From NCBI GenBank assembly GCA_021295815.1, contig JAGWBQ010000007.1, positions 1 to 64,000 on the forward strand: DNA of 64,000 bases, written 5' to 3'. The DNA is from Gemmatimonadota bacterium. GTDB taxonomy: Bacteria; Gemmatimonadota; Gemmatimonadetes; Longimicrobiales; Gaopeijiaceae. The notes under the pieces were generated by a model that was given only the letters and a program-made list of their open reading frames with translations, did no database searches and had not been told where the DNA came from. Positions 1-64,000 of the stretch are shown here, one piece after another. The stretch's first letter is position 1. Every line of letters starts with the position of its first letter. The position numbers and the translations under genes were made by a program.

Positions 1-1
1 G

Positions 2-313
2 GAAGCCCCGAAGAGAGAGCCGGGGGCTTCGATTCCATGGGGACCGAACCACGAATTCAAGGACGGTTGGATCGACCTGGTGGATCCGGACACAGGAGCG
101 ACAGTTGCTCGCTATCGCGGGGACGCGGCCCTGAGAAAGTTCGCGCCTGGCTCGAACTACGTGATCGTCTACGACGAGACGGAGGACGGGGTGCCGTACA
201 TCCACCTGCTCGAGCCCAGGCTGGTCAGGACCCCCAGCCCGGTTGACCCCCACACCTCGTCTGCGCAGATTGCGGCACCCTCGAAGCGCCGGGAGGGTAG
301 CAGGCCGGGTTGA
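2..313 (+). CDS. C-terminal fragment of an unknown protein, possibly propeller-like
   Basis: The reading frame is open from the window edge to a TGA at 311-313, so only about 103 C-terminal residues are visible. The readable part contains 'GWIDLVDPDTGATVARY' and 'GVPYIHLLEPRL', a beta-strand-rich pattern I associate with tails of large beta-propeller-like secreted proteins of marine Gemmatimonadota-type genomes; this resemblance is from memory. The last 25 residues are Pro/Ser rich and low in complexity. Signal peptide and domain boundaries lie outside the window. I do not assign a function. The gene at the right end of the window (63065) belongs to a similar class, but the two do not overlap in the part that can be read. 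Confidence 0.5.
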   Translation, partial: EAPKREPGASIPWGPNHEFKDGWIDLVDPDTGATVARYRGDAALRKFAPGSNYVIVYDETEDGVPYIHLLEPRLVRTPSPVDPHTSSAQIAAPSKRREGSRPG

Positions 314-453
314 AGCTCGCGCATTCGCGAAGCGATCCCGCCGACCTCTTTTCAGGCGCGACTGCCGAAATCACCGTCGATCTCGCCGAAGGGCGCGAGA
401 TTGACCTAGGAGAATGGGCGTTCTGGCCACGGGTCGCTCACGAAATCGTCTAA
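310..453 (+). CDS. Small ORF or remnant, 47 residues, unknown
   Basis: A TTG at 310 overlaps the stop of the preceding frame (GGTTGA) and opens 47 codons to a TAA at 451-453. The product contains 'FSGATAEITVDLAEGREIDL' followed by a Trp-rich 'GEWAFWPRV' stretch, which looks more protein-like than random GC-rich translation. It could be a small protein coupled to the upstream gene, or the 3' remnant of a larger one, for example the all-beta tail of a glycoside hydrolase. No ribosome-binding site is evident. Length and context give little support. Confidence 0.2.
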   Translation: MKLAHSRSDPADLFSGATAEITVDLAEGREIDLGEWAFWPRVAHEIV

Positions 454-508
454 CCGTCCGCGATCCGGGAGCAGACACGAGCCCGCACACACAAGCCCGC
501 ATCCGGCA

Positions 509-2707
<2,199 letters not shown>

Positions 2708-2724
2708 GCCGGCCTCCACGTCGC

Positions 2725-4530
2725 TCAGACCAGGTCGCCCTTCCTCATTATGCGGAAGAGCAGGAACGCCGCAGGCGCGCCGACCCCGAAGCAGGCTGCG
2801 GCGGCAAGGGTCTCGCCGTACAGCAGGTTGCCGGTCCCGAAGAGCGCGGCGTAGACGACGACGCACGCGACGAACCACGAGAGGAGAGCTCGGGCGGGTC
2901 CGCCCCGCGGTGCCGTCCCCAGGCCGTCGGTGGCTCCGCTTCCTCTCCACCCAGGGCCCATCGGTCGAATGAGCCGGTAGAAGTTTCTGAGGGTCTCCCG
3001 GTCCGCCGGTCGCGTGAAGAAGGTCACCGTCACCCAACAGAGCGAGGTGACGAGCACGCCAACCACGAGCTGCCAGTGGTCGGCCTGGAGCCAATGCTCG
3101 GGAGGTAGGTCGTGCATGGGCTGCACGAACTGGAAGTAGAGTGCGACCAGGAAAGAGGAGACCATCGCGGCTATCTCGCTCCATGCGTTGATCCGCCACC
3201 AGAACCAGCGCAATAGGAAGACGAGTCCGGTACCTGCGCCGATCTGCAACAGGATGCTGAAGGACTGACTCGCGCTCTCGAACCAGAGAGCGATCACGCC
3301 GGCGAGCACGATCAGGAGAACGGTGGCGAGGCGGGCGGCGAGCACGTAGGAGCGTTCGCTCAGGTCTTTCGCGATGAAGCGGCGATAAACGTCGTCCACC
3401 AAATAGGACGCACCCCAGTTGAGATGGGTGCTGATCGTGGACATGTAAGCCGCTGCGAGCGAAGCTACCACCAGACCTAGCAATCCCGCCGGCAGGAAGA
3501 CCAGCATGGCGGGGTAGGCGAGGTCGTTCTGGACGATCGACGGGTCGACGCCCGGGAACGCGGCCTGGATCGATTCCAGATTGGGGTAGACCACCAGGGA
3601 GGCGAGCGCGACGAGGATCCACGGCCACGGACGCAGAGCGTAGTGGGCGATGTTGAACCAGAGAGTCGCCTTGAGGGCGTGGCCTTCGTCGCGGGCCGCG
3701 AGCATGCGCTGGGCGACGTAGCCTCCTCCCCCCGGTTCCGCTCCGGGATACCAGGTGCTCCACCACTGGACGGCTATCGGAATGATGAAGATGGCCGTGG
3801 CGGTGCCCAGGTCCGAGAAGTCGGGCAGGAGCGAGAGCTTGCCGGCGAGCTCCGGTGCGGCGAGAAGGCTGGTGAGCGCACCATCTTCGGGCCGGCCCAG
3901 CGTCAGATGGGCGGCGTCGAGAGCGAACCAGGCGGCCGCGAGCGATCCCGCCATCGCCACCACGAAGAGCAGCAGGTCGGTCACCACCACGCCCCAGAGT
4001 CCCGAGACGGCGGCGTACGCCGCCGTGACCGCGCCTGCGATCAGCACTACCTCGAGCTTGGACGCGCCCAGCAGCACGCCCCCGATCTTGATGGCGGCCA
4101 GAGTGACGGTCGCCATGATCATGACGTTGAAGAAGAGCCCCAGGTAGACGGCGCGGAAGCCTCGGAGGAAGGCGGCCGGGGGGCCGGAATAGCGGAGCTC
4201 GTAGAAGCCGAGGTCGGTCAGGACCTTGCTCCGCCTCCAAAGCCGAGCGTAAAAGAAGACGGTGCACATGCCGGTGAGCAGGAATGCCCACCACACCCAG
4301 TTTCCGCTCACCCCGCCCGAACGGACCAGGTCGGTGACGAGGTTGGGGGTGTCGGTGGAGAAGGTGGTGGCGACCATGGAAGTGCCGAGAAGCCACCAGG
4401 GCATGGAGCGACCGCCCAGGAAATATTCGCCCCGTCCGGTGCCTGCCCTGCGCGCGAAATAGAGACCGGCCGCGAGCGCAAGGGTGCCGTAAGCGGTGAC
4501 GACGATCCAGTCGAGACTCGAGAGCAGCAT
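2725..4530 (-). CDS. Sodium:solute symporter (SSS family)
   Basis: Inner-membrane Na+-driven transporter of 601 residues, rich in hydrophobic segments across its length (about 13-14 helices by eye). SSS features include the N-terminal 'GEYFLGGRSMPWWLLGTSM' segment and the central 'STISTHLNWGASYLVDD' segment typical of helix 8 and its loop. The ATG at 4530 overlaps the stop of the upstream nucleotidyltransferase gene (TGATG), so the two are translationally coupled. The substrate cannot be read from sequence. Coupling to a sugar-nucleotide-type nucleotidyltransferase suggests a sugar or sugar derivative; this is inference. The symporter 3' end is 17 bases from the prolyl oligopeptidase stop on the other strand. 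Confidence 0.93.
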   Translation of the reverse strand: MLLSSLDWIVVTAYGTLALAAGLYFARRAGTGRGEYFLGGRSMPWWLLGTSMVATTFSTDTPNLVTDLVRSGGVSGNWVWWAFLLTGMCTVFFYARLWRRSKVLTDLGFYELRYSGPPAAFLRGFRAVYLGLFFNVMIMATVTLAAIKIGGVLLGASKLEVVLIAGAVTAAYAAVSGLWGVVVTDLLLFVVAMAGSLAAAWFALDAAHLTLGRPEDGALTSLLAAPELAGKLSLLPDFSDLGTATAIFIIPIAVQWWSTWYPGAEPGGGGYVAQRMLAARDEGHALKATLWFNIAHYALRPWPWILVALASLVVYPNLESIQAAFPGVDPSIVQNDLAYPAMLVFLPAGLLGLVVASLAAAYMSTISTHLNWGASYLVDDVYRRFIAKDLSERSYVLAARLATVLLIVLAGVIALWFESASQSFSILLQIGAGTGLVFLLRWFWWRINAWSEIAAMVSSFLVALYFQFVQPMHDLPPEHWLQADHWQLVVGVLVTSLCWVTVTFFTRPADRETLRNFYRLIRPMGPGWRGSGATDGLGTAPRGGPARALLSWFVACVVVYAALFGTGNLLYGETLAAAACFGVGAPAAFLLFRIMRKGDLV

Positions 4531-5519
4531 CAGGGCGCCCCCTTGCTGCCGTCGTCCTCGGTGCTGGCGGCGTAGCGGTCGGTGTCGCACGCGTGGATGG
4601 TGGCGAACGCTCCGCGCAGACTTTCGGGATACTGGCCGGCCTCGACCCGCCCCAGCAGGTCCGTCCGTGCCCGCTCCCTGTCCTCCGGGTGCGTCACGCC
4701 GAGCCAGCGGTCCGCCGTGCTCAGCACCCGAACCTTGGACGCGCCCACCTGGATCTGGCTGTTGATTTCCGTCGATAGGTAGAACTCGCGTTCGACGTCG
4801 CTCCCCCAGAATTCCAGGAAGGTGCGGAATTGCCGCCTGAAGCGCCCCACGACCTGGGCCGTGAAGCCCCAGAGGTTCATGGAAGCCATCTCGCGACCGG
4901 AAAGCTCCATGGGAGTCCCGTCCATGGCGACGGCCATGATCGACGCCTCCACCCGACGCACCTTGGCCATCTCCGATACCGTGGCCAGCAGCCCGTCGGC
5001 CCCGAGCACGCAGACGCCTCGGCTCACGCCCCCGACTCCGGAGAGCGTCTCGGCCAGCGTATAGCCTACCAGGGAAGCGTCGGTTCCGTCGTCGCGGACG
5101 AGCTGGTCGTGGAGGGTCCGCATGGCCTGCGGGCCGTAGAGGTCGTCGGCGTTGCATACCCCGAAGGACCCGTCGATCACCTCGGCGGCGCAGAGCGTCG
5201 CGTGCGCGGTACCCCACGGTCGGGAACGGTCCGCCGGCGCCGCGTAACCCTGCGGGAGATCGTCGAGACCCTGGTGAACGAAGTCCACCGTCGCCGCGTC
5301 GCCCACGACCTCGTGGACATGTCGGCGGATCGCTTCATCGATCTCGGGCCGGATCACGTAGACGATGTGGCTGAAGCCGGCGCGAACCGCGTCGAAGACG
5401 TTGTAGTCCATGATCGACTCACCGCCGGGACCCAGCGGGTCGAGCTGCTTGAGGCGTCCGTAACGGGTCGAGAGGCCGGCGGCTAGCACCACCATCGAGA
5501 CGGGGGCGGATGGAGTCAT
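4530..5519 (-). CDS. Sugar-phosphate nucleotidyltransferase-like protein
   Basis: 329 residues with the nucleotidyltransferase signature near the N-terminus ('LAAGLSTRYGRLKQL', residues about 12-26), followed by 'CNADDLYG', the metal-binding Asp region of the GT-A-like fold. Family members transfer NMP from NTP to a sugar phosphate. The exact substrate is unknown, and the enzyme is more divergent than RmlA or GalU. It is the first gene of a two-gene minus-strand unit, with its TGA overlapping the ATG of the SSS symporter. The pairing suggests import followed by activation of one sugar-like compound, although the kinase step is not visible in the window. Confidence 0.8.
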   Translation of the reverse strand: MTPSAPVSMVVLAAGLSTRYGRLKQLDPLGPGGESIMDYNVFDAVRAGFSHIVYVIRPEIDEAIRRHVHEVVGDAATVDFVHQGLDDLPQGYAAPADRSRPWGTAHATLCAAEVIDGSFGVCNADDLYGPQAMRTLHDQLVRDDGTDASLVGYTLAETLSGVGGVSRGVCVLGADGLLATVSEMAKVRRVEASIMAVAMDGTPMELSGREMASMNLWGFTAQVVGRFRRQFRTFLEFWGSDVEREFYLSTEINSQIQVGASKVRVLSTADRWLGVTHPEDRERARTDLLGRVEAGQYPESLRGAFATIHACDTDRYAASTEDDGSKGAP

Positions 5520-5714
5520 TGGCGGGATGGAGATGCGAGCGTGAGCGCGGCCTGCCCGGGAGCGGCCTTGAGGTGTGCCGAACCCGGCGCGTTCAAGGTG
5601 GCACGAAGATTGCTATACAGAGAGCCGGGCAACCGAAACACGCCCGGGTCGCTCAAAGAGGTCGAACGAGCGTCAACCGGAAACACGAATCAGAGCTCAG
5701 AACGGGAGCGGGAA

Positions 5715-5996
5715 ATGGTCAGGACCAGCGGCAAGAACACGGAAGGACCTTGGTGGATAGCTCTCTTGGCACCGGCGATGGGGGTTCCGCTGATGGTGGC
5801 GGCGCTTGCCTTCACTACCCATCTTTACTCCGGCGAGCTCCCCGCCGAGAAGATCGACGCCCGCAGCCCGGAGGGCGAGTACGTCGAAATCGGCCGCGAC
5901 CTCCGCAGGTGTCCGACCGACCAGATCGCGGAACCGGAACCAGCCGACCAGAATCATCTGCCATCAGCCGGCCGAAGGTCGTCACACTCCATCTAG
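5715..5996 (+). CDS. Small single-pass membrane protein, unknown
   Basis: 93 residues from the ATG at 5715, preceded by a purine-rich 'GGGAGCGGGAA' stretch that can serve as ribosome-binding site. The frame continues upstream to 5541, but those residues look random, so the internal ATG is preferred. It has one hydrophobic segment (about residues 15-35, 'LLAPAMGVPLMVAALAF') followed by a polar, acidic region and a low-complexity tail. No family is recognised. It sits alone between two minus-strand genes. Confidence 0.4.
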   Translation: MVRTSGKNTEGPWWIALLAPAMGVPLMVAALAFTTHLYSGELPAEKIDARSPEGEYVEIGRDLRRCPTDQIAEPEPADQNHLPSAGRRSSHSI

Positions 5997-6045
5997 CAGG
6001 CCGCGGATCGGTCCGTTCAGGCCGATCACCTGCCTCGAGGTCTCG

Positions 6046-6474
6046 TCAGACCGCCTCGATGTCGTAGCAGATCCGCCAGTCTGACATGTTTTCGGGGTCG
6101 TCGCTTCCCTCGTCGCTGGGCTGGTGACGACCGATCCAGCTCGAAGCCGGACCCGAGTACTCCCGATGGTAGTGCTCCAGGTGGTCGTCCTTGCTGAAAC
6201 GGTCGATCTCGATTCCGAAGAGCTCCACCGAGAGAGTGTCGCCCACGGGGCCGTCGAAAAGCACCCGATCCAGCTTCTCGATCTTGTTACGCCGCGGATG
6301 GTCGGAGATCACCCAGTGACCCTTTTCGGGGAAGGTCTCTTCTTCGATGTTCCCCATCGTCGTGACCCGGGAGCGGAAGCGGAATTCGCCCTCCTCGTCC
6401 CAAGGGGCCTCCTTGTTGTCCTTGATCTGGATCCAGCGTAGAATGACGCGAACGTTGGTTGGGTTCTCCGACAT
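6046..6474 (-). CDS. Conserved-looking hypothetical protein, soluble
   Basis: 142 residues, strongly charged, without signal peptide or membrane segment. It opens with 'VRVILRWIQIKDNKEAPWD' and alternates hydrophobic and polar residues in a pattern typical of beta strands. A C2-like or other beta-sandwich domain is possible but unproven. The C-terminus contains several Trp and Tyr. It is transcribed divergently from rpmE across a 239-bp gap. I do not recognise the family. Codon use and sequence quality look like a real gene. Confidence 0.6.
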   Translation of the reverse strand: MSENPTNVRVILRWIQIKDNKEAPWDEEGEFRFRSRVTTMGNIEEETFPEKGHWVISDHPRRNKIEKLDRVLFDGPVGDTLSVELFGIEIDRFSKDDHLEHYHREYSGPASSWIGRHQPSDEGSDDPENMSDWRICYDIEAV

Positions 6475-6632
6475 GCGGCCGACTCCCGTACGGTGGTTGG
6501 GGAACGATGCTGAGCGGTGGATAAGATACGCCCTAAGGCGAAGAAAGTAAAGGCGAAGCCTGTCTTTCTCGGCGCGACCCCGAGCGCAGCGTCCTGCCCG
6601 GATGCCGACACCGCCCGCCCGTCAGCCATCCA

Positions 6633-6646
6633 CGTTATTTTTAACG
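6633..6646. promoter_or_regulatory. AT-rich palindrome in the divergent promoter region of rpmE
   Basis: CGTTA-TTTT-TAACG is a perfect 5-bp inverted repeat, followed by an A-rich stretch. This is the only AT-rich island between the minus-strand hypothetical gene (6046-6474) and rpmE. It could be a protein-binding site or part of the promoters. It is not followed by a T-run in either direction, so it is unlikely to be a terminator. I could not match it to a known operator. Confidence 0.3.
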
Positions 6647-6713
6647 GCTGTAAAGACAAAAAAACCGACACACCCGCGACCCGCCACGGCTGCGGTATCC
6701 GGAGCGCTTTGAC

Positions 6714-6923
6714 ATGAAAACCGGCATTCATCCCAAGTACATGGAAGCCAAGGTATCCTGCGGCTGCGGCGTCAGCTTCACCACCATGGCGACCGTGCCG
6801 GAGATCAGGCTCGACATTTGTTCGGCTTGCCACCCGTTTTACACCGGCAAGCAGCGGCTCGTGGACACGGCCGGCCGCATCGATCGGTTCCACAAGAGGT
6901 ACGCCGGAGCCGGCGGAGGTTGA
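6714..6923 (+). CDS. rpmE: 50S ribosomal protein L31 (zinc-binding type)
   Basis: 69 residues, beginning with the L31 signature 'MKTGIHPKY'. It carries the four cysteines of the C+ form (Cys16, Cys18, Cys36, Cys39), in 'CGCG' and '[10 protein letters not shown]', expected to hold one zinc. A GGAG at 6701-6704 lies 9 bases from the ATG. It leads an rpmE-prfA-prmC run, an order found in many bacteria. Confidence 0.97.
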
Positions 6924-6945
6924 GAAGGCTGGACAAATCGGTTGC

Positions 6946-8043
6946 ATGAGGCTGCCCGATGTCGAACCTGGACTGGTAGCCCGCCTGACCGAAGCCGCCG
7001 AACGCCTCTCGCTCGTCGACCAGGAGCTGGCAAGCGGCGCCGTCCTCGCCGAACCCAGCCGATTGCGCGAGCTTGGGAGGGAGCGCGCCCGCTTGGAGGG
7101 AATCGTCTCTGTGGGACGGGAGATGGAAGCGGCGTGCGAAGAGCTTGTCGAGGCCCGGTCGCTCAAGGTCGAAAGCGACGATGCCGACATGCGGGAGCTC
7201 GCGACCGAGGAGACGGTCCGGCTGGAAGCGTTGCTCGACGAGCTGGCCGAGACCGCCCGGGAGCGCATAGCTCCGCCTGACCCGTTGGACGCCCGCGACG
7301 CCGTCGTGGAGCTCAGGGCGGGCACGGGCGGCGACGAGGCCGGCCTCTTCGCCGGAGATCTCATGCGCATGTATCGGCAGTACGCCGAACGGATGGCCTG
7401 GAGATTGGAACTCATGTCGCTCTCGGAGGGCGTGCCTGGGTCTGTCAGGGAAGCCGTCTTCGCGGTCAGGGGCAAGGGCGCGTTCGGACGCCTCCGTTCG
7501 GAGTCGGGAGTGCACAGGGTGCAGCGCGTGCCCTCCACCGAGAGCCAAGGACGCATCCACACCTCCGCAGCGACAGTGGCGGTCCTGCCCGAAGCCGAGG
7601 AGATCGATCTTGAGATCGCCCCGGGAGATCTCCGCATCGACGTCTTCCGTTCGTCCGGTCCGGGTGGGCAGTCGGTGAACACCACCGACTCGGCGGTGCG
7701 CATCACCCACGTCCCGTCAGGGCTCGTGGTCACCTGCCAGGACGAGAAGTCCCAGCACAAGAACCGTGCGAGCGCCATGAAGGTTCTGCGCTCGCGCCTC
7801 CTCGACCGCGCCATCGCCGAGCGAGAGGCGAAACGCTCCCGCGAGAGGCAGCTCCAGGTCGGCACGGGAGATCGGTCCGCCAAGATACGCACCTACAATT
7901 TCCCGCAAGGAAGGGTGACCGACCACCGCATCGGACTCACCCTCTATCGGCTCACCGAGATACTCGCGGGTGATTTGGACGAGCTCGTCTCGGCCCTCTG
8001 GGTCACCCGACAGCGGGAACTGCTGAACGACGAGCGATCGTGA
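6946..8043 (+). CDS. prfA: Peptide chain release factor 1
   Basis: 365 residues. It recognises UAA and UAG stop codons and triggers peptide release. The GGQ catalytic tripeptide is at residues 240-242 in '[10 protein letters not shown]'. The codon-recognition loop reads '[14 protein letters not shown]', i.e. P-S-T where many RF1 proteins have P-[AV]-T, and it lacks the SPF of RF2. The start is an ATG 22 bases after rpmE. Its TGA overlaps the GTG of prmC, the enzyme that methylates the GGQ glutamine. Confidence 0.97.
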
Positions 8044-9023
8044 CCGTGGCATCTCGCCAGGCATGGAGCGGGATGGACCTGGCCAGGCGAGCCGGCTCCT
8101 ACCTGGAGGAGCAGGGAGTGGAAAGGGGCGTCTTGGATGCCGAACTGCTCCTTGCGAGCGTTCTCGGGATAAACCGTCTCGATCTCTACCTCCAGTTCGA
8201 CCGTCCGGTCACCCCTGCGGAGCTCTCCGGCTTTCGCGAGTGCGTTCGCAGGCGGGCCCGGCGCGAGCCGCTCCAGTACATCACCGGGAGCGCCGCGTTT
8301 CGAGAGTTCGAGGTTCCGGTGGATCGACGCGTATTCATCCCCAGACCGGAGACCGAGATCCTCGCGGGCGAGGTGCTGGACTGGTCCGAACGTCGCTACG
8401 GACCGCAGCACCCTCCCACCGCATCAGCCGGTGGGACCGGAGCCGAGTCCGTCGACGACGCCGGGCTCGACCTCCTGGAAATAGGGACCGGGTCGGGGGC
8501 GATGGCCATTGCTCTCGCACGCGAAGGACCCTTCCGCAGAGTTCTGGGAACCGACATATCTCCCGAGGCCGTTTCGGTTGCGGCGGCGAACGCCCGCCTC
8601 TGCGGACTCGAGGAGACGACCGACGCGCCCGTGATCGAATTCCGGTGCGGACGGAGCTACGAACCGCTGCGTCCGGGAGAGCGTTTCGACGTCATCGTGT
8701 CCAATCCTCCCTATATTCCGTCAGCGGAAATCGAAGACCTGGCACCGGAGGTGAGGGACTGGGAGCCTCGACGCGCCCTCGACGGAGGTGCGGACGGACT
8801 TCGCCAGATCCGGGAGATCGTTTCGGAGGCCTCCGGCTGGCTCGCGCCGGGCGGTCTTCTCGCCTTGGAAGTCGGTTACGGTCAGGCCGGCGCCGTGCGC
8901 GACCTGATCGAGTCCGACCCGACCTTCGCCGCAGCCCGCGTCTGTCCCGACCTGACCAGACGGGAACGCTTCGTTCTCGGCCGGGCGCGGCCCGCCGGGA
9001 GCTTCACCCAACAGCCTACCTGA
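8040..9023 (+). CDS. prmC: Release factor glutamine methyltransferase
   Basis: 327 residues. It transfers a methyl group from S-adenosylmethionine to the glutamine of the GGQ motif of release factors. It has the N-terminal helical domain ('[15 protein letters not shown]'), the SAM-binding glycine loop '[15 protein letters not shown]', and the catalytic 'SNPPYIP' (N222-PPY225). A poorly conserved insert lies near residues 120-135. The start is a GTG at 8040 overlapping the prfA stop as GTGA. Placement after its substrate gene prfA supports the call. Confidence 0.95.
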
Positions 9024-9030
9024 GACGACC

Positions 9031-10350
9031 GTGTATCAACCCAGAGACATCACCCCCGCCACCGGCAGGCTCGGCGTGCTCCTGCCGGGATTCGGCGCCG
9101 TGGCCACCACCTTCGTCGCAGGCGTGGAAGCCGCTCGGAGAGGGCTCGCGTCTCCCATCGGCAGCCTGACGCAACTGAACACGATCAGGTTAGGCAGGCG
9201 CACCGCCGATCATTCCCCGCTCATTCGCGATTTCGTTCCGCTCTCGGGGCTCGAAGACCTTGTCTTCGGGGCATGGGATCCCATCGCCGACGACGGTTAC
9301 GCCAGCGCCCTGAACGCCGGAGTTCTCCATGCGGAGAGACATCTCGATCCGATCCGGGAATTCCTGAGCTCGATCAGGCCGATGCCGGCGGCCTTCGACC
9401 CGGCCTACGTCAAGAAGCTGGAAGGCGAAAACACCAAGAAGCCGACCAACAAGCGCGAGCTCGCAGAAGAGCTGCGCGCCGACATTCGACGTTTCAAGCG
9501 GGAGAGCGGGGCCGATCGCCTAGTCATGATCTGGTGCGGGTCCACTGAGGTCTACGTGCGTCCCGGGCCGGTGCACGAGACCGTCGAGAGCTTCGAAAAG
9601 GGAATGGAAGACGGTGATCCCGGAATCGCGCCGAGCCAGCTCTACGCTTGGGCGGCGCTCAAGGAGGGCGTTCCCTACGCCAACGGGGCGCCCAATCTGT
9701 CGGCGGACTTCTCCGCATTGGAGGATCTGGCGAGAGAACGGGCCGTGCCGATCGCCGGCAAGGACTTCAAGACCGGCCAGACACTGATGAAGACGATCCT
9801 GGCTCCGGGCTTCAAGGCCCGCATGCTCGGGCTCTCGGGCTGGTTCAGCACCAACATCCTCGGAAATCGCGACGGCGAGGTCCTCGACGACCCCGAGTCC
9901 TTCAAGACCAAGGAGGTCTCCAAGCTCGGCGTGCTCGAGCACATTCTCCAGCCGGACCATTATCCGGAGCTCTACGGCGAGATGTACCACAAGGTGCGGA
10001 TCAACTACTATCCGCCGCGCGGCGACAACAAGGAAGGTTGGGACAACATCGACATTTTCGGATGGATGGGCTATCCCATGCAGATCAAGGTCGATTTCCT
10101 ATGCCGGGATTCGATCCTGGCCGCGCCCATCGTTCTCGACCTCGCGCTCTTCCTCGACCTTGCGAGCCGCGCCGGTCTCTCGGGAATCCAGGAGTGGCTC
10201 TCCTTCTACTTCAAGAGCCCCCAGACCGCTCCCGGTCTCTATCCGGAGCACGACATCTTCATCCAGCATCGCAAGCTCAAGAACACTCTGCGCTGGATGA
10301 TGGGCGAGGAGATGATCACGCACCTCGGGCGCGAGTACTACGACGAGTAA
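9031..10350 (+). CDS. myo-Inositol-1-phosphate synthase
   Basis: 439 residues. It converts glucose 6-phosphate to inositol 3-phosphate using NAD. An N-terminal Rossmann-type glycine segment ('RLGVLLPGFGAVATTFVAG') is followed by the family's substrate-binding region ('AGKDFKTGQT', 'KTILAPGFKARML', 'GNRDGEVLDD'), matching the prokaryotic/eukaryotic Ino1 family. The start is a GTG at 9031, 7 bases after prmC. The gene implies the cell makes inositol lipids or an inositol-based solute. No inositol monophosphatase or phosphatidylinositol-phosphate synthase is visible in the window. Confidence 0.93.
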   Translation: MYQPRDITPATGRLGVLLPGFGAVATTFVAGVEAARRGLASPIGSLTQLNTIRLGRRTADHSPLIRDFVPLSGLEDLVFGAWDPIADDGYASALNAGVLHAERHLDPIREFLSSIRPMPAAFDPAYVKKLEGENTKKPTNKRELAEELRADIRRFKRESGADRLVMIWCGSTEVYVRPGPVHETVESFEKGMEDGDPGIAPSQLYAWAALKEGVPYANGAPNLSADFSALEDLARERAVPIAGKDFKTGQTLMKTILAPGFKARMLGLSGWFSTNILGNRDGEVLDDPESFKTKEVSKLGVLEHILQPDHYPELYGEMYHKVRINYYPPRGDNKEGWDNIDIFGWMGYPMQIKVDFLCRDSILAAPIVLDLALFLDLASRAGLSGIQEWLSFYFKSPQTAPGLYPEHDIFIQHRKLKNTLRWMMGEEMITHLGREYYDE

Positions 10351-10425
10351 CCGGGCCGTGACACACCGCGAAGACGCGAACGCGGCGGCGCATGCGGATA
10401 TGCGTTCGGATGTAGGGCCCGGCTC

Positions 10426-11103
10426 GTGTTCATAGCTATCGAGGGGGGCGAGGGCTGCGGCAAGAGCACTCAGGCCCGGCTGCTCTCGGAATGGATGGAC
10501 GCGCAAGGGATCGAGCACGTGCTCGCCAGGGAGCCCGGGGGAACGAAGACTGGTGAGGCCGTCCGCGAGCTCGTTCTCAGCGGGCTCGACATGGATCGAC
10601 TCACCGAGCTCTTCATGATTCTGGCCTCGCGATCCGAGTTCGTGACCCGGATCGCCCGCCCCACGCTCGAGTCGGGCATGGCGCTCATCGCCGACCGCTT
10701 CTCGCTTTCGACCCTAGCCTACCAGGGATACGGGCGCGGGATCGATCTCGGCGTGGTTCGAGCGGGGTTGGAGATCGCGACCGGCGGACTGGAACCCGAT
10801 CTCTACGTCGTCATCGACCTGCCCCGAGAGGTCGCCCGCAGCCGTATGGAACGAGCCGGCGGAGGGCGGGACCGCATCGAAAGAGCCGGTGAGGAATTCA
10901 TGGCTGCCGTGAGCGACGGATACCGGAGGCTCGTCCGTTCCGCGCCTCACGTCGCCATGGTGGACGGGTCGGGCACCGAGGCCGAGGTTCACGATGCCGT
11001 CAGGAGGCTGGTCGATGCGCGATTGCGCGGCGGCACGCGAGATCCCCGAGCTCCCGGACGGCCGAACGGGTACACACCAAGCCGCAAGGGGGGTAGGTTT
11101 TAA
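10426..11103 (+). CDS. tmk: Thymidylate kinase
   Basis: 225 residues. It phosphorylates dTMP to dTDP. The P-loop is at residues 7-15 ('GGEGCGKST'). 'REPGGTKTGE' is the substrate-binding DR/REPGGT motif, and 'DRFSLSTLAYQGYGR' is the typical DRY/F region. The start is a GTG at 10426. The last 25 residues are Arg/Gly/Pro rich and beyond the family core. A 75-bp gap separates it from the inositol-phosphate synthase, and it abuts the S41 peptidase. Confidence 0.95.
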   Translation: MFIAIEGGEGCGKSTQARLLSEWMDAQGIEHVLAREPGGTKTGEAVRELVLSGLDMDRLTELFMILASRSEFVTRIARPTLESGMALIADRFSLSTLAYQGYGRGIDLGVVRAGLEIATGGLEPDLYVVIDLPREVARSRMERAGGGRDRIERAGEEFMAAVSDGYRRLVRSAPHVAMVDGSGTEAEVHDAVRRLVDARLRGGTRDPRAPGRPNGYTPSRKGGRF

Positions 11104-11104
11104 G

Positions 11105-12775
11105 ATGGCAAAGAACGGAATCCTCGGTCTCGTCCTCCGCGTGAGGGTCTACCTCGCCATCGCTCTCGCGGTGCTCGTAGGTACCTGGCTTCTCCAAATG
11201 GGGATCGGCAGGGCCGAAGAACGGAACCCGGGCGAACAGCTCTTCCGGGCGGTGGTGGAGCGTGTCGAGGAGGATTTCGTCGGCGAGGTGGACACCGAGC
11301 TCCTCTACCGGGCGGCGATCGAGGCCCTGCTCGGCGAGCTGGACGACCCGTACTCCTCCTATGTCCCGGCGCGCGCTTACGAGAACATGCGCATCCAGAC
11401 CGAAGGGGACTACGGCGGACTCGGGCTGGAGATCGTGAACCGCGCGGCCGGCGTCACGGTCGTCCACACCATCCCGGGCACTCCCGGGCATCGCGCCGGA
11501 ATCAGGGAGGGCGATTCCTTTTTCGAGATCGACGGCATCCGGGCCGATACGTTGAGAACGGAACAGACCGCTATTCTGCTGCGCGGCAGGCCGGGTTCGA
11601 GCGTGCACGTGAGAATGCTTCGTCCGGGCATCGAACATCCGATCGACTTCGAAATCGAACGCGCGACCATCAGGCTCAGGGCGGTGCCTTTCGGTCTGCT
11701 CCTCGACGGAATCGCCTACGTCCCTCTCGAGACCTTCCGCGAGACCGCAACCAGGGAAATCGGAGAGGCGATCGACTCCCTCGCCGCAGCCGCCCGGGAC
11801 AGCGGACTTCCCGGCCTGAAAGGGCTGGTGCTCGACCTGCGCGACAACCCCGGCGGACTCCTGAACGAAGGGGTGAAGGCCACGGACCTCTTCCTGGACG
11901 AAGGGCTGGGCGTGGTGGAGACTCGGGCGAGGAACGGGCGCGGGAACGTGACTTACGCCGCCACTTCCCGAGACCGGTACCCGGAGCTTCCCATGGTCGT
12001 ACTCGTGAACGGGTCGAGCGCGTCGGCTTCGGAGATTCTCGCCGGGGCCCTGCAGGATCACGACCGGGCGCTCGTTCTCGGCGAGACCACTTTCGGCAAG
12101 GGATCCGTCCAGACCTACTACTCGTTTCCGCAGGGAGACGCGCTCAGGCTGACGACGGCGAGCTGGTATACTCCGGCTGGCCGCTCCATCTCCCGTTTCT
12201 TCGACGAAGCCGAGACCGCAGGTGGGGACGCGGCGGAGACGGAGATAGGTGACGCACCCGAGGACCAGGTCGCCGAGGACGACGGCGGATGGACGGAGCG
12301 GCTTACCATCGGTGGACGCCGGGTCGCCCCGGTGGATACGGCCGGACGTCCACGGTTCGAGTCGACGTCCGGGAGGATGCTCTACGGTGGCGGCGGAGTT
12401 GTGCCCGATCGCTTCGTCCTCCCGGAGCTGCTCCTTCCCGACGAGGAGAAAGGCCTGCGCGAGATAGCGCTGCTGGGAGGGAGGTACGCTGCGGAGAGCT
12501 TCGATTTCGCGGTGACGTACGTGCGCGACAACCCCGGCCTCGAGGTCGGCTTCGACCTGAGCGAGGAAGATCTCGATGAATTCGTCGCCCGCCTGGTGGA
12601 GCTGGATGAGACCATCGATCTCGTAACCGTCTCGGGCGCGCGTCGGTTCTTCCGCTACGGACTGGAGCGCGAGATCGCCCAGCAGGCCTTCGGCGACAAG
12701 GGCGCCCTGCTCCAGGTCATGGAATTCGACAGGCAGCTCGCCGCCGCCCTCGACATCCTCGCGGAAAGCGGCTGA
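11105..12775 (+). CDS. C-terminal processing peptidase, S41 family
   Basis: 556 residues from the ATG at 11105, one base after the tmk stop. A longer frame exists upstream but would overlap tmk by 110 bases. Residues about 8-28 form one membrane anchor or signal anchor. A PDZ domain (about 85-170, 'GGLGLEIVNR') and the S41 catalytic domain follow. 'SSASASE' spans residues 304-310, and Lys332 lies in 'FGKGSVQ'. The Ser307 to Lys332 distance of 25 equals that of the Ser/Lys dyad in E. coli Prc, so Ser307 is the likely nucleophile. An acidic insert (about 385-415) lies after the catalytic Lys. It is predicted to act in the periplasm on tails of envelope proteins. Confidence 0.93.
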   Translation: MAKNGILGLVLRVRVYLAIALAVLVGTWLLQMGIGRAEERNPGEQLFRAVVERVEEDFVGEVDTELLYRAAIEALLGELDDPYSSYVPARAYENMRIQTEGDYGGLGLEIVNRAAGVTVVHTIPGTPGHRAGIREGDSFFEIDGIRADTLRTEQTAILLRGRPGSSVHVRMLRPGIEHPIDFEIERATIRLRAVPFGLLLDGIAYVPLETFRETATREIGEAIDSLAAAARDSGLPGLKGLVLDLRDNPGGLLNEGVKATDLFLDEGLGVVETRARNGRGNVTYAATSRDRYPELPMVVLVNGSSASASEILAGALQDHDRALVLGETTFGKGSVQTYYSFPQGDALRLTTASWYTPAGRSISRFFDEAETAGGDAAETEIGDAPEDQVAEDDGGWTERLTIGGRRVAPVDTAGRPRFESTSGRMLYGGGGVVPDRFVLPELLLPDEEKGLREIALLGGRYAAESFDFAVTYVRDNPGLEVGFDLSEEDLDEFVARLVELDETIDLVTVSGARRFFRYGLEREIAQQAFGDKGALLQVMEFDRQLAAALDILAESG

Positions 12776-12867
12776 CGCCTGTTTGGGCCGCTTCTCCGAT
12801 GGGATTCGGATAGTCGAAGTCCCGTTTCGCCATCCAAACGCCCCATCCGAACCGTTAACGTTCAGTC

Positions 12868-13899
12868 ATGACCGCTGCAGCTTTCGTGGAGATGGTTCGG
12901 GGCGGGCTCGTGGAGTCGAGCCACGCCGTTCATGCAGCCGTCGTCGATGTGCGCGGAGGTCTCGTGGCGAGCGCGGGAGATCCCGACCGGCCCACTCACT
13001 TTCGTTCCGCAGCCAAACCTATCCAGGCTCTTCCGCTCGTCGAGGATGGAGTCGTCGACGATCTCGGTCTGACCGATGAGGAGCTGGCCGTCTGCTGCGC
13101 CTCGCACGGCGCCGAACCGGCCCACCTCGAGGCCGTGCGCTCGATACTGCGCCGCGCCGGCGTGGGGGAGGAGGCACTCCGCTGCGGCGCCGAACGCCCG
13201 CTCCGCCCGGCGAGCGGAACCGGCTGTGCAAGCATGTCTCCCGAAGGCGGTCCGCTTCCCATCCATCACAATTGCTCCGGCAAGCACGCCGGCATGCTTG
13301 CGCTGGCGAGCGCGATGGGCTGGCAAACGGAAGCCTATCACCGGCCCGCGCATCCGGTTCAGAGGCGGATGCACAGGGAGGTCGCCCGCTGGACGGGTCT
13401 GGATCCCCAGGATCTGGTGACAGCCGTGGACGGCTGCGGAGTTCAGTGCTTCGGCGGCCCCCTGCGCGCTTTGGCCACCGCCATGGCTCGGCTCGGAGAC
13501 GCCGCACGGAAAGGCGAAGCCGCCGCTCGGGTCATCCACGCCATGATCGACCACCCCTTCATGGTCGGAGGAAGCGGGCGAACCTGCACCGACGTGATGG
13601 CCCGCGCGGGCGGGCTGACCTTCGTGAAAGTCGGAGCTGAAGGCGTCTTCGTGGGAGGCCTGCCCGAAGAAGGCGTCGGCTTCGCCCTCAAGGTGGCCGA
13701 CGGGGCCTGGCGCGCAGCCAACGTCGCCGTGGTCGCCCTGCTCGCCGAATTGGGAGCGCTCGACGAGCAGATGCTCGCGGCTCTGGCGGACCATGCCCGG
13801 CCGCGGGTGTCGAACTCGAGGGGTGAGGAGGTAGGCTTCCTACGGATGCGCGGACCGTGCCTGACCGCGAAACTCGGAGCACCGGCCCGTCGTGCGTAA
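12868..13899 (+). CDS. L-asparaginase, class of Rhizobium etli ReAV (Asparaginase_II family)
   Basis: 343 residues. It hydrolyses asparagine to aspartate and ammonia. It is not related to the E. coli type. Residues matching the zinc-containing ReAV-type active site (numbering one lower or one higher than I remember for ReAV) are all present: Ser47 and Lys50 in 'RSAAKP', Ser79 in 'CASHG', Cys136 and Lys139 in 'NCSGKH', and Cys190 in 'VDGCGV'. There is no signal peptide, so it is cytoplasmic. A 92-bp gap precedes it, and its 3' end overlaps obgE by 8 bases. Confidence 0.9.
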   Translation: MTAAAFVEMVRGGLVESSHAVHAAVVDVRGGLVASAGDPDRPTHFRSAAKPIQALPLVEDGVVDDLGLTDEELAVCCASHGAEPAHLEAVRSILRRAGVGEEALRCGAERPLRPASGTGCASMSPEGGPLPIHHNCSGKHAGMLALASAMGWQTEAYHRPAHPVQRRMHREVARWTGLDPQDLVTAVDGCGVQCFGGPLRALATAMARLGDAARKGEAAARVIHAMIDHPFMVGGSGRTCTDVMARAGGLTFVKVGAEGVFVGGLPEEGVGFALKVADGAWRAANVAVVALLAELGALDEQMLAALADHARPRVSNSRGEEVGFLRMRGPCLTAKLGAPARRA

Positions 13900-14905
13900 G
13901 CCTGCCGCCGCCTTCGTCGATCGCGCGGTCGTCGAGGTGATCGCCGGAACCGGCGGATCGGGGTCGGATGCCTTCCGGCGAGAGAAAGGTGTGCCCCGGG
14001 GCGGACCGGCCGGAGGAGACGGCGGACGCGGCGGCGATGTCGTCTTCCAGGGCGACGTCCAGCTCTCGACGCTTCTCGACTGCACATACCGGCGCCACTA
14101 TCGCGCCGGCAGAGGCGGCCATGGGGAGGGCAAGAACCGAACGGGCCGGAGCGGAGCCGACTGCGTGGTGCGCGTGCCGCTTGGCTCGGCGATCTTCGAT
14201 GCCGACACCGGCGAGCAGCTCGGCGAGCTCCTGACGGAGGGCGAGGAACTGGTGGTGGCGCGCGGCGGCCGGGGGGGACGCGGAAACACCCATTTCGTCA
14301 CACCGTCCCGCCAGGCTCCCCGGCGCTGGGAGCCCGGTGAGGAAGGCGAGAGCCGCCGTCTGCGCATCGAACTCTCGCTCATGGCGGACGTGGGACTCGT
14401 CGGCCCACCCAACGCCGGCAAGTCCACGCTCCTTTCCGCGGTCTCCGACGCCCGCCCCAAGGTGGCCGACTATCCGTTCACCACCCTGGAGCCGAATCTG
14501 GGAGTCGCGGCCCTTCCCGGCTTTCGCTCCCTCGTGATCGCCGACGTGCCGGGCATAATCGAAGGCGCGCACGAAGGACGCGGCCTCGGTCACCAGTTCC
14601 TGCGCCATATCGAGCGGACCCGCGCACTGGCGCTCACAGTGCCGGTGGACGCGGAGGACCCGCAGTCCGAGCTGGATAGGCTGAGGGCGGAGCTGGGTGC
14701 GCATCTGCCTGAACTCCTCGAGGTCCCCTTCGTGGTGCTCCTTACCAAGTCCGACCTCCTTGGAGACCGGGTCGCGCCGGAGCTCGCCGGTCGGGGCGCC
14801 AAGCACGTGCTCGTCGTCTCCGCCGTGACCCGGAAAGGTCTCGACGAGACGCTGGAAGCGCTGTGGCGATGCTCCAACTCCACCGACCAGGGAGATACCC
14901 GGTGA
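13892..14905 (+). CDS. obgE: Obg-family GTPase
   Basis: 337 residues. The glycine-rich Obg fold is at residues 8-160 ('GGPAGGDGGRGGDVVF'). The G1 loop is 'GPPNAGKS' (171-178), switch and G3 'ADVPGIIEGAHEGRGLG', G4 'TKSD' and G5 'SAVTRKG'. It acts in 50S ribosome assembly and growth control. The C-terminal OCT domain found in some relatives is absent, as in E. coli-length proteins. The start is a GTG at 13892 inside the end of the asparaginase gene. Its TGA overlaps the dprA GTG. Confidence 0.96.
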   Translation: MRKPAAAFVDRAVVEVIAGTGGSGSDAFRREKGVPRGGPAGGDGGRGGDVVFQGDVQLSTLLDCTYRRHYRAGRGGHGEGKNRTGRSGADCVVRVPLGSAIFDADTGEQLGELLTEGEELVVARGGRGGRGNTHFVTPSRQAPRRWEPGEEGESRRLRIELSLMADVGLVGPPNAGKSTLLSAVSDARPKVADYPFTTLEPNLGVAALPGFRSLVIADVPGIIEGAHEGRGLGHQFLRHIERTRALALTVPVDAEDPQSELDRLRAELGAHLPELLEVPFVVLLTKSDLLGDRVAPELAGRGAKHVLVVSAVTRKGLDETLEALWRCSNSTDQGDTR

Positions 14906-16008
14906 CCCAGGGTACCGAAGCCGGCTCCCATGACCTCGACGCCGGCGAGATACGGGCGCTGCTGATACTCATGGGGCTCCCCAAGGTCGGTCCGGTCGTC
15001 TTGAACAGGCTGATCCGGCGTTTCGGGTCGGCCGGAGCGGCCCTGGCCGCCGACTGGCGAAGCTTCCACCGCGTCGCCGGTCCTCGCTTCTCCGGTCGCG
15101 ACCTGCGCACCAGTTCGGAGAACCTTGCCCGCGCCGAGGAGGGTTTGACGAGGATAAGGCGGTCCGGAGCGACGGTACGACTCCGAGGTTCGCCGGGCTT
15201 CCCGCCTGGCCTCGAGGCGGCGGATACGCCGCCGGCGGCGATCTTTCTCAGGGGCCGTCCGGAAATCGTCGAACGACCGGGCATAGCCATCGTGGGCTCG
15301 AGACTCGCGACCGAAACCGGGCGCGACCTCTCCCGTCGGCTTGCCGGGGCGATCGCCGCCTGCGGCCGGCCGGTGGTCAGCGGACTTGCTCGTGGAATCG
15401 ACGCGGCCGCCCACCGAGGTGCGCTCGCTGCGGGCGGTCCGACCGTAGCCGTGCTCGGATGCGGCGTGGATGTCGCGTATCCGCGGATGAACCTGCGCAT
15501 CTTCAGGAAGATCGCGAAGGAGGGAGCCCTTGTGTCCGAGTTCGCTCCCGGAGAAGGAGCCGCACCCCACCACTTTCCCCGTCGCAATCGCATAATCGCG
15601 GCCCTTTCCGAGGTCGTGGTGGTGGTTGAGGCGGGGCGGAAGAGCGGGGCCATGATCACGGTGGAGCATGCGCTCCGGCAGGGCAAGGACGTCTGGGTGG
15701 CGCCAGGTCCGGCCGGGGCTTCGGGGTGGCTGGGCGGCCGGGCGCTGATCGCCGAGGGCGCTACCCGGCTCGAGTCGATCGACGAGTTCATCACCCGAAC
15801 CTGCGGCGGGCCCGCGCGTCCCGAGGAGCCGGCGCTTCCGCCCGAAGAGGCGGCGCTCTTCGCCCGACTCGGTTCCGAGCCGGTTTCGGTGGACGAGCTC
15901 GCCTCCGGTCCCGAGGACGTGCCCCGGACCCTGTGCGTGCTGGCGACGCTCGAGGTGGATGGGTTGGTGGAGAGCTGCCCGGGGGCGCAATTCCGCCGCA
16001 GCAGGTGA
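14902..16008 (+). CDS. dprA: DNA-processing protein A
   Basis: 368 residues from the GTG at 14902, which overlaps the obgE stop as GTGA and has GGGAG eight bases upstream. A start 13 codons earlier is less likely. DprA loads RecA on incoming single-stranded DNA during transformation. It has an N-terminal helix-hairpin segment ('LPKVGPVVLNRLIRRFG'), then the Rossmann-like core ('AIVGSRLATETG', 'SGLARGIDAAAHRGAL', 'RRNRIIAALSE', 'SGAMITVEHAL') and a C-terminal winged helix (about 315-365). The family lets one predict, but not prove, natural competence. Confidence 0.95.
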   Translation: MTQGTEAGSHDLDAGEIRALLILMGLPKVGPVVLNRLIRRFGSAGAALAADWRSFHRVAGPRFSGRDLRTSSENLARAEEGLTRIRRSGATVRLRGSPGFPPGLEAADTPPAAIFLRGRPEIVERPGIAIVGSRLATETGRDLSRRLAGAIAACGRPVVSGLARGIDAAAHRGALAAGGPTVAVLGCGVDVAYPRMNLRIFRKIAKEGALVSEFAPGEGAAPHHFPRRNRIIAALSEVVVVVEAGRKSGAMITVEHALRQGKDVWVAPGPAGASGWLGGRALIAEGATRLESIDEFITRTCGGPARPEEPALPPEEAALFARLGSEPVSVDELASGPEDVPRTLCVLATLEVDGLVESCPGAQFRRSR

Positions 16009-17270
16009 CGGAGCCGGCGGTCGCCGCCACCCAGGAGACCCGTGGTCGAGCCTCTCACGCCATCCACGGACCGCCCGTCCGCCACCTCTACGTTCACGCC
16101 CCTTTTTGCGCACGCCGCTGCTTCTACTGCGACTTCGCGGTTCACGTCGATCCGGAGCCGTCCGGCGCCGGACCGAGGTCCGGAGACGATTCCGCGACTC
16201 CCGGTCCGGGCGGCGGGACTCGGGCTTGGCTGGCAGCTCTCGCGGGTGAGCTCGCCTCCACCCGACGCGAGGGCGTCTTCGCGCTCGCGCCTCGGTTGAG
16301 AACGCTCTACGTCGGCGGCGGCACACCATCGCTCCTGGGCCCCGAGTCCATGAACGCCCTCAGGAGCTTGCTGGGCGAGACTCGGTTCGAAGACCCCGAT
16401 CTGGAGTGGACCGGCGAGGCGAATCCGGAGAGCTTCGACCTGGAGTTGGCGGAAGCCTGGCGACGAGCGGGGGTCAACCGTCTATCGCTGGGGCAGCAGT
16501 CCTTCCACGAACCGACGCTGCGCTGGATGGGACGGCTCCACGGATCGGAGGGCGGCGCTCGGGCTCTCTCCGCCGCTCGTGATGCGGGCTTCGACAACGT
16601 GAGCATCGACCTCATGTTCGGGCTGCCCCGAAGGCTCGGGCGCGACTGGACCCGAGACCTCGACAAGGCGCTGGCGCTCGAACCCGAGCACGTCAGCCTC
16701 TACGGACTTACTGTGGAGGAGCGAACTCCGCTCGGACGCGCGGTAGCTGAAGGAAAGGAGGCCGTAGCTGACGAAGAGCGCTATCGGGAGGAGTATCTGG
16801 AGGCGGCGGAGACGCTGGCTAGGGCCGGCTACGATCACTACGAACTCTCCAACTTCGCGCTCGAGGGACGGCAGAGTCGTCACAACTCGGCCTGCTGGCT
16901 GGGAAGCCCTTACCTCGGCATCGGCAACGGCGCCCACTCCTACGCCCATCCGCTGCGGCGCTGGAACGAACCGGACTGGGAGGAATACCACCGCCGAGCG
17001 ATCGGAGGGGATCTCCCGGAGGCGGGACGCGAGCTTCTGACTCCGGATGCGGAGAGGTTGGAGCGGGTCTGGCTTGCTCTTCGTACCCGGCGCGGGCTCG
17101 AACTGGAACGGGCAGGGGACGGTGCGGCCCGAGAGAGCGCCCGGCAACTGATCCGGCGCTGGCAGCGACACGACCGGGCGGTTGTAGGGGCGGGACGCGT
17201 GCGGCTGACTCCCAAGGGCTGGCTCCTGCTGGATTCGCTCGCTGTCGAACTCGCCGAACTCCTGCGGTAG
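16005..17270 (+). CDS. hemW: Radical SAM protein HemW (heme chaperone)
   Basis: 421 residues. The iron-sulfur motif is 'CARRCFYC' (CxxxCxxC) near residue 33. Its first aromatic context 'YVHAPFC' and 'LYVGGGTPSLL', 'NRLSLGQQSF' and 'LYGLTVEERTPL' are HemW signatures. The family binds and delivers heme. It is related to the anaerobic coproporphyrinogen oxidase HemN but lacks that enzyme's extra motifs. A hydrophilic insert of about 25 residues, rich in Gly and Pro, lies after the iron-sulfur site. The start is a GTG at 16005 overlapping the dprA stop as GTGA. Confidence 0.92.
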   Translation: MTEPAVAATQETRGRASHAIHGPPVRHLYVHAPFCARRCFYCDFAVHVDPEPSGAGPRSGDDSATPGPGGGTRAWLAALAGELASTRREGVFALAPRLRTLYVGGGTPSLLGPESMNALRSLLGETRFEDPDLEWTGEANPESFDLELAEAWRRAGVNRLSLGQQSFHEPTLRWMGRLHGSEGGARALSAARDAGFDNVSIDLMFGLPRRLGRDWTRDLDKALALEPEHVSLYGLTVEERTPLGRAVAEGKEAVADEERYREEYLEAAETLARAGYDHYELSNFALEGRQSRHNSACWLGSPYLGIGNGAHSYAHPLRRWNEPDWEEYHRRAIGGDLPEAGRELLTPDAERLERVWLALRTRRGLELERAGDGAARESARQLIRRWQRHDRAVVGAGRVRLTPKGWLLLDSLAVELAELLR

Positions 17271-17320
17271 GTCGAGCGGACAGCCGCGTGCCGCAGAGCC
17301 ATATAGAGTAGATTTGCAAG

Positions 17321-18394
17321 GTGACCGCCTTGAACCCACTACCCATTTCCAGCTCCGAGCTCAGTGACCGCGAGCGCGACGTCCTCGAGGCGGTGGTACG
17401 CCGATATGTGGACACGGCCGAGCCTGCGGGTAGCCGAACGTTGGCCAGGGCTTACGATCTGGGGGTTTCGGCTGCGACCATCCGCAACACCATGGCCGAC
17501 CTCGAAGAGAAGGGCTACCTGTCTCACCCGCACACATCCGCAGGCAGGGTGCCGACCGATCTGGCCTATCGCTTCTTCGTGGATTCGGTGATGTCTCCTC
17601 GGAGGATGAGCGGCGAGGCGAAGAGATTCATCAGGAGCGAGCTCGACGTGGCGGGCGCCTCGGCCATCGAGCGTCTCATCCGCCAGGCGGTTCGCGCCAT
17701 CTCGCTCTTTTCAGACGAACTCGGCGTGGCGGTCTCGCCCACACTCCGGGACGCCGTGCTCGAACGCGTCGATCTGATACGGGTGTCGAGCGACAAGGTG
17801 ATGCTCGTGAGCACGGTAACCGGTGGCATAGCTAGGACCCTTTACGCTCACCTCTCCGTCGAGATCGGGTCGCAAGCGCTGGCGCGCATAGCCCAGGCCA
17901 TGAACGAACGTCTCTCGGGCCTGACTCTCCGCGAGCTCGGGCTGACTCTCCACGACCGGATGAGGGACACGCACCTCGGCGATCCGGGAGCGGAGGAGCT
18001 GGTCAACATCTTCGTGCAGTCGGGGCCCGACCTCTTCGAGTCCCCTCCTCTGACCGGCTCCACGGTCATGCTCGGCCAAGCGAGCGTTCTCGCCAACCAG
18101 CCGGAGTTCGCGCGCAGCGAGCAGCTCAAGGGTCTCATAAGCTTGACCGAACGGAGAGATGTTCTCGCCCGGGCTATGGGCGGCCATCGGCGGCGAGGCG
18201 GTCTGGTGGTCACCATCGGAGGCGAGAACGACTCCGAGGAGCTCTCGAACTTCACCTTGGTGACCTCCGAGTATCGGGCCGGCGGTCTCAAAGGAGTGAT
18301 CGGAGTGATCGGCCCGACCCGCATGGCGTACGAAAAGGTCGTGACGATAGTGGACTACACCTCAACCGTGATGACGACGATGCTGGAGAGCTGA
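17321..18394 (+). CDS. hrcA: Heat-shock repressor HrcA
   Basis: 357 residues. An N-terminal winged helix ('VSAATIRNTMADLEEKGYL', 'HTSAGRVPTD') is followed by the GAF-like and dimerisation regions ('GLKGVIGVIGPTRMAYEKVV' at the C-terminus). It represses groE and dnaK operons by binding the CIRCE inverted repeat. The start is a GTG at 17321. No CIRCE (TTAGCACTC-N9-GAGTGCTAA) can be seen in the 50 bases upstream. The TGA overlaps the dnaJ ATG (TGATG); grpE and dnaK, often between the two, are not here. Confidence 0.95.
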   Translation: MTALNPLPISSSELSDRERDVLEAVVRRYVDTAEPAGSRTLARAYDLGVSAATIRNTMADLEEKGYLSHPHTSAGRVPTDLAYRFFVDSVMSPRRMSGEAKRFIRSELDVAGASAIERLIRQAVRAISLFSDELGVAVSPTLRDAVLERVDLIRVSSDKVMLVSTVTGGIARTLYAHLSVEIGSQALARIAQAMNERLSGLTLRELGLTLHDRMRDTHLGDPGAEELVNIFVQSGPDLFESPPLTGSTVMLGQASVLANQPEFARSEQLKGLISLTERRDVLARAMGGHRRRGGLVVTIGGENDSEELSNFTLVTSEYRAGGLKGVIGVIGPTRMAYEKVVTIVDYTSTVMTTMLES

Positions 18395-19566
18395 TGGCCG
18401 ACTACTACGACCTGCTCGGGGTACCCAAGGACGCGAGCGCCGAGCAGATAAAGAGAGCCTATCGCAAGCAGGCGCTCAAGTACCACCCCGATCGCAACCA
18501 GGGGTCCGGGGAAGCCGAGGAGCTTTTCAAGGAGGCCACCCGCGCATACGAAACTCTCAAGGACCCGGACCAGCGCGCCCGCTACGACCGCTTCGGGGAG
18601 GCCGGCGTGAGCGGCGGGGGAGCGACCGGCCAACGTGGGTTCGGTTTCGACATGAACGCGGCCCTCGAGGTCTTTCTGCGCGATTTCGGCGGAGCCGGAA
18701 TGGGCGGCTTCGGTGACATTTTCGATCCCGGCGGTTCCTACCGACGCGACCGGAGCGGCGTGGAGCGGGGCGAAACCATGCGCATTCGTCTCAGGCTCAA
18801 GCTCGCCGACGTGGTCACCGGGGTTACCAGGCAGTTGAGGCTGGCTCTGCTGGAGCGTTGCCGGACCTGCTCAGGTTCGGGCTCCTCGACCGGGGCTCGG
18901 TCGGTATGCACCGTTTGCGAGGGCAGGGGAGAGATCCGGCGCCTGCAGCGTTCGATCGTCGGTCAGATGGTGACCGTCCAGCCCTGCCGGAGCTGCGGCG
19001 GCGAAGGCCGCGTCGTTTCGGATCCTTGCCGCGAATGTTCGGGGGAGGGCCGCAAACGCGAGTCGCGGACCCTGGAGGTGGAGGTTCCGCCCGGGGTCGG
19101 CTCGGAGAATTTCCTGACCCTCAAGGAACGCGGCAGCGTGGGACGGGGCGGAGGCCCGAGAGGCGACATCGTCGTGATGCTCCACGTCGAGGACGATCCC
19201 CGCTTCGAGCGAGACGGCACCATGCTGATCCACGAGGTGGCCGTCACCTTCTCGACAGCTGCCCTCGGGAGAGAGATGGAAGTCCCTACGCTCGACGGTC
19301 CCGCGAAGGTCACCGTCCCGGCCGGGGTCCAGAGCGGCGACACCCTGCGCTTGAAGGGACTGGGGCTGCCCGAGTTGCAAGGCCGAAACCGAGGTGATCA
19401 GCTCCTCAAGGTCAGGGTCTGGACTCCGGAGCAGTTGAGTCCGGAACAGGAGCGTCTCTTCCGGGAGTTGAGCGAGCTGGAAGGATCTCCGCCCGTCCCC
19501 GGAGCCGGTCCCCGGGTTATCAAGGGGTTCTGGGAGCGGGTCAAGGGCGCCTTGAGCGGGAACTGA
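18394..19566 (+). CDS. dnaJ: Chaperone DnaJ
   Basis: 390 residues. It has a J domain (1-70) with the HPD tripeptide in 'YHPDRN', a Gly/Phe region, then four CxxCxGxG zinc-binding repeats (about residues 150-215, 'CRTCSGSG', 'CTVCEGRG', 'CRSCGGEG', 'CRECSGEG'), and two C-terminal substrate-binding domains. It stimulates DnaK ATPase. It is coupled to hrcA by a TGATG overlap. Its last 26 bases overlap the end of a convergent minus-strand gene. Confidence 0.97.
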   Translation: MADYYDLLGVPKDASAEQIKRAYRKQALKYHPDRNQGSGEAEELFKEATRAYETLKDPDQRARYDRFGEAGVSGGGATGQRGFGFDMNAALEVFLRDFGGAGMGGFGDIFDPGGSYRRDRSGVERGETMRIRLRLKLADVVTGVTRQLRLALLERCRTCSGSGSSTGARSVCTVCEGRGEIRRLQRSIVGQMVTVQPCRSCGGEGRVVSDPCRECSGEGRKRESRTLEVEVPPGVGSENFLTLKERGSVGRGGGPRGDIVVMLHVEDDPRFERDGTMLIHEVAVTFSTAALGREMEVPTLDGPAKVTVPAGVQSGDTLRLKGLGLPELQGRNRGDQLLKVRVWTPEQLSPEQERLFRELSELEGSPPVPGAGPRVIKGFWERVKGALSGN

Positions 19567-19975
19567 CCAGGGTTCTCCGCGCATCCCTTTCGCTCAGCAG
19601 TACCGAACACCAGTGGGCGACCTGGGTCGGCGAGTCGGGATCGAGGTGCCTCGCAAGCCAGCGAATGGAATCGCGCATTATCAGAGCGCACCGATCACCT
19701 ACCGCCCCGGGGCTCGCGCTCGACTGCCCGAGCACCCACGGATCGGCCGTCCGAACGCCGACACGAGATTTCGGTAGCAGCCAGCGCCACGGTCCGCGCA
19801 TGGGGTCGAGCACGGTGAAGGAGTCCGGATAGCGCTCCAGGTGGCTGCGCAGGCGCCTCGCGTCCAAGGAGCGATCCACGCCGCCGCCGACGAGCCTGGT
19901 AACCTCGCTAAGCTTGACGGCGGGGAACGGATGCTCCGCCAGAGCCTGCAGGGCTGCTGCGGCTATCCGGTCCAA
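19541..19975 (-). CDS. Unknown protein at the end of the SusC/SusD unit
   Basis: 144 residues. It starts at a TTG (19975) only 9 bases after the susD stop and ends inside the 3' end of convergent dnaJ. The first 75 residues look like a small helical DNA-binding or scaffold fold ('AAALQALAEHPFPAVKLSEV', then Arg-rich helices and 'PWRWLLP'). The middle is low complexity. The C-terminal third is a second helical region with several Trp and Arg. No family is recognised. Co-directional placement suggests co-transcription with susD. The unusual start codon and overlap make the gene less certain than its neighbours. Confidence 0.5.
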   Translation of the reverse strand: MDRIAAAALQALAEHPFPAVKLSEVTRLVGGGVDRSLDARRLRSHLERYPDSFTVLDPMRGPWRWLLPKSRVGVRTADPWVLGQSSASPGAVGDRCALIMRDSIRWLARHLDPDSPTQVAHWCSVLLSERDARRTLVSSRSRRP

Positions 19976-19984
19976 GGTGTTCGT

Positions 19985-21271
19985 TCAGCGCGTCAGGTTC
20001 GGGTTGGTGTCCCACTCCGCTTCCGAAATCGGGAAGCAGAAGTCCCGGGTCTCGAGATGAGAACCCGTCGTGTTGTTTCCGTCACCTACCTGTTCGAGCG
20101 GGTGGAGATCGCCGGGAGTCTGTGTGGCGTTCCAGCGGCGCAGCGCCGCCAGCCGCCTCCCCTCAAGCCACATCTCGATCGCGTGCTCGCGCTTCAGGAA
20201 GGTCATGGCTTCGGTCAACGTGCCCGCGCTCTCCGCGTTCATGCCTGCCGCAGTGCGCAGCGAGTTGATGATGGCCATGCCGCCCTGGATGTCGTCCCTG
20301 TGCAGGATCAGGTCTTCGGCGATGATGAGCTGCATCTCCTCGTAGGAGGCGAGCTCGATGGGCGAGTCGTCGTCGCCGTGCTTCTGCTGCGGGTTGAAAT
20401 CCACCGATCCGCAACAGCCCGTGGCGGCGTCGCCGTAGGTGCCCGTGACTACGTACGGAATGCGCGGATCGCCGTAGGGAGATCCGGTCGGTTCCTGGCC
20501 GTAGCCCTCGACCCAGGTGAACCTGGTGGTGTGCGCCTTGTAGGGCTGGGCCCGCGAGGCGCGATGAATGCGGTTGGCCTGGGCGTCGTCGCCGATGCTG
20601 AAGTAGGGCATCACGAAGCTCATCCCAGGTTGGATCCGAGTCGCGTCCGCCACTGCGGAGTCCCAGTCGCCGAGCTGGACATGCACCGAAGCCCTGCCCG
20701 CGATCGCCGCGTTCTGAACTTCGGAGTCGCCAAAGCTCGCTGCTTGATTGAAGGCCGCCAGGGCGTCGTTCAGGTGTACCCTGTGGGATTGCTGCGCTCC
20801 GCCGTCGATGACCGCTTGGCACATGCTCTCGCCGAGCAGACGGTGGGTGAATCCGGCCCAGAGATAGAGCTGGGCGAGTTGTTCCTGGTCCTGATCCGCA
20901 GGGTCGAGTCCGTCGATGCGCTCCAGGCCGTTGGTGGCGAGGAAGCGCGCCCGGTGCGAGAACGACCAGTGGGCGCCCACCTCGTCCTCCTCCAGACGGC
21001 CGTCCTGCTGGTTCGGCGAGATCCCGAAGGACCCCGTCGAGCCGGAGGGGTGAACTTCGCGAGCGATCGCCGCGCTGGTATAGGAGATCCAGTTGAGCGC
21101 GTCGGCGAGGGCCCGCCCGGCGCCGTTGGCGATGGCGAGTTGCGAGGCCGGATCGTCGAGGAAGCTGGAGTCGATGGGTCCGGGGTTGACGACCTCGGTG
21201 TCGCACGACGAGACCGCGACCGCAGCGAGGGAGGCGGCGAACAGCCGCTTGATGTTCGTGATCGATGTCAT
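19985..21271 (-). CDS. SusD/RagB-family nutrient-binding lipoprotein
   Basis: 428 residues. The signal peptide ends at Cys23 in a lipobox 'AVSSC', followed directly by Asp-Thr-Glu. Acidic residues just after the Cys are typical of surface-exposed lipoproteins in SusCD systems. TPR-like helical repeats are visible (e.g. 'ARFLATNGLERIDGLDPAD', 'LAQLYLWAGFTHRLLGE', 'ALAAFNQAASFGD'). The C-terminal 'FLKREHAIEMWLEGRRLAAL' is the SusD signature. It forms the lid over the SusC barrel. A strong ribosome-binding site (TAGGAGGAG, 7 bases before the ATG) lies in the 13-bp gap after susC. The ligand is unknown. Confidence 0.9.
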   Translation of the reverse strand: MTSITNIKRLFAASLAAVAVSSCDTEVVNPGPIDSSFLDDPASQLAIANGAGRALADALNWISYTSAAIAREVHPSGSTGSFGISPNQQDGRLEEDEVGAHWSFSHRARFLATNGLERIDGLDPADQDQEQLAQLYLWAGFTHRLLGESMCQAVIDGGAQQSHRVHLNDALAAFNQAASFGDSEVQNAAIAGRASVHVQLGDWDSAVADATRIQPGMSFVMPYFSIGDDAQANRIHRASRAQPYKAHTTRFTWVEGYGQEPTGSPYGDPRIPYVVTGTYGDAATGCCGSVDFNPQQKHGDDDSPIELASYEEMQLIIAEDLILHRDDIQGGMAIINSLRTAAGMNAESAGTLTEAMTFLKREHAIEMWLEGRRLAALRRWNATQTPGDLHPLEQVGDGNNTTGSHLETRDFCFPISEAEWDTNPNLTR

Positions 21272-21284
21272 TGCTCGGCTCCTC

Positions 21285-24257
21285 CTAGAAGACCATCCGC
21301 AGCGCCACGGTCCAGACCGCGGGCGCCGGTATGTGTTCGCTGATGCTGGCGACCAGGAAGTCTCCGGGGTCGGCTCCGTCTCGGGTCACCGGGTTGTTGT
21401 CGTTGTTGCCGCCCATCTCGGGATCGAAGTGCGTCCAGTCCGGGTTGGTCCAGCGGAAGATGTTCCGCCCCGATACGGTGATCGAGGCGCTGCTGGCGGC
21501 GTCGCCCAGAAGGGACTCGGGAACCGGAATCATGAGCGCGACCTCCCGGATCTTGAAGAAGTCGGCCTTCTCGGCCCAGAAGTTGGAGTCGGTGTTGCGC
21601 CTGTCGCAGCGGGCGCGCTCGAGCGCCGTCCAATTCGACAGGTTGCCGTTGGCGATGTCCTCGAACGAGCTCAGCTTGCTGTAGGCGTCGTAGCACCCCG
21701 CCCAGATAACCGAGCGCGACACCGCGCTGTTCGCCACGCCGGCGGTGACGTAGTGACCTCCCTGGTATTCGCCGCGGGCGCTGAACCGCAGACCGCCCGG
21801 CATGGAGATGTTGGTGTTAATCCCGAAGATGTGAGTGGGGGCGTTGGGGCCGTAGTCGCAGTCGTCGACGATGATCGGCTCGGCGATCTCGTCGGGGTTC
21901 TCCACGCACTCGCCTCGAATGATGGGCGCGGGCAGGGAGTCGACCACCCAGCCGTTGCCTCCGACCGCGATGGGCGCGAATGCCTCCGGCAGTCCGGCCG
22001 AACTGCTGTTCGTGTAAGCGGTGGCGCCGAGATCGAAGCTCCACGCCTCGTTCTCGAAGAGGGTTCCGTAAACCACGGCCTCGATGCCGCTGTTGAAGAT
22101 CTCGCCCACGTTTTCGAGCTGCGACGAGCCGCCGTTCGAGTCGATGAAGCCGAGGGATGGTATCTGACGCACCGCGAAGAGCGCGTCGGTCGTATGCTGG
22201 TCGTAGTATGTGAGCTCGAGCGCCAGCCTGTCGCTGAAGAGCGTAGCGTCAAATCCGACCTCCAGCTCGGCCGTGCGTTCCGGGCCGAGTTCGGCATTCC
22301 CCAGCACGCGCGGATAGAAGGCGGGCTGAGTGCCCCAGCCCACGCCGTCGTAGGTCTGGACCGCGTCGAAGGCGCCCGGAGCCCGTCCCGACTGTCCCCA
22401 GGCCGCCCGCAGCTTGAGCTGGCCGTCGAAGCTCCAGAACTCTTCGTCCGAAACCACCCAGCTTCCACTGACCTTGGGGTAGGCCTGGAGTCCGAAGTCC
22501 CTTCCGAACGCCGAGTTGCCGTCGACGCGCATTCCGGCCGTGAGGAAGTAGCGATCCCGGTAGTCGAAGACGTTCTGCGCGAAGAATCCGGCGTTCACCA
22601 CCCGCTCCCGCACCTCGAATCCGAGCTTGGTGCCGGCTGTGGTCACCGTGGGAGAACCCGGCCCCGGGAAGTTCTCGCCGTAGGCCACGGTCTGCGACAC
22701 CTCGCTGGTGACGCTCTGACCTCCAAAGGAGAGGGCCGAGCCGACGGCGTCGGTGAGATCGAAGGAGAGCGTTCCCACGTAGTCGAAAGTGAGAGTCTCG
22801 AACTCGGAGCGGTTGTCGGCGAGGATGCCGGTGGGAGCGCGGACGAAGCCGAACGGACGCAGGTTGCGGTTGTTCTGCTGCGCCAGATCGTAGCCGACGC
22901 TCAAGCGATTGGAGAAGTTGCTCGTGGGGGAGTATGTGGCCGTTCCCCCGGTGATGAAGTGATCGACCTGGGTGGTGATCTCCTGGCCGAGCAGCTTGTC
23001 CAGATTCTCCTTCTCCTCGTTGCCGAAGTAGTTGCGGCTCCTGCGGTAGACGTTAAGGGTCAATCCATGGGCGTTGTTGCCGGCCGCCGTGTTCGAGAAC
23101 TGATCGTTTGTAAACGAGGTGTTCCACTGGACCTGGAGGTTGGTCGCCGGAGAGAAGGTGAAGTTGCCCCGGATGTTTGACTTCCGCTGGCTGTCGTTCG
23201 GAAGGACGCCGAGGTCGTCCTCGAGGGCGCCGGAGACGAAGTACTGGAGCGACTCTCCGCCGCCCCCCACCGATACCGCGTAACGCTGCTGGTGAGCGTT
23301 GCGGAGCCAAGGGTCGATGAACATGAAGTCGGAGGTGCCGCCCGCCGCGCTCGTCGCGTCCTCCCAGGAGGGACGTTCGCTCGACGGGAAGCCGAAGGGC
23401 TGGAGCCGGGCGACGCCCTGCTCGACCGAGACGGTCCACTGGGCTCCGCCGCGATGTCCTCGCTTCGTGAAGATCTGGATTACGCCGGCCGCAGCCTCGG
23501 TACCGTAGAGCGTGGTCGCCGCCGCACCCTTGATCACCTCGATGCGCTCGATGTCGCTGGGGTTGATTGAGTTGAGTGGGCTCGACACGTCGTTGCCGCT
23601 TCTTCCCGGGTAGCCGGTGGGCGGCACGTTCTTGTGGAAGCCGTCGGAACGGATACGCACGCCGTCCACGTAGATGATGGGCTGGTTGCTCATCGCCACG
23701 CTCACGTTTCCACGCAGACGGATACGGGCGCCGCTGCCGGCGTTTCCGGAGGCGGTGAAGACCTGCATCCCGGCGACCCTGCCTTGAAGGAGCGCGTCCA
23801 CGTTCTGCGGCGACTCGAGCACGTCGGCAGTCGTCACCTGGGCGATCGTGTTGCCGATTTCCCTCCTCCGGGCCGCCCCGGCCGTGCCGGTGACCACGAT
23901 CTCGTCGAGACCGAGAGCCTCGGAAACCATGACGAAGTCGAGTTCGACCGTACCGCCGTCGGTGATCGTGATCTCGCTCCGGTATCCCGCATAGCCGATC
24001 CTCTCAGCCAGCAGGACGTAGTCGCCGGTGGGCACGTTAAGGATGACGAAGCGGCCGTCCGTGCGCGAGAGCGTGCCCAGACCCGTGCCCTCGAGATAGG
24101 TCTGGACCTGCGTCAGCGCGGCGCCCGAGGCGGCGTCGGTGATCCGACCGGTGACCGACCCGGTCTGCGAGACCGCCGGCTGGGCGAGGAGCAGGACCAG
24201 GGCCGTCGCGAGGCCGAAGATTGGGGAGGCCGATGCAGGCCGAACAGGTGGTTTCAT
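21285..24257 (-). CDS. SusC/RagA-family TonB-dependent receptor
   Basis: 990 residues from the ATG at 24257, preceded by GAGGG at 5 bases. A signal peptide (1-31, ending 'LAQPAVSQ') is followed by a carboxypeptidase-regulatory-like domain (about 34-112, 'GSVTGRITDAASGA'). The segment 'LDEIVVTGTAG' marks the TonB-box region. The plug domain spans about 130-240 ('VDALLQGRVAGMQVF', 'IRLRGNVSVAMSNQPIIYVD'), and the rest is a beta-barrel ending in Phe ('VALRMVF'). It imports an unknown oligosaccharide, peptide or similar ligand across the outer membrane, powered by TonB-ExbBD. It is paired with the SusD lipoprotein 13 bases downstream. Confidence 0.94.
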   Translation of the reverse strand: MKPPVRPASASPIFGLATALVLLLAQPAVSQTGSVTGRITDAASGAALTQVQTYLEGTGLGTLSRTDGRFVILNVPTGDYVLLAERIGYAGYRSEITITDGGTVELDFVMVSEALGLDEIVVTGTAGAARRREIGNTIAQVTTADVLESPQNVDALLQGRVAGMQVFTASGNAGSGARIRLRGNVSVAMSNQPIIYVDGVRIRSDGFHKNVPPTGYPGRSGNDVSSPLNSINPSDIERIEVIKGAAATTLYGTEAAAGVIQIFTKRGHRGGAQWTVSVEQGVARLQPFGFPSSERPSWEDATSAAGGTSDFMFIDPWLRNAHQQRYAVSVGGGGESLQYFVSGALEDDLGVLPNDSQRKSNIRGNFTFSPATNLQVQWNTSFTNDQFSNTAAGNNAHGLTLNVYRRSRNYFGNEEKENLDKLLGQEITTQVDHFITGGTATYSPTSNFSNRLSVGYDLAQQNNRNLRPFGFVRAPTGILADNRSEFETLTFDYVGTLSFDLTDAVGSALSFGGQSVTSEVSQTVAYGENFPGPGSPTVTTAGTKLGFEVRERVVNAGFFAQNVFDYRDRYFLTAGMRVDGNSAFGRDFGLQAYPKVSGSWVVSDEEFWSFDGQLKLRAAWGQSGRAPGAFDAVQTYDGVGWGTQPAFYPRVLGNAELGPERTAELEVGFDATLFSDRLALELTYYDQHTTDALFAVRQIPSLGFIDSNGGSSQLENVGEIFNSGIEAVVYGTLFENEAWSFDLGATAYTNSSSAGLPEAFAPIAVGGNGWVVDSLPAPIIRGECVENPDEIAEPIIVDDCDYGPNAPTHIFGINTNISMPGGLRFSARGEYQGGHYVTAGVANSAVSRSVIWAGCYDAYSKLSSFEDIANGNLSNWTALERARCDRRNTDSNFWAEKADFFKIREVALMIPVPESLLGDAASSASITVSGRNIFRWTNPDWTHFDPEMGGNNDNNPVTRDGADPGDFLVASISEHIPAPAVWTVALRMVF

Positions 24258-24283
24258 GGTACCCTCGCTAGCGGATGGATGAA

Positions 24284-24319
24284 GGCTCGTGCCGAGCCGA
24301 ACTGCGTAAATTACGGCAG
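24284..24319 (-). promoter_or_regulatory. Two inverted repeats in the 5' region of the SusC gene
   Basis: Within the 104-bp gap upstream of the receptor gene there is a perfect 6-bp stem (GGCTCG-TGC-CGAGCC, 24284-24298) and a near-palindrome (CTGCGTAAATTACGGCAG, 24302-24319, one extra base in one arm). The first could fold in the leader RNA; the second resembles an operator. No matching promoter with good spacing was found on the minus strand. No regulator gene lies next to the island. Confidence 0.35.
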
Positions 24320-24361
24320 ACTGCGGACAATACTGTAGGACGGTGCTAATACGCGCAAGGA

Positions 24362-24805
24362 TCACGGGTCGACCTGGACCGAAAGCGTCTCGGTTCGGGC
24401 ACCCTGAATCGCGTCGGTGACGGTTGCCGAAACCGGGAAGGATCCGCTCCGGCCGTACCGATGGGCGACGCGGCCGGTGGCGGTCTGGGCTCCGTGGAAG
24501 GAGAGCGAATCGGCCGAAGAGTCGCCGAAATCGATGACCATTCCCGAGAGCGAGGTGCCGGCGACATCGTACCTGAAGATGACGGAATCTCCGACGGGGA
24601 CCGGTGAGTTGGAGCTCAGGCCGAACCGGAGCTCGTGACCCACGGACAGGGTCGACTCGGAGCACCCGGCCAGAATCGCAAGGGTCAGCGCTCCCAGTCC
24701 GACGATCGTCCCGGTGAGCGTCCGGCTCGGTCCGGATCCGCTGATCGGGATTCGGGAGGGCCTCGGTCCGCGGAGCCGGCCGGGGACGTATCCGGGCTTC
24801 ACCAT
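24362..24805 (-). CDS. Lipoprotein with a PKD-like domain
   Basis: 147 residues. The signal segment ends at Cys48 in 'LAGC', after a long basic N-region. The mature part has one beta-sandwich resembling a PKD domain: 'VIDFGDSS' corresponds to the WDFGDGS signature and 'VAHRYGRSGSFPVSATVTD' to its final strands. Such domains bind proteins or sugars at the cell surface. The ATG at 24805 overlaps the stop of the preceding lipoprotein gene, and 104 bases separate its end from the SusC start. A role as accessory surface lipoprotein of the SusC/D system is inferred from position. Confidence 0.7.
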   Translation of the reverse strand: MVKPGYVPGRLRGPRPSRIPISGSGPSRTLTGTIVGLGALTLAILAGCSESTLSVGHELRFGLSSNSPVPVGDSVIFRYDVAGTSLSGMVIDFGDSSADSLSFHGAQTATGRVAHRYGRSGSFPVSATVTDAIQGARTETLSVQVDP

Positions 24806-25410
24806 CCGGCTCCGATCCCGAGGGGGATCCGGATCCGGAAGGGGATCAAGCCCCGCCCGTCTTCGACCGGCTGGCCGGTGCCGGGGAGGGACGAGCCTCC
24901 GAAGGATCCGAACAGCCCGCTGGCCACGACTGTGCCGAGTCCGGCCCCGACTCCGCCGACGAGAATGCCGGTTCTGAAGACGTTGAGCCGTCTGATTTCC
25001 ACCAGTTCCAACTCTTCGACCGGAAGCCGGACACGCTGATTGAGGTCCACCGGGCGCATGCCCACGAAGTCGCGGGTGACCGGGATTTCGACTACGATCT
25101 CGGCGGCGTCAAGGCCGACGACCGTGCCTTCGATCGTTCTGGCGCCTCGGAATTCGCCCGAGCTCGCCGTTTCCAGAGAATCGGCGACCGAAGCGCTCAG
25201 GCGAGCTCGCATGCCGACGCCCGCGCTGAGCTCACCCGGCGAAACCGGCGCGAAAGTATGGCAGGCGCATAGCGGCAGCGCAAGTGCGACGAGGCTCGCC
25301 GCGACCCGCGAGCCCGGAAGATCGCTCCCCGTGCGCGGCGAGGGCCGGGAATTCCGGGACCTCCCACCAAGCTCTCTGGCTCGGGCGCTCGAAGAATGAA
25401 ACATGCTCAT
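24799..25410 (-). CDS. Lipoprotein of unknown function
   Basis: 203 residues from the ATG at 25410. After an unusually long 35-residue basic N-region comes a hydrophobic stretch ending in 'LPLCAC', so Cys50 is the probable lipidated residue. The mature part begins 'HTFAPVSPGELSAG' and contains alternating hydrophobic strands ('TIEGTVVGLDAAEIVVEIPV'), then a Gly-rich hydrophobic segment (about 155-180) that could insert in a membrane. No family can be named. It is the first gene of the minus-strand island, head to head with yqeY, and overlaps the PKD lipoprotein gene by 7 bases. Confidence 0.6.
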   Translation of the reverse strand: MSMFHSSSARARELGGRSRNSRPSPRTGSDLPGSRVAASLVALALPLCACHTFAPVSPGELSAGVGMRARLSASVADSLETASSGEFRGARTIEGTVVGLDAAEIVVEIPVTRDFVGMRPVDLNQRVRLPVEELELVEIRRLNVFRTGILVGGVGAGLGTVVASGLFGSFGGSSLPGTGQPVEDGRGLIPFRIRIPLGIGAGW

Positions 25411-25726
25411 CTCTGAAATGTAAGCAACATCGGTATTTGCTGCGGCCTGTTCCTTCGGGTCCGTAGGCCGCCGCCGATGCGGTGCCCGCCCCCTTCGCAT
25501 CGGGAGCCCGTCGCCCGACGGTTTCCCGGCACGCCGCCGCCGGGTGCTTGGAGGGCGGGTCGAGGACCCACGGGAAAACGAGGCCGTCTCGCCGTCCGCA
25601 TTGAAGGTGGCGGTCTCGACATGACCGGGCCTGGCTCGGAGCCGGTCGGCAGCCGGGCGAACAAGATCGGATTCCGGCGCGCTCCACGCCGTGTCCGAGG
25701 CACCCAGAGGAACGGAAGAAAGATCC
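25411..25726. other. Intergenic region between divergent genes
   Basis: These 316 bases separate the minus-strand lipoprotein island from the plus-strand yqeY-mutS2-dnaG operon, so both promoters should lie here. The part near 25411-25440 is relatively AT-rich ('TGTAAGCAAC', 'TATTTGC') and is the likely start region for the island. The rest is GC-rich. No clear -35/-10 pair with 16-18-base spacing, no hairpin with T-run, and no convincing small gene was found. Confidence 0.4.
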
Positions 25727-26197
25727 ATGACCACCAAAACGCTGATGGCACGACTTCGCGCGGACCTCGCCACCGCCCGTCGGGCCCGGGACCGCGAGCG
25801 GATTCTCGTGCTCTCGACCACGATAGCCGAGGTGCGGAACAGCGAGATCGACCGAGGCGTGACGCTCGGTGACGACGATGTGCTCGGTGTCATCGCGCGG
25901 GGCATCAAGAGGCGTCGGGAAGCTGCGGAACTTGCGCACAAGGCGGGTAGAGAAGATCTGGTCGCCGTGGAAGGGTCGCAGGCGGAGGTGCTCGGCGCCT
26001 ACCTTCCTGCGGCCCTGACCGAGGCCGAGGTGCGTGAGTTCGTACGCGAGGCGATCTCGACCGGTACCACGCACATGGGGGCCGTGATGGGGAAGGTCAT
26101 GCCGAAGATCAGGGGCCGTTTCGACGGTCGGGATGCGAGCCGCGTAGTGCGCGAGGAGCTGGCGGCCGCCTCCCGGGGGGATGCGTCTGAACGCTAG
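25727..26197 (+). CDS. GatB/YqeY domain protein
   Basis: 156 residues from the ATG at 25727, which follows a purine-rich GGAAGAAAG. An upstream in-frame start at 25691 is possible but lacks family residues. The protein is the stand-alone YqeY domain ('LMARLRADLATARRARDRER', 'QAEVLGAYLPAALTEAEV', 'MGKVMPKIRGRFDGRDASR'), homologous to the tail of the GatB amidotransferase subunit that binds tRNA. The function of free YqeY is not well established. It overlaps mutS2 by 17 bases. Confidence 0.9.
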   Translation: MTTKTLMARLRADLATARRARDRERILVLSTTIAEVRNSEIDRGVTLGDDDVLGVIARGIKRRREAAELAHKAGREDLVAVEGSQAEVLGAYLPAALTEAEVREFVREAISTGTTHMGAVMGKVMPKIRGRFDGRDASRVVREELAAASRGDASER

Positions 26198-28340
26198 CGA
26201 AACCCGGAACGGGCGGTACGCGCACGCTCTGCGGGTGCTCGAGTTCGATCGCGTGCTGCACACAGTTGCGGCCAGGGCCGCGAGCGCAGCCGGACGCCGG
26301 ATCGTCCTCGGTCTTCGTCCGCGCGGCCGCGATTCCGCCCGGCGCGAACTCGCCCGGATCTCCGCCCTCATGGTCTTCCTCGAAGAGCGCCCCGGCTGGT
26401 GCATGCCGACGGTCCCGTCGGTCGCCGACCGGGTCGAGGACGCCCGCGTCGAGGGCGCCGCCCTGGAACCCAAGGCCCTGACCGGCATCGGGGCGGCCTT
26501 GGCTATGTCACGTGCGCTGGGAACTGTTTTCCGGTCGTGGGAGCGAGGCTCGGCGCTCGCACTCGTGATCGACCGGCTGGTGTCGCTGCCGGAGCTGGAG
26601 GCGGCGATCGACCGGGCCATCTCTCCTGACGGCGAGGTGCTGGACGCAGCCTCGACCGAGCTGGCGAGGCTCCGTTCGAGTGTGCGGGGCGCCCGAACCC
26701 GCATAGTTCGCTGGATGACCGACTTCGTGGAGCGGCTCCCGCCCCGGCTGGCGGTTCCGGGCGCGTCCCTCTCCCTTCGCGACGGACGTTACGTCATCCC
26801 CATCCGCCGCGAAGGCAAGGGCGAGGTGGGAGGGATCGTCCACGACGAATCGCGCAGCGGCGGCACCCTCTTCGTCGAACCTCCGGCGGCCATTTCGCTC
26901 ACCAACGAACTCAGGGCTCTGGAACGTGCGGAGGCCAGGGAGGTGCGCGAGGTGCTGCTGGCTCTGAGCGCCGCCGTCGCTCCCCATGTCGACGAGATCC
27001 TAGGAGCCCTCGAGGCACTGGCCGAGTTGGATTCGCTCACAGCGCGGGCTCTCGCGGCAAAGGCCTGGCGGGCCGCGGTGCCCGAGCTCACGGATGGTGA
27101 GCCCCTCCGCATCTCCTCGGGTCGTCATCCGCTTCTCGTCGAGGGTTCGGAACCCGTCGTACCGTTCGACTTCTCCTTCGACGAGGGGGAACGGGTGGTA
27201 ATCGTCTCCGGGCCGAACGCGGGAGGGAAGAGCGTCTTCCTCAAGGCGTCCGGACTCATCTGCGCTCTGGCCCAGAGCGGCGTCGCGCCTCCGGTGGGCC
27301 CCGGCACCCGCCTGCCGGCGTTTGGAGCGTTCTTCGCGGACATCGGCGACGAACAGTCGATCGCCCATTCGCTCTCCACCTTTTCCGCCCATCTCTCCAA
27401 CATCGCCCGCCTGCTCGCTTTCGCCGACGCTCGCTCGCTCATCCTGCTCGACGAACTCGGCACCGGCACCGATCCTGCCGAAGGGGCCGCACTCGCCCGC
27501 GCGGTGATCGAAGAGCTGGTCGGAAGGGGGGCCTCCGTCATCGTCACCTCGCATCTGAGCGCGCTCAAGGAGCTTGCGACATCGGAGGCGGGCATCGTCA
27601 ACGCCTCGCTCGAATTCGACGAAGGGCGCATGCGTCCGACCTATCGGTTGACCAAGGGCCGACCCGGACGCAGCTATGCCCTTTCTCTGGCCAGGACCGC
27701 CGGGTTGCCGCGGAGGGTGCTCGAAAAGGCCCGGGACCATTTGGGCGATGATCGGACCAGGCTCGAAGATCTGATCGCTAGGCTGGAGAGAAGGGAACGC
27801 GAAGCCGCTTCCCAGGGTGACGAACTCGACGCGAGAGAAGCGGCGGCTAGGCGGAAGGACGAAGAGCTCGAACGACGGGAGGTGACGCTGCGATCTCGTG
27901 AAAGGCTTGCCGCGAGGGTCGCCAGAAAGGAGGCTCGAGACCTGCTGATGGCGGCCCGGACCGAGGTCGAGGCGACCATTCGCGAGCTCAGGCGTCAAGC
28001 GAAGGCGAAAACCGACCTCGAGGCCGCCGCCCGCAGAGCCCGGGCGCGGGTCGAGGCCGCCGCCGGCCGTCACGCAGGGAGGCCCGAGATTTCGGAGTCG
28101 GATTTGCTCCCGCCCGGGACCGTGCTGCTCCGCGCCGCCGATCTCTCCAAGCTGGCGCCGGGGGACGAGGTGGTGCTCCGGGCCAACGGGCGTCGCGCAC
28201 GGGTGGCTTCGGTCCGGGATGATCGGGTGGTCGTGGCGCTGGGCGGGCTCCGCTTCGACCTCGGACCTCGCGATATCGCGCTACCGAAAGGGAATCCCGC
28301 AGGCGCCGGCGAGAAGAGAGCCGGAGGAAGGCGGTCGTGA
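26181..28340 (+). CDS. mutS2: MutS2 family ATPase lacking the Smr domain
   Basis: 719 residues. It has an N-terminal core and clamp (about 1-300), then the ABC-type ATPase: Walker A 'GPNAGGKS' (344-351), signature region 'SHSLSTFSAHLSNI' and 'ILLDELGTGTDP' as Walker B, with 'TSHLSALKELA' as the H loop. Family members suppress homologous recombination or act in ribosome rescue. A long charged coiled coil (about 530-640) and the small KOW-like domain ('LAPGDEVVLRANGRRARVAS') are present. The protein stops there, where relatives of about 780 residues carry a C-terminal Smr nuclease domain. dnaG begins at once (GTGA overlap), so no Smr is hidden by a frameshift. Confidence 0.93.
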   Translation: MRLNASETRNGRYAHALRVLEFDRVLHTVAARAASAAGRRIVLGLRPRGRDSARRELARISALMVFLEERPGWCMPTVPSVADRVEDARVEGAALEPKALTGIGAALAMSRALGTVFRSWERGSALALVIDRLVSLPELEAAIDRAISPDGEVLDAASTELARLRSSVRGARTRIVRWMTDFVERLPPRLAVPGASLSLRDGRYVIPIRREGKGEVGGIVHDESRSGGTLFVEPPAAISLTNELRALERAEAREVREVLLALSAAVAPHVDEILGALEALAELDSLTARALAAKAWRAAVPELTDGEPLRISSGRHPLLVEGSEPVVPFDFSFDEGERVVIVSGPNAGGKSVFLKASGLICALAQSGVAPPVGPGTRLPAFGAFFADIGDEQSIAHSLSTFSAHLSNIARLLAFADARSLILLDELGTGTDPAEGAALARAVIEELVGRGASVIVTSHLSALKELATSEAGIVNASLEFDEGRMRPTYRLTKGRPGRSYALSLARTAGLPRRVLEKARDHLGDDRTRLEDLIARLERREREAASQGDELDAREAAARRKDEELERREVTLRSRERLAARVARKEARDLLMAARTEVEATIRELRRQAKAKTDLEAAARRARARVEAAAGRHAGRPEISESDLLPPGTVLLRAADLSKLAPGDEVVLRANGRRARVASVRDDRVVVALGGLRFDLGPRDIALPKGNPAGAGEKRAGGRRS

Positions 28341-30112
28341 TTCCGGATTCGAAAGTCGAGGAGGTGCGCGCGGCCGCCGACATCGTCGGGGTCATCGGCG
28401 AGTTCGTCCAGCTCGTCCGGGCCGGCAAGGAGTACAAGGCGAAGTGCCCGTTCCACGAGGAACGCACTCCCAGCTTCTACGTGGTTCCCGAGAAGGACTT
28501 GTTTCATTGCTTCGGTTGCGGCAAGTCGGGCGACGTGTTCCGCTTCCTCATGGATCACGTCGGCCACGATTTTCCAGCTGCGGTGAAACACGTCGGCAGC
28601 CTGTCGGGGATCGAGGTTCGAGAGGTGAGGCGCGACGATCCCAAGGAGGAAATTTACCGGATTTTCTGGGAAATGAACGATTTCGCTCGGGAATGGTTCC
28701 GCAGGAACCTCCTGTCGGACGAAGGTGCCGCAGCACGCGCGTACCTGAAGGAGCGCGGTGTCGACGACGATGTCTCGGAACGATTTTCGCTGGGGCTGGC
28801 GCCGGCGGGCGGGCAGAACCTCCGTCGCGCCGCTGCTGTTCACGACTACGGCGACGACCGCCTGATCGAGGGCGGACTCTTGGGTGAGAGCGCGGACGGC
28901 GGCGAGCCCTACGACCGGTTCCGCGACCGGGTGATGTTCCCCATCGAGGTCTTTGGCAACAGGACCGTCGGCTTCGGGGGACGCATACTGTCGACCGCGA
29001 CCAAGGCGGCCAAGTACCTCAACTCGCCGGAGACGCCGATCTTCCGAAAGAGCGAGGTGCTCTACGGGCTGGTCGGGGCCAGAAACGCCATCCGGAAAGC
29101 GAAGAGCACGCTGCTCGTCGAGGGGTACATGGACGTGGTCTCGCTCGCCGCGCACGGGTTTGAAAACGTGGTCGCGCCGCTCGGCACGGCCTTGACTCAC
29201 GAGCAGGCGATATTGCTCGTCCGCTACTCGCCGCAAGTGATCGTCCTCTTCGACTCCGACACGGCGGGGCTGCGGGCCACCTTCCGAGCGGCGGACACTC
29301 TGCTTGAGGCAGGCGCACACCCGTTGGTCGCGACCCTGCCCGCCGGCGAGGACCCCGATTCGCTCGTCCGCGCTCAGGGCTCGGAGGAGCTCTCGAAGTG
29401 CGTCGGCGACGCCGTGGACGTTCTCGACCGGAAGCTGCAGATTCTCCAGGAAAAGGGTTTTCTCGAGAGCATCGACGGGCGCATCAAGGCGAAGGACCGG
29501 CTCCTGCCCACCCTGAGAGCCGTCGCCGCAGGCGACCAGTCTCTCCGTGACGTCTACTTCTCGCAGGCCGCCGAGCATACGCGCGTGCGGAGGAGCACCT
29601 TGGAAGAGGCGGTGGCCGAGTTTCGGGCCAGTCCGGTTCAGCCCCAGCAAGAGACCACCAAGGTTCGCTCCCTGACCGAGGGTGACCCCGCAGGCCGGAT
29701 GGGGGTCGTGATGAACCTGCTCTTCGTCATGTCGCATCGTCCGCATCTGGCCGACGATCTCGCCGCGAAGGTATGCGCTTCGGATCTTGCGGACGACGCC
29801 CACAAAGCCATTTTCCAAGTGCTACTGGATAATCCCGGGTCTCGGGTGCCGCCCGACCGTCTCAGCTCCCGCGCGACGGAGCTCTTCCAGGCGATCATCG
29901 AGGACCCGAGGGCTCCGATCTTCGCCGAAGAGGACTATCAGGACTTGATGACCGACTGCCTTGAACGAATCGAGGGCGCCGCCGAACAGAGACGACAGGC
30001 GAGATATACCAGGGCGATCGAGACGGCCCTCAGCGAAGAGGAGAAATGGGAGCTCGCGAGGAAAAAGCAGGCCCAGAGGAAACGGACGGAAATGCCGGCG
30101 CAAGGGTTTTGA
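28337..30112 (+). CDS. dnaG: DNA primase
   Basis: 591 residues. It synthesises RNA primers at the replication fork. The N-terminal CHC2 zinc site uses Cys37, His40, Cys58 and Cys61. The RNA polymerase domain follows, and the TOPRIM motifs are 'LVEGYMD' and 'DSDTAGLRA'. The C-terminal region (about 440-590) is the helicase-binding domain. The start is a GTG at 28337 overlapping the mutS2 stop. There is no rpsU or rpoD next to it, unlike the classical macromolecular-synthesis operon. Confidence 0.97.
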   Translation: MIPDSKVEEVRAAADIVGVIGEFVQLVRAGKEYKAKCPFHEERTPSFYVVPEKDLFHCFGCGKSGDVFRFLMDHVGHDFPAAVKHVGSLSGIEVREVRRDDPKEEIYRIFWEMNDFAREWFRRNLLSDEGAAARAYLKERGVDDDVSERFSLGLAPAGGQNLRRAAAVHDYGDDRLIEGGLLGESADGGEPYDRFRDRVMFPIEVFGNRTVGFGGRILSTATKAAKYLNSPETPIFRKSEVLYGLVGARNAIRKAKSTLLVEGYMDVVSLAAHGFENVVAPLGTALTHEQAILLVRYSPQVIVLFDSDTAGLRATFRAADTLLEAGAHPLVATLPAGEDPDSLVRAQGSEELSKCVGDAVDVLDRKLQILQEKGFLESIDGRIKAKDRLLPTLRAVAAGDQSLRDVYFSQAAEHTRVRRSTLEEAVAEFRASPVQPQQETTKVRSLTEGDPAGRMGVVMNLLFVMSHRPHLADDLAAKVCASDLADDAHKAIFQVLLDNPGSRVPPDRLSSRATELFQAIIEDPRAPIFAEEDYQDLMTDCLERIEGAAEQRRQARYTRAIETALSEEEKWELARKKQAQRKRTEMPAQGF

Positions 30113-30165
30113 CACGACTCGCCGGCGCGGCCCCGCCCCGCACCTACACAACACATCGGACTGAC

Positions 30166-30870
30166 ATGACCCAACAAGTTGCTGCGCTCCGGGAACTCCG
30201 GGAACTCGACGACGTGATCGCACGGAACAGAAAACGCGTTCTCTCCTACGAAAACGAGATCGAGGAAGTAGAGCTTCCGGCTCTGAAGCTCGAGGCAGAA
30301 CTCGGGGAGACCCGGAAGAGACTGGACGAGCTGCAGAAGGAGGAGCGGCGCCTGGCCCGGATGCTTGAGCAGAATCACGAGCGCCGCGAGCGGCTGACCG
30401 AGAGGGCCAAGATTGTACGTAACCTCCGCGAAGAAGCGGCGGTGAGCGCCGAGATGGAGATGGTTCGCCGGGCGCTCGCCAACGGCGAGTCCGAATCGCT
30501 CTCGGTCATGGACCAGGTGAGACGCCTCGAGGACACGGTAGCGGGGCTGACCGAGGAGGCGGGGCTAACTCGGGCCGCCGTCGAACCCGAGGAAACCGCC
30601 CTGCGAGAAAAGCAGAGAGAGGCGGAGAGCGAGCTCGCCGCGCTCCGGGACCGGCGGGCCGTGATCGTGCAGTCGCTTGACCCCCGGCTGCGAAGGCTTT
30701 ACGAGGGTGTGAGCAGAGGAGGCAGGCGCGAGGCCGTGACCGTCCTCGACGACGAGGCCTGCGGTGACTGTTACGCGCTGGTTCCCCTACAGCAGCTCTG
30801 CCGAGTTCGCGCCGGTGGACATATCCGGTGCGAGGCCTGCGGCATCATCATCGTAGCCACGGCGAACTAG
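30166..30870 (+). CDS. C4-type zinc-ribbon coiled-coil protein (CT398-like, DUF164 type)
   Basis: 234 residues from the ATG at 30166. Residues 1-170 are almost entirely a long antiparallel coiled coil with heptads of Leu, Glu and Arg. The C-terminus is a four-cysteine zinc ribbon: 'CGDC' and, after a gap, 'CEAC' (about 202-225), with another Cys in between. This architecture is shared by bacterial CT398/HP0958-like proteins, which bind RNA or flagellar and secretion partners in some species. The role here is unknown. It is followed by rsmD 8 bases downstream. Confidence 0.85.
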   Translation: MTQQVAALRELRELDDVIARNRKRVLSYENEIEEVELPALKLEAELGETRKRLDELQKEERRLARMLEQNHERRERLTERAKIVRNLREEAAVSAEMEMVRRALANGESESLSVMDQVRRLEDTVAGLTEEAGLTRAAVEPEETALREKQREAESELAALRDRRAVIVQSLDPRLRRLYEGVSRGGRREAVTVLDDEACGDCYALVPLQQLCRVRAGGHIRCEACGIIIVATAN

Positions 30871-30878
30871 CGGCCCGC

Positions 30879-31442
30879 ATGCGCATCATCTCAGGTCTCT
30901 GGAAGGGACGGCGGTTGAGGGGCCCGGGCAGGAGCGGTGTCATGAGGCCGACCACCGACCGCCTGCGCGAGGCGTGGATGTCCGCAATGGGATCTCTGGA
31001 CGGCGCCATGGTGCTCGATCTCTTCTCGGGCTCCGGCGCACTCGGTCTGGAGGCCCTGAGCCGAGGCGCCGAATTTGCGGTCTTCGTCGAGCGCTCCCGA
31101 CGCGTGCTCAAGATTCTGGAGTCGAACATCGCCCTCCTGGGAGCCCGCGACCAGGCTGTGGTGGTCAGGGACGACGTCTTCAAGTACCTGGCCGGTGCCC
31201 GAGGTCCCTTCGACGTCAGGTTGTCGTCGAGCCCCGGCCCCTTCGATTTCGCTTTCGCCGATCCTCCGTACGGTGGGCGCGAGGCCCAACTGGTGGTCGC
31301 TCGCTATCTCGAACGCCCCTTCGCGAGCGAACTCTGGATCGAGCACGAACAAAGATCCCCGCTTCAACTGCCTCGAAAAGCCAGAACCAGGACGTACGGC
31401 GAGAGCGCGCTCTCGGTGATCGTGGCGGAGGGAATGGACTGA
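30879..31442 (+). CDS. rsmD: 16S rRNA (guanine-966-N2)-methyltransferase
   Basis: 187 residues from the ATG at 30879. Typical RsmD start 'MRIISGLWKGRRLRGP' with 'RPTTDRLREAWMSAM', then the SAM-binding loop 'VLDLFSGSGALGLEALSRGA' and the catalytic 'FADPPYGG'. It methylates G966 of 16S rRNA. A frame open upstream overlaps the zinc-ribbon gene and is not used. Its TGA overlaps the coaD ATG (TGATG); the rsmD-coaD pair is common in bacteria. Confidence 0.95.
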   Translation: MRIISGLWKGRRLRGPGRSGVMRPTTDRLREAWMSAMGSLDGAMVLDLFSGSGALGLEALSRGAEFAVFVERSRRVLKILESNIALLGARDQAVVVRDDVFKYLAGARGPFDVRLSSSPGPFDFAFADPPYGGREAQLVVARYLERPFASELWIEHEQRSPLQLPRKARTRTYGESALSVIVAEGMD

Positions 31443-31948
31443 TGCCGACCAAAGAGACCGTCGCGATCTTCCCGGGCTCGTTCGACCCCATCACCAAAGG
31501 GCACGAAGAAATCGCCCGTCGCACCCTGGGGATGGCCGATCGGGTTGTCGTGGCGGTCGCCCGCACCGCGACCAAGCCCAAGCGACAGCTCTTCGACGTC
31601 GAGGAACGGGTCGAGCTCGTCAACGAAGTGTTCGCCGACGATGAGCGGATCGTCGGAGGAACCTTCAGCGGACTCCTCGTGGACTTCGCGCTCGAGCGGA
31701 GAGCCCGCTTCGTGGTGCGTGGGCTGAGAGCCATCTCGGACTTCGAGTACGAGATGCAGATGGCCCAGATGAACAGGGGCCTCTCGCCCGAGATCGAGAC
31801 CGTGTTTCTGGTCCCGGACGTGAGCCATTCCTTCCTTTCGTCGTCGCTGGTTCGCGAAGTGGCCGCCCTCGGAGGCGACGTGAGCCCGTTCCTGGCCCCG
31901 GTGGTCCTGGAGCGGGTACGCTCCCGTCTGGGGCTCGGCGGATCGTGA
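31442..31948 (+). CDS. coaD: Phosphopantetheine adenylyltransferase
   Basis: 168 residues. It transfers AMP from ATP to 4'-phosphopantetheine, the fourth step of coenzyme A synthesis. It has 'FPGSFDPITKGH' with the T18-x-x-H21 form of the nucleotidyltransferase HxGH motif, 'RGLRAISDFEYEMQMA' for substrate binding and 'SHSFLSSSLVRE' for ATP. It is translationally coupled to rsmD by TGATG. A 167-bp gap with a hairpin follows. Confidence 0.97.
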   Translation: MPTKETVAIFPGSFDPITKGHEEIARRTLGMADRVVVAVARTATKPKRQLFDVEERVELVNEVFADDERIVGGTFSGLLVDFALERRARFVVRGLRAISDFEYEMQMAQMNRGLSPEIETVFLVPDVSHSFLSSSLVREVAALGGDVSPFLAPVVLERVRSRLGLGGS

Positions 31949-31980
31949 AGGACGGTTCTGTTCGTCCCTCGTCCCGCAGC

Positions 31981-31995
31981 GCGGCGCTTCGCCGC
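31981..31995 (+). terminator. GC hairpin after coaD, possible terminator
   Basis: GCGGCG-CTT-CGCCGC forms a perfect 6-bp stem with a 3-base loop 32 bases after the coaD stop. A T-run is missing (it is followed by TCGGGGG), so it is at best a weak or factor-assisted terminator. It lies between coaD and the putative promoter of the anti-sigma antagonist gene, which fits an operon boundary. Confidence 0.35.
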
Positions 31996-32036
31996 TCGGG
32001 GGAGCTTCGCCGCTGACTGCCAGGGGATGTTCCACC

Positions 32037-32065
32037 TTGCCGAACGTCTTTGGCAACGCTAGCTT
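32037..32065 (+). promoter_or_regulatory. Candidate promoter of the anti-sigma antagonist operon
   Basis: TTGCCG (32037-32042) and TAGCTT (32060-32065) are separated by exactly 17 bases and lie 50 bases before the ATG at 32116. The match to the housekeeping consensus is 4 of 6 and 3 of 6. The gap between coaD and this gene needs a promoter if the hairpin at 31981 ends the upstream operon. Confidence 0.4.
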
Positions 32066-32115
32066 TGGGCCCGGTCCTCTTTTCTTCCTCAACTTCATTT
32101 TCAACAGGGTGTGAC

Positions 32116-32448
32116 ATGGGATTTCAGATTTCTCGCCGCGGCAGTGTTACAGTGGTGGAGGTCGAAGGCCGACTGATCGTGGGTAACCGCCACGAGCTCA
32201 AGCGGAAGGTGGAGGAACACGTCGACATCGGTGACCGCAAGTTCGTCATCGATTTCACGAACACAGGTTACATCGACTCTTCCGGCCTCGGCGTCCTCGT
32301 CAGCCTGTCCAAGAAGCTGAAGGAATTCGGGGGCGAGCTACGGCTGTCGGGGCTGGGCGACGAGCTCAGGATGCTCTTCGAGCTTACCAGGCTCGTCACT
32401 CTCTTCAAGATCACCGGTACGCTGGAAGAGGCCCTCGAAGATTTCTGA
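32116..32448 (+). CDS. STAS-domain anti-sigma factor antagonist
   Basis: 110 residues from the ATG at 32116 (a frame extends 22 codons upstream but has no family residues there). It is a complete STAS domain with the phosphorylation loop 'IDSSGLGVLVSLSKKL', in which one of the two Ser residues would be the target of the partner kinase. It belongs to the SpoIIAA/RsbV class. The partner, an HATPase-type anti-sigma factor, follows after 6 bases. In the established scheme the unphosphorylated antagonist binds the kinase and frees a sigma factor. No sigma factor or PP2C phosphatase gene is next to it. Confidence 0.9.
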   Translation: MGFQISRRGSVTVVEVEGRLIVGNRHELKRKVEEHVDIGDRKFVIDFTNTGYIDSSGLGVLVSLSKKLKEFGGELRLSGLGDELRMLFELTRLVTLFKITGTLEEALEDF

Positions 32449-32454
32449 GGGCTG

Positions 32455-32922
32455 GTGAACCAGGTCCGGTTGCGGGCGCTCGGGTCACGACGCGCGCGGT
32501 CGGAGGTGGAAAGCGCAGTGAACGAGTTCGAGCTGAAAGTGCCGACCGGCCTCGAAACGGTCGGCGAGATGGTTGAGGAGCTGGCGGCCAAGGGCGGCGT
32601 GGACCAATGGGGTGGACGCAAGGGCTTCAACTTCCGTCTCGTCGTCAACGAGGCGATCGCCAACGCCAAGAAGCACGGCAACCGACTCGACCCCGAGACG
32701 TGCGTGCATATCCAGCTGGCCGTTTCCGACGCCAAGGTCGCGGTGACGGTCAGAGACCAGGGCCCCGGCTTCGACGTGTCGACGGTTCCCGACCCCACCG
32801 ATCCGGACCGTTTGGAGATGGCTCAGGGCCGGGGTGTCTTCCTGATGCGAAAGCTCTCCGACGAGGTTGCCTACAACGAAGTGGGAAACGAAGTCACGCT
32901 CACCTTCCTCGCTCCTGCCTGA
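32455..32922 (+). CDS. Anti-sigma factor serine kinase (RsbW/SpoIIAB-like)
   Basis: 155 residues, GTG start at 32455. A GTG at 32518 would give a core-length protein of about 134 residues and cannot be excluded. The GHKL ATPase motifs are present: N-box 'VNEAIANAKKHGN', G1 'DQGPGFD', and G2 'GRGVFLMRKLSDEV'. It is expected to phosphorylate the STAS protein encoded 6 bases upstream and to sequester a sigma factor. Its 3' end overlaps the likely start of rsmA. Confidence 0.88.
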   Translation: MNQVRLRALGSRRARSEVESAVNEFELKVPTGLETVGEMVEELAAKGGVDQWGGRKGFNFRLVVNEAIANAKKHGNRLDPETCVHIQLAVSDAKVAVTVRDQGPGFDVSTVPDPTDPDRLEMAQGRGVFLMRKLSDEVAYNEVGNEVTLTFLAPA

Positions 32923-33826
32923 TCCCTTTCGGCGCGACCGCCCGAACCGGCAGGAGGGGAGCCCGCCGACCGGGGATCTCTTCCGCCCCAAACGCTTCCT
33001 GGGGCAGAATTTTCTGGTCGACCGGCGCGCGCAGGAGCGCATCGTCCGTGCCCTCGGGGCCGGCGCCGAAGACGACGTGGTCGAGCTCGGTCCGGGAAGG
33101 GGCGCCCTGACCCAGCACCTTATCGGCCGCGTCCGACGTCTACGGCTCGTCGAGCTCGACAGGCGGTTGGCTGCGGAGTGGCGGCGGGTGCTGGCGGACC
33201 GGGACGGCTCGACCGTCACCGTCGTGGAGGGCGACATGCTGGAAAAAGACCTCCACCACGCCTTCCCGGAGCCGGAGGCGGCGTTCGTCATCGGAAACCT
33301 CCCGTACAACATCACCTCTCCCGTGATTTTCCGCCTTCTCGAACGCCCGCGTCCCAGGGCCGCGGTGTTGACGGTACAGGCCGAGGTCGCCGAGCGGCTC
33401 ACGGCGCATCCGGGCGCCGGCCCGTACGGCGCCCTCTCCGTCGGGGTGCAGGCGGTCGCCGATTGTCGTCTTCTTTTTCGCCTGCCGCCTGGGGCGTTCC
33501 ATCCCCGGCCCAAGGTTCGTTCGGCCGTCGTGCGGGTTTCGCCCATCAAGCCGCCGCCACTCTCGGAATACCGCGAGCGATCCCTGCGCAAGGTAGTGCG
33601 CGCGTCCTTCTCCTGGAGGCGCAAGCAGCTCGGACGCACGCTGGCCCGCCACCCGGATCTCGCGCTGGGGCGATCATCCGCAGCCGAGCTCCTCGGCAGG
33701 CTGGGCATAGCGCCGGACGCACGTCCCGAGACCCTCTCCCCGCCACAGTTCATCGCCCTCGCCGATCAGATCGACGCTGCCGTCGGACCACTCCCCGCAC
33801 CCGTCCGTCGGTCCCCGAACCGGTGA
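32867..33826 (+). CDS. rsmA: 16S rRNA dimethyladenosine transferase
   Basis: Up to 319 residues. It dimethylates A1518 and A1519 of 16S rRNA. Motifs: 'RPKRFLGQNFLVD' at the domain start, SAM loop 'VVELGPGRGALTQHL', catalytic 'GNLPYNITSPVIF', and 'FHPRPKVRSAVVRV'. The start is uncertain. The only standard codon in the open frame is a TTG at 32867, which would overlap the anti-sigma gene by 56 bases; a CTG at 32915 would give about 303 residues and less overlap. The stop overlaps the exonuclease GTG as GTGA. Confidence 0.93.
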   Translation: MPTTKWETKSRSPSSLLPDPFRRDRPNRQEGSPPTGDLFRPKRFLGQNFLVDRRAQERIVRALGAGAEDDVVELGPGRGALTQHLIGRVRRLRLVELDRRLAAEWRRVLADRDGSTVTVVEGDMLEKDLHHAFPEPEAAFVIGNLPYNITSPVIFRLLERPRPRAAVLTVQAEVAERLTAHPGAGPYGALSVGVQAVADCRLLFRLPPGAFHPRPKVRSAVVRVSPIKPPPLSEYRERSLRKVVRASFSWRRKQLGRTLARHPDLALGRSSAAELLGRLGIAPDARPETLSPPQFIALADQIDAAVGPLPAPVRRSPNR

Positions 33827-34743
33827 GCGACGCCACCGAGAGCAACGGCGGCGCGGCGGCGCCCGGCGCGGGTTCGTTGGTGGTTCGCGTCGCCGAACTG
33901 CTCGCTGCCGGGCCGGCCCACACCCTCGCAGTAGCGCGTGAGGCGATCGGTCTTTCCGGAAACGAAGGGGCGTCGGCGTCGGCGGTCTACCAACTTCTGG
34001 GAGCCAACCCGTGCTTCAGCGTCGATGACGAAGGCGTATGGAGTCTGCACGGGTCGCCCCCATTCCGGCGGCGCGAAACGAGCGCGACGCGGATGGCGAT
34101 CCTTAGGAAAGAGATAGCCCGCCAGCCCTTCGCGGTCGTCGACGTCGAGACCACCGGCAGCCGGGAGAGGGCGGGCGGTTCCGTGGTCGAGGTCGCGATC
34201 TGCGAGGTCCTGGATGGGGCCGTGGTCGCCGAGTACGAGACCTTGATCGATCCGGGGAGACGCTTGCCGCGCCCAATCACGTCGCTCACCGGGATCACCA
34301 ACGAGATGCTCGGCGGCGCTCCGGCCTTCGAGCACGTGGCGGACGAGATCGGCGAACGACTCGACGGAAGGGTTTTCGTCGCGCAGAACGTCGACTTCGA
34401 CTGGGGTTTCGTGAGCGCTGAGCTCCTGGCCGCGAACCGCGAACCCCCGGACGTGCCGAGACTCTGCACCGCCGCAGCGACCCGCAGCCTCTTTCCCTCG
34501 CTTCGCCGCCGCAACCTCGACGCCCTCGCTCACCACTTCGGTATCTACATGGCGGGCCGCCACCGAGCCTACCCCGACGCCCTCGCCGCCGCCCGAGTCC
34601 TCATCCGCCTGCTCGACGAGGCGGCGGGTCGCGGTCTGAGCGACGTGGGAACGCTACTCTGGTACCTCAAGCGCGGCCACAAGCGGCGACGGATGCGCGA
34701 TCCGGGTCAGCGCAGCCTGGCTCTCGAAGACGACGGATCCTGA
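33823..34743 (+). CDS. DnaQ-like 3'-5' exonuclease (DEDDh) with N-terminal winged-helix region
   Basis: 306 residues, GTG start at 33823 overlapping the rsmA stop. Residues about 20-85 look like a winged helix ('VAELLAAGPAHTLAVAREAI', then 'VWSLHG'). The exonuclease domain (about 105-270) has all five DEDDh residues: Asp and Glu in 'VVDVETTG', Asp in 'AQNVDFDWGF', and His and Asp in 'HRAYPDA'. It resembles the epsilon-subunit or PolC-type proofreading fold. It lacks a polymerase, clamp-binding or UvrC-like domain. It could act in DNA repair or proofreading; the substrate is not shown. Confidence 0.85.
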   Translation: MSDATESNGGAAAPGAGSLVVRVAELLAAGPAHTLAVAREAIGLSGNEGASASAVYQLLGANPCFSVDDEGVWSLHGSPPFRRRETSATRMAILRKEIARQPFAVVDVETTGSRERAGGSVVEVAICEVLDGAVVAEYETLIDPGRRLPRPITSLTGITNEMLGGAPAFEHVADEIGERLDGRVFVAQNVDFDWGFVSAELLAANREPPDVPRLCTAAATRSLFPSLRRRNLDALAHHFGIYMAGRHRAYPDALAAARVLIRLLDEAAGRGLSDVGTLLWYLKRGHKRRRMRDPGQRSLALEDDGS

Positions 34744-34776
34744 CCGGAGCTGCGCGGAAACGACATTGCGCTCCGG
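34744..34776. other. Inverted repeat after the exonuclease gene
   Basis: CCGGAGC (34744-34750) and GCTCCGG (34770-34776) are perfect 7-bp complements with 19 bases between. They lie 1 base after the exonuclease stop and could form a stem at the end of this operon. No T-run follows. The remaining 150 bases to the thiolase start hold no feature I can support. Confidence 0.3.
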
Positions 34777-34927
34777 GGTAGAGGACCACCGACCGGGCAT
34801 CGATCCAGCCGCGTCCGGCTCAACGCGACGGAGCGCGGACAACGGCGGCGTCGGTCCCCGTGCTTGCGGAATCGTCGTCCGCGAGGAGCGCTCGCCCGCC
34901 GCACCCCTAACAGGAACTCAATCCGAA

Positions 34928-36142
34928 TTGTCCGACCCAGCGCGTGTCCCCGTAATCCTGAAGGGCGGTTCCCGTACCCCGGTCGGTCGCTATCTCGGGG
35001 CTCTTTCGTCGTTTTCGGCCCCCGAGCTGGGAGCGGCAGCGATCCGCGGCGCCATCGATCGCGGCGGCGTCGATCCGACCGCCATCGAGGAAACCTTCAT
35101 GGGCAACGTGCTCCAGGCCGGCGTCGGCCAGGCTCCCGCCAGGCAGGCGGCCATTGGCGGAGGCGTGCCCGCCGGCGTCCCCGCGTGCACCGTGAACAAG
35201 GTCTGCGGTTCGGGTCTGATGGCGGTGATGCTGGCCGCCCGGGCTATCCGCGCCGGAGACGCGGGGCTGGTCCTGGCAGGCGGAATGGAGTCGATGTCGA
35301 ACGCGCCTCACTACCTGCGCGGCCTAAGATCCGGCGTGAAGTTCGGGGACTGCAAGCTCGAGGACGGCCTCATGGGAGATGGGCTCTGGTGCAGCTTCGA
35401 CGAGCGCCACATGGGTGGTCACGCCGAATACACGGCATCAAGCGCGGGAATAGGCCGGGCCGACGCCGACGCATTCGCGCTCTCGTCCCATCGGAAGGCG
35501 GTAAGGGCCTCCCGGGAGGGGGCGTTCGACGACGAGATCGTACCCATGGAGGTAGCGACCCGCGGTGGAGCGACCGTAGTCGCCCGAGACGAATCCCCCC
35601 GCCCGAACGCGTCCCTCGAGGCGCTCTCCAGCCTGCGCCCGGCCTTTGAGCGCGACGCGCCTCCCGAGGTCGAAGAGCACGTGGTCACCGCCGGGAACGC
35701 ACCCGGGTTGAACGACGGCGCCGCCGCGGTCCTGGTGAGTTCGCTCGAGTTCGCCCAGGCTCACGGCCTCGAGATAGCCGCCACCATCGACTCCTACGCG
35801 GCGGCGGCGCGGGCTCCCCGCGACCTCTTTTTCGCACCCGAAGCCGCCGTCCGGCGCGTCATGGAACGGGACGGGAGATCGACTGACGGCTACGGTCTCT
35901 TCGAGATCAACGAAGCCTTCGCGGTGCAGGCGGTGGCCAACGCCCGCGCCTTGGGCGTGTCGCCCGACCGACTCAACGTTCACGGCGGCGCCGTCGCCCT
36001 GGGCCATCCCATCGGCGCTTCCGGAGCCCGCATACTGGTCACCCTTCTCCACGCTCTCGAGAGGAGGGGCGAAGAGACCGGGATCGCGGCCCTCTGTCTC
36101 GGCGGCGGCGGCGCGGTCGCCCTTTCGGTGTCGAGAGCGTGA
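34928..36142 (+). CDS. Acetyl-CoA C-acyltransferase (thiolase)
   Basis: 404 residues from the TTG at 34928, chosen because the family begins about 10 residues before '[15 protein letters not shown]' and is about 395 residues long; the open frame extends 54 codons upstream without family features. Catalytic residues are Cys93 in '[11 protein letters not shown]', His360 in '[10 protein letters not shown]' and Cys390 in '[10 protein letters not shown]'. It condenses two acetyl-CoA or splits 3-ketoacyl-CoA. With the neighbouring 3-hydroxyacyl-CoA and acyl-CoA dehydrogenases it suggests fatty-acid or branched-chain degradation, or butyryl-CoA formation; an enoyl-CoA hydratase is missing locally. 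Confidence 0.93.
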
Positions 36143-36795
36143 ACTCCCCCAACTTTTCTCAAAGCGAACCCGAAATGTCGATAACCGACCGACTCAAGGC
36201 GCATACCGGCGCTTCATCCGTCCCTACCTCCCCCGATTTCGCTCGGGCGGCCGGTGCGAGCCGTCCGCTGGTCTTCGCTCTGGGCGTCGCCCTAGGTGTG
36301 GCGGCGATCACCGCAGGGGCGAAAGTAGCCGTGCCTATTCCCGGAACGCCCGTTCCGATGAGCCTCCAGGTCCCGGCGGTCCTGCTGGCCGGCGCCGTCC
36401 TCGGTCCGGTCGGCGGTTTCTCGGCCGCCTTCGCCTACCTGGCGCTCGGAGTCGCGGGAGCCCCGGTCTTCGTGGCGGGCGGCGGACTCCCATACCTGCT
36501 GGGGCCTACCGGCGGTTACCTCGTGGCCTTCCCGCTCGCCGCGTTGGCGACAGGCGCTCTCGCCAGGCCGGGAGCGGGCACGCTCAGGGTTCTCGGCGGA
36601 CTCGTCGCCGGCATTCTCGCCGTGCACGTCGGCGGCCTGGGCTGGTTGCTGGCCTGGACCGGAAACGGGTTCGCCGACACGCTCGCGGTCTCCTTCACGC
36701 CCTTTCTGGTCGGCGACCTCATCGAAATCGCTCTTCTCTACGCGATCCTGCGCCTGGCGCGTCCGGCACTATTCGCCCGGGTCGCGCTCGACTGA
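36139..36795 (+). CDS. bioY: Biotin transporter BioY
   Basis: 218 residues, GTG start at 36139 overlapping the thiolase stop (GTGA). About six hydrophobic segments after a 35-residue soluble N-terminus, with the BioY pattern '[20 protein letters not shown]' and '[19 protein letters not shown]'. It is the substrate-binding S component of an ECF-type biotin importer. No EcfA/EcfT genes are nearby, so it must share a remote energising module or work alone, as reported for some BioY. The position inside an acyl-CoA gene block links biotin supply to carboxylases of that metabolism by inference. Confidence 0.93.
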
Positions 36796-36807
36796 CCGGA
36801 CCGGCGA

Positions 36808-37668
36808 GTGGAACGTATCGTCGTCGCGGGCGCCGGCACCATGGGAGCGGGCATCGCCCACGCAACGGCCCAGCACGGCTTTCCGACCGTGCTCATCGAT
36901 GTGAACGAAGCGTGTCTGGATCGCGCGCTGGCCGTCATCGACACCAACCTGAGCCGACAGGCGAAGAAGGGCGTCATAGAGATGGGGACGGAGCCGGACG
37001 TCCTCGCCCGCATCGAGACCACCACGGAGTTCGCGCCGGCCCTCGAGTCCGCCGACATGATGATCGAGGCCGTGCCGGAGAAGATGGAGACGAAGCGCGA
37101 GATCTTCGAACTCGCCGACCGCCGCGCCCCTCCCGGGGCCATTCTGGCGAGCAACACCTCGTCCATATCCATCACCTCCCTGGGCGCGTTCACCTCCCGA
37201 CCCGGTTCCGTGATCGGGATGCACTTCATGAACCCGGTTCCGGTGATGAAGCTCGTCGAGGTTGTCAGAGGCCTGGCCACCGATGACGACACCGTCGACG
37301 CCGTGGTCGGACTGACAAGGCGTCTGGCAAAGACTCCGGTCGAGGTCTCGGATTTTCCCGGCTTCGTCTCCAACCGGATCCTGATGCCGATGATCAACGA
37401 GGCGGTCTTCGCACTCATGGAAGGGGTGGCCGACGCAGACTCCATCGACGACGTGATGCGGCTGGGCATGAATCATCCGCTCGGCCCGCTGGCCCTCGCC
37501 GATCTGATCGGTCTCGACGTCTGCCTCGACATCCTCGGCGTTCTCCACGACCAACTGGGCGACGATCGTTATCGCCCGTGCCCGCTGCTGCGCAAGCATG
37601 TGGAGGCCGGTTGGCTGGGCCGCAAGAGCGGACGAGGGTTCCATGCATACCCGGCCTCGGGTAGGTGA
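36808..37668 (+). CDS. 3-Hydroxybutyryl-CoA/3-hydroxyacyl-CoA dehydrogenase
   Basis: 286 residues, GTG start 13 bases after bioY. NAD-binding 'VVAGAGTMGAGIAHATAQHG' at the N-terminus, 'ASNTSSISITSLG' and catalytic His region 'GMHFMNPVPVMKLVEVV', then the C-terminal dimerisation domain with 'DFPGFVSNRILMPMINEA'. It oxidises 3-hydroxyacyl-CoA to 3-ketoacyl-CoA. It is a single-domain enzyme, not fused to an enoyl-CoA hydratase. Its stop overlaps the acyl-CoA dehydrogenase GTG. Confidence 0.94.
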   Translation: MERIVVAGAGTMGAGIAHATAQHGFPTVLIDVNEACLDRALAVIDTNLSRQAKKGVIEMGTEPDVLARIETTTEFAPALESADMMIEAVPEKMETKREIFELADRRAPPGAILASNTSSISITSLGAFTSRPGSVIGMHFMNPVPVMKLVEVVRGLATDDDTVDAVVGLTRRLAKTPVEVSDFPGFVSNRILMPMINEAVFALMEGVADADSIDDVMRLGMNHPLGPLALADLIGLDVCLDILGVLHDQLGDDRYRPCPLLRKHVEAGWLGRKSGRGFHAYPASGR

Positions 37669-38894
37669 GGCTCGCGTCGTCGGAGATCAGGGATCTCGCC
37701 GGAGACTTCGCACAGCGCTTTTTGAAGCCGCAGGCGTCCGAGTCGGATTCCCGGCGGACGGTCGCGCCCGAGGCCATGGACGAGCTCGCAGCCTCCGGCT
37801 TTCTGGGCATGCTCGTTTCGGAGGATGCGTTCGGTCTGGATCTCGACATGACGGACTACCTGCTGGTGCTGGAGGAATTCGCCAGGGAGGACGCCTCGAT
37901 CGCGGTCGCCGTCGGCGCTCATAACGGACCGGTTTGCGGCCTGCTGCGGCGCAGCGCCAGCCCCGAACAGCGCGAGCGGTGGCTGCCCCGACTCGCCACC
38001 GGCGAAGTTCTGGGCGCCTTCGCTCTCGCGGAGCCGGAAGCCGGAAGCGACGCCGCCTCTCTGCGGTGCACGGCTGTCCCCACCGACGACGGCTGGGCGC
38101 TAACGGGCCGCAAGCGCTGGGTGACGAACGGCGCGCGGGCGGGGCTGGTCGTCGTCTTTGCGCGGACACCCGCCGAAGGCGTCTCCGCCTTTCTCGTCGA
38201 CACCCGCTCCGAAGGGTTCTCGGTCGCCCGACGCGAGGTCACGCTCGGGCTAAGGGCGTTGGAAGTGGTCGAACTCGAGTTTTCCGAGCTCCGCCTCCGC
38301 TCCGAAGCCCTTCTGGGAGAGCTCGGACGCGGAATCTCGCTGGCCCTGGGTGCTATCGACATCGGGAGGTCGGGCATCGCGGCGATAGCGCTCGGGATCG
38401 GGCGCGCGGCCGCCGAGCACGCGCGGGGCTACGCCGTGGAGAGGGAGCAGTTCGGACGACGGATCGCCGAGTTCGGCGCGACACAGGCTAAATTCGCGGA
38501 GATGGCCACCCGGCTGCGAGCGGCGGAACTGCTCGTGCGCGATGCCGCTCAGGCGTTCGGAAGAGCCGAATCGACGGGCGTCGGCGTCGCCCCTGCCGGC
38601 ACGCCGGGCGTCGGCGGGGCCCGGTCGGAAGTGACGCTGAAGGCGGCGATGGCCAAGCTGGCGGCGTCGGAGACGGCCACCTGGGTGGCCGATGCCGCAG
38701 TGCAGATCTACGGCGGGTACGGGTACATGCGCCACTACCCGGTCGAAAGGCGGCTCCGCGATGCTCGCGGCACGGAGCTTTTGGGAGGGTCCAGCGAGAT
38801 ACTGAGACATGTGATCGCTCGCGAGACCGTGCCTGCAGGTGCGCCCCAAAGGCGCGCGGCGGGCTCCACCTTGACTCCAACCGGATGGGGATGA
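37665..38894 (+). CDS. Acyl-CoA dehydrogenase with atypical base position
   Basis: 409 residues, GTG start overlapping the upstream stop (GTGA). FAD-dependent oxidation of acyl-CoA to enoyl-CoA. It has the family segments '[16 protein letters not shown]', '[13 protein letters not shown]' and '[20 protein letters not shown]'. At the site of the catalytic Glu of medium- and short-chain enzymes (IYEGT) this protein has Leu-Leu-Gly374-Gly. The alternative Glu of isovaleryl-CoA dehydrogenases, in the helix before '[11 protein letters not shown]', also aligns with Gly ('IDIGRSG'). The base is therefore not obvious. A Gly-Val-rich insert lies near residues 300-325. Confidence 0.9.
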
Positions 38895-39952
38895 AGATCT
38901 TCGACCTTATGACAGAGGGCAAGCACGAACAGATTGTGTTCTGGAGCGAACCCGAGCTCGGCTACCGCGGCATAATCGCAATCCACGACACGACCCTCGG
39001 ACCGGCCCTCGGCGGTACGCGTTTCTGGAACTACGCATCGGGCGACGAAGCTCTGCTCGACGCGCTCCGGCTATCCAAGGGCATGACCCAGAAAGCCGCC
39101 GTGACCGGACTCGATCTCGGCGGCGGCAAGTCGGTCATCTGGGGCGACAACCGCACCGAGGACAGAGAGATGGTCCTGCGCGCCCACGGCAGGGCGGTCG
39201 AATCTCTCGGTGGTCGGTACATAACCGCGGTGGACGTGGGCACCTCCTCCGAAGACATGGAGTACATGCGCATGGAGACCGAGCATGTCGTCGGACTGCC
39301 GACTGCGTCCGGCGATCCCTCGCCGGTGACGGCCTTCGGGGTCTTCCAGGGAATACGGGCGGCGATCGCCTTCAAGTTCGGCGGCGACGACCTGGAAGGT
39401 CGGCACGTCGCGGTCCAGGGGCTCGGCAACGTGGGTTACTCGCTCTGTCGCTTCCTGGCGGAGGCCGGAGCGCGCCTGACGGTGGCCGACATCGTGCCGG
39501 AGAGGGTGGCCGAGGCGGGAAGGGAATTCGGAGCCGGGTCCGAGGCGCCGGAACGCATCCATGCCGTCGAAGCCGACGTCTTCGCCCCGTGCGCCTTGGG
39601 CGGCGTTCTAAACGACGACACAATCTCCGAACTCCAGGTCTCGGTCGTTGCCGGAGCTGCGAACAATCAGCTCCAACGGAGCGCCAAGCACGCGACCGTG
39701 CTGCGCGAGGCGGGGATCCTCTATGCGCCCGACTATGTGGCGAACGCCGGGGGCCTCATCCACGTCTACGGCGAACTGCGGCACTGGGGAGACGCCCAGG
39801 TTCGGCGCAAGGTGAGCGAGATCCGCATGACCTTGCTCGGCATATTCGAGGTCGCCGCCCGGGAGGGCATCTCGCCCAACGCAGCCGCCAACCGCGTCGT
39901 CGAGGAGCGTATCCGCCGCACCAGACACCTCGAGAGGACCTTCCTGGCGTGA
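38885..39952 (+). CDS. Leu/Phe/Val/Glu-type amino acid dehydrogenase
   Basis: 355 residues, ATG at 38885 (a second ATG at 38891 is equally possible). It deaminates an amino acid to its 2-oxo acid with NAD. Lys70 in '[10 protein letters not shown]' and Lys82 in 'GGGKSVI' match the substrate and catalytic lysines of leucine dehydrogenase (68 and 80). The Rossmann glycines are '[11 protein letters not shown]'. The small size and these motifs favour leucine/valine/phenylalanine dehydrogenase over hexameric glutamate dehydrogenase. Next to acyl-CoA genes it suggests branched-chain amino-acid breakdown. It overlaps the acyl-CoA dehydrogenase by 10 bases. Confidence 0.9.
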
Positions 39953-41262
39953 ATGGTAAAGATCCTGGGGTCGCGCCCGCCAACCCCCTCTCTTCACAGC
40001 ACCCGAACCTGCGGAACGCGGATCCGGAGATCTGGCGAGCGTTGCAGGCCGAAGAGCGCCGCCAAACCGACGGCGTCGAGCTCATCGCATCCGAGAATCA
40101 CGTCTCCCGCGCGGTCATGGAGACCATGGGTTCGGTCCTGACCAACAAATATGCCGAAGGGCTGCCGGGCAGGCGCTACTACGGCGGCTGCGAGTTCGTG
40201 GACGGAGTGGAGGAGACGGCCCGGAGCCGCGCCTGCGAGCTCTTCGGGGCCGATCACGCCAACGTGCAGCCCCACTCGGGCGCCTCCGCCAATTTCGCCG
40301 CCTATCTCTCGTGCCTGAAACCGGGCGATCGCATCCTCGGCATGAATCTCAGCCACGGCGGCCATCTGACGCACGGCGCGCGGGTCAACTTCTCCGGGCA
40401 GTTCTTCGAGGTCGCGTCTTACGGAGTGCGCGACGACGACGCGCTTATCGACCACGATTCGGTGCGGGACGCCGCGCTCGCCAGCAGACCTCGGATGATC
40501 GTCTGCGGCGCGAGCGCCTATCCCCGCGTCATCGACTACTCGGCCTTCGCCGAGATCGCACGCGAAGTCGACGCGGTTCTCCTGGTGGACATGGCCCACG
40601 TCGCCGGACTCGTCGCCGGCGGTGCGCATCCGTCTCCCGTGCCGCACGCCGACATCGTGGCGAGCACGACCCACAAGACGCTCCGCGGTCCTCGAGGCGG
40701 CTTTATCCTCTGCACGCAGGAGCGGGCGAAGTCCGTCGACAAGACGGTATTTCCCTACGCGCAGGGAGGACCGCTCATGCATGTGATCGCCGCAAAAGCC
40801 GTGGCCTTCGGCGAGGCTCTCGCACCCGCCTTCGGGAGATACGCGCACGAAGTGGTGGAGAACGCCCGCACCTTGGCCGGATCGCTCGCGGAGGCGGGAT
40901 TCCATCCGGTGAGCGGCGGAACCGACACTCATCTGCTCCTCGTCGATCTCCGCCCGTCCCATCCCGATCTGACCGGCAGCCGGGCGGAACGCGTGTTGGA
41001 GGCGGCCGGGATCACCGCGAACAAGAACACGGTGCCGAACGAGACGCGTTCGCCCTTCGTGGCCTCCGGCCTGCGCATCGGTACGGCGGCTGCGACGACG
41101 CGGGGTATGAACGGAACCGAGATGCGTCAGATCGCGGCCTGGATCACCGAAGCTCTGGCCGGACCCGAGGACGAATCCGTCACCCGCCGGATACGCGGCG
41201 AGGTTCACGAGCTCTGCAAGAACTTTCCCGTTCACGCTCCGGAGATCGTCGTGGCGTCTTGA
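39949..41262 (+). CDS. glyA: Serine hydroxymethyltransferase
   Basis: 437 residues from the GTG at 39949, overlapping the stop of the dehydrogenase gene. It converts serine plus tetrahydrofolate to glycine and methylene-tetrahydrofolate. Motifs: '[20 protein letters not shown]', '[16 protein letters not shown]', '[13 protein letters not shown]', and the PLP lysine Lys243 in '[13 protein letters not shown]'. The C-terminal part includes '[20 protein letters not shown]'. Length is as usual for the family. Confidence 0.97.
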
Positions 41263-41293
41263 TACGGCAGCCGAACGCCGTAGATTCAACCGC

Positions 41294-41725
41294 ATGACAG
41301 TGCAGACCCGCATGGAGGAGCAGATCGAGGAATTGCGCAGGCGAGCGCCGTGCATCGACCTCCGCGCCTACTACTTCGTCCTGGGCGCTCTGCGCGAGGT
41401 GGGACGGAGGCTGCCCAAACGCCGGCACATCTCCGCGCACGAACTTCTCGAGGGCGTGCGGGTCCTGGCGATCGAGCGCTACGGGCTTACCGCCCGGATG
41501 GTGCTCGAACACTGGGGCGTGACCGCCACCGAGGACATCGGAGAGATCGTATTCGGCCTCGTCGACCAGGGTGTGCTCGTGAAGACGGAGGACGACAGAA
41601 GTGAAGACTTCGCGAACGGCTTCGATTTCGTCGAGGCGTTCGAGACGAACTACCCTTGGCAAATGTCTCTCGGACAGGAGGTAAGAGATGAACCACCCGA
41701 AGTTCCCGACCTGCCGCAAGTGTGA
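41294..41725 (+). CDS. Minf_1886-family conserved protein
   Basis: 143 residues, all soluble. It begins 'MEEQIEELRRRAP' and contains 'YYFVLGALREVGRRLPKRRH', 'HISAHELLEGVRVLAIERYG' and 'TEDIGEIVFGLVDQGVLVKT', the pattern I know from the uncharacterised Minf_1886 family; the last third reads 'FDFVEAFETNYPW'. Function is unknown. It overlaps by 38 bases a small zinc-ribbon gene, so the two are probably made together. Confidence 0.8.
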   Translation: MTVQTRMEEQIEELRRRAPCIDLRAYYFVLGALREVGRRLPKRRHISAHELLEGVRVLAIERYGLTARMVLEHWGVTATEDIGEIVFGLVDQGVLVKTEDDRSEDFANGFDFVEAFETNYPWQMSLGQEVRDEPPEVPDLPQV

Positions 41726-41882
41726 CGCGAGCCTGCTGCTGCCTCTCTCCGACTACGGCCGGGACGGGGCAGCCATCCGCTACAAGGCGTGGGTCTGCTC
41801 GGATCCCGACTGCGGCTTCCACCTGCGCATAGACAACGGCGACATCAGCTTCGGCCGGAAGATCGCCGAGAGTTTCAAGTAG
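41688..41882 (+). CDS. Small zinc-ribbon protein
   Basis: 64 residues. The start is fixed by an excellent ribosome-binding site (AGGAGGT, 6 bases before the ATG at 41688). Two CxxC-like pairs, 'CRKC' near residue 9 and 'CSDPDC' near 37, should bind one zinc between short beta strands; the tail is 'FGRKIAESFK'. It could be an RNA- or protein-binding partner of the Minf_1886-like protein with which it overlaps. No named family is recognised. Confidence 0.75.
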   Translation: MNHPKFPTCRKCDASLLLPLSDYGRDGAAIRYKAWVCSDPDCGFHLRIDNGDISFGRKIAESFK

Positions 41883-41899
41883 CGGGAACCGCCTCGCCG

Positions 41900-43480
41900 A
41901 TGGCGGCTCCGGACCCCATCAGGGGAAGCGCCGCGGTACTTGCCCCGACAGGGGTTCAGGCTGCGGCTCTCGACCGAGATGCGATCCAGCAGGGAGGCGT
42001 CCCGGGCAGCGCTCTCATGGAGGCCGCCGGGCGGAGCGCCGCAGAGGTGCTCGCGAAGCTCCATCCCGAGGGGGACGTCGTGGGCGTGGTGGGTTCGGGG
42101 AACAACGGCGGTGACGCGCTCGTTCTCCTCCGCACCCTGGCGGCCTGGGGACGATCGGTGAAGGCGGTGCTGGTGGCCGACCGCGACCGCGGACGGGACG
42201 AGCGCGAGCTGCTTCATGGATGGCCGGTCGAGCGGCTCTCCGACCGCGAGCTCGGCGCGACCGGCTGGGAACGGATCTTCTCCGGGGCTGGGGTGATCGT
42301 GGACGGGATACTCGGAACCGGTGTCCGGGGGGCGCCGCGCGCGCGTCAGGCCGACGCCATCCGACGAGTGAACGCGGCGCCGGCGCCGGTGCTCTCGATC
42401 GACCTCCCTTCGGGGAGCTCGGCCGAAACCGGAGCGACGCCGGGTGCGACGGTCGACGCCGATGTGACCGTCGCCTTCGGCGGCCCCAAGCTTGGCACGC
42501 TTCTGCATCCGGCCCGGGCTCGGGCTGGCAGGATCGTCGCCGTCGAGATCGGTTTTCCGCCCTGGTCCGGGAGGGGTCTGGCAAGGGTTCTGACGCCGGC
42601 ATGGGCACGGCGGCGGCTGCCGCTCCGTTCGCCCGACACTCACAAGAACGCCGTGGGCCGAATGGTCGTGGTCGCAGGCGGTCCGGCACTGGCGGGCGCG
42701 GCGGTTCTCGTAGTCCGTTCAGCCTTCCGCGTCGGGGCCGGCTACGTCCGGATCTGCAGCCACGAGCGCAACCGCGCCGTGCTCATGAAGAACCTTCCGG
42801 AGGCAGTCTTCGTGCCTTGGGACGACGAAGCGGAGCTCTCGGAGGCGCTTCGAGGGAGCGATGCGGTCGCCCTCGGGCCCGGCCTGGGGCTGGACGAGGG
42901 GGCCCGGCGGGTGATGGAGCTGACCTTGAAGGCGCTTCCGCCGGAGGTGCCGGCGGTCGTGGACGCCGACGCGCTCAACCTCGTTGCCGCCGGGCGCGTC
43001 GATCCGTCGCCGCTCGCAGGACGCGCCGTGTTAACCCCCCACGCCGGAGAGGCTGCGCGTCTGCTCGGATGGACCAAGGAACGGATTCTCGCGGACCGCC
43101 CCGCCGCGCTTAGGGAACTGGTGGACCGGTTCAGCGCCGCCGTCCTGCTCAAGGGGGCTCCCTCGCTGGTGCTCGAACCCGGTGAAGCGATGCTCGTGGA
43201 CTCCCGCGACTCTTCCGCGCTGGCGGTGGCGGGCATGGGAGACGCCCTTGCCGGAGTCGTCGCCGCTCTGACGCCGGGCTCCGCCTCTTCGGCCGAGGCG
43301 GCGGCGCTCGGGCTGCATCTGACGGCGAGGGCGGCCGCGCACTCGGCAAAGGGGATCGGCGTGATTCCGTCCGACGTGGTCGAATACCTGCCGGCGGCGC
43401 TCCGGGAGACGGCTTCCGCGCCGCCGCCGCCGCTCTTTCCCTTCGCGAACTTCGACGTTCCGGCTGTGCCGTGCGTATGA
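41900..43480 (+). CDS. nnr: Bifunctional NAD(P)H-hydrate epimerase / ADP-dependent dehydratase
   Basis: 526 residues from the ATG at 41900. The N-terminal epimerase domain (1-215) has 'MEAAGRSAAEVL', 'GSGNNGGDALVLLRTLAAWG' and 'SIDLPSGSSAETG'. The C-terminal kinase-like dehydratase domain (about 235-515) has 'HKNAVGRMVVVAGG', 'ALGPGLG', 'DADALNL', 'LTPHAGEAARLLG', 'LLKGAPSLV' and 'AGMGDALAGVV', with Asp in GMGD as the catalytic base. It repairs hydrated NAD(P)H. The fusion order is the usual bacterial one. It overlaps thiL. Confidence 0.95.
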   Translation: MAAPDPIRGSAAVLAPTGVQAAALDRDAIQQGGVPGSALMEAAGRSAAEVLAKLHPEGDVVGVVGSGNNGGDALVLLRTLAAWGRSVKAVLVADRDRGRDERELLHGWPVERLSDRELGATGWERIFSGAGVIVDGILGTGVRGAPRARQADAIRRVNAAPAPVLSIDLPSGSSAETGATPGATVDADVTVAFGGPKLGTLLHPARARAGRIVAVEIGFPPWSGRGLARVLTPAWARRRLPLRSPDTHKNAVGRMVVVAGGPALAGAAVLVVRSAFRVGAGYVRICSHERNRAVLMKNLPEAVFVPWDDEAELSEALRGSDAVALGPGLGLDEGARRVMELTLKALPPEVPAVVDADALNLVAAGRVDPSPLAGRAVLTPHAGEAARLLGWTKERILADRPAALRELVDRFSAAVLLKGAPSLVLEPGEAMLVDSRDSSALAVAGMGDALAGVVAALTPGSASSAEAAALGLHLTARAAAHSAKGIGVIPSDVVEYLPAALRETASAPPPPLFPFANFDVPAVPCV

Positions 43481-44499
43481 CCGGACTCGGGCCGGGACGG
43501 GAGTTCGATCTCATCAGACGGGCTCTCGAGGCACGGACCGGCAGCAACTTGAGCCGCTTGCACGCCACTGGCGACCTGCCCGCCCCACCGGCGGACCGCG
43601 CGGGCGTCATCGGCCCGGGTGACGACGCCGCCATCCTGCCCGCCGGCCTCGCCGTCAGTACCGACATTTCGGTGGAGGATGTCCACTTCCGACGTTCCTG
43701 GCTCTCGGCCCGCGAGATCGGCTTCCGCGCCGCCGCCGCCGCGCTCTCGGACCTGGCCGCCGTCGGAGCCGGGCCAGCCTTCCTGCTCGTGTCGACCGCG
43801 CTTCCCTCGGACGAGCTCGGATGGGAGGAGATAAGCCGGGGTGTGGACGAGGCGGCCGCGCGAGTCGGGGCGGTGGTGATCGGCGGCGACCTGTCGAGGT
43901 CCCCGGGCCCGCTCGTTCTGGACGTGACGGTCATAGGCCGGGTGGGTGAGCCGTTGCTCCGCTCCGCGGCGGTCGTCGGCGACGAGCTCTGGGTCTCGGG
44001 TCCGCTTGGAGCGGCCGCCGCCGCCGTGAAGCTCTGGCTGGAGGGGCGAGCGCCGCCGCCGGCCCTGCGCTCCAGGTTCGCCCGGCCGCCTGATCTTTCC
44101 GGGTTCTCCCAGCGGCTGGCGAAGAGCGGCGAGCGGCGGGCGGCGATAGACATCTCCGACGGGCTGCTCGCCGACGCCGCCCACGTCGCCGCAGCTTCCG
44201 GAGTTCAGGTCGTGATCGATCGGGACGCGGTTCCGGTGTCGGAAGAGGCTCGTTCCTGCCTGGGCGAGGTCGAGTCCCTTAAGACAGCCCTCTCGGGCGG
44301 CGAGGACTACGAACTGCTCTTCACCGCGCAGCCGGGCTTCAACTCCGCGGAGTTCCGCTGCGACGGAGCCGTCCGCATAGGCCGCATCGCCGCGGGGCAG
44401 GGGCTGGTCCTGCTCCAGGACGGCGCACCCGCCACTCCGTTGGAGGTCGGGCACGACCACTTCGACACGTCCGTCCGACCACCCTCGACCCTGTCATGA
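43477..44499 (+). CDS. thiL: Thiamine-monophosphate kinase
   Basis: 340 residues from the ATG at 43477, which overlaps the nnr stop as ATGA; a GTG two codons upstream is the alternative. It phosphorylates thiamine monophosphate to the diphosphate. Motifs: 'GPGDDAAIL', 'STDISVEDVHF', 'ALSDLAAVGAGP', 'GGDLSRSPGPLVLDVTVIG', 'DISDGLLADAAHVA' and 'SGGEDYELLF'. The last 20 residues are past the core. Its stop overlaps the plsC ATG. Confidence 0.94.
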   Translation: MTGLGPGREFDLIRRALEARTGSNLSRLHATGDLPAPPADRAGVIGPGDDAAILPAGLAVSTDISVEDVHFRRSWLSAREIGFRAAAAALSDLAAVGAGPAFLLVSTALPSDELGWEEISRGVDEAAARVGAVVIGGDLSRSPGPLVLDVTVIGRVGEPLLRSAAVVGDELWVSGPLGAAAAAVKLWLEGRAPPPALRSRFARPPDLSGFSQRLAKSGERRAAIDISDGLLADAAHVAAASGVQVVIDRDAVPVSEEARSCLGEVESLKTALSGGEDYELLFTAQPGFNSAEFRCDGAVRIGRIAAGQGLVLLQDGAPATPLEVGHDHFDTSVRPPSTLS

Positions 44500-45218
44500 T
44501 CCGTGTCCTCGCGACGGCGCTGGCGGCTCTGATCGCTACCCTGGTCTTCGGCATCGCGGTCATCGTCGTCACCTGTCTGGGAGGGGACAGGGCCGGCTAC
44601 CGCCACGCCGGAATCCAGCGGGCCTGGGCGCGGGCGGTGCTCGGGGGCGCCGGCGTGCGGGTCGAGATCGAGAACGAGGACCTGTTGACGGAGGCCCGTT
44701 CCCGGGTGCTCGTGGCCAACCACTCTTCGCTCTTCGACATCCTCGTCCTCGCGTCGGTTCTCAGGGTGCCCTACAGTTGGGTGATGAAGGAGGAGCTGGG
44801 CCGGATCTTTTTCTTCGGGTCGGCGGTCAGGTCGGCGGGCCACATCATGCTCGACCGGAGCAACACCGAGAAAGCCGTGCGCTCACTCGACCGCATGACC
44901 GAACGACTCGCCACCGAACCCCTGACCGTCATCATGTTTCCCGAGGGCACCCGCTCCCGGACGGGCGCGCTGGGTCGCTTCCGACGAGGGGCCTTCATGC
45001 TCGCGATCCGGGCCGAGGCCGAGATCCTCCCGGCGGCGATACGCGGCACGTTCGAGATCAAACCCAAGGGTGTCGGGCGCATCGCGCCCGGTACCGTAAG
45101 CATCCGCATCGGCGAACCCATCCCGACCGCCGGCCTCGAGGCTAAGGACCGGGGCAGGATCACCACCCGGGTGCGGGAGGAGGTGGCCGCGCTGCTGGTG
45201 GCACCGGACCGGAGCTAG
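44496..45218 (+). CDS. plsC: 1-Acyl-sn-glycerol-3-phosphate acyltransferase
   Basis: 240 residues, ATG at 44496 overlapping the thiL stop (ATGA). An N-terminal membrane segment (about 5-28) is followed by the acyltransferase motifs 'NHSSLFD' (HX4D), 'GHIMLDRSN', 'MFPEGTRSRTG' and 'ILPAAIRGTFEIKPKG'. It makes phosphatidic acid from lysophosphatidic acid at the inner membrane. Confidence 0.94.
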   Translation: MIRVLATALAALIATLVFGIAVIVVTCLGGDRAGYRHAGIQRAWARAVLGGAGVRVEIENEDLLTEARSRVLVANHSSLFDILVLASVLRVPYSWVMKEELGRIFFFGSAVRSAGHIMLDRSNTEKAVRSLDRMTERLATEPLTVIMFPEGTRSRTGALGRFRRGAFMLAIRAEAEILPAAIRGTFEIKPKGVGRIAPGTVSIRIGEPIPTAGLEAKDRGRITTRVREEVAALLVAPDRS

Positions 45219-45261
45219 CACGCTTCGGGCCCGGTACGGCGCTTGCCGCCCCCGCTGCTCG

Positions 45262-45295
45262 AGCGAGACGGTCCGCGGGCCATCGCCGTCTCGCT
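45262..45295 (+). terminator. 10-bp perfect stem-loop between plsC and the TM2 gene
   Basis: AGCGAGACGG (45262-45271) and CCGTCTCGCT (45286-45295) are perfect complements around a 14-base loop. This is the strongest hairpin I found in the window. It lies 43 bases after the plsC stop and 51 bases before the TM2 gene. The sequence after it (GATCGTCCGCCGTTT) has only a weak T-stretch, so it may be a terminator, a processing signal or a protein-binding palindrome. Confidence 0.45.
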
Positions 45296-45346
45296 GATCG
45301 TCCGCCGTTTCGGAACCTACCGCCACCGGTCCGCGTAGACGCAAAG

Positions 45347-45913
45347 ATGAACTACGATCCCCGCTACCCCACCTCCCAAGGCGGGGACTCGAAAGACGTC
45401 AGCAACATCAACATCACCGTGTCCGAGAAGCCTTACAGTCTCGGCACGTCCTACCTGCTCCTGGCGATGTCGGTGTTCGGGCTCAGCGGACTGCACCGCT
45501 TCTACCTCGGCAAGGTATGGTCGGGACTCTTCTTCCTGCTGACATTGGGGTTCCTGGGGATCGGCACCCTCGTCGACCTGTTCAGCTTGAAGTCCATGGT
45601 CCGGGACGCCAATCGACGCGACGGCTACATTGCGCCCCGAAGGTTCCAGCTCGAGCCGCAAAAGCAGGTCGCAAGCCTTGCCGGGCAGGCTCCCGGCAAC
45701 AAGGTGGCCGATCTGAGGGTCGCACTCCTGAACGCGGCCCGCCGTAACGGCGGCGTTCTCACGGTCACCCAGGGAGTCATCGCCTCGGGGCGCGCCTTCG
45801 AAGAGGTGGAGCGAGCGCTCAACGCGATGGTCGACAAGGGGTACGTCGATGTCGACAACGCACCGGAGAGCGGGGTCGTCATCTACCGTTTCCCGGACCT
45901 GATCGGGGGATGA
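45347..45913 (+). CDS. TM2-domain membrane protein with C-terminal winged-helix-like region
   Basis: 188 residues. The TM2 domain (about 28-85) has two hydrophobic helices around a polar turn: '[20 protein letters not shown]' is the family signature, followed by '[11 protein letters not shown]'. The C-terminal third ('[18 protein letters not shown]', '[18 protein letters not shown]') looks like a small winged helix. The combination hints at a membrane-bound sensor or regulator; this is inference. Its stop overlaps the eno ATG. Confidence 0.85.
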
Positions 45914-47397
45914 GCTCCACCGGGGGCCCGTCGCGGCAGGTCCTACGGGCCTCCGTGCGCGCGAACGGAACGGTCAGGACCCCGCCGTCGGCAGCTCGTG
46001 GAACGATCGCTCACGGCGGAGCGGCGCTTCATCGCTATCCGCGCTCGCGCGAAATCATCCACCTGCCGGGCTGTACGACGATCACGAGCGTTCGCGCTCG
46101 GGAGATCCTCGACTCCCGCGGCCTACCCACCCTGGAAGCGCTGGTGACGCTCGACTCGGGAGCGAAGGGACGCGCGGCGGTCCCTTCGGGCGCCTCGACC
46201 GGCACGCACGAGGCGATCGAACTGCGCGACGGCGACCCTCGCTACTTCGGCAAGGGAGTTCTCCGCGCCGTCGCGAACGTGAACGGCCCCATCGCCCGCG
46301 CGATCACCGGTCTCGATCCGAGCGAACAGAAGAGCTTGGACCGGACTCTCACCGATCTCGACGGCACGCCCAACCTCGCCCACTTGGGTGCGAACGCCGT
46401 GCTCGCGACATCTCTGGCCACCGCTCGAGCCGCGGCCCGCGAACGCGGCCTGCCCCTGTGGCGTCACCTGCGCGAGCTGTGGCTGGGCCTCGGCGGAGTT
46501 AGCGAACCGACGCTCCCCGTCCCGATGATGAACATCCTCAACGGCGGGGCGCACGCTTCCAACAACGTGGACGTGCAGGAGTTCATGGTCATGCCCGCCG
46601 GCGTCGAGAGCTTCGGGCGGGCGCTGCGCACGGGTGTGGAGATCTCGCACAACCTGAAGCGGATTCTGAGGGAACGCGGCCTCGCCACGACCGTCGGTGA
46701 CGAGGGCGGCTTCGCTCCCGATCTGGCGAGCAACGAGGAAGGGATAGAGACGGTGCTCGCCGCCGTGGAACGAGCGGGCTACACGCCGGGACGCGAGGTG
46801 GCGATCGCACTCGATGTCGCCGCGACGGAGCTTTTGGAAACGGAACCAGCGGATGCCGTCGAGCAGGACGAGTGGGCTTACGAGCTGCGTTGGTCGGACG
46901 GCGGAACACGATCGTCCGAGGAGATGGTCGACTACTGGGAGCGCTGGGCGTCCGAATATCCGATCCGCTCGATCGAGGACCCGCTCGGCGAGGACGACTG
47001 GAGCGGATGGGTGGCCCTTACCCAGCGGCTGGGCGGCAGCGTCCAGGTTGTGGGCGACGACCTTTTCGTGACCAACCCGAAGCGGCTGAAGAGGGGAATC
47101 GACACCCGGGCCGCCACTGCGGTGCTCGTCAAGCTCAACCAGATCGGCACACTGACGCGCACGTTCGAAACCATGCGCGACGCCGAGGCCGCCGGCCTCG
47201 GAAGGATCGTGTCGCATCGCTCGGGCGAGACGGAGGACACCTTCATCGCGGATCTGGTCGTCGCGACCGGCGCAGGCCAGATAAAGACGGGCGGCGCCAG
47301 CCGCAGCGAGAGAACGGCCAAGTACAACCGGCTGCTCGAGATCGAGTCGGAGCTCGAAGGGACGGCCCGTTTTCCGGGGATGGAGCTATGGCGTTGA
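45910..47397 (+). CDS. eno: Enolase with N-terminal extension
   Basis: 495 residues if it starts at the ATG at 45910 (ATGA overlap with the TM2 gene). The enolase core begins near residue 57 ('[16 protein letters not shown]'), so the extension is about 55 residues, rich in Arg, Gly and Pro; a GTG at 45955 would shorten it to about 40. No start codon lies closer. Core motifs: '[12 protein letters not shown]', '[11 protein letters not shown]', 'ALDVAATEL', '[11 protein letters not shown]', 'VGDDLFVTN', '[10 protein letters not shown]', '[11 protein letters not shown]' and '[16 protein letters not shown]'. The metal ligands and catalytic lysines are present. It converts 2-phosphoglycerate to phosphoenolpyruvate. 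Confidence 0.94.
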
Positions 47398-47765
47398 TCC
47401 GCGGCCTGCTGGCGACGGGACTCGTGCTCGGAGCTCTCTACCTGCTGGTTTTCGGCGGCGAGTATTCGTGGTTCGACCTGCGGAGAGCGGAGGAAGAGGT
47501 GTCCGCGGAGGAGAAGAGGCAGGACGCGTTGGTCGAACGACTCGACTCGCTGGAATCCGCCAGGGATGCCCTCATGAGCGACCCGAAAGCGCTGGAGCGC
47601 GTTGCGAGAGAACGGTTCGGTCTTATCCGCGAGGGCGAGATTCTATACAGGTTCGTCGAGCCGCCCGATTCCGCCTCGGACTCCCATGCCGCCGAACCCT
47701 CGGCCTCCGATCCCACAGCGGACGACCGCCGGCGTTCCGGCGACGCCATAAGGCACCGTCCTTGA
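47388..47765 (+). CDS. ftsB: Cell-division protein FtsB/DivIC-like (septum formation initiator)
   Basis: 125 residues from the ATG at 47388, overlapping eno by 10 bases; eno-ftsB adjacency is classical. One N-terminal membrane helix (about 5-23), then a coiled coil ('[19 protein letters not shown]') and the family segment '[20 protein letters not shown]'. It acts with FtsL and FtsQ in the periplasmic part of the divisome. The C-terminal 30 residues are a Ser/Asp/Arg-rich tail. Confidence 0.88.
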
Positions 47766-47799
47766 CAGGAGGGTCCTTTCAGGCGACCTTGCGCGTCGC

Positions 47800-47873
47800 G
47801 CCGGAGTAGCTCAGTCGGTTAGAGCAGCGGAATCATAATCCGCGTGTCGGGGGTTCGAGTCCCTCCTCCGGCA
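47800..47873 (+). tRNA. tRNA-Met (anticodon CAT)
   Basis: 74 bases fold into a cloverleaf: acceptor GCCGGAG/CTCCGGC, anticodon stem GCGGA/TCCGC with loop ATCATAA, and T-arm GGGGG-TTCGAGT-CCCTC. The anticodon CAT is at 47834-47836. CCA is not encoded. The body looks like an elongator tRNA-Met; a lysidine-modified tRNA-Ile2 also carries CAT and cannot be fully excluded, especially with tilS 870 bases downstream. Confidence 0.95.
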
Positions 47874-47896
47874 TCCGTTGAAGATGGAGGCCAGCC

Positions 47897-48736
47897 TTGT
47901 CACGGAGCGTGCGACCGGGCTTCCCGGTACTAGCTGGCCGACCGCTTCTGGTGGCGCACCGGGGTGGAGCGGCGTTGGCCCCCGAGAATACCTTGGAGGC
48001 CTTTACCTGCGCTGCGGAGCGGTGGGCCGCCGACATGATCGAGCTCGACGTCCGTCTGAGCCGCGACGGACGACCGGTCGTGATCCACGATCCCACGGTC
48101 GATCGAACCACCGAAGGCAGCGGAGCGGTCAGCGAGCTGACGCTCGCCGAACTCCGAAGCCTCGATGCCGGCTACCGCTTCCGGGATCCGGACGGTCGTC
48201 GCTCCCAAAGGGGACGGGGTGTGAGGATTCCCACCTTGGACGAGGTTCTGGAGAGGCTGCCCTGGACCCGCCTCACCGTGGAATTGAAGGCCGAAGGCGC
48301 ATGGCCGGCGGCCGTCGCCGCCATCCGAGCTCGCGGCGCGGTGCACCGTGTCGTCCTGGCAAGCTCCGACTCCCGCCATCTTCCCGAGCGAAGCGAGTAC
48401 GAAGGAGCCTTGAGCGCGGGACGAAAGACCGTCTTGAAGTTCTGGCTCGCCGCTCGCCTTCGCCTCGGCAGACGGGCCGCCTTCCGCCGCTCCCCTCCTC
48501 CGGTGGACATCTTCCAGGTGCCGACGAGGTGGCGCGGCCTCGCGGTGGTCACCCCGGGCTTCATCCGAGCCGCCCACGCCTGCAACATCCCGGTCCAGGT
48601 GTGGACCGTGAACGATCCGGACGAAATGCGTCGCCTCCTCGACCTGGGTGTCGACGGTATCCAGAGCGACCGACCTGACCTCCTGGCACGTGTCCTAGAG
48701 GAAGCGGCCGGCCGGCCGCCGCCCCACGGAGACTGA
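47897..48736 (+). CDS. Glycerophosphodiester phosphodiesterase
   Basis: 279 residues, TTG start at 47897 just after the tRNA. It hydrolyses glycerophosphodiesters to glycerol 3-phosphate and an alcohol. GDPD TIM-barrel motifs: 'VAHRGGAALAPENTLEAF', 'IELDVRLSRDGRPVVIHDPT', 'TLDEVLERL', 'VELKAEG' and C-terminal 'VQVWTVNDPDEMRRLLDLGV'. No signal peptide, so it is cytoplasmic. Confidence 0.93.
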   Translation: MSRSVRPGFPVLAGRPLLVAHRGGAALAPENTLEAFTCAAERWAADMIELDVRLSRDGRPVVIHDPTVDRTTEGSGAVSELTLAELRSLDAGYRFRDPDGRRSQRGRGVRIPTLDEVLERLPWTRLTVELKAEGAWPAAVAAIRARGAVHRVVLASSDSRHLPERSEYEGALSAGRKTVLKFWLAARLRLGRRAAFRRSPPPVDIFQVPTRWRGLAVVTPGFIRAAHACNIPVQVWTVNDPDEMRRLLDLGVDGIQSDRPDLLARVLEEAAGRPPPHGD

Positions 48737-48742
48737 CCTGCG

Positions 48743-49774
48743 GTGAACGACCTGGCCGACCGCTTCCGAACCCGGCTTCTCGGCTCCCCCCGCACACCGC
48801 CGCTTGACACGCGGGTTCTGGTAGGGGTTTCGGGCGGTGCCGATTCGGTGGTTCTCCTCCATCTGCTGCGCTTCACCCCGGGTCTGCCGCCGCTCGATCT
48901 GCTGGCCGTCCACGTCGACCACGGCTGGCGGCGCGAATCGGGGAACGACGCCCGGTGGTTGAAGGGGCTGTGCCGAGCCTGGGGAGTGGGACTCCGCGTG
49001 GAGAGACTGCCCAGACCGCCTGTCGACCAGCGCTCGGAGACGCGGGCCCGGGAGCTGCGCCACCGGATCCTCGAGTCGGCGAGACTCGGACTGAGGGCGG
49101 ATCGCGTCGCCCTAGCCCACCACGCCGACGACCAGGCCGAAACGGTGCTCCACCGGGTGGCGCGAGGCACCGGTCCCGCCGGGCTTGCTGCCATGAGAGA
49201 GTGGCGGGAGCCCGGCATCTGGCGTCCGCTCCTCGGCTTCTGGCGCGCCGAGCTGCGGAGCTACGCCGCCGACGTCGGCCTCACTTGGCGAACCGATCCC
49301 TCCAATCGAGATCCTACGCGCCCCCGCAACGTCATCCGGCACCGCGTCATCCCCGCTCTGGAGGAAGGCGTTTCGAGCACGGCGCGACGTTCGCTCACGC
49401 GACTCGCCGAGCTCGCCGCCGAGGAGGCCGAGGCCTGGGAGTCGGCGCTGGCCTGCGTCGAGAGCGGGCTCGACCTGTGCCGGCGTCCACCCCCGCGCAG
49501 GAGCGTGTCGCTCGCCGCCGCCCCGTTCGAGCGGCTGCCGCAGGAGCTGCGCGCCGTCATGCTTCGCAGACTCGCCGCCGAACTCGGCTTCCCGCTCGAC
49601 CGCACCGGAACGGAGATAGCGGCTCGGTTTAGCATAGCCCGTGGTCACGGCCGGGAGGTCTCGCTTACGGGCGGACTCCGTCTTTGGAGAGGCCACGAAC
49701 GCTTGATCATGCTGCCGCCGCGTCGTAAACCGACGGCCGAGGCACCGAGATCCGATCAGGGAATTCATGGCTGA
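48743..49774 (+). CDS. tilS: tRNA(Ile)-lysidine synthetase
   Basis: 343 residues, GTG start at 48743. The PP-loop 'SGGADS' is at residues 30-35, followed by 'VDHGWRRESGNDARW', 'ALAHHADDQAETVLHRVARG' and 'NVIRHRVIPALE'. It modifies C34 of tRNA-Ile(CAU) to lysidine so that it reads AUA. The C-terminal domain is shorter than in E. coli (432 residues). It overlaps hpt by 8 bases; the tilS-hpt-ftsH order is widely conserved and supports all three calls. Confidence 0.95.
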   Translation: MNDLADRFRTRLLGSPRTPPLDTRVLVGVSGGADSVVLLHLLRFTPGLPPLDLLAVHVDHGWRRESGNDARWLKGLCRAWGVGLRVERLPRPPVDQRSETRARELRHRILESARLGLRADRVALAHHADDQAETVLHRVARGTGPAGLAAMREWREPGIWRPLLGFWRAELRSYAADVGLTWRTDPSNRDPTRPRNVIRHRVIPALEEGVSSTARRSLTRLAELAAEEAEAWESALACVESGLDLCRRPPPRRSVSLAAAPFERLPQELRAVMLRRLAAELGFPLDRTGTEIAARFSIARGHGREVSLTGGLRLWRGHERLIMLPPRRKPTAEAPRSDQGIHG

Positions 49775-50306
49775 AAGCGCGCTCGGACCACCTCGGGATC
49801 ATCGGGTGCTCTACCCGGAATCGCAGGTCCGCGAACGGATCGCTCAGCTCGGCCGGGAAATCTCGGACCACTACCGGGATCGCGGCGCCCTTCTCGTCAT
49901 CGGTCTGCTCAAGGGAAGCTTCATATTCATGGCAGATCTCACACGCGCACTGAACGTGCCGGCCCAGATGGATTTCATGGCGGTCTCCAGCTACGGCGCG
50001 AACAATAAGACGTCCGGCGAGGTGCAGATCCATCTCGATGTCCGGACTCCCCTCAAGGACAGGGACGTGCTCCTTGTCGAAGATATCGTCGATTCGGGCA
50101 CCACGCTCAACCGTCTGTTGCCCCAACTCAGGGCCCGGGAGCCCCGGACGCTCGAGGTGTGCGCCCTACTCCGCAAGCCTGGCAACTCCGGAATCGCGGA
50201 GCCTGTGCGCTGGGTCGGTTTCGACGCACCCAATGACTTCCTGGTGGGGTATGGACTCGATCTGGCCGAGCAGTACCGTCAACTACCCTTCATCGCAGCT
50301 ATCTAG
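49767..50306 (+). CDS. hpt: Hypoxanthine phosphoribosyltransferase
   Basis: 179 residues, ATG at 49767. The PRPP-binding motif is 'LLVEDIVDSGTTL'. The N-terminal 'LLVIGLLKGSFIFMADL' and the C-terminal 'WVGFDAPNDFLVGYGLD' are typical of the bacterial enzyme. It salvages hypoxanthine and guanine to IMP and GMP. It lies between tilS and ftsH. Confidence 0.96.
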   Translation: MAESALGPPRDHRVLYPESQVRERIAQLGREISDHYRDRGALLVIGLLKGSFIFMADLTRALNVPAQMDFMAVSSYGANNKTSGEVQIHLDVRTPLKDRDVLLVEDIVDSGTTLNRLLPQLRAREPRTLEVCALLRKPGNSGIAEPVRWVGFDAPNDFLVGYGLDLAEQYRQLPFIAAI

Positions 50307-50314
50307 CGGGCGAA

Positions 50315-52321
50315 ATGGCACAAGAACCTCCCCGAAGGCAGAAAGGCAAGATGGGTCGCGCCTCCCGCGGCCTCGCACTCATGGCGGTCCTGCTGCTGGG
50401 CACGGTCTTCGTGGTCGAGATGTTCTACGGGGGAGGGCGGAACGCGGGTGAGATCGACTTCACCGAGTTCGACAGTCAGCTCAGGGCCGACAACATCCTC
50501 GAAGTCACCATCCGCGGACGACGTATGGAAGGCGAGTTCAACCAGCCCGTCGCGCTGCCCGGGAACGATGAGGAAGTTCACACCTTCCGTTCGCTGCTCC
50601 CGTTCGACCCCACACCCGAATTCACGGCAGGCCTCATAGAACGCGACGTGGCGGTCGACGCTCTTCCCGCCGACGGCGGTGCGCTCAGGATACTGACCTC
50701 CCTTCTGCCCTTCCTGCTGCTCATCATCATCCTGTTCTGGATCGTGAGAGCGATGCAGGCCGGAGGCAACCGAGCCTTCCAGTTCGGGCGCTCGCGGGCC
50801 AAGCTCATCTCACCCCACAATCCCCAGGTGACCTTCCAGGACGTCGCCGGCGCCGAGGAGGCGAAGGAAGAGCTCCAGGAAATCATCGAATTCCTCAAGG
50901 ATCCCGCCAAGTTTTCGCGGCTGGGAGGGCGGCTGCCCAAGGGGGTGCTCCTCGTGGGACCGCCGGGGACCGGCAAGACCCTTCTCGCGCGTGCTGTGGC
51001 GGGCGAGGCGGGCAGGCCCTTCTTCCAGATGTCGGGATCGGATTTCGTGGAGATGTTCGTGGGCGTGGGAGCCTCCCGTGTGCGCGACCTCTTCGAACAG
51101 GGCAAGACCCACGCTCCCTGCATCATCTTCGTGGACGAGATCGACGCCGTCGGCAGGCATCGAGGCGCCGGCCTCGGGGGCGGGCACGACGAACGGGAGC
51201 AGACCTTGAACGCCTTGCTCGTCGAGATGGACGGTTTCGAGTCGAACGGCGGAGTCATCCTCCTGGCGGCGACCAACCGTCCGGACGTTCTCGATCCGGC
51301 CCTGCTTCGTCCGGGCCGCTTCGACCGCCAGGTTGTGGTCGACGCTCCCGACCTGCGCGGTCGCGAGGGCATTCTCAGGGTCCACGCCCGCAAGCTTCCC
51401 CTTGCGGAGGACGTGGAGCTCTCCGTGATCGCTCGGGGCACCCCCGGCATGAGCGGTGCGGATCTGGAGAACATCTGCAACGAAGCCGCTCTCCTGGCCG
51501 CCCGCCGGGACGCCCGCCGGGTTCACATGGTCGACTTCGACCGCGCCAAGGACAAGGTCATGCTCGGAGCGGAGCGTCGCTCGCTCGTGCTCACCGAGAA
51601 CGAGAAGAAGCTCACCGCCTACCACGAGGCGGGTCACGCGGTGCTGGGCATAAAGATTCCCGGGCTCGATCCGGTGCACAAGGTCACCATCGTTCCGAGG
51701 GGCCGGGCGCTCGGGATCACGGCTTCTCTGCCGGAGGAGGATCGGCACTCGTACACGAAGGATTGGCTCGAAGGCCAGCTCGCCATGCTCTTCGGCGGAA
51801 GGGTGGCCGAGGAGCTGATCTTCGGTCCTGCCGACGTGACCACGGGCGCCGGCAACGACATCGAACGCGCCACCGCCATGGCGAGGCGCATGGTCACCAC
51901 CTTCGGCATGAGTGACGCCATAGGACTGGTCGCGATCGGGGACTCCGAACAGGAGGTTTTCCTCGGGCGTGAGATCGTCCAGCGACGGGCAGTCTCCGAA
52001 CACACCGCCCGGCTCGTCGACGAGGAAGTGAAGCGCATACTCGACGTCGCCCAAGATCGCGCACGCGACATCCTGGCGGCGAATCGCGACCTCCTGGAGG
52101 TAATCGCACAGAGCCTGCTTGAACGCGAGACGCTCGACGGCGACGAGATCGCGATCCTTGACAAGGGCGGTACCTTGCCGCCGCTTCAGGAGCTGGATGA
52201 GCCGTCCGCCCTGGACGACGAGGCGAAGAAGGACGCGGTGCCGGATCGCACCCAGCTCCAGATACCTATCGCTGGTGGCCCGCTTCCGGGAGCGGCTCCC
52301 GGTTTCCACGACAGCCGCTGA
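50315..52321 (+). CDS. ftsH: ATP-dependent zinc metalloprotease FtsH
   Basis: 668 residues. Two membrane helices (about 19-37 and 128-147) flank a periplasmic domain. The AAA module has Walker A 'GPPGTGKT' (215-222), Walker B '[11 protein letters not shown]' and the second region of homology '[20 protein letters not shown]'. The zinc site is 'HEAGH' (437-441). The membrane-anchored hexamer degrades misfolded and short-lived proteins. The C-terminal 60 residues are acidic and low in complexity. It starts 8 bases after hpt. Confidence 0.97.
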
Positions 52322-52374
52322 ACTTCCAGAGCCCGCAGGAAGACGCCGGCGCGGTCACCGACGCACCCGGCGTT

Positions 52375-53130
52375 TTGAGGGTTCCCGACTGGTCGGACGC
52401 CCTCGAGATACTGGTTCTCGCGGTGCTCGTCTATTGGGTGATGCGCCTCCTCAGCCGCACCAGGGGGCTGCCCGTCTTCCTGGGGGTGGTCTTCCTGCTG
52501 ATGCTGACGGAGGGTCTGGAGCGAGCCGGCTGGGAGGTGATCCCGGGCATCGCGACACAGATCCTCAGTTTCGGGACGATCGCCGTGCTGGTGGTCTTTC
52601 AGCCCGAACTCCGCTACGCTCTCTCCCGCATCGGCGGGGGCGTGCCCCTGCTGGGAGCCATCGCGCCTCTCAAGTCGCGCACTGCCGAAGAGGTCACCAA
52701 GGCGGTGGTCAGGCTGGCCGAGGCACGACACGGAGCGCTGATCGCCGTCGAGAACAGAGACGGGCTGGAGCGCTGGGGGGAGACCGGGGAGCGGCTGGAG
52801 ACCCGGGTCTCGGAGAGCATGCTTCGCTGGATCTTCACGCCCGTTTCTCCCATTCACGACGGAGCGGTGATCATCTCGGACGATTCGATCAAGTTCGTTC
52901 GCGCCATTCTTCCCGTCGGCGACAGCGCCGAGATCTCCGGCCTCGGTACTCGCCACCTGGCTGCCGTCGGGCTCAGCATGGAGACCGACGCGACCGTCAT
53001 CGTGGTAAGCGAGGAGACAGGTCGGATCTCCATCGCCAGGCTGGGGAAGCTGAAACGGATGGCTGGGGAGGAGGAGGTGCGGGAGAGTCTGTTGCCCAGG
53101 GCGGAGCGGGAGACGACCGGACGCGAATAG
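52375..53130 (+). CDS. cdaA: Diadenylate cyclase CdaA-like, with RHL instead of RHR
   Basis: 251 residues, TTG start at 52375. Three membrane segments lie in the first 85 residues, followed by the DisA_N domain. It makes cyclic di-AMP from two ATP. The first catalytic motif 'DGA' (162-164) is intact in 'IHDGAVII'. The second, normally RHR, reads Arg193-His194-Leu195 in 'GLGTRHLAAVG'. The architecture (N-terminal three-helix membrane part plus cyclase) is that of CdaA. No CdaR/YbbR or glmM gene follows, unlike in Firmicutes. The missing Arg raises doubt about full activity. Confidence 0.9.
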   Translation: MRVPDWSDALEILVLAVLVYWVMRLLSRTRGLPVFLGVVFLLMLTEGLERAGWEVIPGIATQILSFGTIAVLVVFQPELRYALSRIGGGVPLLGAIAPLKSRTAEEVTKAVVRLAEARHGALIAVENRDGLERWGETGERLETRVSESMLRWIFTPVSPIHDGAVIISDDSIKFVRAILPVGDSAEISGLGTRHLAAVGLSMETDATVIVVSEETGRISIARLGKLKRMAGEEEVRESLLPRAERETTGRE

Positions 53131-53143
53131 TTGCGTTACGGTG

Positions 53144-53173
53144 TTGACATTTTATCTTACGGCCAAGTACCTT
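53144..53173 (+). promoter_or_regulatory. Promoter upstream of exbB
   Basis: TTGACA (53144-53149, perfect -35) and TACCTT (53168-53173, 3 of 6 for -10) with an 18-base spacer. It stands in the gap after cdaA and before exbB, where the strand's compact gene packing is interrupted. It is likely to drive the exbB-exbD-exbD-tonB unit. Confidence 0.6.
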
Positions 53174-53291
53174 ACGATGAGCCGCACGACGTTTGACACG
53201 CATGACCGCCGGCCGAGCGAACCCCCTCCGGCGGAACCTCCCAGCAATCGACGGCGCGTCCGTCGGACAGCCCCATTTGGAGATCGCCCAC

Positions 53292-53957
53292 GTGGACAAC
53301 CAGTACAGGCTAATCACCCTCTTCGAGGACGGCGGGTGGATGATGTATCCGCTCGTCTTCTGCTCCCTGCTCGCAGTGGGAGTAATCGTGGGCAAGACGT
53401 GGACCCTCTGGCTCGCTCACCGTGACACCAGGAAGCTCCTTGCCTCGGTGAAGGACGCGACGCTCGAGGGAGACATCGACGGCGCTCTCGGCATCGCCGG
53501 CTCGACCAACGGTCCGGCGGCCGCCATCCTCCACACCGGACTGCGGCGCATCCGTACCGGGAGGGTCACCGAAGGCGAGATCGAACGTGCCGTCTCCACG
53601 ACCGGCGTCATCGAGCTCGGGTTTCTCGAGCGCGGCCTGGTGGTCTTGGCGACCGTCGCCAACGTCGCCCCCCTGATGGGTTTCCTAGGTACCGTGGCCG
53701 GAATGATCCTCGCTTTCGATTCCATCGCCGAGGCAGGGACGGTCGATCCCTCGCTGGTCGCCGGAGGTATCAAGGTAGCTCTGCTCACCACCGCCGCCGG
53801 CCTGACGATCGCGATCCCGGTCAACATCGGCTACAACTACTTCGTCACCCGGATCGATCGCCTCATCGTCGACATGGAGGAAGGAACCCAGCAAGTGATC
53901 AATCTGGCTTGGGATCTCGAGCGCGAGCACCGTCTCGAGATCGTTTCGGCAGCCTGA
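53292..53957 (+). CDS. exbB: ExbB/TolQ-family proton-channel protein
   Basis: 221 residues from the GTG at 53292, preceded by GGAG at 9 bases; a frame from ATG 53202 would add 30 residues without family likeness. Three membrane helices: 'MYPLVFCSLLAVGVIVGKTW', then 'TVANVAPLMGFLGTVAGMIL' (the conserved proton-pathway segment) and 'VALLTTAAGLTIAIPVNIGY'. It forms the stator pentamer that uses proton flow to energise TonB (or TolA). exbD, exbD and tonB follow, favouring ExbB over TolQ. Confidence 0.92.
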   Translation: MDNQYRLITLFEDGGWMMYPLVFCSLLAVGVIVGKTWTLWLAHRDTRKLLASVKDATLEGDIDGALGIAGSTNGPAAAILHTGLRRIRTGRVTEGEIERAVSTTGVIELGFLERGLVVLATVANVAPLMGFLGTVAGMILAFDSIAEAGTVDPSLVAGGIKVALLTTAAGLTIAIPVNIGYNYFVTRIDRLIVDMEEGTQQVINLAWDLEREHRLEIVSAA

Positions 53958-54151
53958 CAGCCCGTGGAAGAATCTCTCACTGCATCCGGAAGCCCGTGTT
54001 TCCCGTCTCCATCGCCACGCGCGTCGCACCGTATCGCGCGGACCTCTTGCGACGCGTTCGAGTATGAACGTACGGCGCGGTTGACGACCGTTTTCCACAG
54101 AGCCGGCTCTCCCTGCCGGATCCCCCGCACCCCCAACCGCGAGGTCGAGTA

Positions 54152-54577
54152 ATGTCCGTTCTCGGAAAGAAAAAGAAGAGAGCCGGCGAAGGCATCCCGA
54201 TGTCCTCCACCGCCGACATCGCCTTCCTGCTTCTCATCTTCTTCCTGGTCACCACCACCTTCCCCAAGGACAAGGGGCTTGCCCTGGTGCTTCCGGAAGC
54301 GAACGAGGAGGTCGAGGTCGCGCAGGAGAACGTCCTCCACCTGCTCGTTCAGGTCGACGGTACGGTCGAGGTCAAGCGCGGTGAGAGCGAATCCGTCCAG
54401 ACGGTGCGGGCGGCCGACGTCGAGGGCATCTGGAGGCAGGAATTCGCTTCCAACGACAGACTCATCGCTGCGGTCAAGACCCATCCCGAGGCCGAGTACG
54501 GCTATATGATGGACGTGCTCGACGCCCTTCAGTCGGCCAACGCGAGCCGCATCTCACTCCAGCTCCTGGAGGTCTGA
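54152..54577 (+). CDS. exbD: ExbD/TolR-family protein, first copy
   Basis: 141 residues. A basic N-terminus, then one membrane helix with the essential Asp22 ('STADIAFLLLIFFLVTTTF'), then a periplasmic domain. It partners with ExbB in the proton-driven motor. A 194-bp gap from exbB holds no convincing gene. It is followed by a second exbD after 1 base. Two different ExbD proteins next to one ExbB is common in Bacteroidota and Gemmatimonadota-type genomes, where both may enter one complex. Confidence 0.92.
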   Translation: MSVLGKKKKRAGEGIPMSSTADIAFLLLIFFLVTTTFPKDKGLALVLPEANEEVEVAQENVLHLLVQVDGTVEVKRGESESVQTVRAADVEGIWRQEFASNDRLIAAVKTHPEAEYGYMMDVLDALQSANASRISLQLLEV

Positions 54578-54578
54578 C

Positions 54579-55028
54579 ATGGCCATCAGCGGAGGAAAGT
54601 TCCAGAAGAGTTCGAAGGCATCCGAGGAGATTCCCTCCTCGTCTCTGGCAGACATCGCCTTCCTGCTCCTCATCTTCTTCATGGTCACCACGGTCTTCCA
54701 GCAGGACAAGGAACGGCCGATAGACTGGCCCGAGGCGGAAGCCGCCCAGAAGATGGACGAGAAGCAGAAGAACATCCTGAACATCTGGATGGAGCAGGAC
54801 GGCAAGGTCTATGTCAACGACGCCGAGCTCACCATGGATCAGGTCACGGCGGTGGTCACCCCGCTCTATGTCGCTTCCGATCAGAAGCTTCAGATCTCGA
54901 TCCGCGGTGATCGGGACGTCCCGTATCAGTACATGGACCAACTGCAGCAGGCGCTCATCCGGGGCGGTGTGCTGCGAGTGACCTTCGCCGCAGAACTCGA
55001 AACCAACATCCAGAGGGAACGCAGATGA
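54579..55028 (+). CDS. exbD: ExbD/TolR-family protein, second copy
   Basis: 149 residues with a good ribosome-binding site (GGAGG, 6 bases before the ATG). The membrane helix carries Asp25 ('SLADIAFLLLIFFMVTTVF'); the periplasmic domain ends 'MDQLQQALIRGGVL'. It differs clearly from the first ExbD outside the helix, so it is an old paralogue, not part of the recent duplication. The last 94 bases of this gene are the left edge of the 907-bp tandem duplication. Its stop overlaps the tonB ATG (ATGA). Confidence 0.92.
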   Translation: MAISGGKFQKSSKASEEIPSSSLADIAFLLLIFFMVTTVFQQDKERPIDWPEAEAAQKMDEKQKNILNIWMEQDGKVYVNDAELTMDQVTAVVTPLYVASDQKLQISIRGDRDVPYQYMDQLQQALIRGGVLRVTFAAELETNIQRERR

Positions 55029-55841
55029 CCGATCCAACCCAACCCGACCTCCGAGCGGACCCGATCGAGACCAGAAACGAAAGTTTCAAGCGCCGATCCG
55101 CGGAAGCGATCTGGGCCGGACTCATCCTCGCGGTGGCGCTGCACGTCGTGATCTTCGTCGTATCGCCCAACATCGAGGCCGAGGATGTCTCCTTCGAGGC
55201 CGACGAGATCGAAGTCCTCGATGTGCCGGACCAGATCGAGATCCCGCCGCCCCCGCAGGCCATAATGCGCCCGGCGGTGCCGGTCGTGTCGGCCACGGTG
55301 AGCGCCGAGATCACGATCACCGAGACCACGTTGGAGGCGAACCCGCCTGAGGACCTTCCACCGCCCCCCGTCATGGCGGTGGAGAGCAATCCGGGAGATC
55401 GCGGCGGCTTCTCGGTGTTCGAGGTCAACCCCGTGGTGCAAAACGTCCCCGAAATCACGCGGGCCTTGGAGCGGGAGTGGCCCCGCTTCCTGAAGGACGC
55501 CGGCCTGGGCGGCACGGCCGTGGTCCACTTCGAAATCGACGAGGAAGGGAAGGTCATCAGAGCCTATATCCACGAGAGCACCGGATTCGAGGCTCTCGAC
55601 GAGGCGGCTCTGAGGGTCGCGAACATTTATGAGTTCTCGCCGGCGCTGAACCGCGACAAGCCCGTCAAGGTCCGGGTGGCGATACCCGTCAGCTTCAAGG
55701 TCAACTAGAGCGGCGCGACTAGCTAGCCGACCGAGGTTCACAAGCCAGGAACATCCGGGTCCGACCGGCGACGGCCATGGCCGCTGCGGGGCGAACCCGA
55801 TCCCGCTACGTGTACGCCGAACTGCTTGCCCGAAATCTACC
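54935..55841 (+). repeat. Tandem duplication, copy 1 (907 bp)
   Basis: Spans the 3' end of the second exbD, all of the first tonB, and a copy of the first 22 codons of yggS. Every matching landmark lies exactly 907 bases from its counterpart in copy 2: tonB start 55025/55932, tonB stop 55708/56615, yggS-type ATG 55777/56684. No insertions or deletions have accumulated. The junction shows a GGA shared by exbD and yggS, the sign of microhomology-mediated duplication. Confidence 0.92.
55025..55708 (+). CDS. tonB: TonB, copy 1
   Basis: 227 residues. Cytoplasmic N-terminus of about 28 residues, one membrane helix (29-46) with a buried His40, a Pro/Glu-rich periplasmic linker ('IPPPPQAI' and 'LPPPPV'), and the C-terminal TonB domain (about 140-227: 'VVHFEIDEEGKV', 'FEALDEAALRVA', 'FSPALNRDKPVKVRVAIPV'). 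It transmits the ExbBD energy to outer-membrane receptors. ATGA overlap with exbD. The sister gene 907 bases downstream is about 78% identical by hand count of residues. Confidence 0.93.
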   Translation: MTDPTQPDLRADPIETRNESFKRRSAEAIWAGLILAVALHVVIFVVSPNIEAEDVSFEADEIEVLDVPDQIEIPPPPQAIMRPAVPVVSATVSAEITITETTLEANPPEDLPPPPVMAVESNPGDRGGFSVFEVNPVVQNVPEITRALEREWPRFLKDAGLGGTAVVHFEIDEEGKVIRAYIHESTGFEALDEAALRVANIYEFSPALNRDKPVKVRVAIPVSFKVN

Positions 55842-55935
55842 GGACCAACTGCAACAGGCGCTCATCCGGGGCGGTGTGCTGCGGGTGGTCTTCGCCGCGC
55901 AACGCGAAACCAAATTCCAGAGGGAACGGAGATGA
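55777..55935 (+). CDS. Chimeric ORF: YggS N-terminus fused to ExbD C-terminus
   Basis: 52 codons. Residues 1-22 match the start of YggS encoded at 56684 (shared 'TRSRYVYAELL'), and residues 23-52 match the last 30 of the second ExbD ('DQLQQALIRGGVL'). The two parts are joined in frame at the duplication junction (55842). The stop overlaps the ATG of the second tonB (ATGA), reproducing the exbD-tonB coupling. It has the yggS upstream region, so it may be translated and serve to deliver ribosomes to tonB copy 2. It is unlikely to have YggS or ExbD activity. Confidence 0.55.
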   Translation: MAAAGRTRSRYVYAELLARNLPDQLQQALIRGGVLRVVFAAQRETKFQRERR

Positions 55936-56748
55936 CCGACCCAACCCAACCCGACCTCCAAGCGGACCCGATCGAGACCAGAAACGACAGTTTCAAGCAC
56001 CGATCCCCGGAAATGATCTGGGCCGGACTCATCCTCGCGGTGGCGCTGCACGTCGTGCTCTTCGTCGCATCGCCCAATATCGAGGCCGAGGACGTCTCCT
56101 TCGAGGCCGACGAAATCGAAGTGCTCGACGTGCCGGACCAGATCGAGGTCCCGCCGCCCCCGCAGGCCATTTCGCACCCGGCGGTTCCGGTCGTGTCGAC
56201 CACGGTGAGCGCCGAGATCACGATCACCGAGACCACTTTCGAGGCGAACCCGTCAGCGTTGCTTTCGCCGCCCCCCTTCGCCGAGAGGGAGAACACTCCG
56301 GGCGGCCGCAGCATATTCTCGGTGGCCGAGGTCAACCCGGAGGTCCACAACCGCGACGAGGTCCAGGCAGCCTTGGAGCGGGAGTACCCCGCCTTCCTGA
56401 AGGACGCCGGCATAGGCGGCACGGTCGTGGTCCACTTCGAAATCGACGAGGAAGGGAAGGTCATTGGATCCTATGTCCATGATAGCTCCGATTACCGGGC
56501 TCTCGACGAGGCGGCTCTGAGGGTCGCGGCCGTCTACAGGTTCTCGCCGGCGCTGAACCGCGACAAACCCGTCAAGGTCCGAGTGGCGATACCCATCATC
56601 TTCAAGGTCAACTAGAGCGGCGCGGTTCGCTAGCCGACCGAAGTTCACAAGCCCAGGACATTCGGGTCTGACCGGCGACGGCCATGGCCGCTACGAGATG
56701 GACCCGATCCCGCTACGTGTACGCCGAACTGCTTGACCGAAATCTACC
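55842..56748 (+). repeat. Tandem duplication, copy 2 (907 bp)
   Basis: Direct continuation of copy 1. It contains a 94-base remnant of the exbD 3' end, the second tonB and the true start of yggS. Similarity is highest at the ends and in the first 320 bases of tonB, and lowest in the linker region of the gene. Confidence 0.92.
55932..56615 (+). CDS. TonB, copy 2 (paralogue by tandem duplication)
   Basis: 227 residues, same layout as copy 1: membrane helix 29-46 with His40, Pro-rich linker, TonB C-terminal domain. Of about 50 differing residues, half fall in positions 107-165, i.e. the end of the linker and the entry to the C-terminal domain, while the membrane helix and final strands are nearly unchanged. 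This suggests both use the same ExbBD but may contact different receptors; that is inference. The reading frame is intact and ATGA-coupled to the chimeric ORF. Confidence 0.92.
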   Translation: MTDPTQPDLQADPIETRNDSFKHRSPEMIWAGLILAVALHVVLFVASPNIEAEDVSFEADEIEVLDVPDQIEVPPPPQAISHPAVPVVSTTVSAEITITETTFEANPSALLSPPPFAERENTPGGRSIFSVAEVNPEVHNRDEVQAALEREYPAFLKDAGIGGTVVVHFEIDEEGKVIGSYVHDSSDYRALDEAALRVAAVYRFSPALNRDKPVKVRVAIPIIFKVN

Positions 56749-57451
56749 GGAGGTGCGTGATCGCATCGCCCGGGCGGAGCTGGACGCCGGAAGGTCTCCT
56801 AGGTCCGTCCGGCTGATCGCGGTTACCAAGGCCCATCCGGTCGAGGCTGTGGAGGCGGCGCTTGCGGCCGGATTGACCCACCTGGGCGAGAACCGAGTCG
56901 AGGAGCTGGAGGCGAAGACCCGGATCATCGGCCGCGAGCCGACCTGGCACCTCATCGGCCACGTTCAGAGCCGCAAGGCGAAGAGAGCGGCGGCGTGCGC
57001 CGACCTAGTTCACTCCGTCGACAATCTCAAGCTCGCTCGCAAGCTGAGTCGCGCGGTCGTCGAAGGTGCAAGGGGTTGCGAACCCGGTTCAGGGCTCGAC
57101 ATCCTCGTGCAGGTCAACGTCTCGGGAGAGGCGTCCAAGAGCGGGCTCGACGCGGACGGAGCCGTCGATACCCTGCTCGAGATGGCCGAACTGCCGGGCC
57201 TAAAGTTGGCGGGTCTGATGACGATGGCGCCGTTCGGCGCCGATGTCGGTACGCTTCGCCGTACCTTCGGCGGACTCCGACGAACGAGCGAAGAGACACG
57301 GAAGGCCACCTCGCGGGTAGGCCCTGAACTCTCGATGGGGATGACGGGCGATCTGGATGTCGCCATCGCGGAAGGGAGTACTATGGTGCGTATCGGAACT
57401 GCGCTCTTCGGGCCCAGACCGAGGCCCGGGGCAACTAATCTGGAGACCTGA
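56684..57451 (+). CDS. PLP homeostasis protein, YggS/PROSC family
   Basis: 255 residues. A single-domain alanine-racemase-like barrel that binds pyridoxal phosphate: Lys49 in 'LIAVTKAHP' is the expected PLP lysine, and 'HLGENRVEEL', 'WHLIGHVQSRKAK', 'LVQVNVSGEASKSGL', 'LMTMAPFG' and 'LSMGMTGDLDVAIAEGSTMV' are family landmarks. The first 20 residues extend beyond the usual start; a GTG at 56717 is possible. The first 65 bases of the gene are also present upstream in the duplicated unit. Confidence 0.94.
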   Translation: MAATRWTRSRYVYAELLDRNLPEVRDRIARAELDAGRSPRSVRLIAVTKAHPVEAVEAALAAGLTHLGENRVEELEAKTRIIGREPTWHLIGHVQSRKAKRAAACADLVHSVDNLKLARKLSRAVVEGARGCEPGSGLDILVQVNVSGEASKSGLDADGAVDTLLEMAELPGLKLAGLMTMAPFGADVGTLRRTFGGLRRTSEETRKATSRVGPELSMGMTGDLDVAIAEGSTMVRIGTALFGPRPRPGATNLET

Positions 57452-57453
57452 CC

Positions 57454-58068
57454 ATGGCGATTGATCTGACCGCACTCGACGTACGGAGCAAGAGAGGAGA
57501 TTTCTCGAGACGCTTCCGAGGATACGATCGCGACGAGGTGGACAGCTTCATGAAGAGCGTCGCCGACCGCCTCGAGGAACTCACTCGCGCACACAGGGAG
57601 CTCCAGCGTGAAAACGAATCGATGCGGAAGCAGCTCGATGTGGGTGTCGAACGGGAGGAATCGATAAAGGACGCCGTGGTATCGGCCCAGAAGTTCGGCA
57701 AGGAGATGATCGATGCCGCGCAGAACCGGGTCGAACTCATGGAGCGCGACGCTGCCGAGCGCGCCGAGCGCATCGAGGAAGATGCGCGGGCGACCGCCCG
57801 CCGGATCCGGAGCGTGGCTCTCGAAGAGGCCGAACGGGCCCGGACGGCCATCGAGGATCTCTGCTACCAGCGCACCCGTCTGCTGCGGACCATGAACCGC
57901 TTCATGAACGAAGGTGCGAACCTGATCGCCGAGGAGGAGCGGCGCGAGATCGGGCCGCAGTTCTCCGAGGGGCGGATCGCCGCGATCATCGACGGCGGGG
58001 ACCCGGACGGAGGCTCGGGGCGGCGGGGCGCGGAGGCAAACGACCGGGAATCCGACTTCCGGCCGTGA
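57454..58068 (+). CDS. divIVA: DivIVA-domain protein
   Basis: 204 residues, 2 bases after yggS. The N-terminal signature 'FSRRFRGYDRDEVDSFM' (about 17-33) is followed by a long coiled coil (35-150) and a flexible acidic C-terminus. DivIVA-type proteins bind curved membrane and recruit division, growth or segregation factors. The yggS-divIVA order next to ileS is common in other phyla, which supports a link with division or cell-pole organisation. Confidence 0.9.
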   Translation: MAIDLTALDVRSKRGDFSRRFRGYDRDEVDSFMKSVADRLEELTRAHRELQRENESMRKQLDVGVEREESIKDAVVSAQKFGKEMIDAAQNRVELMERDAAERAERIEEDARATARRIRSVALEEAERARTAIEDLCYQRTRLLRTMNRFMNEGANLIAEEERREIGPQFSEGRIAAIIDGGDPDGGSGRRGAEANDRESDFRP

Positions 58069-61000
58069 TCTATCCCGAGCTTCCCGGTGGCGTGATCGCC
58101 ATCGAGGAGGCCGTTCTCGAACGGTGGCGCGACGAGGATCTCTTCAGGCGGACGCTCGAGCGAGGCGGCGAGCCTTTCGTCTTTTACGAGGGACCGCCCA
58201 CCGCGAACGGCCGGCCCGGTCTGCACCACATCATCTCGCGGACCATCAAGGATCTGGTCTGTCGTCATCGGGCGCTGAGCGGTCGCAGCGTCACCCGGAT
58301 CGCAGGATGGGACACCCACGGGCTTCCCGTCGAGATCGAAGCCGAGAAGAAGCTCGGCATCAGCGGCAAACCCGAGATCGAAGCCTACGGGATCGCCGAC
58401 TTCAATCGCGTGTGCCGGGAATCGGTCTTCACCTACAAGCGGGAATGGGAGGAGCTCAGCGAGCGCATCGGCTACTGGCTCGAGTACTGGCGACCCTACG
58501 TCACCTTCTCTCCGGAGTACGTGGAATCGGTCTGGTGGATCCTCAAGCGTTTCGCCGATTCCGGCCTCCTTTACCCGGGGCACAAGAGCGTGCCCTACTG
58601 TCCGCGTTGCGGCACGGCCCTCTCGTCGCACGAAGTTGCCCAGGGGTATCGGGATGTCGTCGATCCCTCTCTCACTTTCGGCGCGCGCGTCGAGGACGAC
58701 GAGGAGGCGCGGATCCTGCTGGCGTGGACGACGACGCCCTGGACGGTGCCCTCCAACGCAGCGCTCGCCGTGCACCCCGAGATCGTCTACGCCACGGTAC
58801 GTAGGCGCGGAACCCGCTACGTCGTGGCCGAATCCCGCGTGGAGGCGGTCTTTGGGGAGGACGTGGAGATCGTCGACCGCTGCCCGGGAAGGTCGCTGGT
58901 CGGCCTGCGCTACCGTCGCCCGCTCGACCTGGTGGCCGCATCCGACTCGGAGTCGGGCTGGCGCGTGTACGCCGCGGACTGGACCAACGCGGACGACGGG
59001 ACCGGCATCGTCCACATTGCGCCGGCCTTCGGGGCCGACGACCACGCGCTCGGCCTGGAGCACGGGCTGCCCTTCCTGAACCCCGTCGACGACACCGGCC
59101 GCTTTCGAGACGACATTCCTCTTGTCGGCGGCAGGTTCGTAAAGGAGGCCGACGAGCTGATCGTGAATGCGCTCAGGGCACGGCGGGGGCTATTCAGCCT
59201 GGAAAAGGTGGAGCACTCCTATCCGCACTGCTGGCGCTGCGGATCCCCGCTCATCTACATGGCGCGAGATTCCTGGTTCATCGCCACCTCCCGCCGCAAG
59301 GACGATCTGCTCGCCAACAACGATTCCGTCGCCTGGCACCCTTCGGAGATCGGCGCGAATCGGTTCGGCGATTGGCTGAGGGGCAACATGGACTGGGCGC
59401 TCTCGCGAGACCGCTACTGGGGGACGCCGCTTCCGGTCTGGATCTGCGACGCCGACGCGGATCACGTGCGCTGGGTGGGTTCGCTCGACGAGCTCGACGA
59501 GCTCGTGGGCGGACTCCCCGATGACTTCGATCCGCATCGCCCCTTTATCGACGAGCTCGTCTGGCCGTGCGAGGAGTGCGACGGAGCGATGCGGAGATCG
59601 CCCTCGGTCATCGACGTCTGGTTCGATTCGGGGGCCATGCCGTTCGCTCAATGGCACTATCCTTTCGAGAACGCCGAGGAGTTCGAGGAGCACTTCCCGG
59701 CGGATTTCATCTGCGAAGGGCTCGATCAGACGCGCGGCTGGTTCTACTCGCTGATGGCCGTCTCCACCCTGCTGGACAAAGGTCCGCCCTTTCGTTCCGT
59801 GGTGGTGAACGACCTCGTTCTCGACGCGCAGGGGCGCAAGATGTCGAAGTCCAAGGGTAACGTGGTCGATCCCTGGGACGCCATTTCCGAGCACGGCTCC
59901 GACCCGCTCCGCTGGTACTTCGTCACCGCATCCAATCCGTGGAACCCGATGCGCTACGATTCCGATGCGGTGAACGAGGCGAGCCGACGCTTCTTCGGGA
60001 CTCTCCTGAACACGTATCAGTTCTTCGCCCTCTACGCGAATGTGGAAAACTGGACGCCACCGCCCGGCGGAACTTCCACCGACGCATCCGAGGATGAGCG
60101 GTTCGGTGTTCCCGTCGAGGGCGAGCTCTCAGTTCTCGACCGCTGGCTCCTCTCCAGACTCGCCGCCACCGCCGGCATCGTCGACGGCGAACTGCGCGGT
60201 TATCGGATCACCGGGGCGTACCGTGCGCTGGCGGAGTTCGTGGTCGACGATCTCTCGAACTGGTACGTGCGCCGCGGCAGGCCCCGCTACTGGCGCACTC
60301 GGGAGGACGGGACGGACGGCGGTTCGAGCATGTCTGCCGACGCCCGGGCCGCGTTCTCGACCATGTGGATCGCCCTCCGTACCGTGTCGCGCCTGCTCGC
60401 GCCCGTCGCCCCGATGGTCTCCGACTGGATACATCGGGCCGTCACCGGCGAGAGCGTTCACATGAGCGATTTTCCCACAGGTGGCGCAAGAGACGAGCGT
60501 CTGGAGGAGGAAATGGCCCTCGCGCGCAGGATCGCCTCGTTGGGCCGCGCGGCCCGCGAGGAAGCGGGGGTCAGGGTTAGACAACCGCTCCGCCGGATCG
60601 GCGCGGTGCTGCCCGGCGGAGGCGAGCTCTCCTCGGAGATAATCGACGTGGTTCGTGACGAGTTGAACGTGAAGGGCGTCGAATTCCTGGCTGATGCGAC
60701 GGGCGTGGTAAGGTTGGAGGCCCGGCCCAGCTTCAGGGCGCTTGGGCCTCGCTTCGGCAAGACGACCAAGGGCGCGGCTCAGGCTCTGCGCGACCTGAGT
60801 CAGGAAGAGCTGGCCGCTTTCAGGGCCGGTGCCGGGGTCAGGATCAGCTTAGGCGACGAGGAGATCGAGGTTCTCGACGAGTGGTTGGAGGTTCGAGAGG
60901 TCAGCGCAGGAAATCTCGTCGTCAAGGCCGAGGCCGGGGTAACGGTGGCGATAGATCCCGAGGTGGACGAAGAGCTCCGCAGCGAAGGTCTGGCCCGCGA

Positions 61001-61259
61001 GCTGGTGAACCGGATCCAGCGGTTGCGCCGCGAGTCCGACCTGGAGGTTACCGATCGCATACGGTTGCGGATCGCCGGGGACGCGCAGGTGGAGGAGGTT
61101 GCGCGAAGCCACGAGGCCTTCATATCGGGCGAGACGCTCGCGCTCGAGCTCGTCGTGGGCACGCCCGGTGTGGATCCGCCGGAGTCCCGGCGTCGCGAAC
61201 TCGCCATCGACGGGCTTGCGGTCGAGCTGGCGCTGAGCAGGTGGAGCGTCGCGTCCTGA
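58065..61259 (+). CDS. ileS: Isoleucyl-tRNA synthetase, type 2, with GxHH signature
   Basis: 1064 residues, GTG start overlapping the divIVA stop (GTGA). Class I catalytic motifs: the HIGH position reads Gly52-Leu53-His54-His55 ('ANGRPGLHHIISRTIKD'), and KMSKS is intact at 592-596. The editing domain carries 'TTPWTVPSNAALAV'. The anticodon-binding region is followed by the long C-terminus of the eukaryote-like IleRS2, without the C-terminal zinc cysteines of IleRS1. Type 2 enzymes are naturally little inhibited by mupirocin. Confidence 0.96.
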   Translation: MIYPELPGGVIAIEEAVLERWRDEDLFRRTLERGGEPFVFYEGPPTANGRPGLHHIISRTIKDLVCRHRALSGRSVTRIAGWDTHGLPVEIEAEKKLGISGKPEIEAYGIADFNRVCRESVFTYKREWEELSERIGYWLEYWRPYVTFSPEYVESVWWILKRFADSGLLYPGHKSVPYCPRCGTALSSHEVAQGYRDVVDPSLTFGARVEDDEEARILLAWTTTPWTVPSNAALAVHPEIVYATVRRRGTRYVVAESRVEAVFGEDVEIVDRCPGRSLVGLRYRRPLDLVAASDSESGWRVYAADWTNADDGTGIVHIAPAFGADDHALGLEHGLPFLNPVDDTGRFRDDIPLVGGRFVKEADELIVNALRARRGLFSLEKVEHSYPHCWRCGSPLIYMARDSWFIATSRRKDDLLANNDSVAWHPSEIGANRFGDWLRGNMDWALSRDRYWGTPLPVWICDADADHVRWVGSLDELDELVGGLPDDFDPHRPFIDELVWPCEECDGAMRRSPSVIDVWFDSGAMPFAQWHYPFENAEEFEEHFPADFICEGLDQTRGWFYSLMAVSTLLDKGPPFRSVVVNDLVLDAQGRKMSKSKGNVVDPWDAISEHGSDPLRWYFVTASNPWNPMRYDSDAVNEASRRFFGTLLNTYQFFALYANVENWTPPPGGTSTDASEDERFGVPVEGELSVLDRWLLSRLAATAGIVDGELRGYRITGAYRALAEFVVDDLSNWYVRRGRPRYWRTREDGTDGGSSMSADARAAFSTMWIALRTVSRLLAPVAPMVSDWIHRAVTGESVHMSDFPTGGARDERLEEEMALARRIASLGRAAREEAGVRVRQPLRRIGAVLPGGGELSSEIIDVVRDELNVKGVEFLADATGVVRLEARPSFRALGPRFGKTTKGAAQALRDLSQEELAAFRAGAGVRISLGDEEIEVLDEWLEVREVSAGNLVVKAEAGVTVAIDPEVDEELRSEGLARELVNRIQRLRRESDLEVTDRIRLRIAGDAQVEEVARSHEAFISGETLALELVVGTPGVDPPESRRRELAIDGLAVELALSRWSVAS

Positions 61260-62188
61260 CCGTTCCCGACACCGGGGACGCGCGCATAGACACGGTCGTC
61301 GCAGGCGAGCTCGCCCTCTCGCGCACCCGGGTGCAGGCGCTCATCGCCGAAGGACTCGTCACCGCCGAGGGTCGGGCGGTGCGCAAGTCGGAGATCCTTC
61401 CAGCGGGCGCGCGGGTGGAGGTAAGGGTACCCCCGCCGGAGCCGGTCGGGATTGAACCGGAGCAGCTCGAACTGCCGATCATACACGAGGACGCCTCTCT
61501 GTGCGTGGTCGACAAGCCCGCCGGCATGGTCACCCACCCTGCACCCGGCAACCGAACCGGGACAATGGTGAATGCGCTCATGCATGCGGTGGGCGAGCTG
61601 TCGGACGTCGGTGGTCGACTCCGGCCCGGTATCGTACACCGCCTCGACAAGGATACCTCGGGTCTGCTCGTGGTCGCAAAGAGCGACGCGGCCCACAGGG
61701 CTCTGCAGGCGGCGCTGATTCGCCGAGAGATTTCCCGCATTTACACGGCAGCCTCATGGGGACGGTTGTCGACGTCCGAGCTGGAGATCGATGCGCCCAT
61801 CGGCAGGCATCCCAAGGACCGCAAGCGCATGACGGTCCTCGAATCGGGCAGACCGGCGCTGACCAGGGTCCGGGTGGTGGAAGAATTCAGATGCTGCGAA
61901 CTGCTCGAGGTCGAGCTCGGAACCGGCAGAACGCACCAGATCCGGGTACACTTGGCGCACCTCGGCCATCCGGTGGTCGGCGATCCCGTCTACGGCGCCG
62001 GGCGCGAACGCGGCTTCGGCGGACCGGCACGTGCCTGGGCGGCGGAACTAGCTCGGAGGACCCCTCGCCAGTTTCTCCACGCTCGGAGCTTGAGCTTCAG
62101 TCATCCCGAAACTGGAGAGGTCATGGAATTTGACTCTCCCCTCCCTGACGATCTGGCTCGCGTACGTCGATGGGCTCTCGAATATTGA
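61241..62188 (+). CDS. rluD: Pseudouridine synthase, RluA/RluD family
   Basis: 315 residues from the GTG at 61241, overlapping ileS by 19 bases. An N-terminal S4 RNA-binding domain (about 10-65, 'ARIDTVVAGELALSRTRVQ') is followed by the catalytic domain with Asp136 in 'HRLDKDTSGLLVVAK' and 'VELGTGRTHQIRVHLAHLGH'. It converts uridines of 23S rRNA to pseudouridine; S4-containing members are usually RluD or RluC types, and RluD is the best guess. Confidence 0.9.
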   Translation: MERRVLTVPDTGDARIDTVVAGELALSRTRVQALIAEGLVTAEGRAVRKSEILPAGARVEVRVPPPEPVGIEPEQLELPIIHEDASLCVVDKPAGMVTHPAPGNRTGTMVNALMHAVGELSDVGGRLRPGIVHRLDKDTSGLLVVAKSDAAHRALQAALIRREISRIYTAASWGRLSTSELEIDAPIGRHPKDRKRMTVLESGRPALTRVRVVEEFRCCELLEVELGTGRTHQIRVHLAHLGHPVVGDPVYGAGRERGFGGPARAWAAELARRTPRQFLHARSLSFSHPETGEVMEFDSPLPDDLARVRRWALEY

Positions 62189-62213
62189 CCGCATTTTCGG
62201 AAGAGGTTATCCT
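62185..62213 (+). promoter_or_regulatory. Promoter giving a probable leaderless transcript
   Basis: TTGACC (62185-62190, 5 of 6) and TATCCT (62208-62213, 4 of 6) with an ideal 17-base spacer. The -10 hexamer ends 5 bases before the ATG at 62219, so RNA should start at or within 2 bases of the start codon. Confidence 0.6.
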
Positions 62214-62218
62214 TTGAC

Positions 62219-62503
62219 ATGGCTAAGAGAAAGAACACGCGCAGGGGCGTCACGCGGAACGCGGCGAAAGGTAGGGCCGGGGTCGCGAAGCGAACCGGAT
62301 CGAGACGAAGGGCCGCCGGCAGACGGGCGACGACGGGTGCGAAGGCGATCGCCTTCACCAGGACCAGCGCGATCCTGCTGGCGTGCGGGGTGGCTTCGCT
62401 CACGCTCGGGTACTGGCTGCTTTCTCGGGGCGACATAACCGCTGCGCCGCTTCTCCTCGTCCTCGGATACGTGGTTCTGCTGCCGCTGGCGATCATCCGA
62501 TAG
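62219..62503 (+). CDS. Small membrane protein with a strongly basic N-terminal tail
   Basis: 94 residues. The first 42 contain 16 Lys/Arg and no acidic residue, with Ala, Gly and Thr, like a histone-H1-type tail. Two hydrophobic helices follow (about 50-68 and 73-92). It lies 30 bases after rluD with its own promoter. The family is not recognised; the two-helix part resembles DUF3098-like small proteins. The basic tail could bind nucleic acid or acidic lipid head groups on the cytoplasmic face; this is inference. Confidence 0.75.
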   Translation: MAKRKNTRRGVTRNAAKGRAGVAKRTGSRRRAAGRRATTGAKAIAFTRTSAILLACGVASLTLGYWLLSRGDITAAPLLLVLGYVVLLPLAIIR

Positions 62504-62597
62504 ACGGGCCGGAAAGGCTAACCGGGTTGGGAGACAGTTTGCGCGTTCGAAGCCGAAGGAGGTCTTCGTCCACAGCCGAATGACATCCTGCGCCGAA

Positions 62598-62673
62598 GGG
62601 GCGCTTAGCTCAGCCTGGTTAGAGCGCCTGCCTTACAAGCAGGAGGTCGCTGGTTCGAGTCCAGCAGCGCCCA
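62598..62673 (+). tRNA. tRNA-Val (anticodon TAC)
   Basis: 76 bases with a full cloverleaf: acceptor GGGCGCT/AGCGCCC, anticodon stem CCTGC/GCAGG with loop CTTACAA, T-arm GCTGG-TTCGAGT-CCAGC. The anticodon TAC is at 62634-62636. CCA is not encoded. A degraded integrase lies 60 bases downstream, so its 3' end was probably an attachment site. Confidence 0.97.
62665..62673. repeat. Possible attachment-site half in tRNA-Val
   Basis: CAGCGCCCA, the last nine bases of the tRNA gene, recurs at 63010-63018, with the integrase remnant between. A short direct repeat of a tRNA 3' end around an integrase is the usual trace of an integrated element, but nine bases are few and chance cannot be excluded. Confidence 0.3.
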
Positions 62674-62700
62674 CTCGACTTGCGGAATCCGGGGGTATAG

Positions 62701-62730
62701 ATGCTCTCCAATTATGCTCTCCAATTGGAG
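62701..62730. repeat. 13-bp tandem repeat with palindrome
   Basis: ATGCTCTCCAATT occurs twice in a row (62701-62713 and 62714-62726). The second copy runs into a perfect 12-bp palindrome CTCCAATTGGAG (62719-62730). It lies between tRNA-Val and the 3' end of the integrase remnant, which suggests an integration scar or recombinase-binding sequence. Confidence 0.5.
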
Positions 62731-62732
62731 CG

Positions 62733-62850
62733 CTAGTTGGACGCCGAGCCCACCTCCCGGTACGCTTCGAGAGCCTTCCTGAGCCGGTCCTCATCGGGCC
62801 TCTGGTAGCACTGGAGGACCGTCTGGGCCGTCTTCCACCGCCCAGATCGC
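62733..62850 (-). pseudogene. C-terminal remnant of a tyrosine recombinase/integrase
   Basis: On the minus strand, about 35 codons ending at the TAG at 62733-62735 read 'GRWKTAQTVLQCYQRPDE' followed by 'DRLRKALEAYREV'. This is the tail of phage-type tyrosine integrases: GGW of the last conserved block, then the nucleophile Tyr in 'LQCYQ', then 'PDE...ALE'. Upstream the match continues only briefly in another frame ('FKVFCDLGG'), joined by an apparent one-base loss. Beyond about 62870 no integrase sequence is left. It is a decayed fragment pointing towards tRNA-Val. Confidence 0.65.
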
Positions 62851-63009
62851 AGAACACCTTGAAAGGCGGGTAGAGGCCTGCCTCGCCCACGTCCCGGACA
62901 GCCGGGTCCTTCGGACGTAGCAGCACTCCGACCTGCTGGAGCGCCGGGCCGAGGTCCTCCGGGGGTGGGGTGACTTCGAGTGACTCGACGGGCTCGACAA
63001 CCATACCTC

Positions 63010-63018
63010 CAGCGCCCA
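63010..63018. repeat. Second copy of the tRNA-Val 3' end
   Basis: CAGCGCCCA repeats the terminal nine bases of tRNA-Val (62665-62673) at a distance of 345 bases. The region between, apart from the 35-codon integrase tail, contains no gene I can support; two minus-strand frames there look random. Confidence 0.3.
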
Positions 63019-63064
63019 TATTGACTTCGTGACCGTTCCGCCCACCGTCCTCCGGGAGCTACTC

Positions 63065-64000
63065 ATGAACCTGAATCAACTCCCTGCACTGATGTCTCTG
63101 GCACTGATGTCTCTGGCCGCGCTCGCTTGCGAGCAGGGCCAGCCATCGACACCCTTCCTCCCCAACCAAACACATGACAGTGCCGGAATCCGGATCGTCG
63201 AGAACGCTCAACCGCCGGCCGGCTCGCGCCTCCCCTGGCGGATCAGTCCGGAGCCCATCGTCTCCATAGGTGCATTAGAGGGCGAGGAGCCCTATCTGCT
63301 CTACAGGGCCAGCGACGCCACCAGGCTGAGCGACGGCAGGATCGTCGTCGCGAATGGCGGGACGAACGAACTGCGCGTGTTCGACTCAACCGGAATCCAC
63401 CTCACAACCTGGGGCGGCCCAGGAGAGGGTCCGGGCGAATTCATGGCGCTCGAGCGAGTCGAGCCGTGGCGGGGCGATTCGATCGTCGCCTGGTACGCAC
63501 CGCGCCGGGGGGTTTCGATCTTTGACGCGCAGGGGAACCACGGTCGCATCCTTGAACTCGTGTACGATCAGGCCACCCCTGTAATGCAAGGCTTCTGGCC
63601 CCAACAAGCTACCCGTTCCGGAAAGATCCTTGCCGTTCACAGGCCCGAGGTTGCGGACACGGTGGTCGTCCAGCTTAGGGACGGAGAGGGGAGGGTGCGG
63701 ACCTCGTTCGGGACGCACGCGGGCTCGGAACCGTATATCCATGCCGAGGGAACCGACCAGTCCATGCTGTTCTGGAAGATCTTCGGGCGCAAGCCGGTCT
63801 GGACGTCGTGGGGAGACCTGGTCGTCATCGGCCACACCGGCCGTTACGAACTGAGAGCGTTCGCGGAGGACGGTTCGCTGGCTCGGATCGTCAGGCGCGA
63901 CCACATGCCGCGTTCCCCGACAGCCGATGATGTCGAGGAGTACATCGACGGACAACTCGCTTGGACCTCCGGCCGACCCGAGAGCATGAAGGAGCGGTGG
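63065..64000 (+). CDS. Six-bladed beta-propeller-like lipoprotein, 3'-truncated by the window
   Basis: 312 codons are visible from the ATG at 63065 to the window edge. The signal peptide ends at Cys22 ('SLAALAC'), a probable lipoprotein site. The mature part starts 'IRIVENAQPPAGSRLPWRIS' and has repeated propeller strands: 'ATRLSDGRIVVANGGTNELR', 'WGGPGEGPGEF' (a hallmark of NHL-like six-bladed propellers) and 'GVSIFDAQGNHGRILEL'. Such lipoproteins are numerous in marine Gemmatimonadota-type genomes; the function is unknown. A 15-base tandem repeat (63086-63115) doubles 'ALMSL' in the signal peptide. Confidence 0.8.
   Translation, partial: MNLNQLPALMSLALMSLAALACEQGQPSTPFLPNQTHDSAGIRIVENAQPPAGSRLPWRISPEPIVSIGALEGEEPYLLYRASDATRLSDGRIVVANGGTNELRVFDSTGIHLTTWGGPGEGPGEFMALERVEPWRGDSIVAWYAPRRGVSIFDAQGNHGRILELVYDQATPVMQGFWPQQATRSGKILAVHRPEVADTVVVQLRDGEGRVRTSFGTHAGSEPYIHAEGTDQSMLFWKIFGRKPVWTSWGDLVVIGHTGRYELRAFAEDGSLARIVRRDHMPRSPTADDVEEYIDGQLAWTSGRPESMKERW
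63086..63115 (+). repeat. 15-bp tandem repeat within a signal peptide
   Basis: GCACTGATGTCTCTG occurs twice without a break (63086-63100, 63101-63115), adding five residues to the hydrophobic core of the propeller-like lipoprotein. The perfect match suggests a recent slippage event that lengthened the signal sequence in frame. Confidence 0.85.

Follow-up and report, generated by a model that had tools for sequence, protein, structure and literature searches.

TonB energises the uptake of nutrients across the outer membrane by coupling the proton-motive force to TonB-dependent receptors. Several TonB proteins per cell have been described in Helicobacter pylori, where specialisation of TonB1 and TonB2 for receptor or substrate lies partly in the C-terminal domain (PMC13367063), and for Vibrio anguillarum TonB2 and Serratia HasB, where it is likewise partly C-terminal (PMC3602595). 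In complexes with receptors, the TonB box of the receptor lies paired with TonB's third strand, with a contribution from helix residues (PMC3602595). The TonBs of these organisms are distant paralogues, and those of H. pylori have their own ExbB-ExbD partners (PMC13367063, PMC3602595). The locus analysed here also encodes more than one TonB, but in a different arrangement: two sister TonBs are encoded in a single cluster that also contains one ExbB gene and two ExbD genes. It is found in a stretch of 64,000 nucleotides from a Gemmatimonadota bacterium (contig JAGWBQ010000007.1 of assembly GCA_021295815.1), hereafter the window. The open-access literature searched yielded no description of a comparable tandem tonB pair, which is no proof of absence.

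All genes of the cluster run in one direction on the forward strand, in the order exbB, exbD, exbD, tonB1, tonB2, yggS and a DivIVA gene, so that ExbB and two ExbD genes directly upstream link the tonB pair genetically to its putative motor. The ExbB/TolQ-type proton channel (53193-53957; PF01618, 2.1e-30) would be the motor subunit common to both TonBs. It is followed by the first exbD (54152-54577; PF02472, 1.6e-18) and an intact second exbD (54579-55028; PF02472, 5.8e-24), whose stop codon overlaps the tonB1 start (ATGA). Over the codons of the membrane helix (ADIAFLLLIFF), these neighbouring exbD genes share a 64-bp block with 86% identity (54212-54275 vs 54648-54711), whereas the two ExbD proteins are only about 36% identical overall; the block possibly reflects local conversion or strong constraint. 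The genes tonB1 (55025-55708; PF03544, 2.7e-14) and tonB2 (55932-56615; PF03544, 3.2e-17) each encode 227 amino acids in an intact frame, with both TonB_C matches above the cut-off, and an intact yggS (56684-57451; PLP-binding protein family PF01168, 4.9e-21) lies downstream. Each TonB has a single N-terminal membrane anchor (helix 17-46 in the model), a proline-rich periplasmic linker (PPPP and PPP runs in the alignment) and the C-terminal domain. In the AlphaFold2 model of TonB2, from which we took the strand and loop boundaries, this domain has a pLDDT of about 90 and matches the solved TonB C-terminal domains 6i97_D, 1u07 and 2gsk, with 6i97 and 2gsk being receptor complexes.

The tonB pair is contained in a direct tandem repeat of 907 bp per unit. 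An initial reading made from the sequence alone (the sequence-only reading) had claimed that all landmarks in the two copies are offset by exactly 907 bases with no indels, and this is borne out: at that offset, unit A (54935-55841) and unit B (55842-56748) align with 788/907 identical bases (86.9%), 119 differing sites and no gaps. Self-blastn of the window returned the same repeat (54935-55844 vs 55842-56751, 86.9%, no gaps), and outside both edges the identity at offset 907 drops at once to a background of about 25%. The conserved length had also been called striking; it is indeed conserved, but is only mildly striking. Unit A begins within the last part of the second exbD, of which it contains the last 94 bp or so, and continues through tonB1 into a truncated yggS, ending within its first codons. 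In unit B, the exbD remnant comes first, followed by tonB2, and the unit stops within the intact yggS.

The breakpoints share GGA at the exbD site (54935-54937), the junction (55842-55844) and the yggS site (56749-56751), with differing bases on either side, just as the sequence-only reading had described. Its proposal of a microhomology-mediated duplication holds for the tandem duplication, while microhomology as the mechanism of the break is possible: a 3-bp join is compatible with it but no proof, because a random junction has a probability of about 7% of sharing at least 3 bp. Spontaneous small tandem duplications from Salmonella chemostats similarly lie in direct order with short shared sequence at the join, although their verified junctions share at least 11 bp (PMC3411829), compared with only 3 bp visible now, near the chance level, in the window.

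The junction also created a new open reading frame of 52 amino acids (55777-55935, from the translation), which fuses the N-terminus of YggS in frame to the C-terminus of ExbD. Its TGA overlaps the tonB2 ATG (ATGA), mirroring the overlap of the exbD stop with the tonB1 start, and tonB2 therefore retained a ribosome-binding region and possible translational coupling. Between the two tonB copies, we found no terminator-like site and no promoter-like site on the forward strand.

Among Gemmatimonadota relatives, exbB-exbD-exbD-tonB-yggS with one tonB is the usual arrangement, found at 99 loci (a count that includes some genomes fetched twice). In a FastTree phylogeny, the window TonBs are sister leaves with a support of 1.0 and branches of 0.17 each, on a long common stem (0.59), along which about a dozen family-conserved sites had already changed. 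These data agree with the earlier claim that the duplication produced a second tonB: relatives carry a single tonB between exbD and yggS, and the copies are sisters. With an adjacent direct repeat between unrelated flanks, single-copy relatives and mutually closest copies, the 907-bp tandem duplication that gave rise to the second tonB is confirmed as real and fairly recent. The dS between the tonB copies is 0.17, like that of congeneric species pairs elsewhere in the family, and the event is therefore recent on a within-genus scale. The pair is the window lineage's own and would have arisen after the split from every genus compared, with one genome representing the window's genus.

Two other lineages among the relatives carry separate, older tandem pairs, in which an intact second TonB frame similarly lies between the first tonB and yggS. 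In one of these (G056, locus L062, and G063, locus L063), the split between the copies predates the divergence of the two species, making this pair older than that of the window. The C-terminal domains of this pair remained under constraint (dN/dS 0.24 between the two G063 copies), unlike those of the window pair. In the other (G033, locus L016, and locus L112), the second TonB is a distant paralogue, unlike the window's sister copies. No exbD or yggS remnants were found by tblastn in either of these tandem pairs. The relatives suggest that tonB gains around this locus have been repeated or inherited. At four further loci (L064, L065, L066 and L169), an extra full TonB gene lies beyond yggS (exbD-tonB-yggS-tonB).

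TonB1 and TonB2 differ at 50 of 227 amino acids (78% identity, matching the earlier estimate), with a dN of 0.146 and a dN/dS of 0.84, and substitutions are equal across the codon positions (31/30/33). Orthologous TonB pairs at a dS of 0.15-0.27 have a dN/dS of 0-0.31 and are 85-100% identical in protein sequence; at 78 near-invariant family sites, such pairs show 0-1 changes vs 13 in the window pair. Measured against ExbD and YggS, TonB has accelerated most in the window among 107 loci; the fifth and sixth places go to L063 and L062, two loci with tandem tonB pairs. Family-invariant residues have been lost from TonB1 (Y152W, S186T) as well as TonB2 (P112S, G187D, R146A), and derived residues are about as numerous in one copy as in the other, so that neither stands out as the unaltered original.

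The substitutions are strongly clustered along the sequence (P<0.001, windowed variance). Identity is about 92% over codons 1-104, and 64-78% in 50-bp windows across 55350-55500. In codons 1-104, where the membrane anchor lies, dN amounts to roughly half the dS, a contrast that is not significant (P 0.06-0.13). In codons 105-190 (55337-55594 in tonB1, 56244-56501 in tonB2), spanning the linker, helix H1 ahead of the C-terminal domain and the first two strands of that domain (beta1-beta2), dN reaches about twice the level of the synonymous sites and the flanking DNA (Fisher P 0.0007-0.01). The excess of dN along tonB is thus regional and concentrated in the receptor-facing half, a feature absent from the sequence-only reading. 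The differences W152Y and R154A fall at the first helix, whereas the last predicted strand contains V222I and S223I. Mutation may account for some of the clustering, because synonymous divergence also rises somewhat over codons 105-150 (P 0.03). The amino acid differences concentrate at family-variable sites and avoid conserved ones more than expected by chance (P=0.005). These comparisons show accelerated protein change in the pair, chiefly in the linker and the C-terminal domain that would contact receptors.

The sequence-only reading took the two open frames to mean that selection has kept two versions of tonB. The frames are indeed open, but this is a weak inference by itself, as simulated neutral drift, given substitutions of the number and kind observed, introduces no stop codon into either frame in 11-20% of runs. 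The placement of amino acid differences at family-variable sites, together with the (non-significant) deficit of dN in codons 1-104, would be better evidence for constraint, and the regional excess of dN over the neutral level better evidence for selection, neither being conclusive. Selection for two versions, both functional, is plausible on these patterns, and we lean towards it. The main alternative, which we consider possible but rather unlikely, is that the duplicates are redundant and both were freed from constraint, drifting towards the loss of one with no division of labour. A dN/dS near 1 overall, the loss of family-invariant residues from both copies in similar measure and the survival of both frames in the stated share of neutral simulations are all compatible with such relaxed selection. 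However, dN in codons 105-190 lies above, not at, the neutral level, the differences avoid family-conserved sites beyond chance, dN is about half of dS in codons 1-104 (with the P values given above), and 907 bp have accumulated no frameshift or indel.

The pair could also be an artefact, with two strain variants of one tonB region falsely joined as a tandem repeat, since the genome is a draft of 35 contigs (2.47 Mb, 96% complete). We consider this very improbable: the 119 differing sites are too many for confusion, the junction links exbD to yggS bases that are not homologous, the repeat lies on a contig of 288,809 bases, and the estimated contamination of the genome is 0.24%. Strain variants would moreover behave like orthologues, which at such dS have a dN/dS of at most 0.31, and the pair does not, so a chimeric assembly is strongly disfavoured. 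Hardly more credible is a mosaic history, in which the divergent middle segment of one copy came from a foreign or ectopic tonB by recombination (gene conversion). While the strong clustering of differences and the raised synonymous divergence in codons 105-150 are what such a history might leave, donor DNA for the divergent segment was sought elsewhere in the genome and not found. A segment from a functional homologue would also give a dS far above dN, whereas dN there is 0.39 and dS 0.35, and the length is unchanged although the linkers of relatives vary in length.

The genome encodes many potential partners for the two TonBs, with 27 plug-domain and 18 barrel matches to TonB-dependent receptors above the cut-off. 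These matches rule out that TonB had become dispensable through receptor loss. Among the TonB_C matches of the genome, only TonB1 and TonB2 have an anchor and linker beside exbBD. As the remaining matches are short proteins without exbBD context, except for one weak match at C13, TonB1 and TonB2 are likely the transducers for these receptors. The weak match at C13 lies near another MotA/ExbB gene and is possibly TolA. Two small TonB_C-only proteins lie in tandem at G000:C1 (L068, 2445-3509, minus strand), with a 275-nt block that is 73% identical at a spacing of 462 bp. Judged from its sequence, this pair results from another and earlier tandem duplication in this genome, here of a gene for a TonB C-terminal domain.

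On balance, we favour two functional TonBs over the alternatives above, with the following history. One illegitimate event duplicated 907 bp in tandem, with a join of 3 bp, and so copied tonB along with the exbD end and the yggS start. Each copy is most likely expressed as a member of an exbB-exbD-exbD-tonB1-tonB2-yggS operon, in which tonB2 has inherited a ribosome-binding region of its own and is overlapped by the new yggS::exbD mini-ORF, a possible site of translational coupling. Through their little-changed N-terminal anchors, both TonBs would drive off the same ExbB-ExbD motor, while the periplasmic linker and the receptor-binding C-terminal domain have changed fast in each copy. It may be that the two no longer serve the 18-27 TonB-dependent receptors equally. 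The duplication, its breakpoints, the intact frames, the single-copy ancestry and the raised dN/dS with its location are shown by the data; dual expression, motor sharing and the division of receptors are what we infer from them. As a whole, this reading of one duplication leading to two functional TonBs on one ExbBD motor, with divergence at the receptor end, seems to us moderately probable.

A tonB duplication is in itself an ordinary event of a known kind, and the usefulness of this one comes from its age and the location of its changes, although the lineage is uncultured, which limits direct work. A more specific proposal is that positive selection, soon after the duplication, split the receptor repertoire between two TonBs on one ExbB-ExbD motor; we put this forward only tentatively and doubt it more than we believe it. 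If true, tandem tonB duplication here would be a way in which TonBs of this group have repeatedly become specialised (compare the acceleration ranks of L063 and L062). Sister TonBs that share a motor and differ mainly in their receptor-facing half would provide a natural test of which residues set receptor preference.
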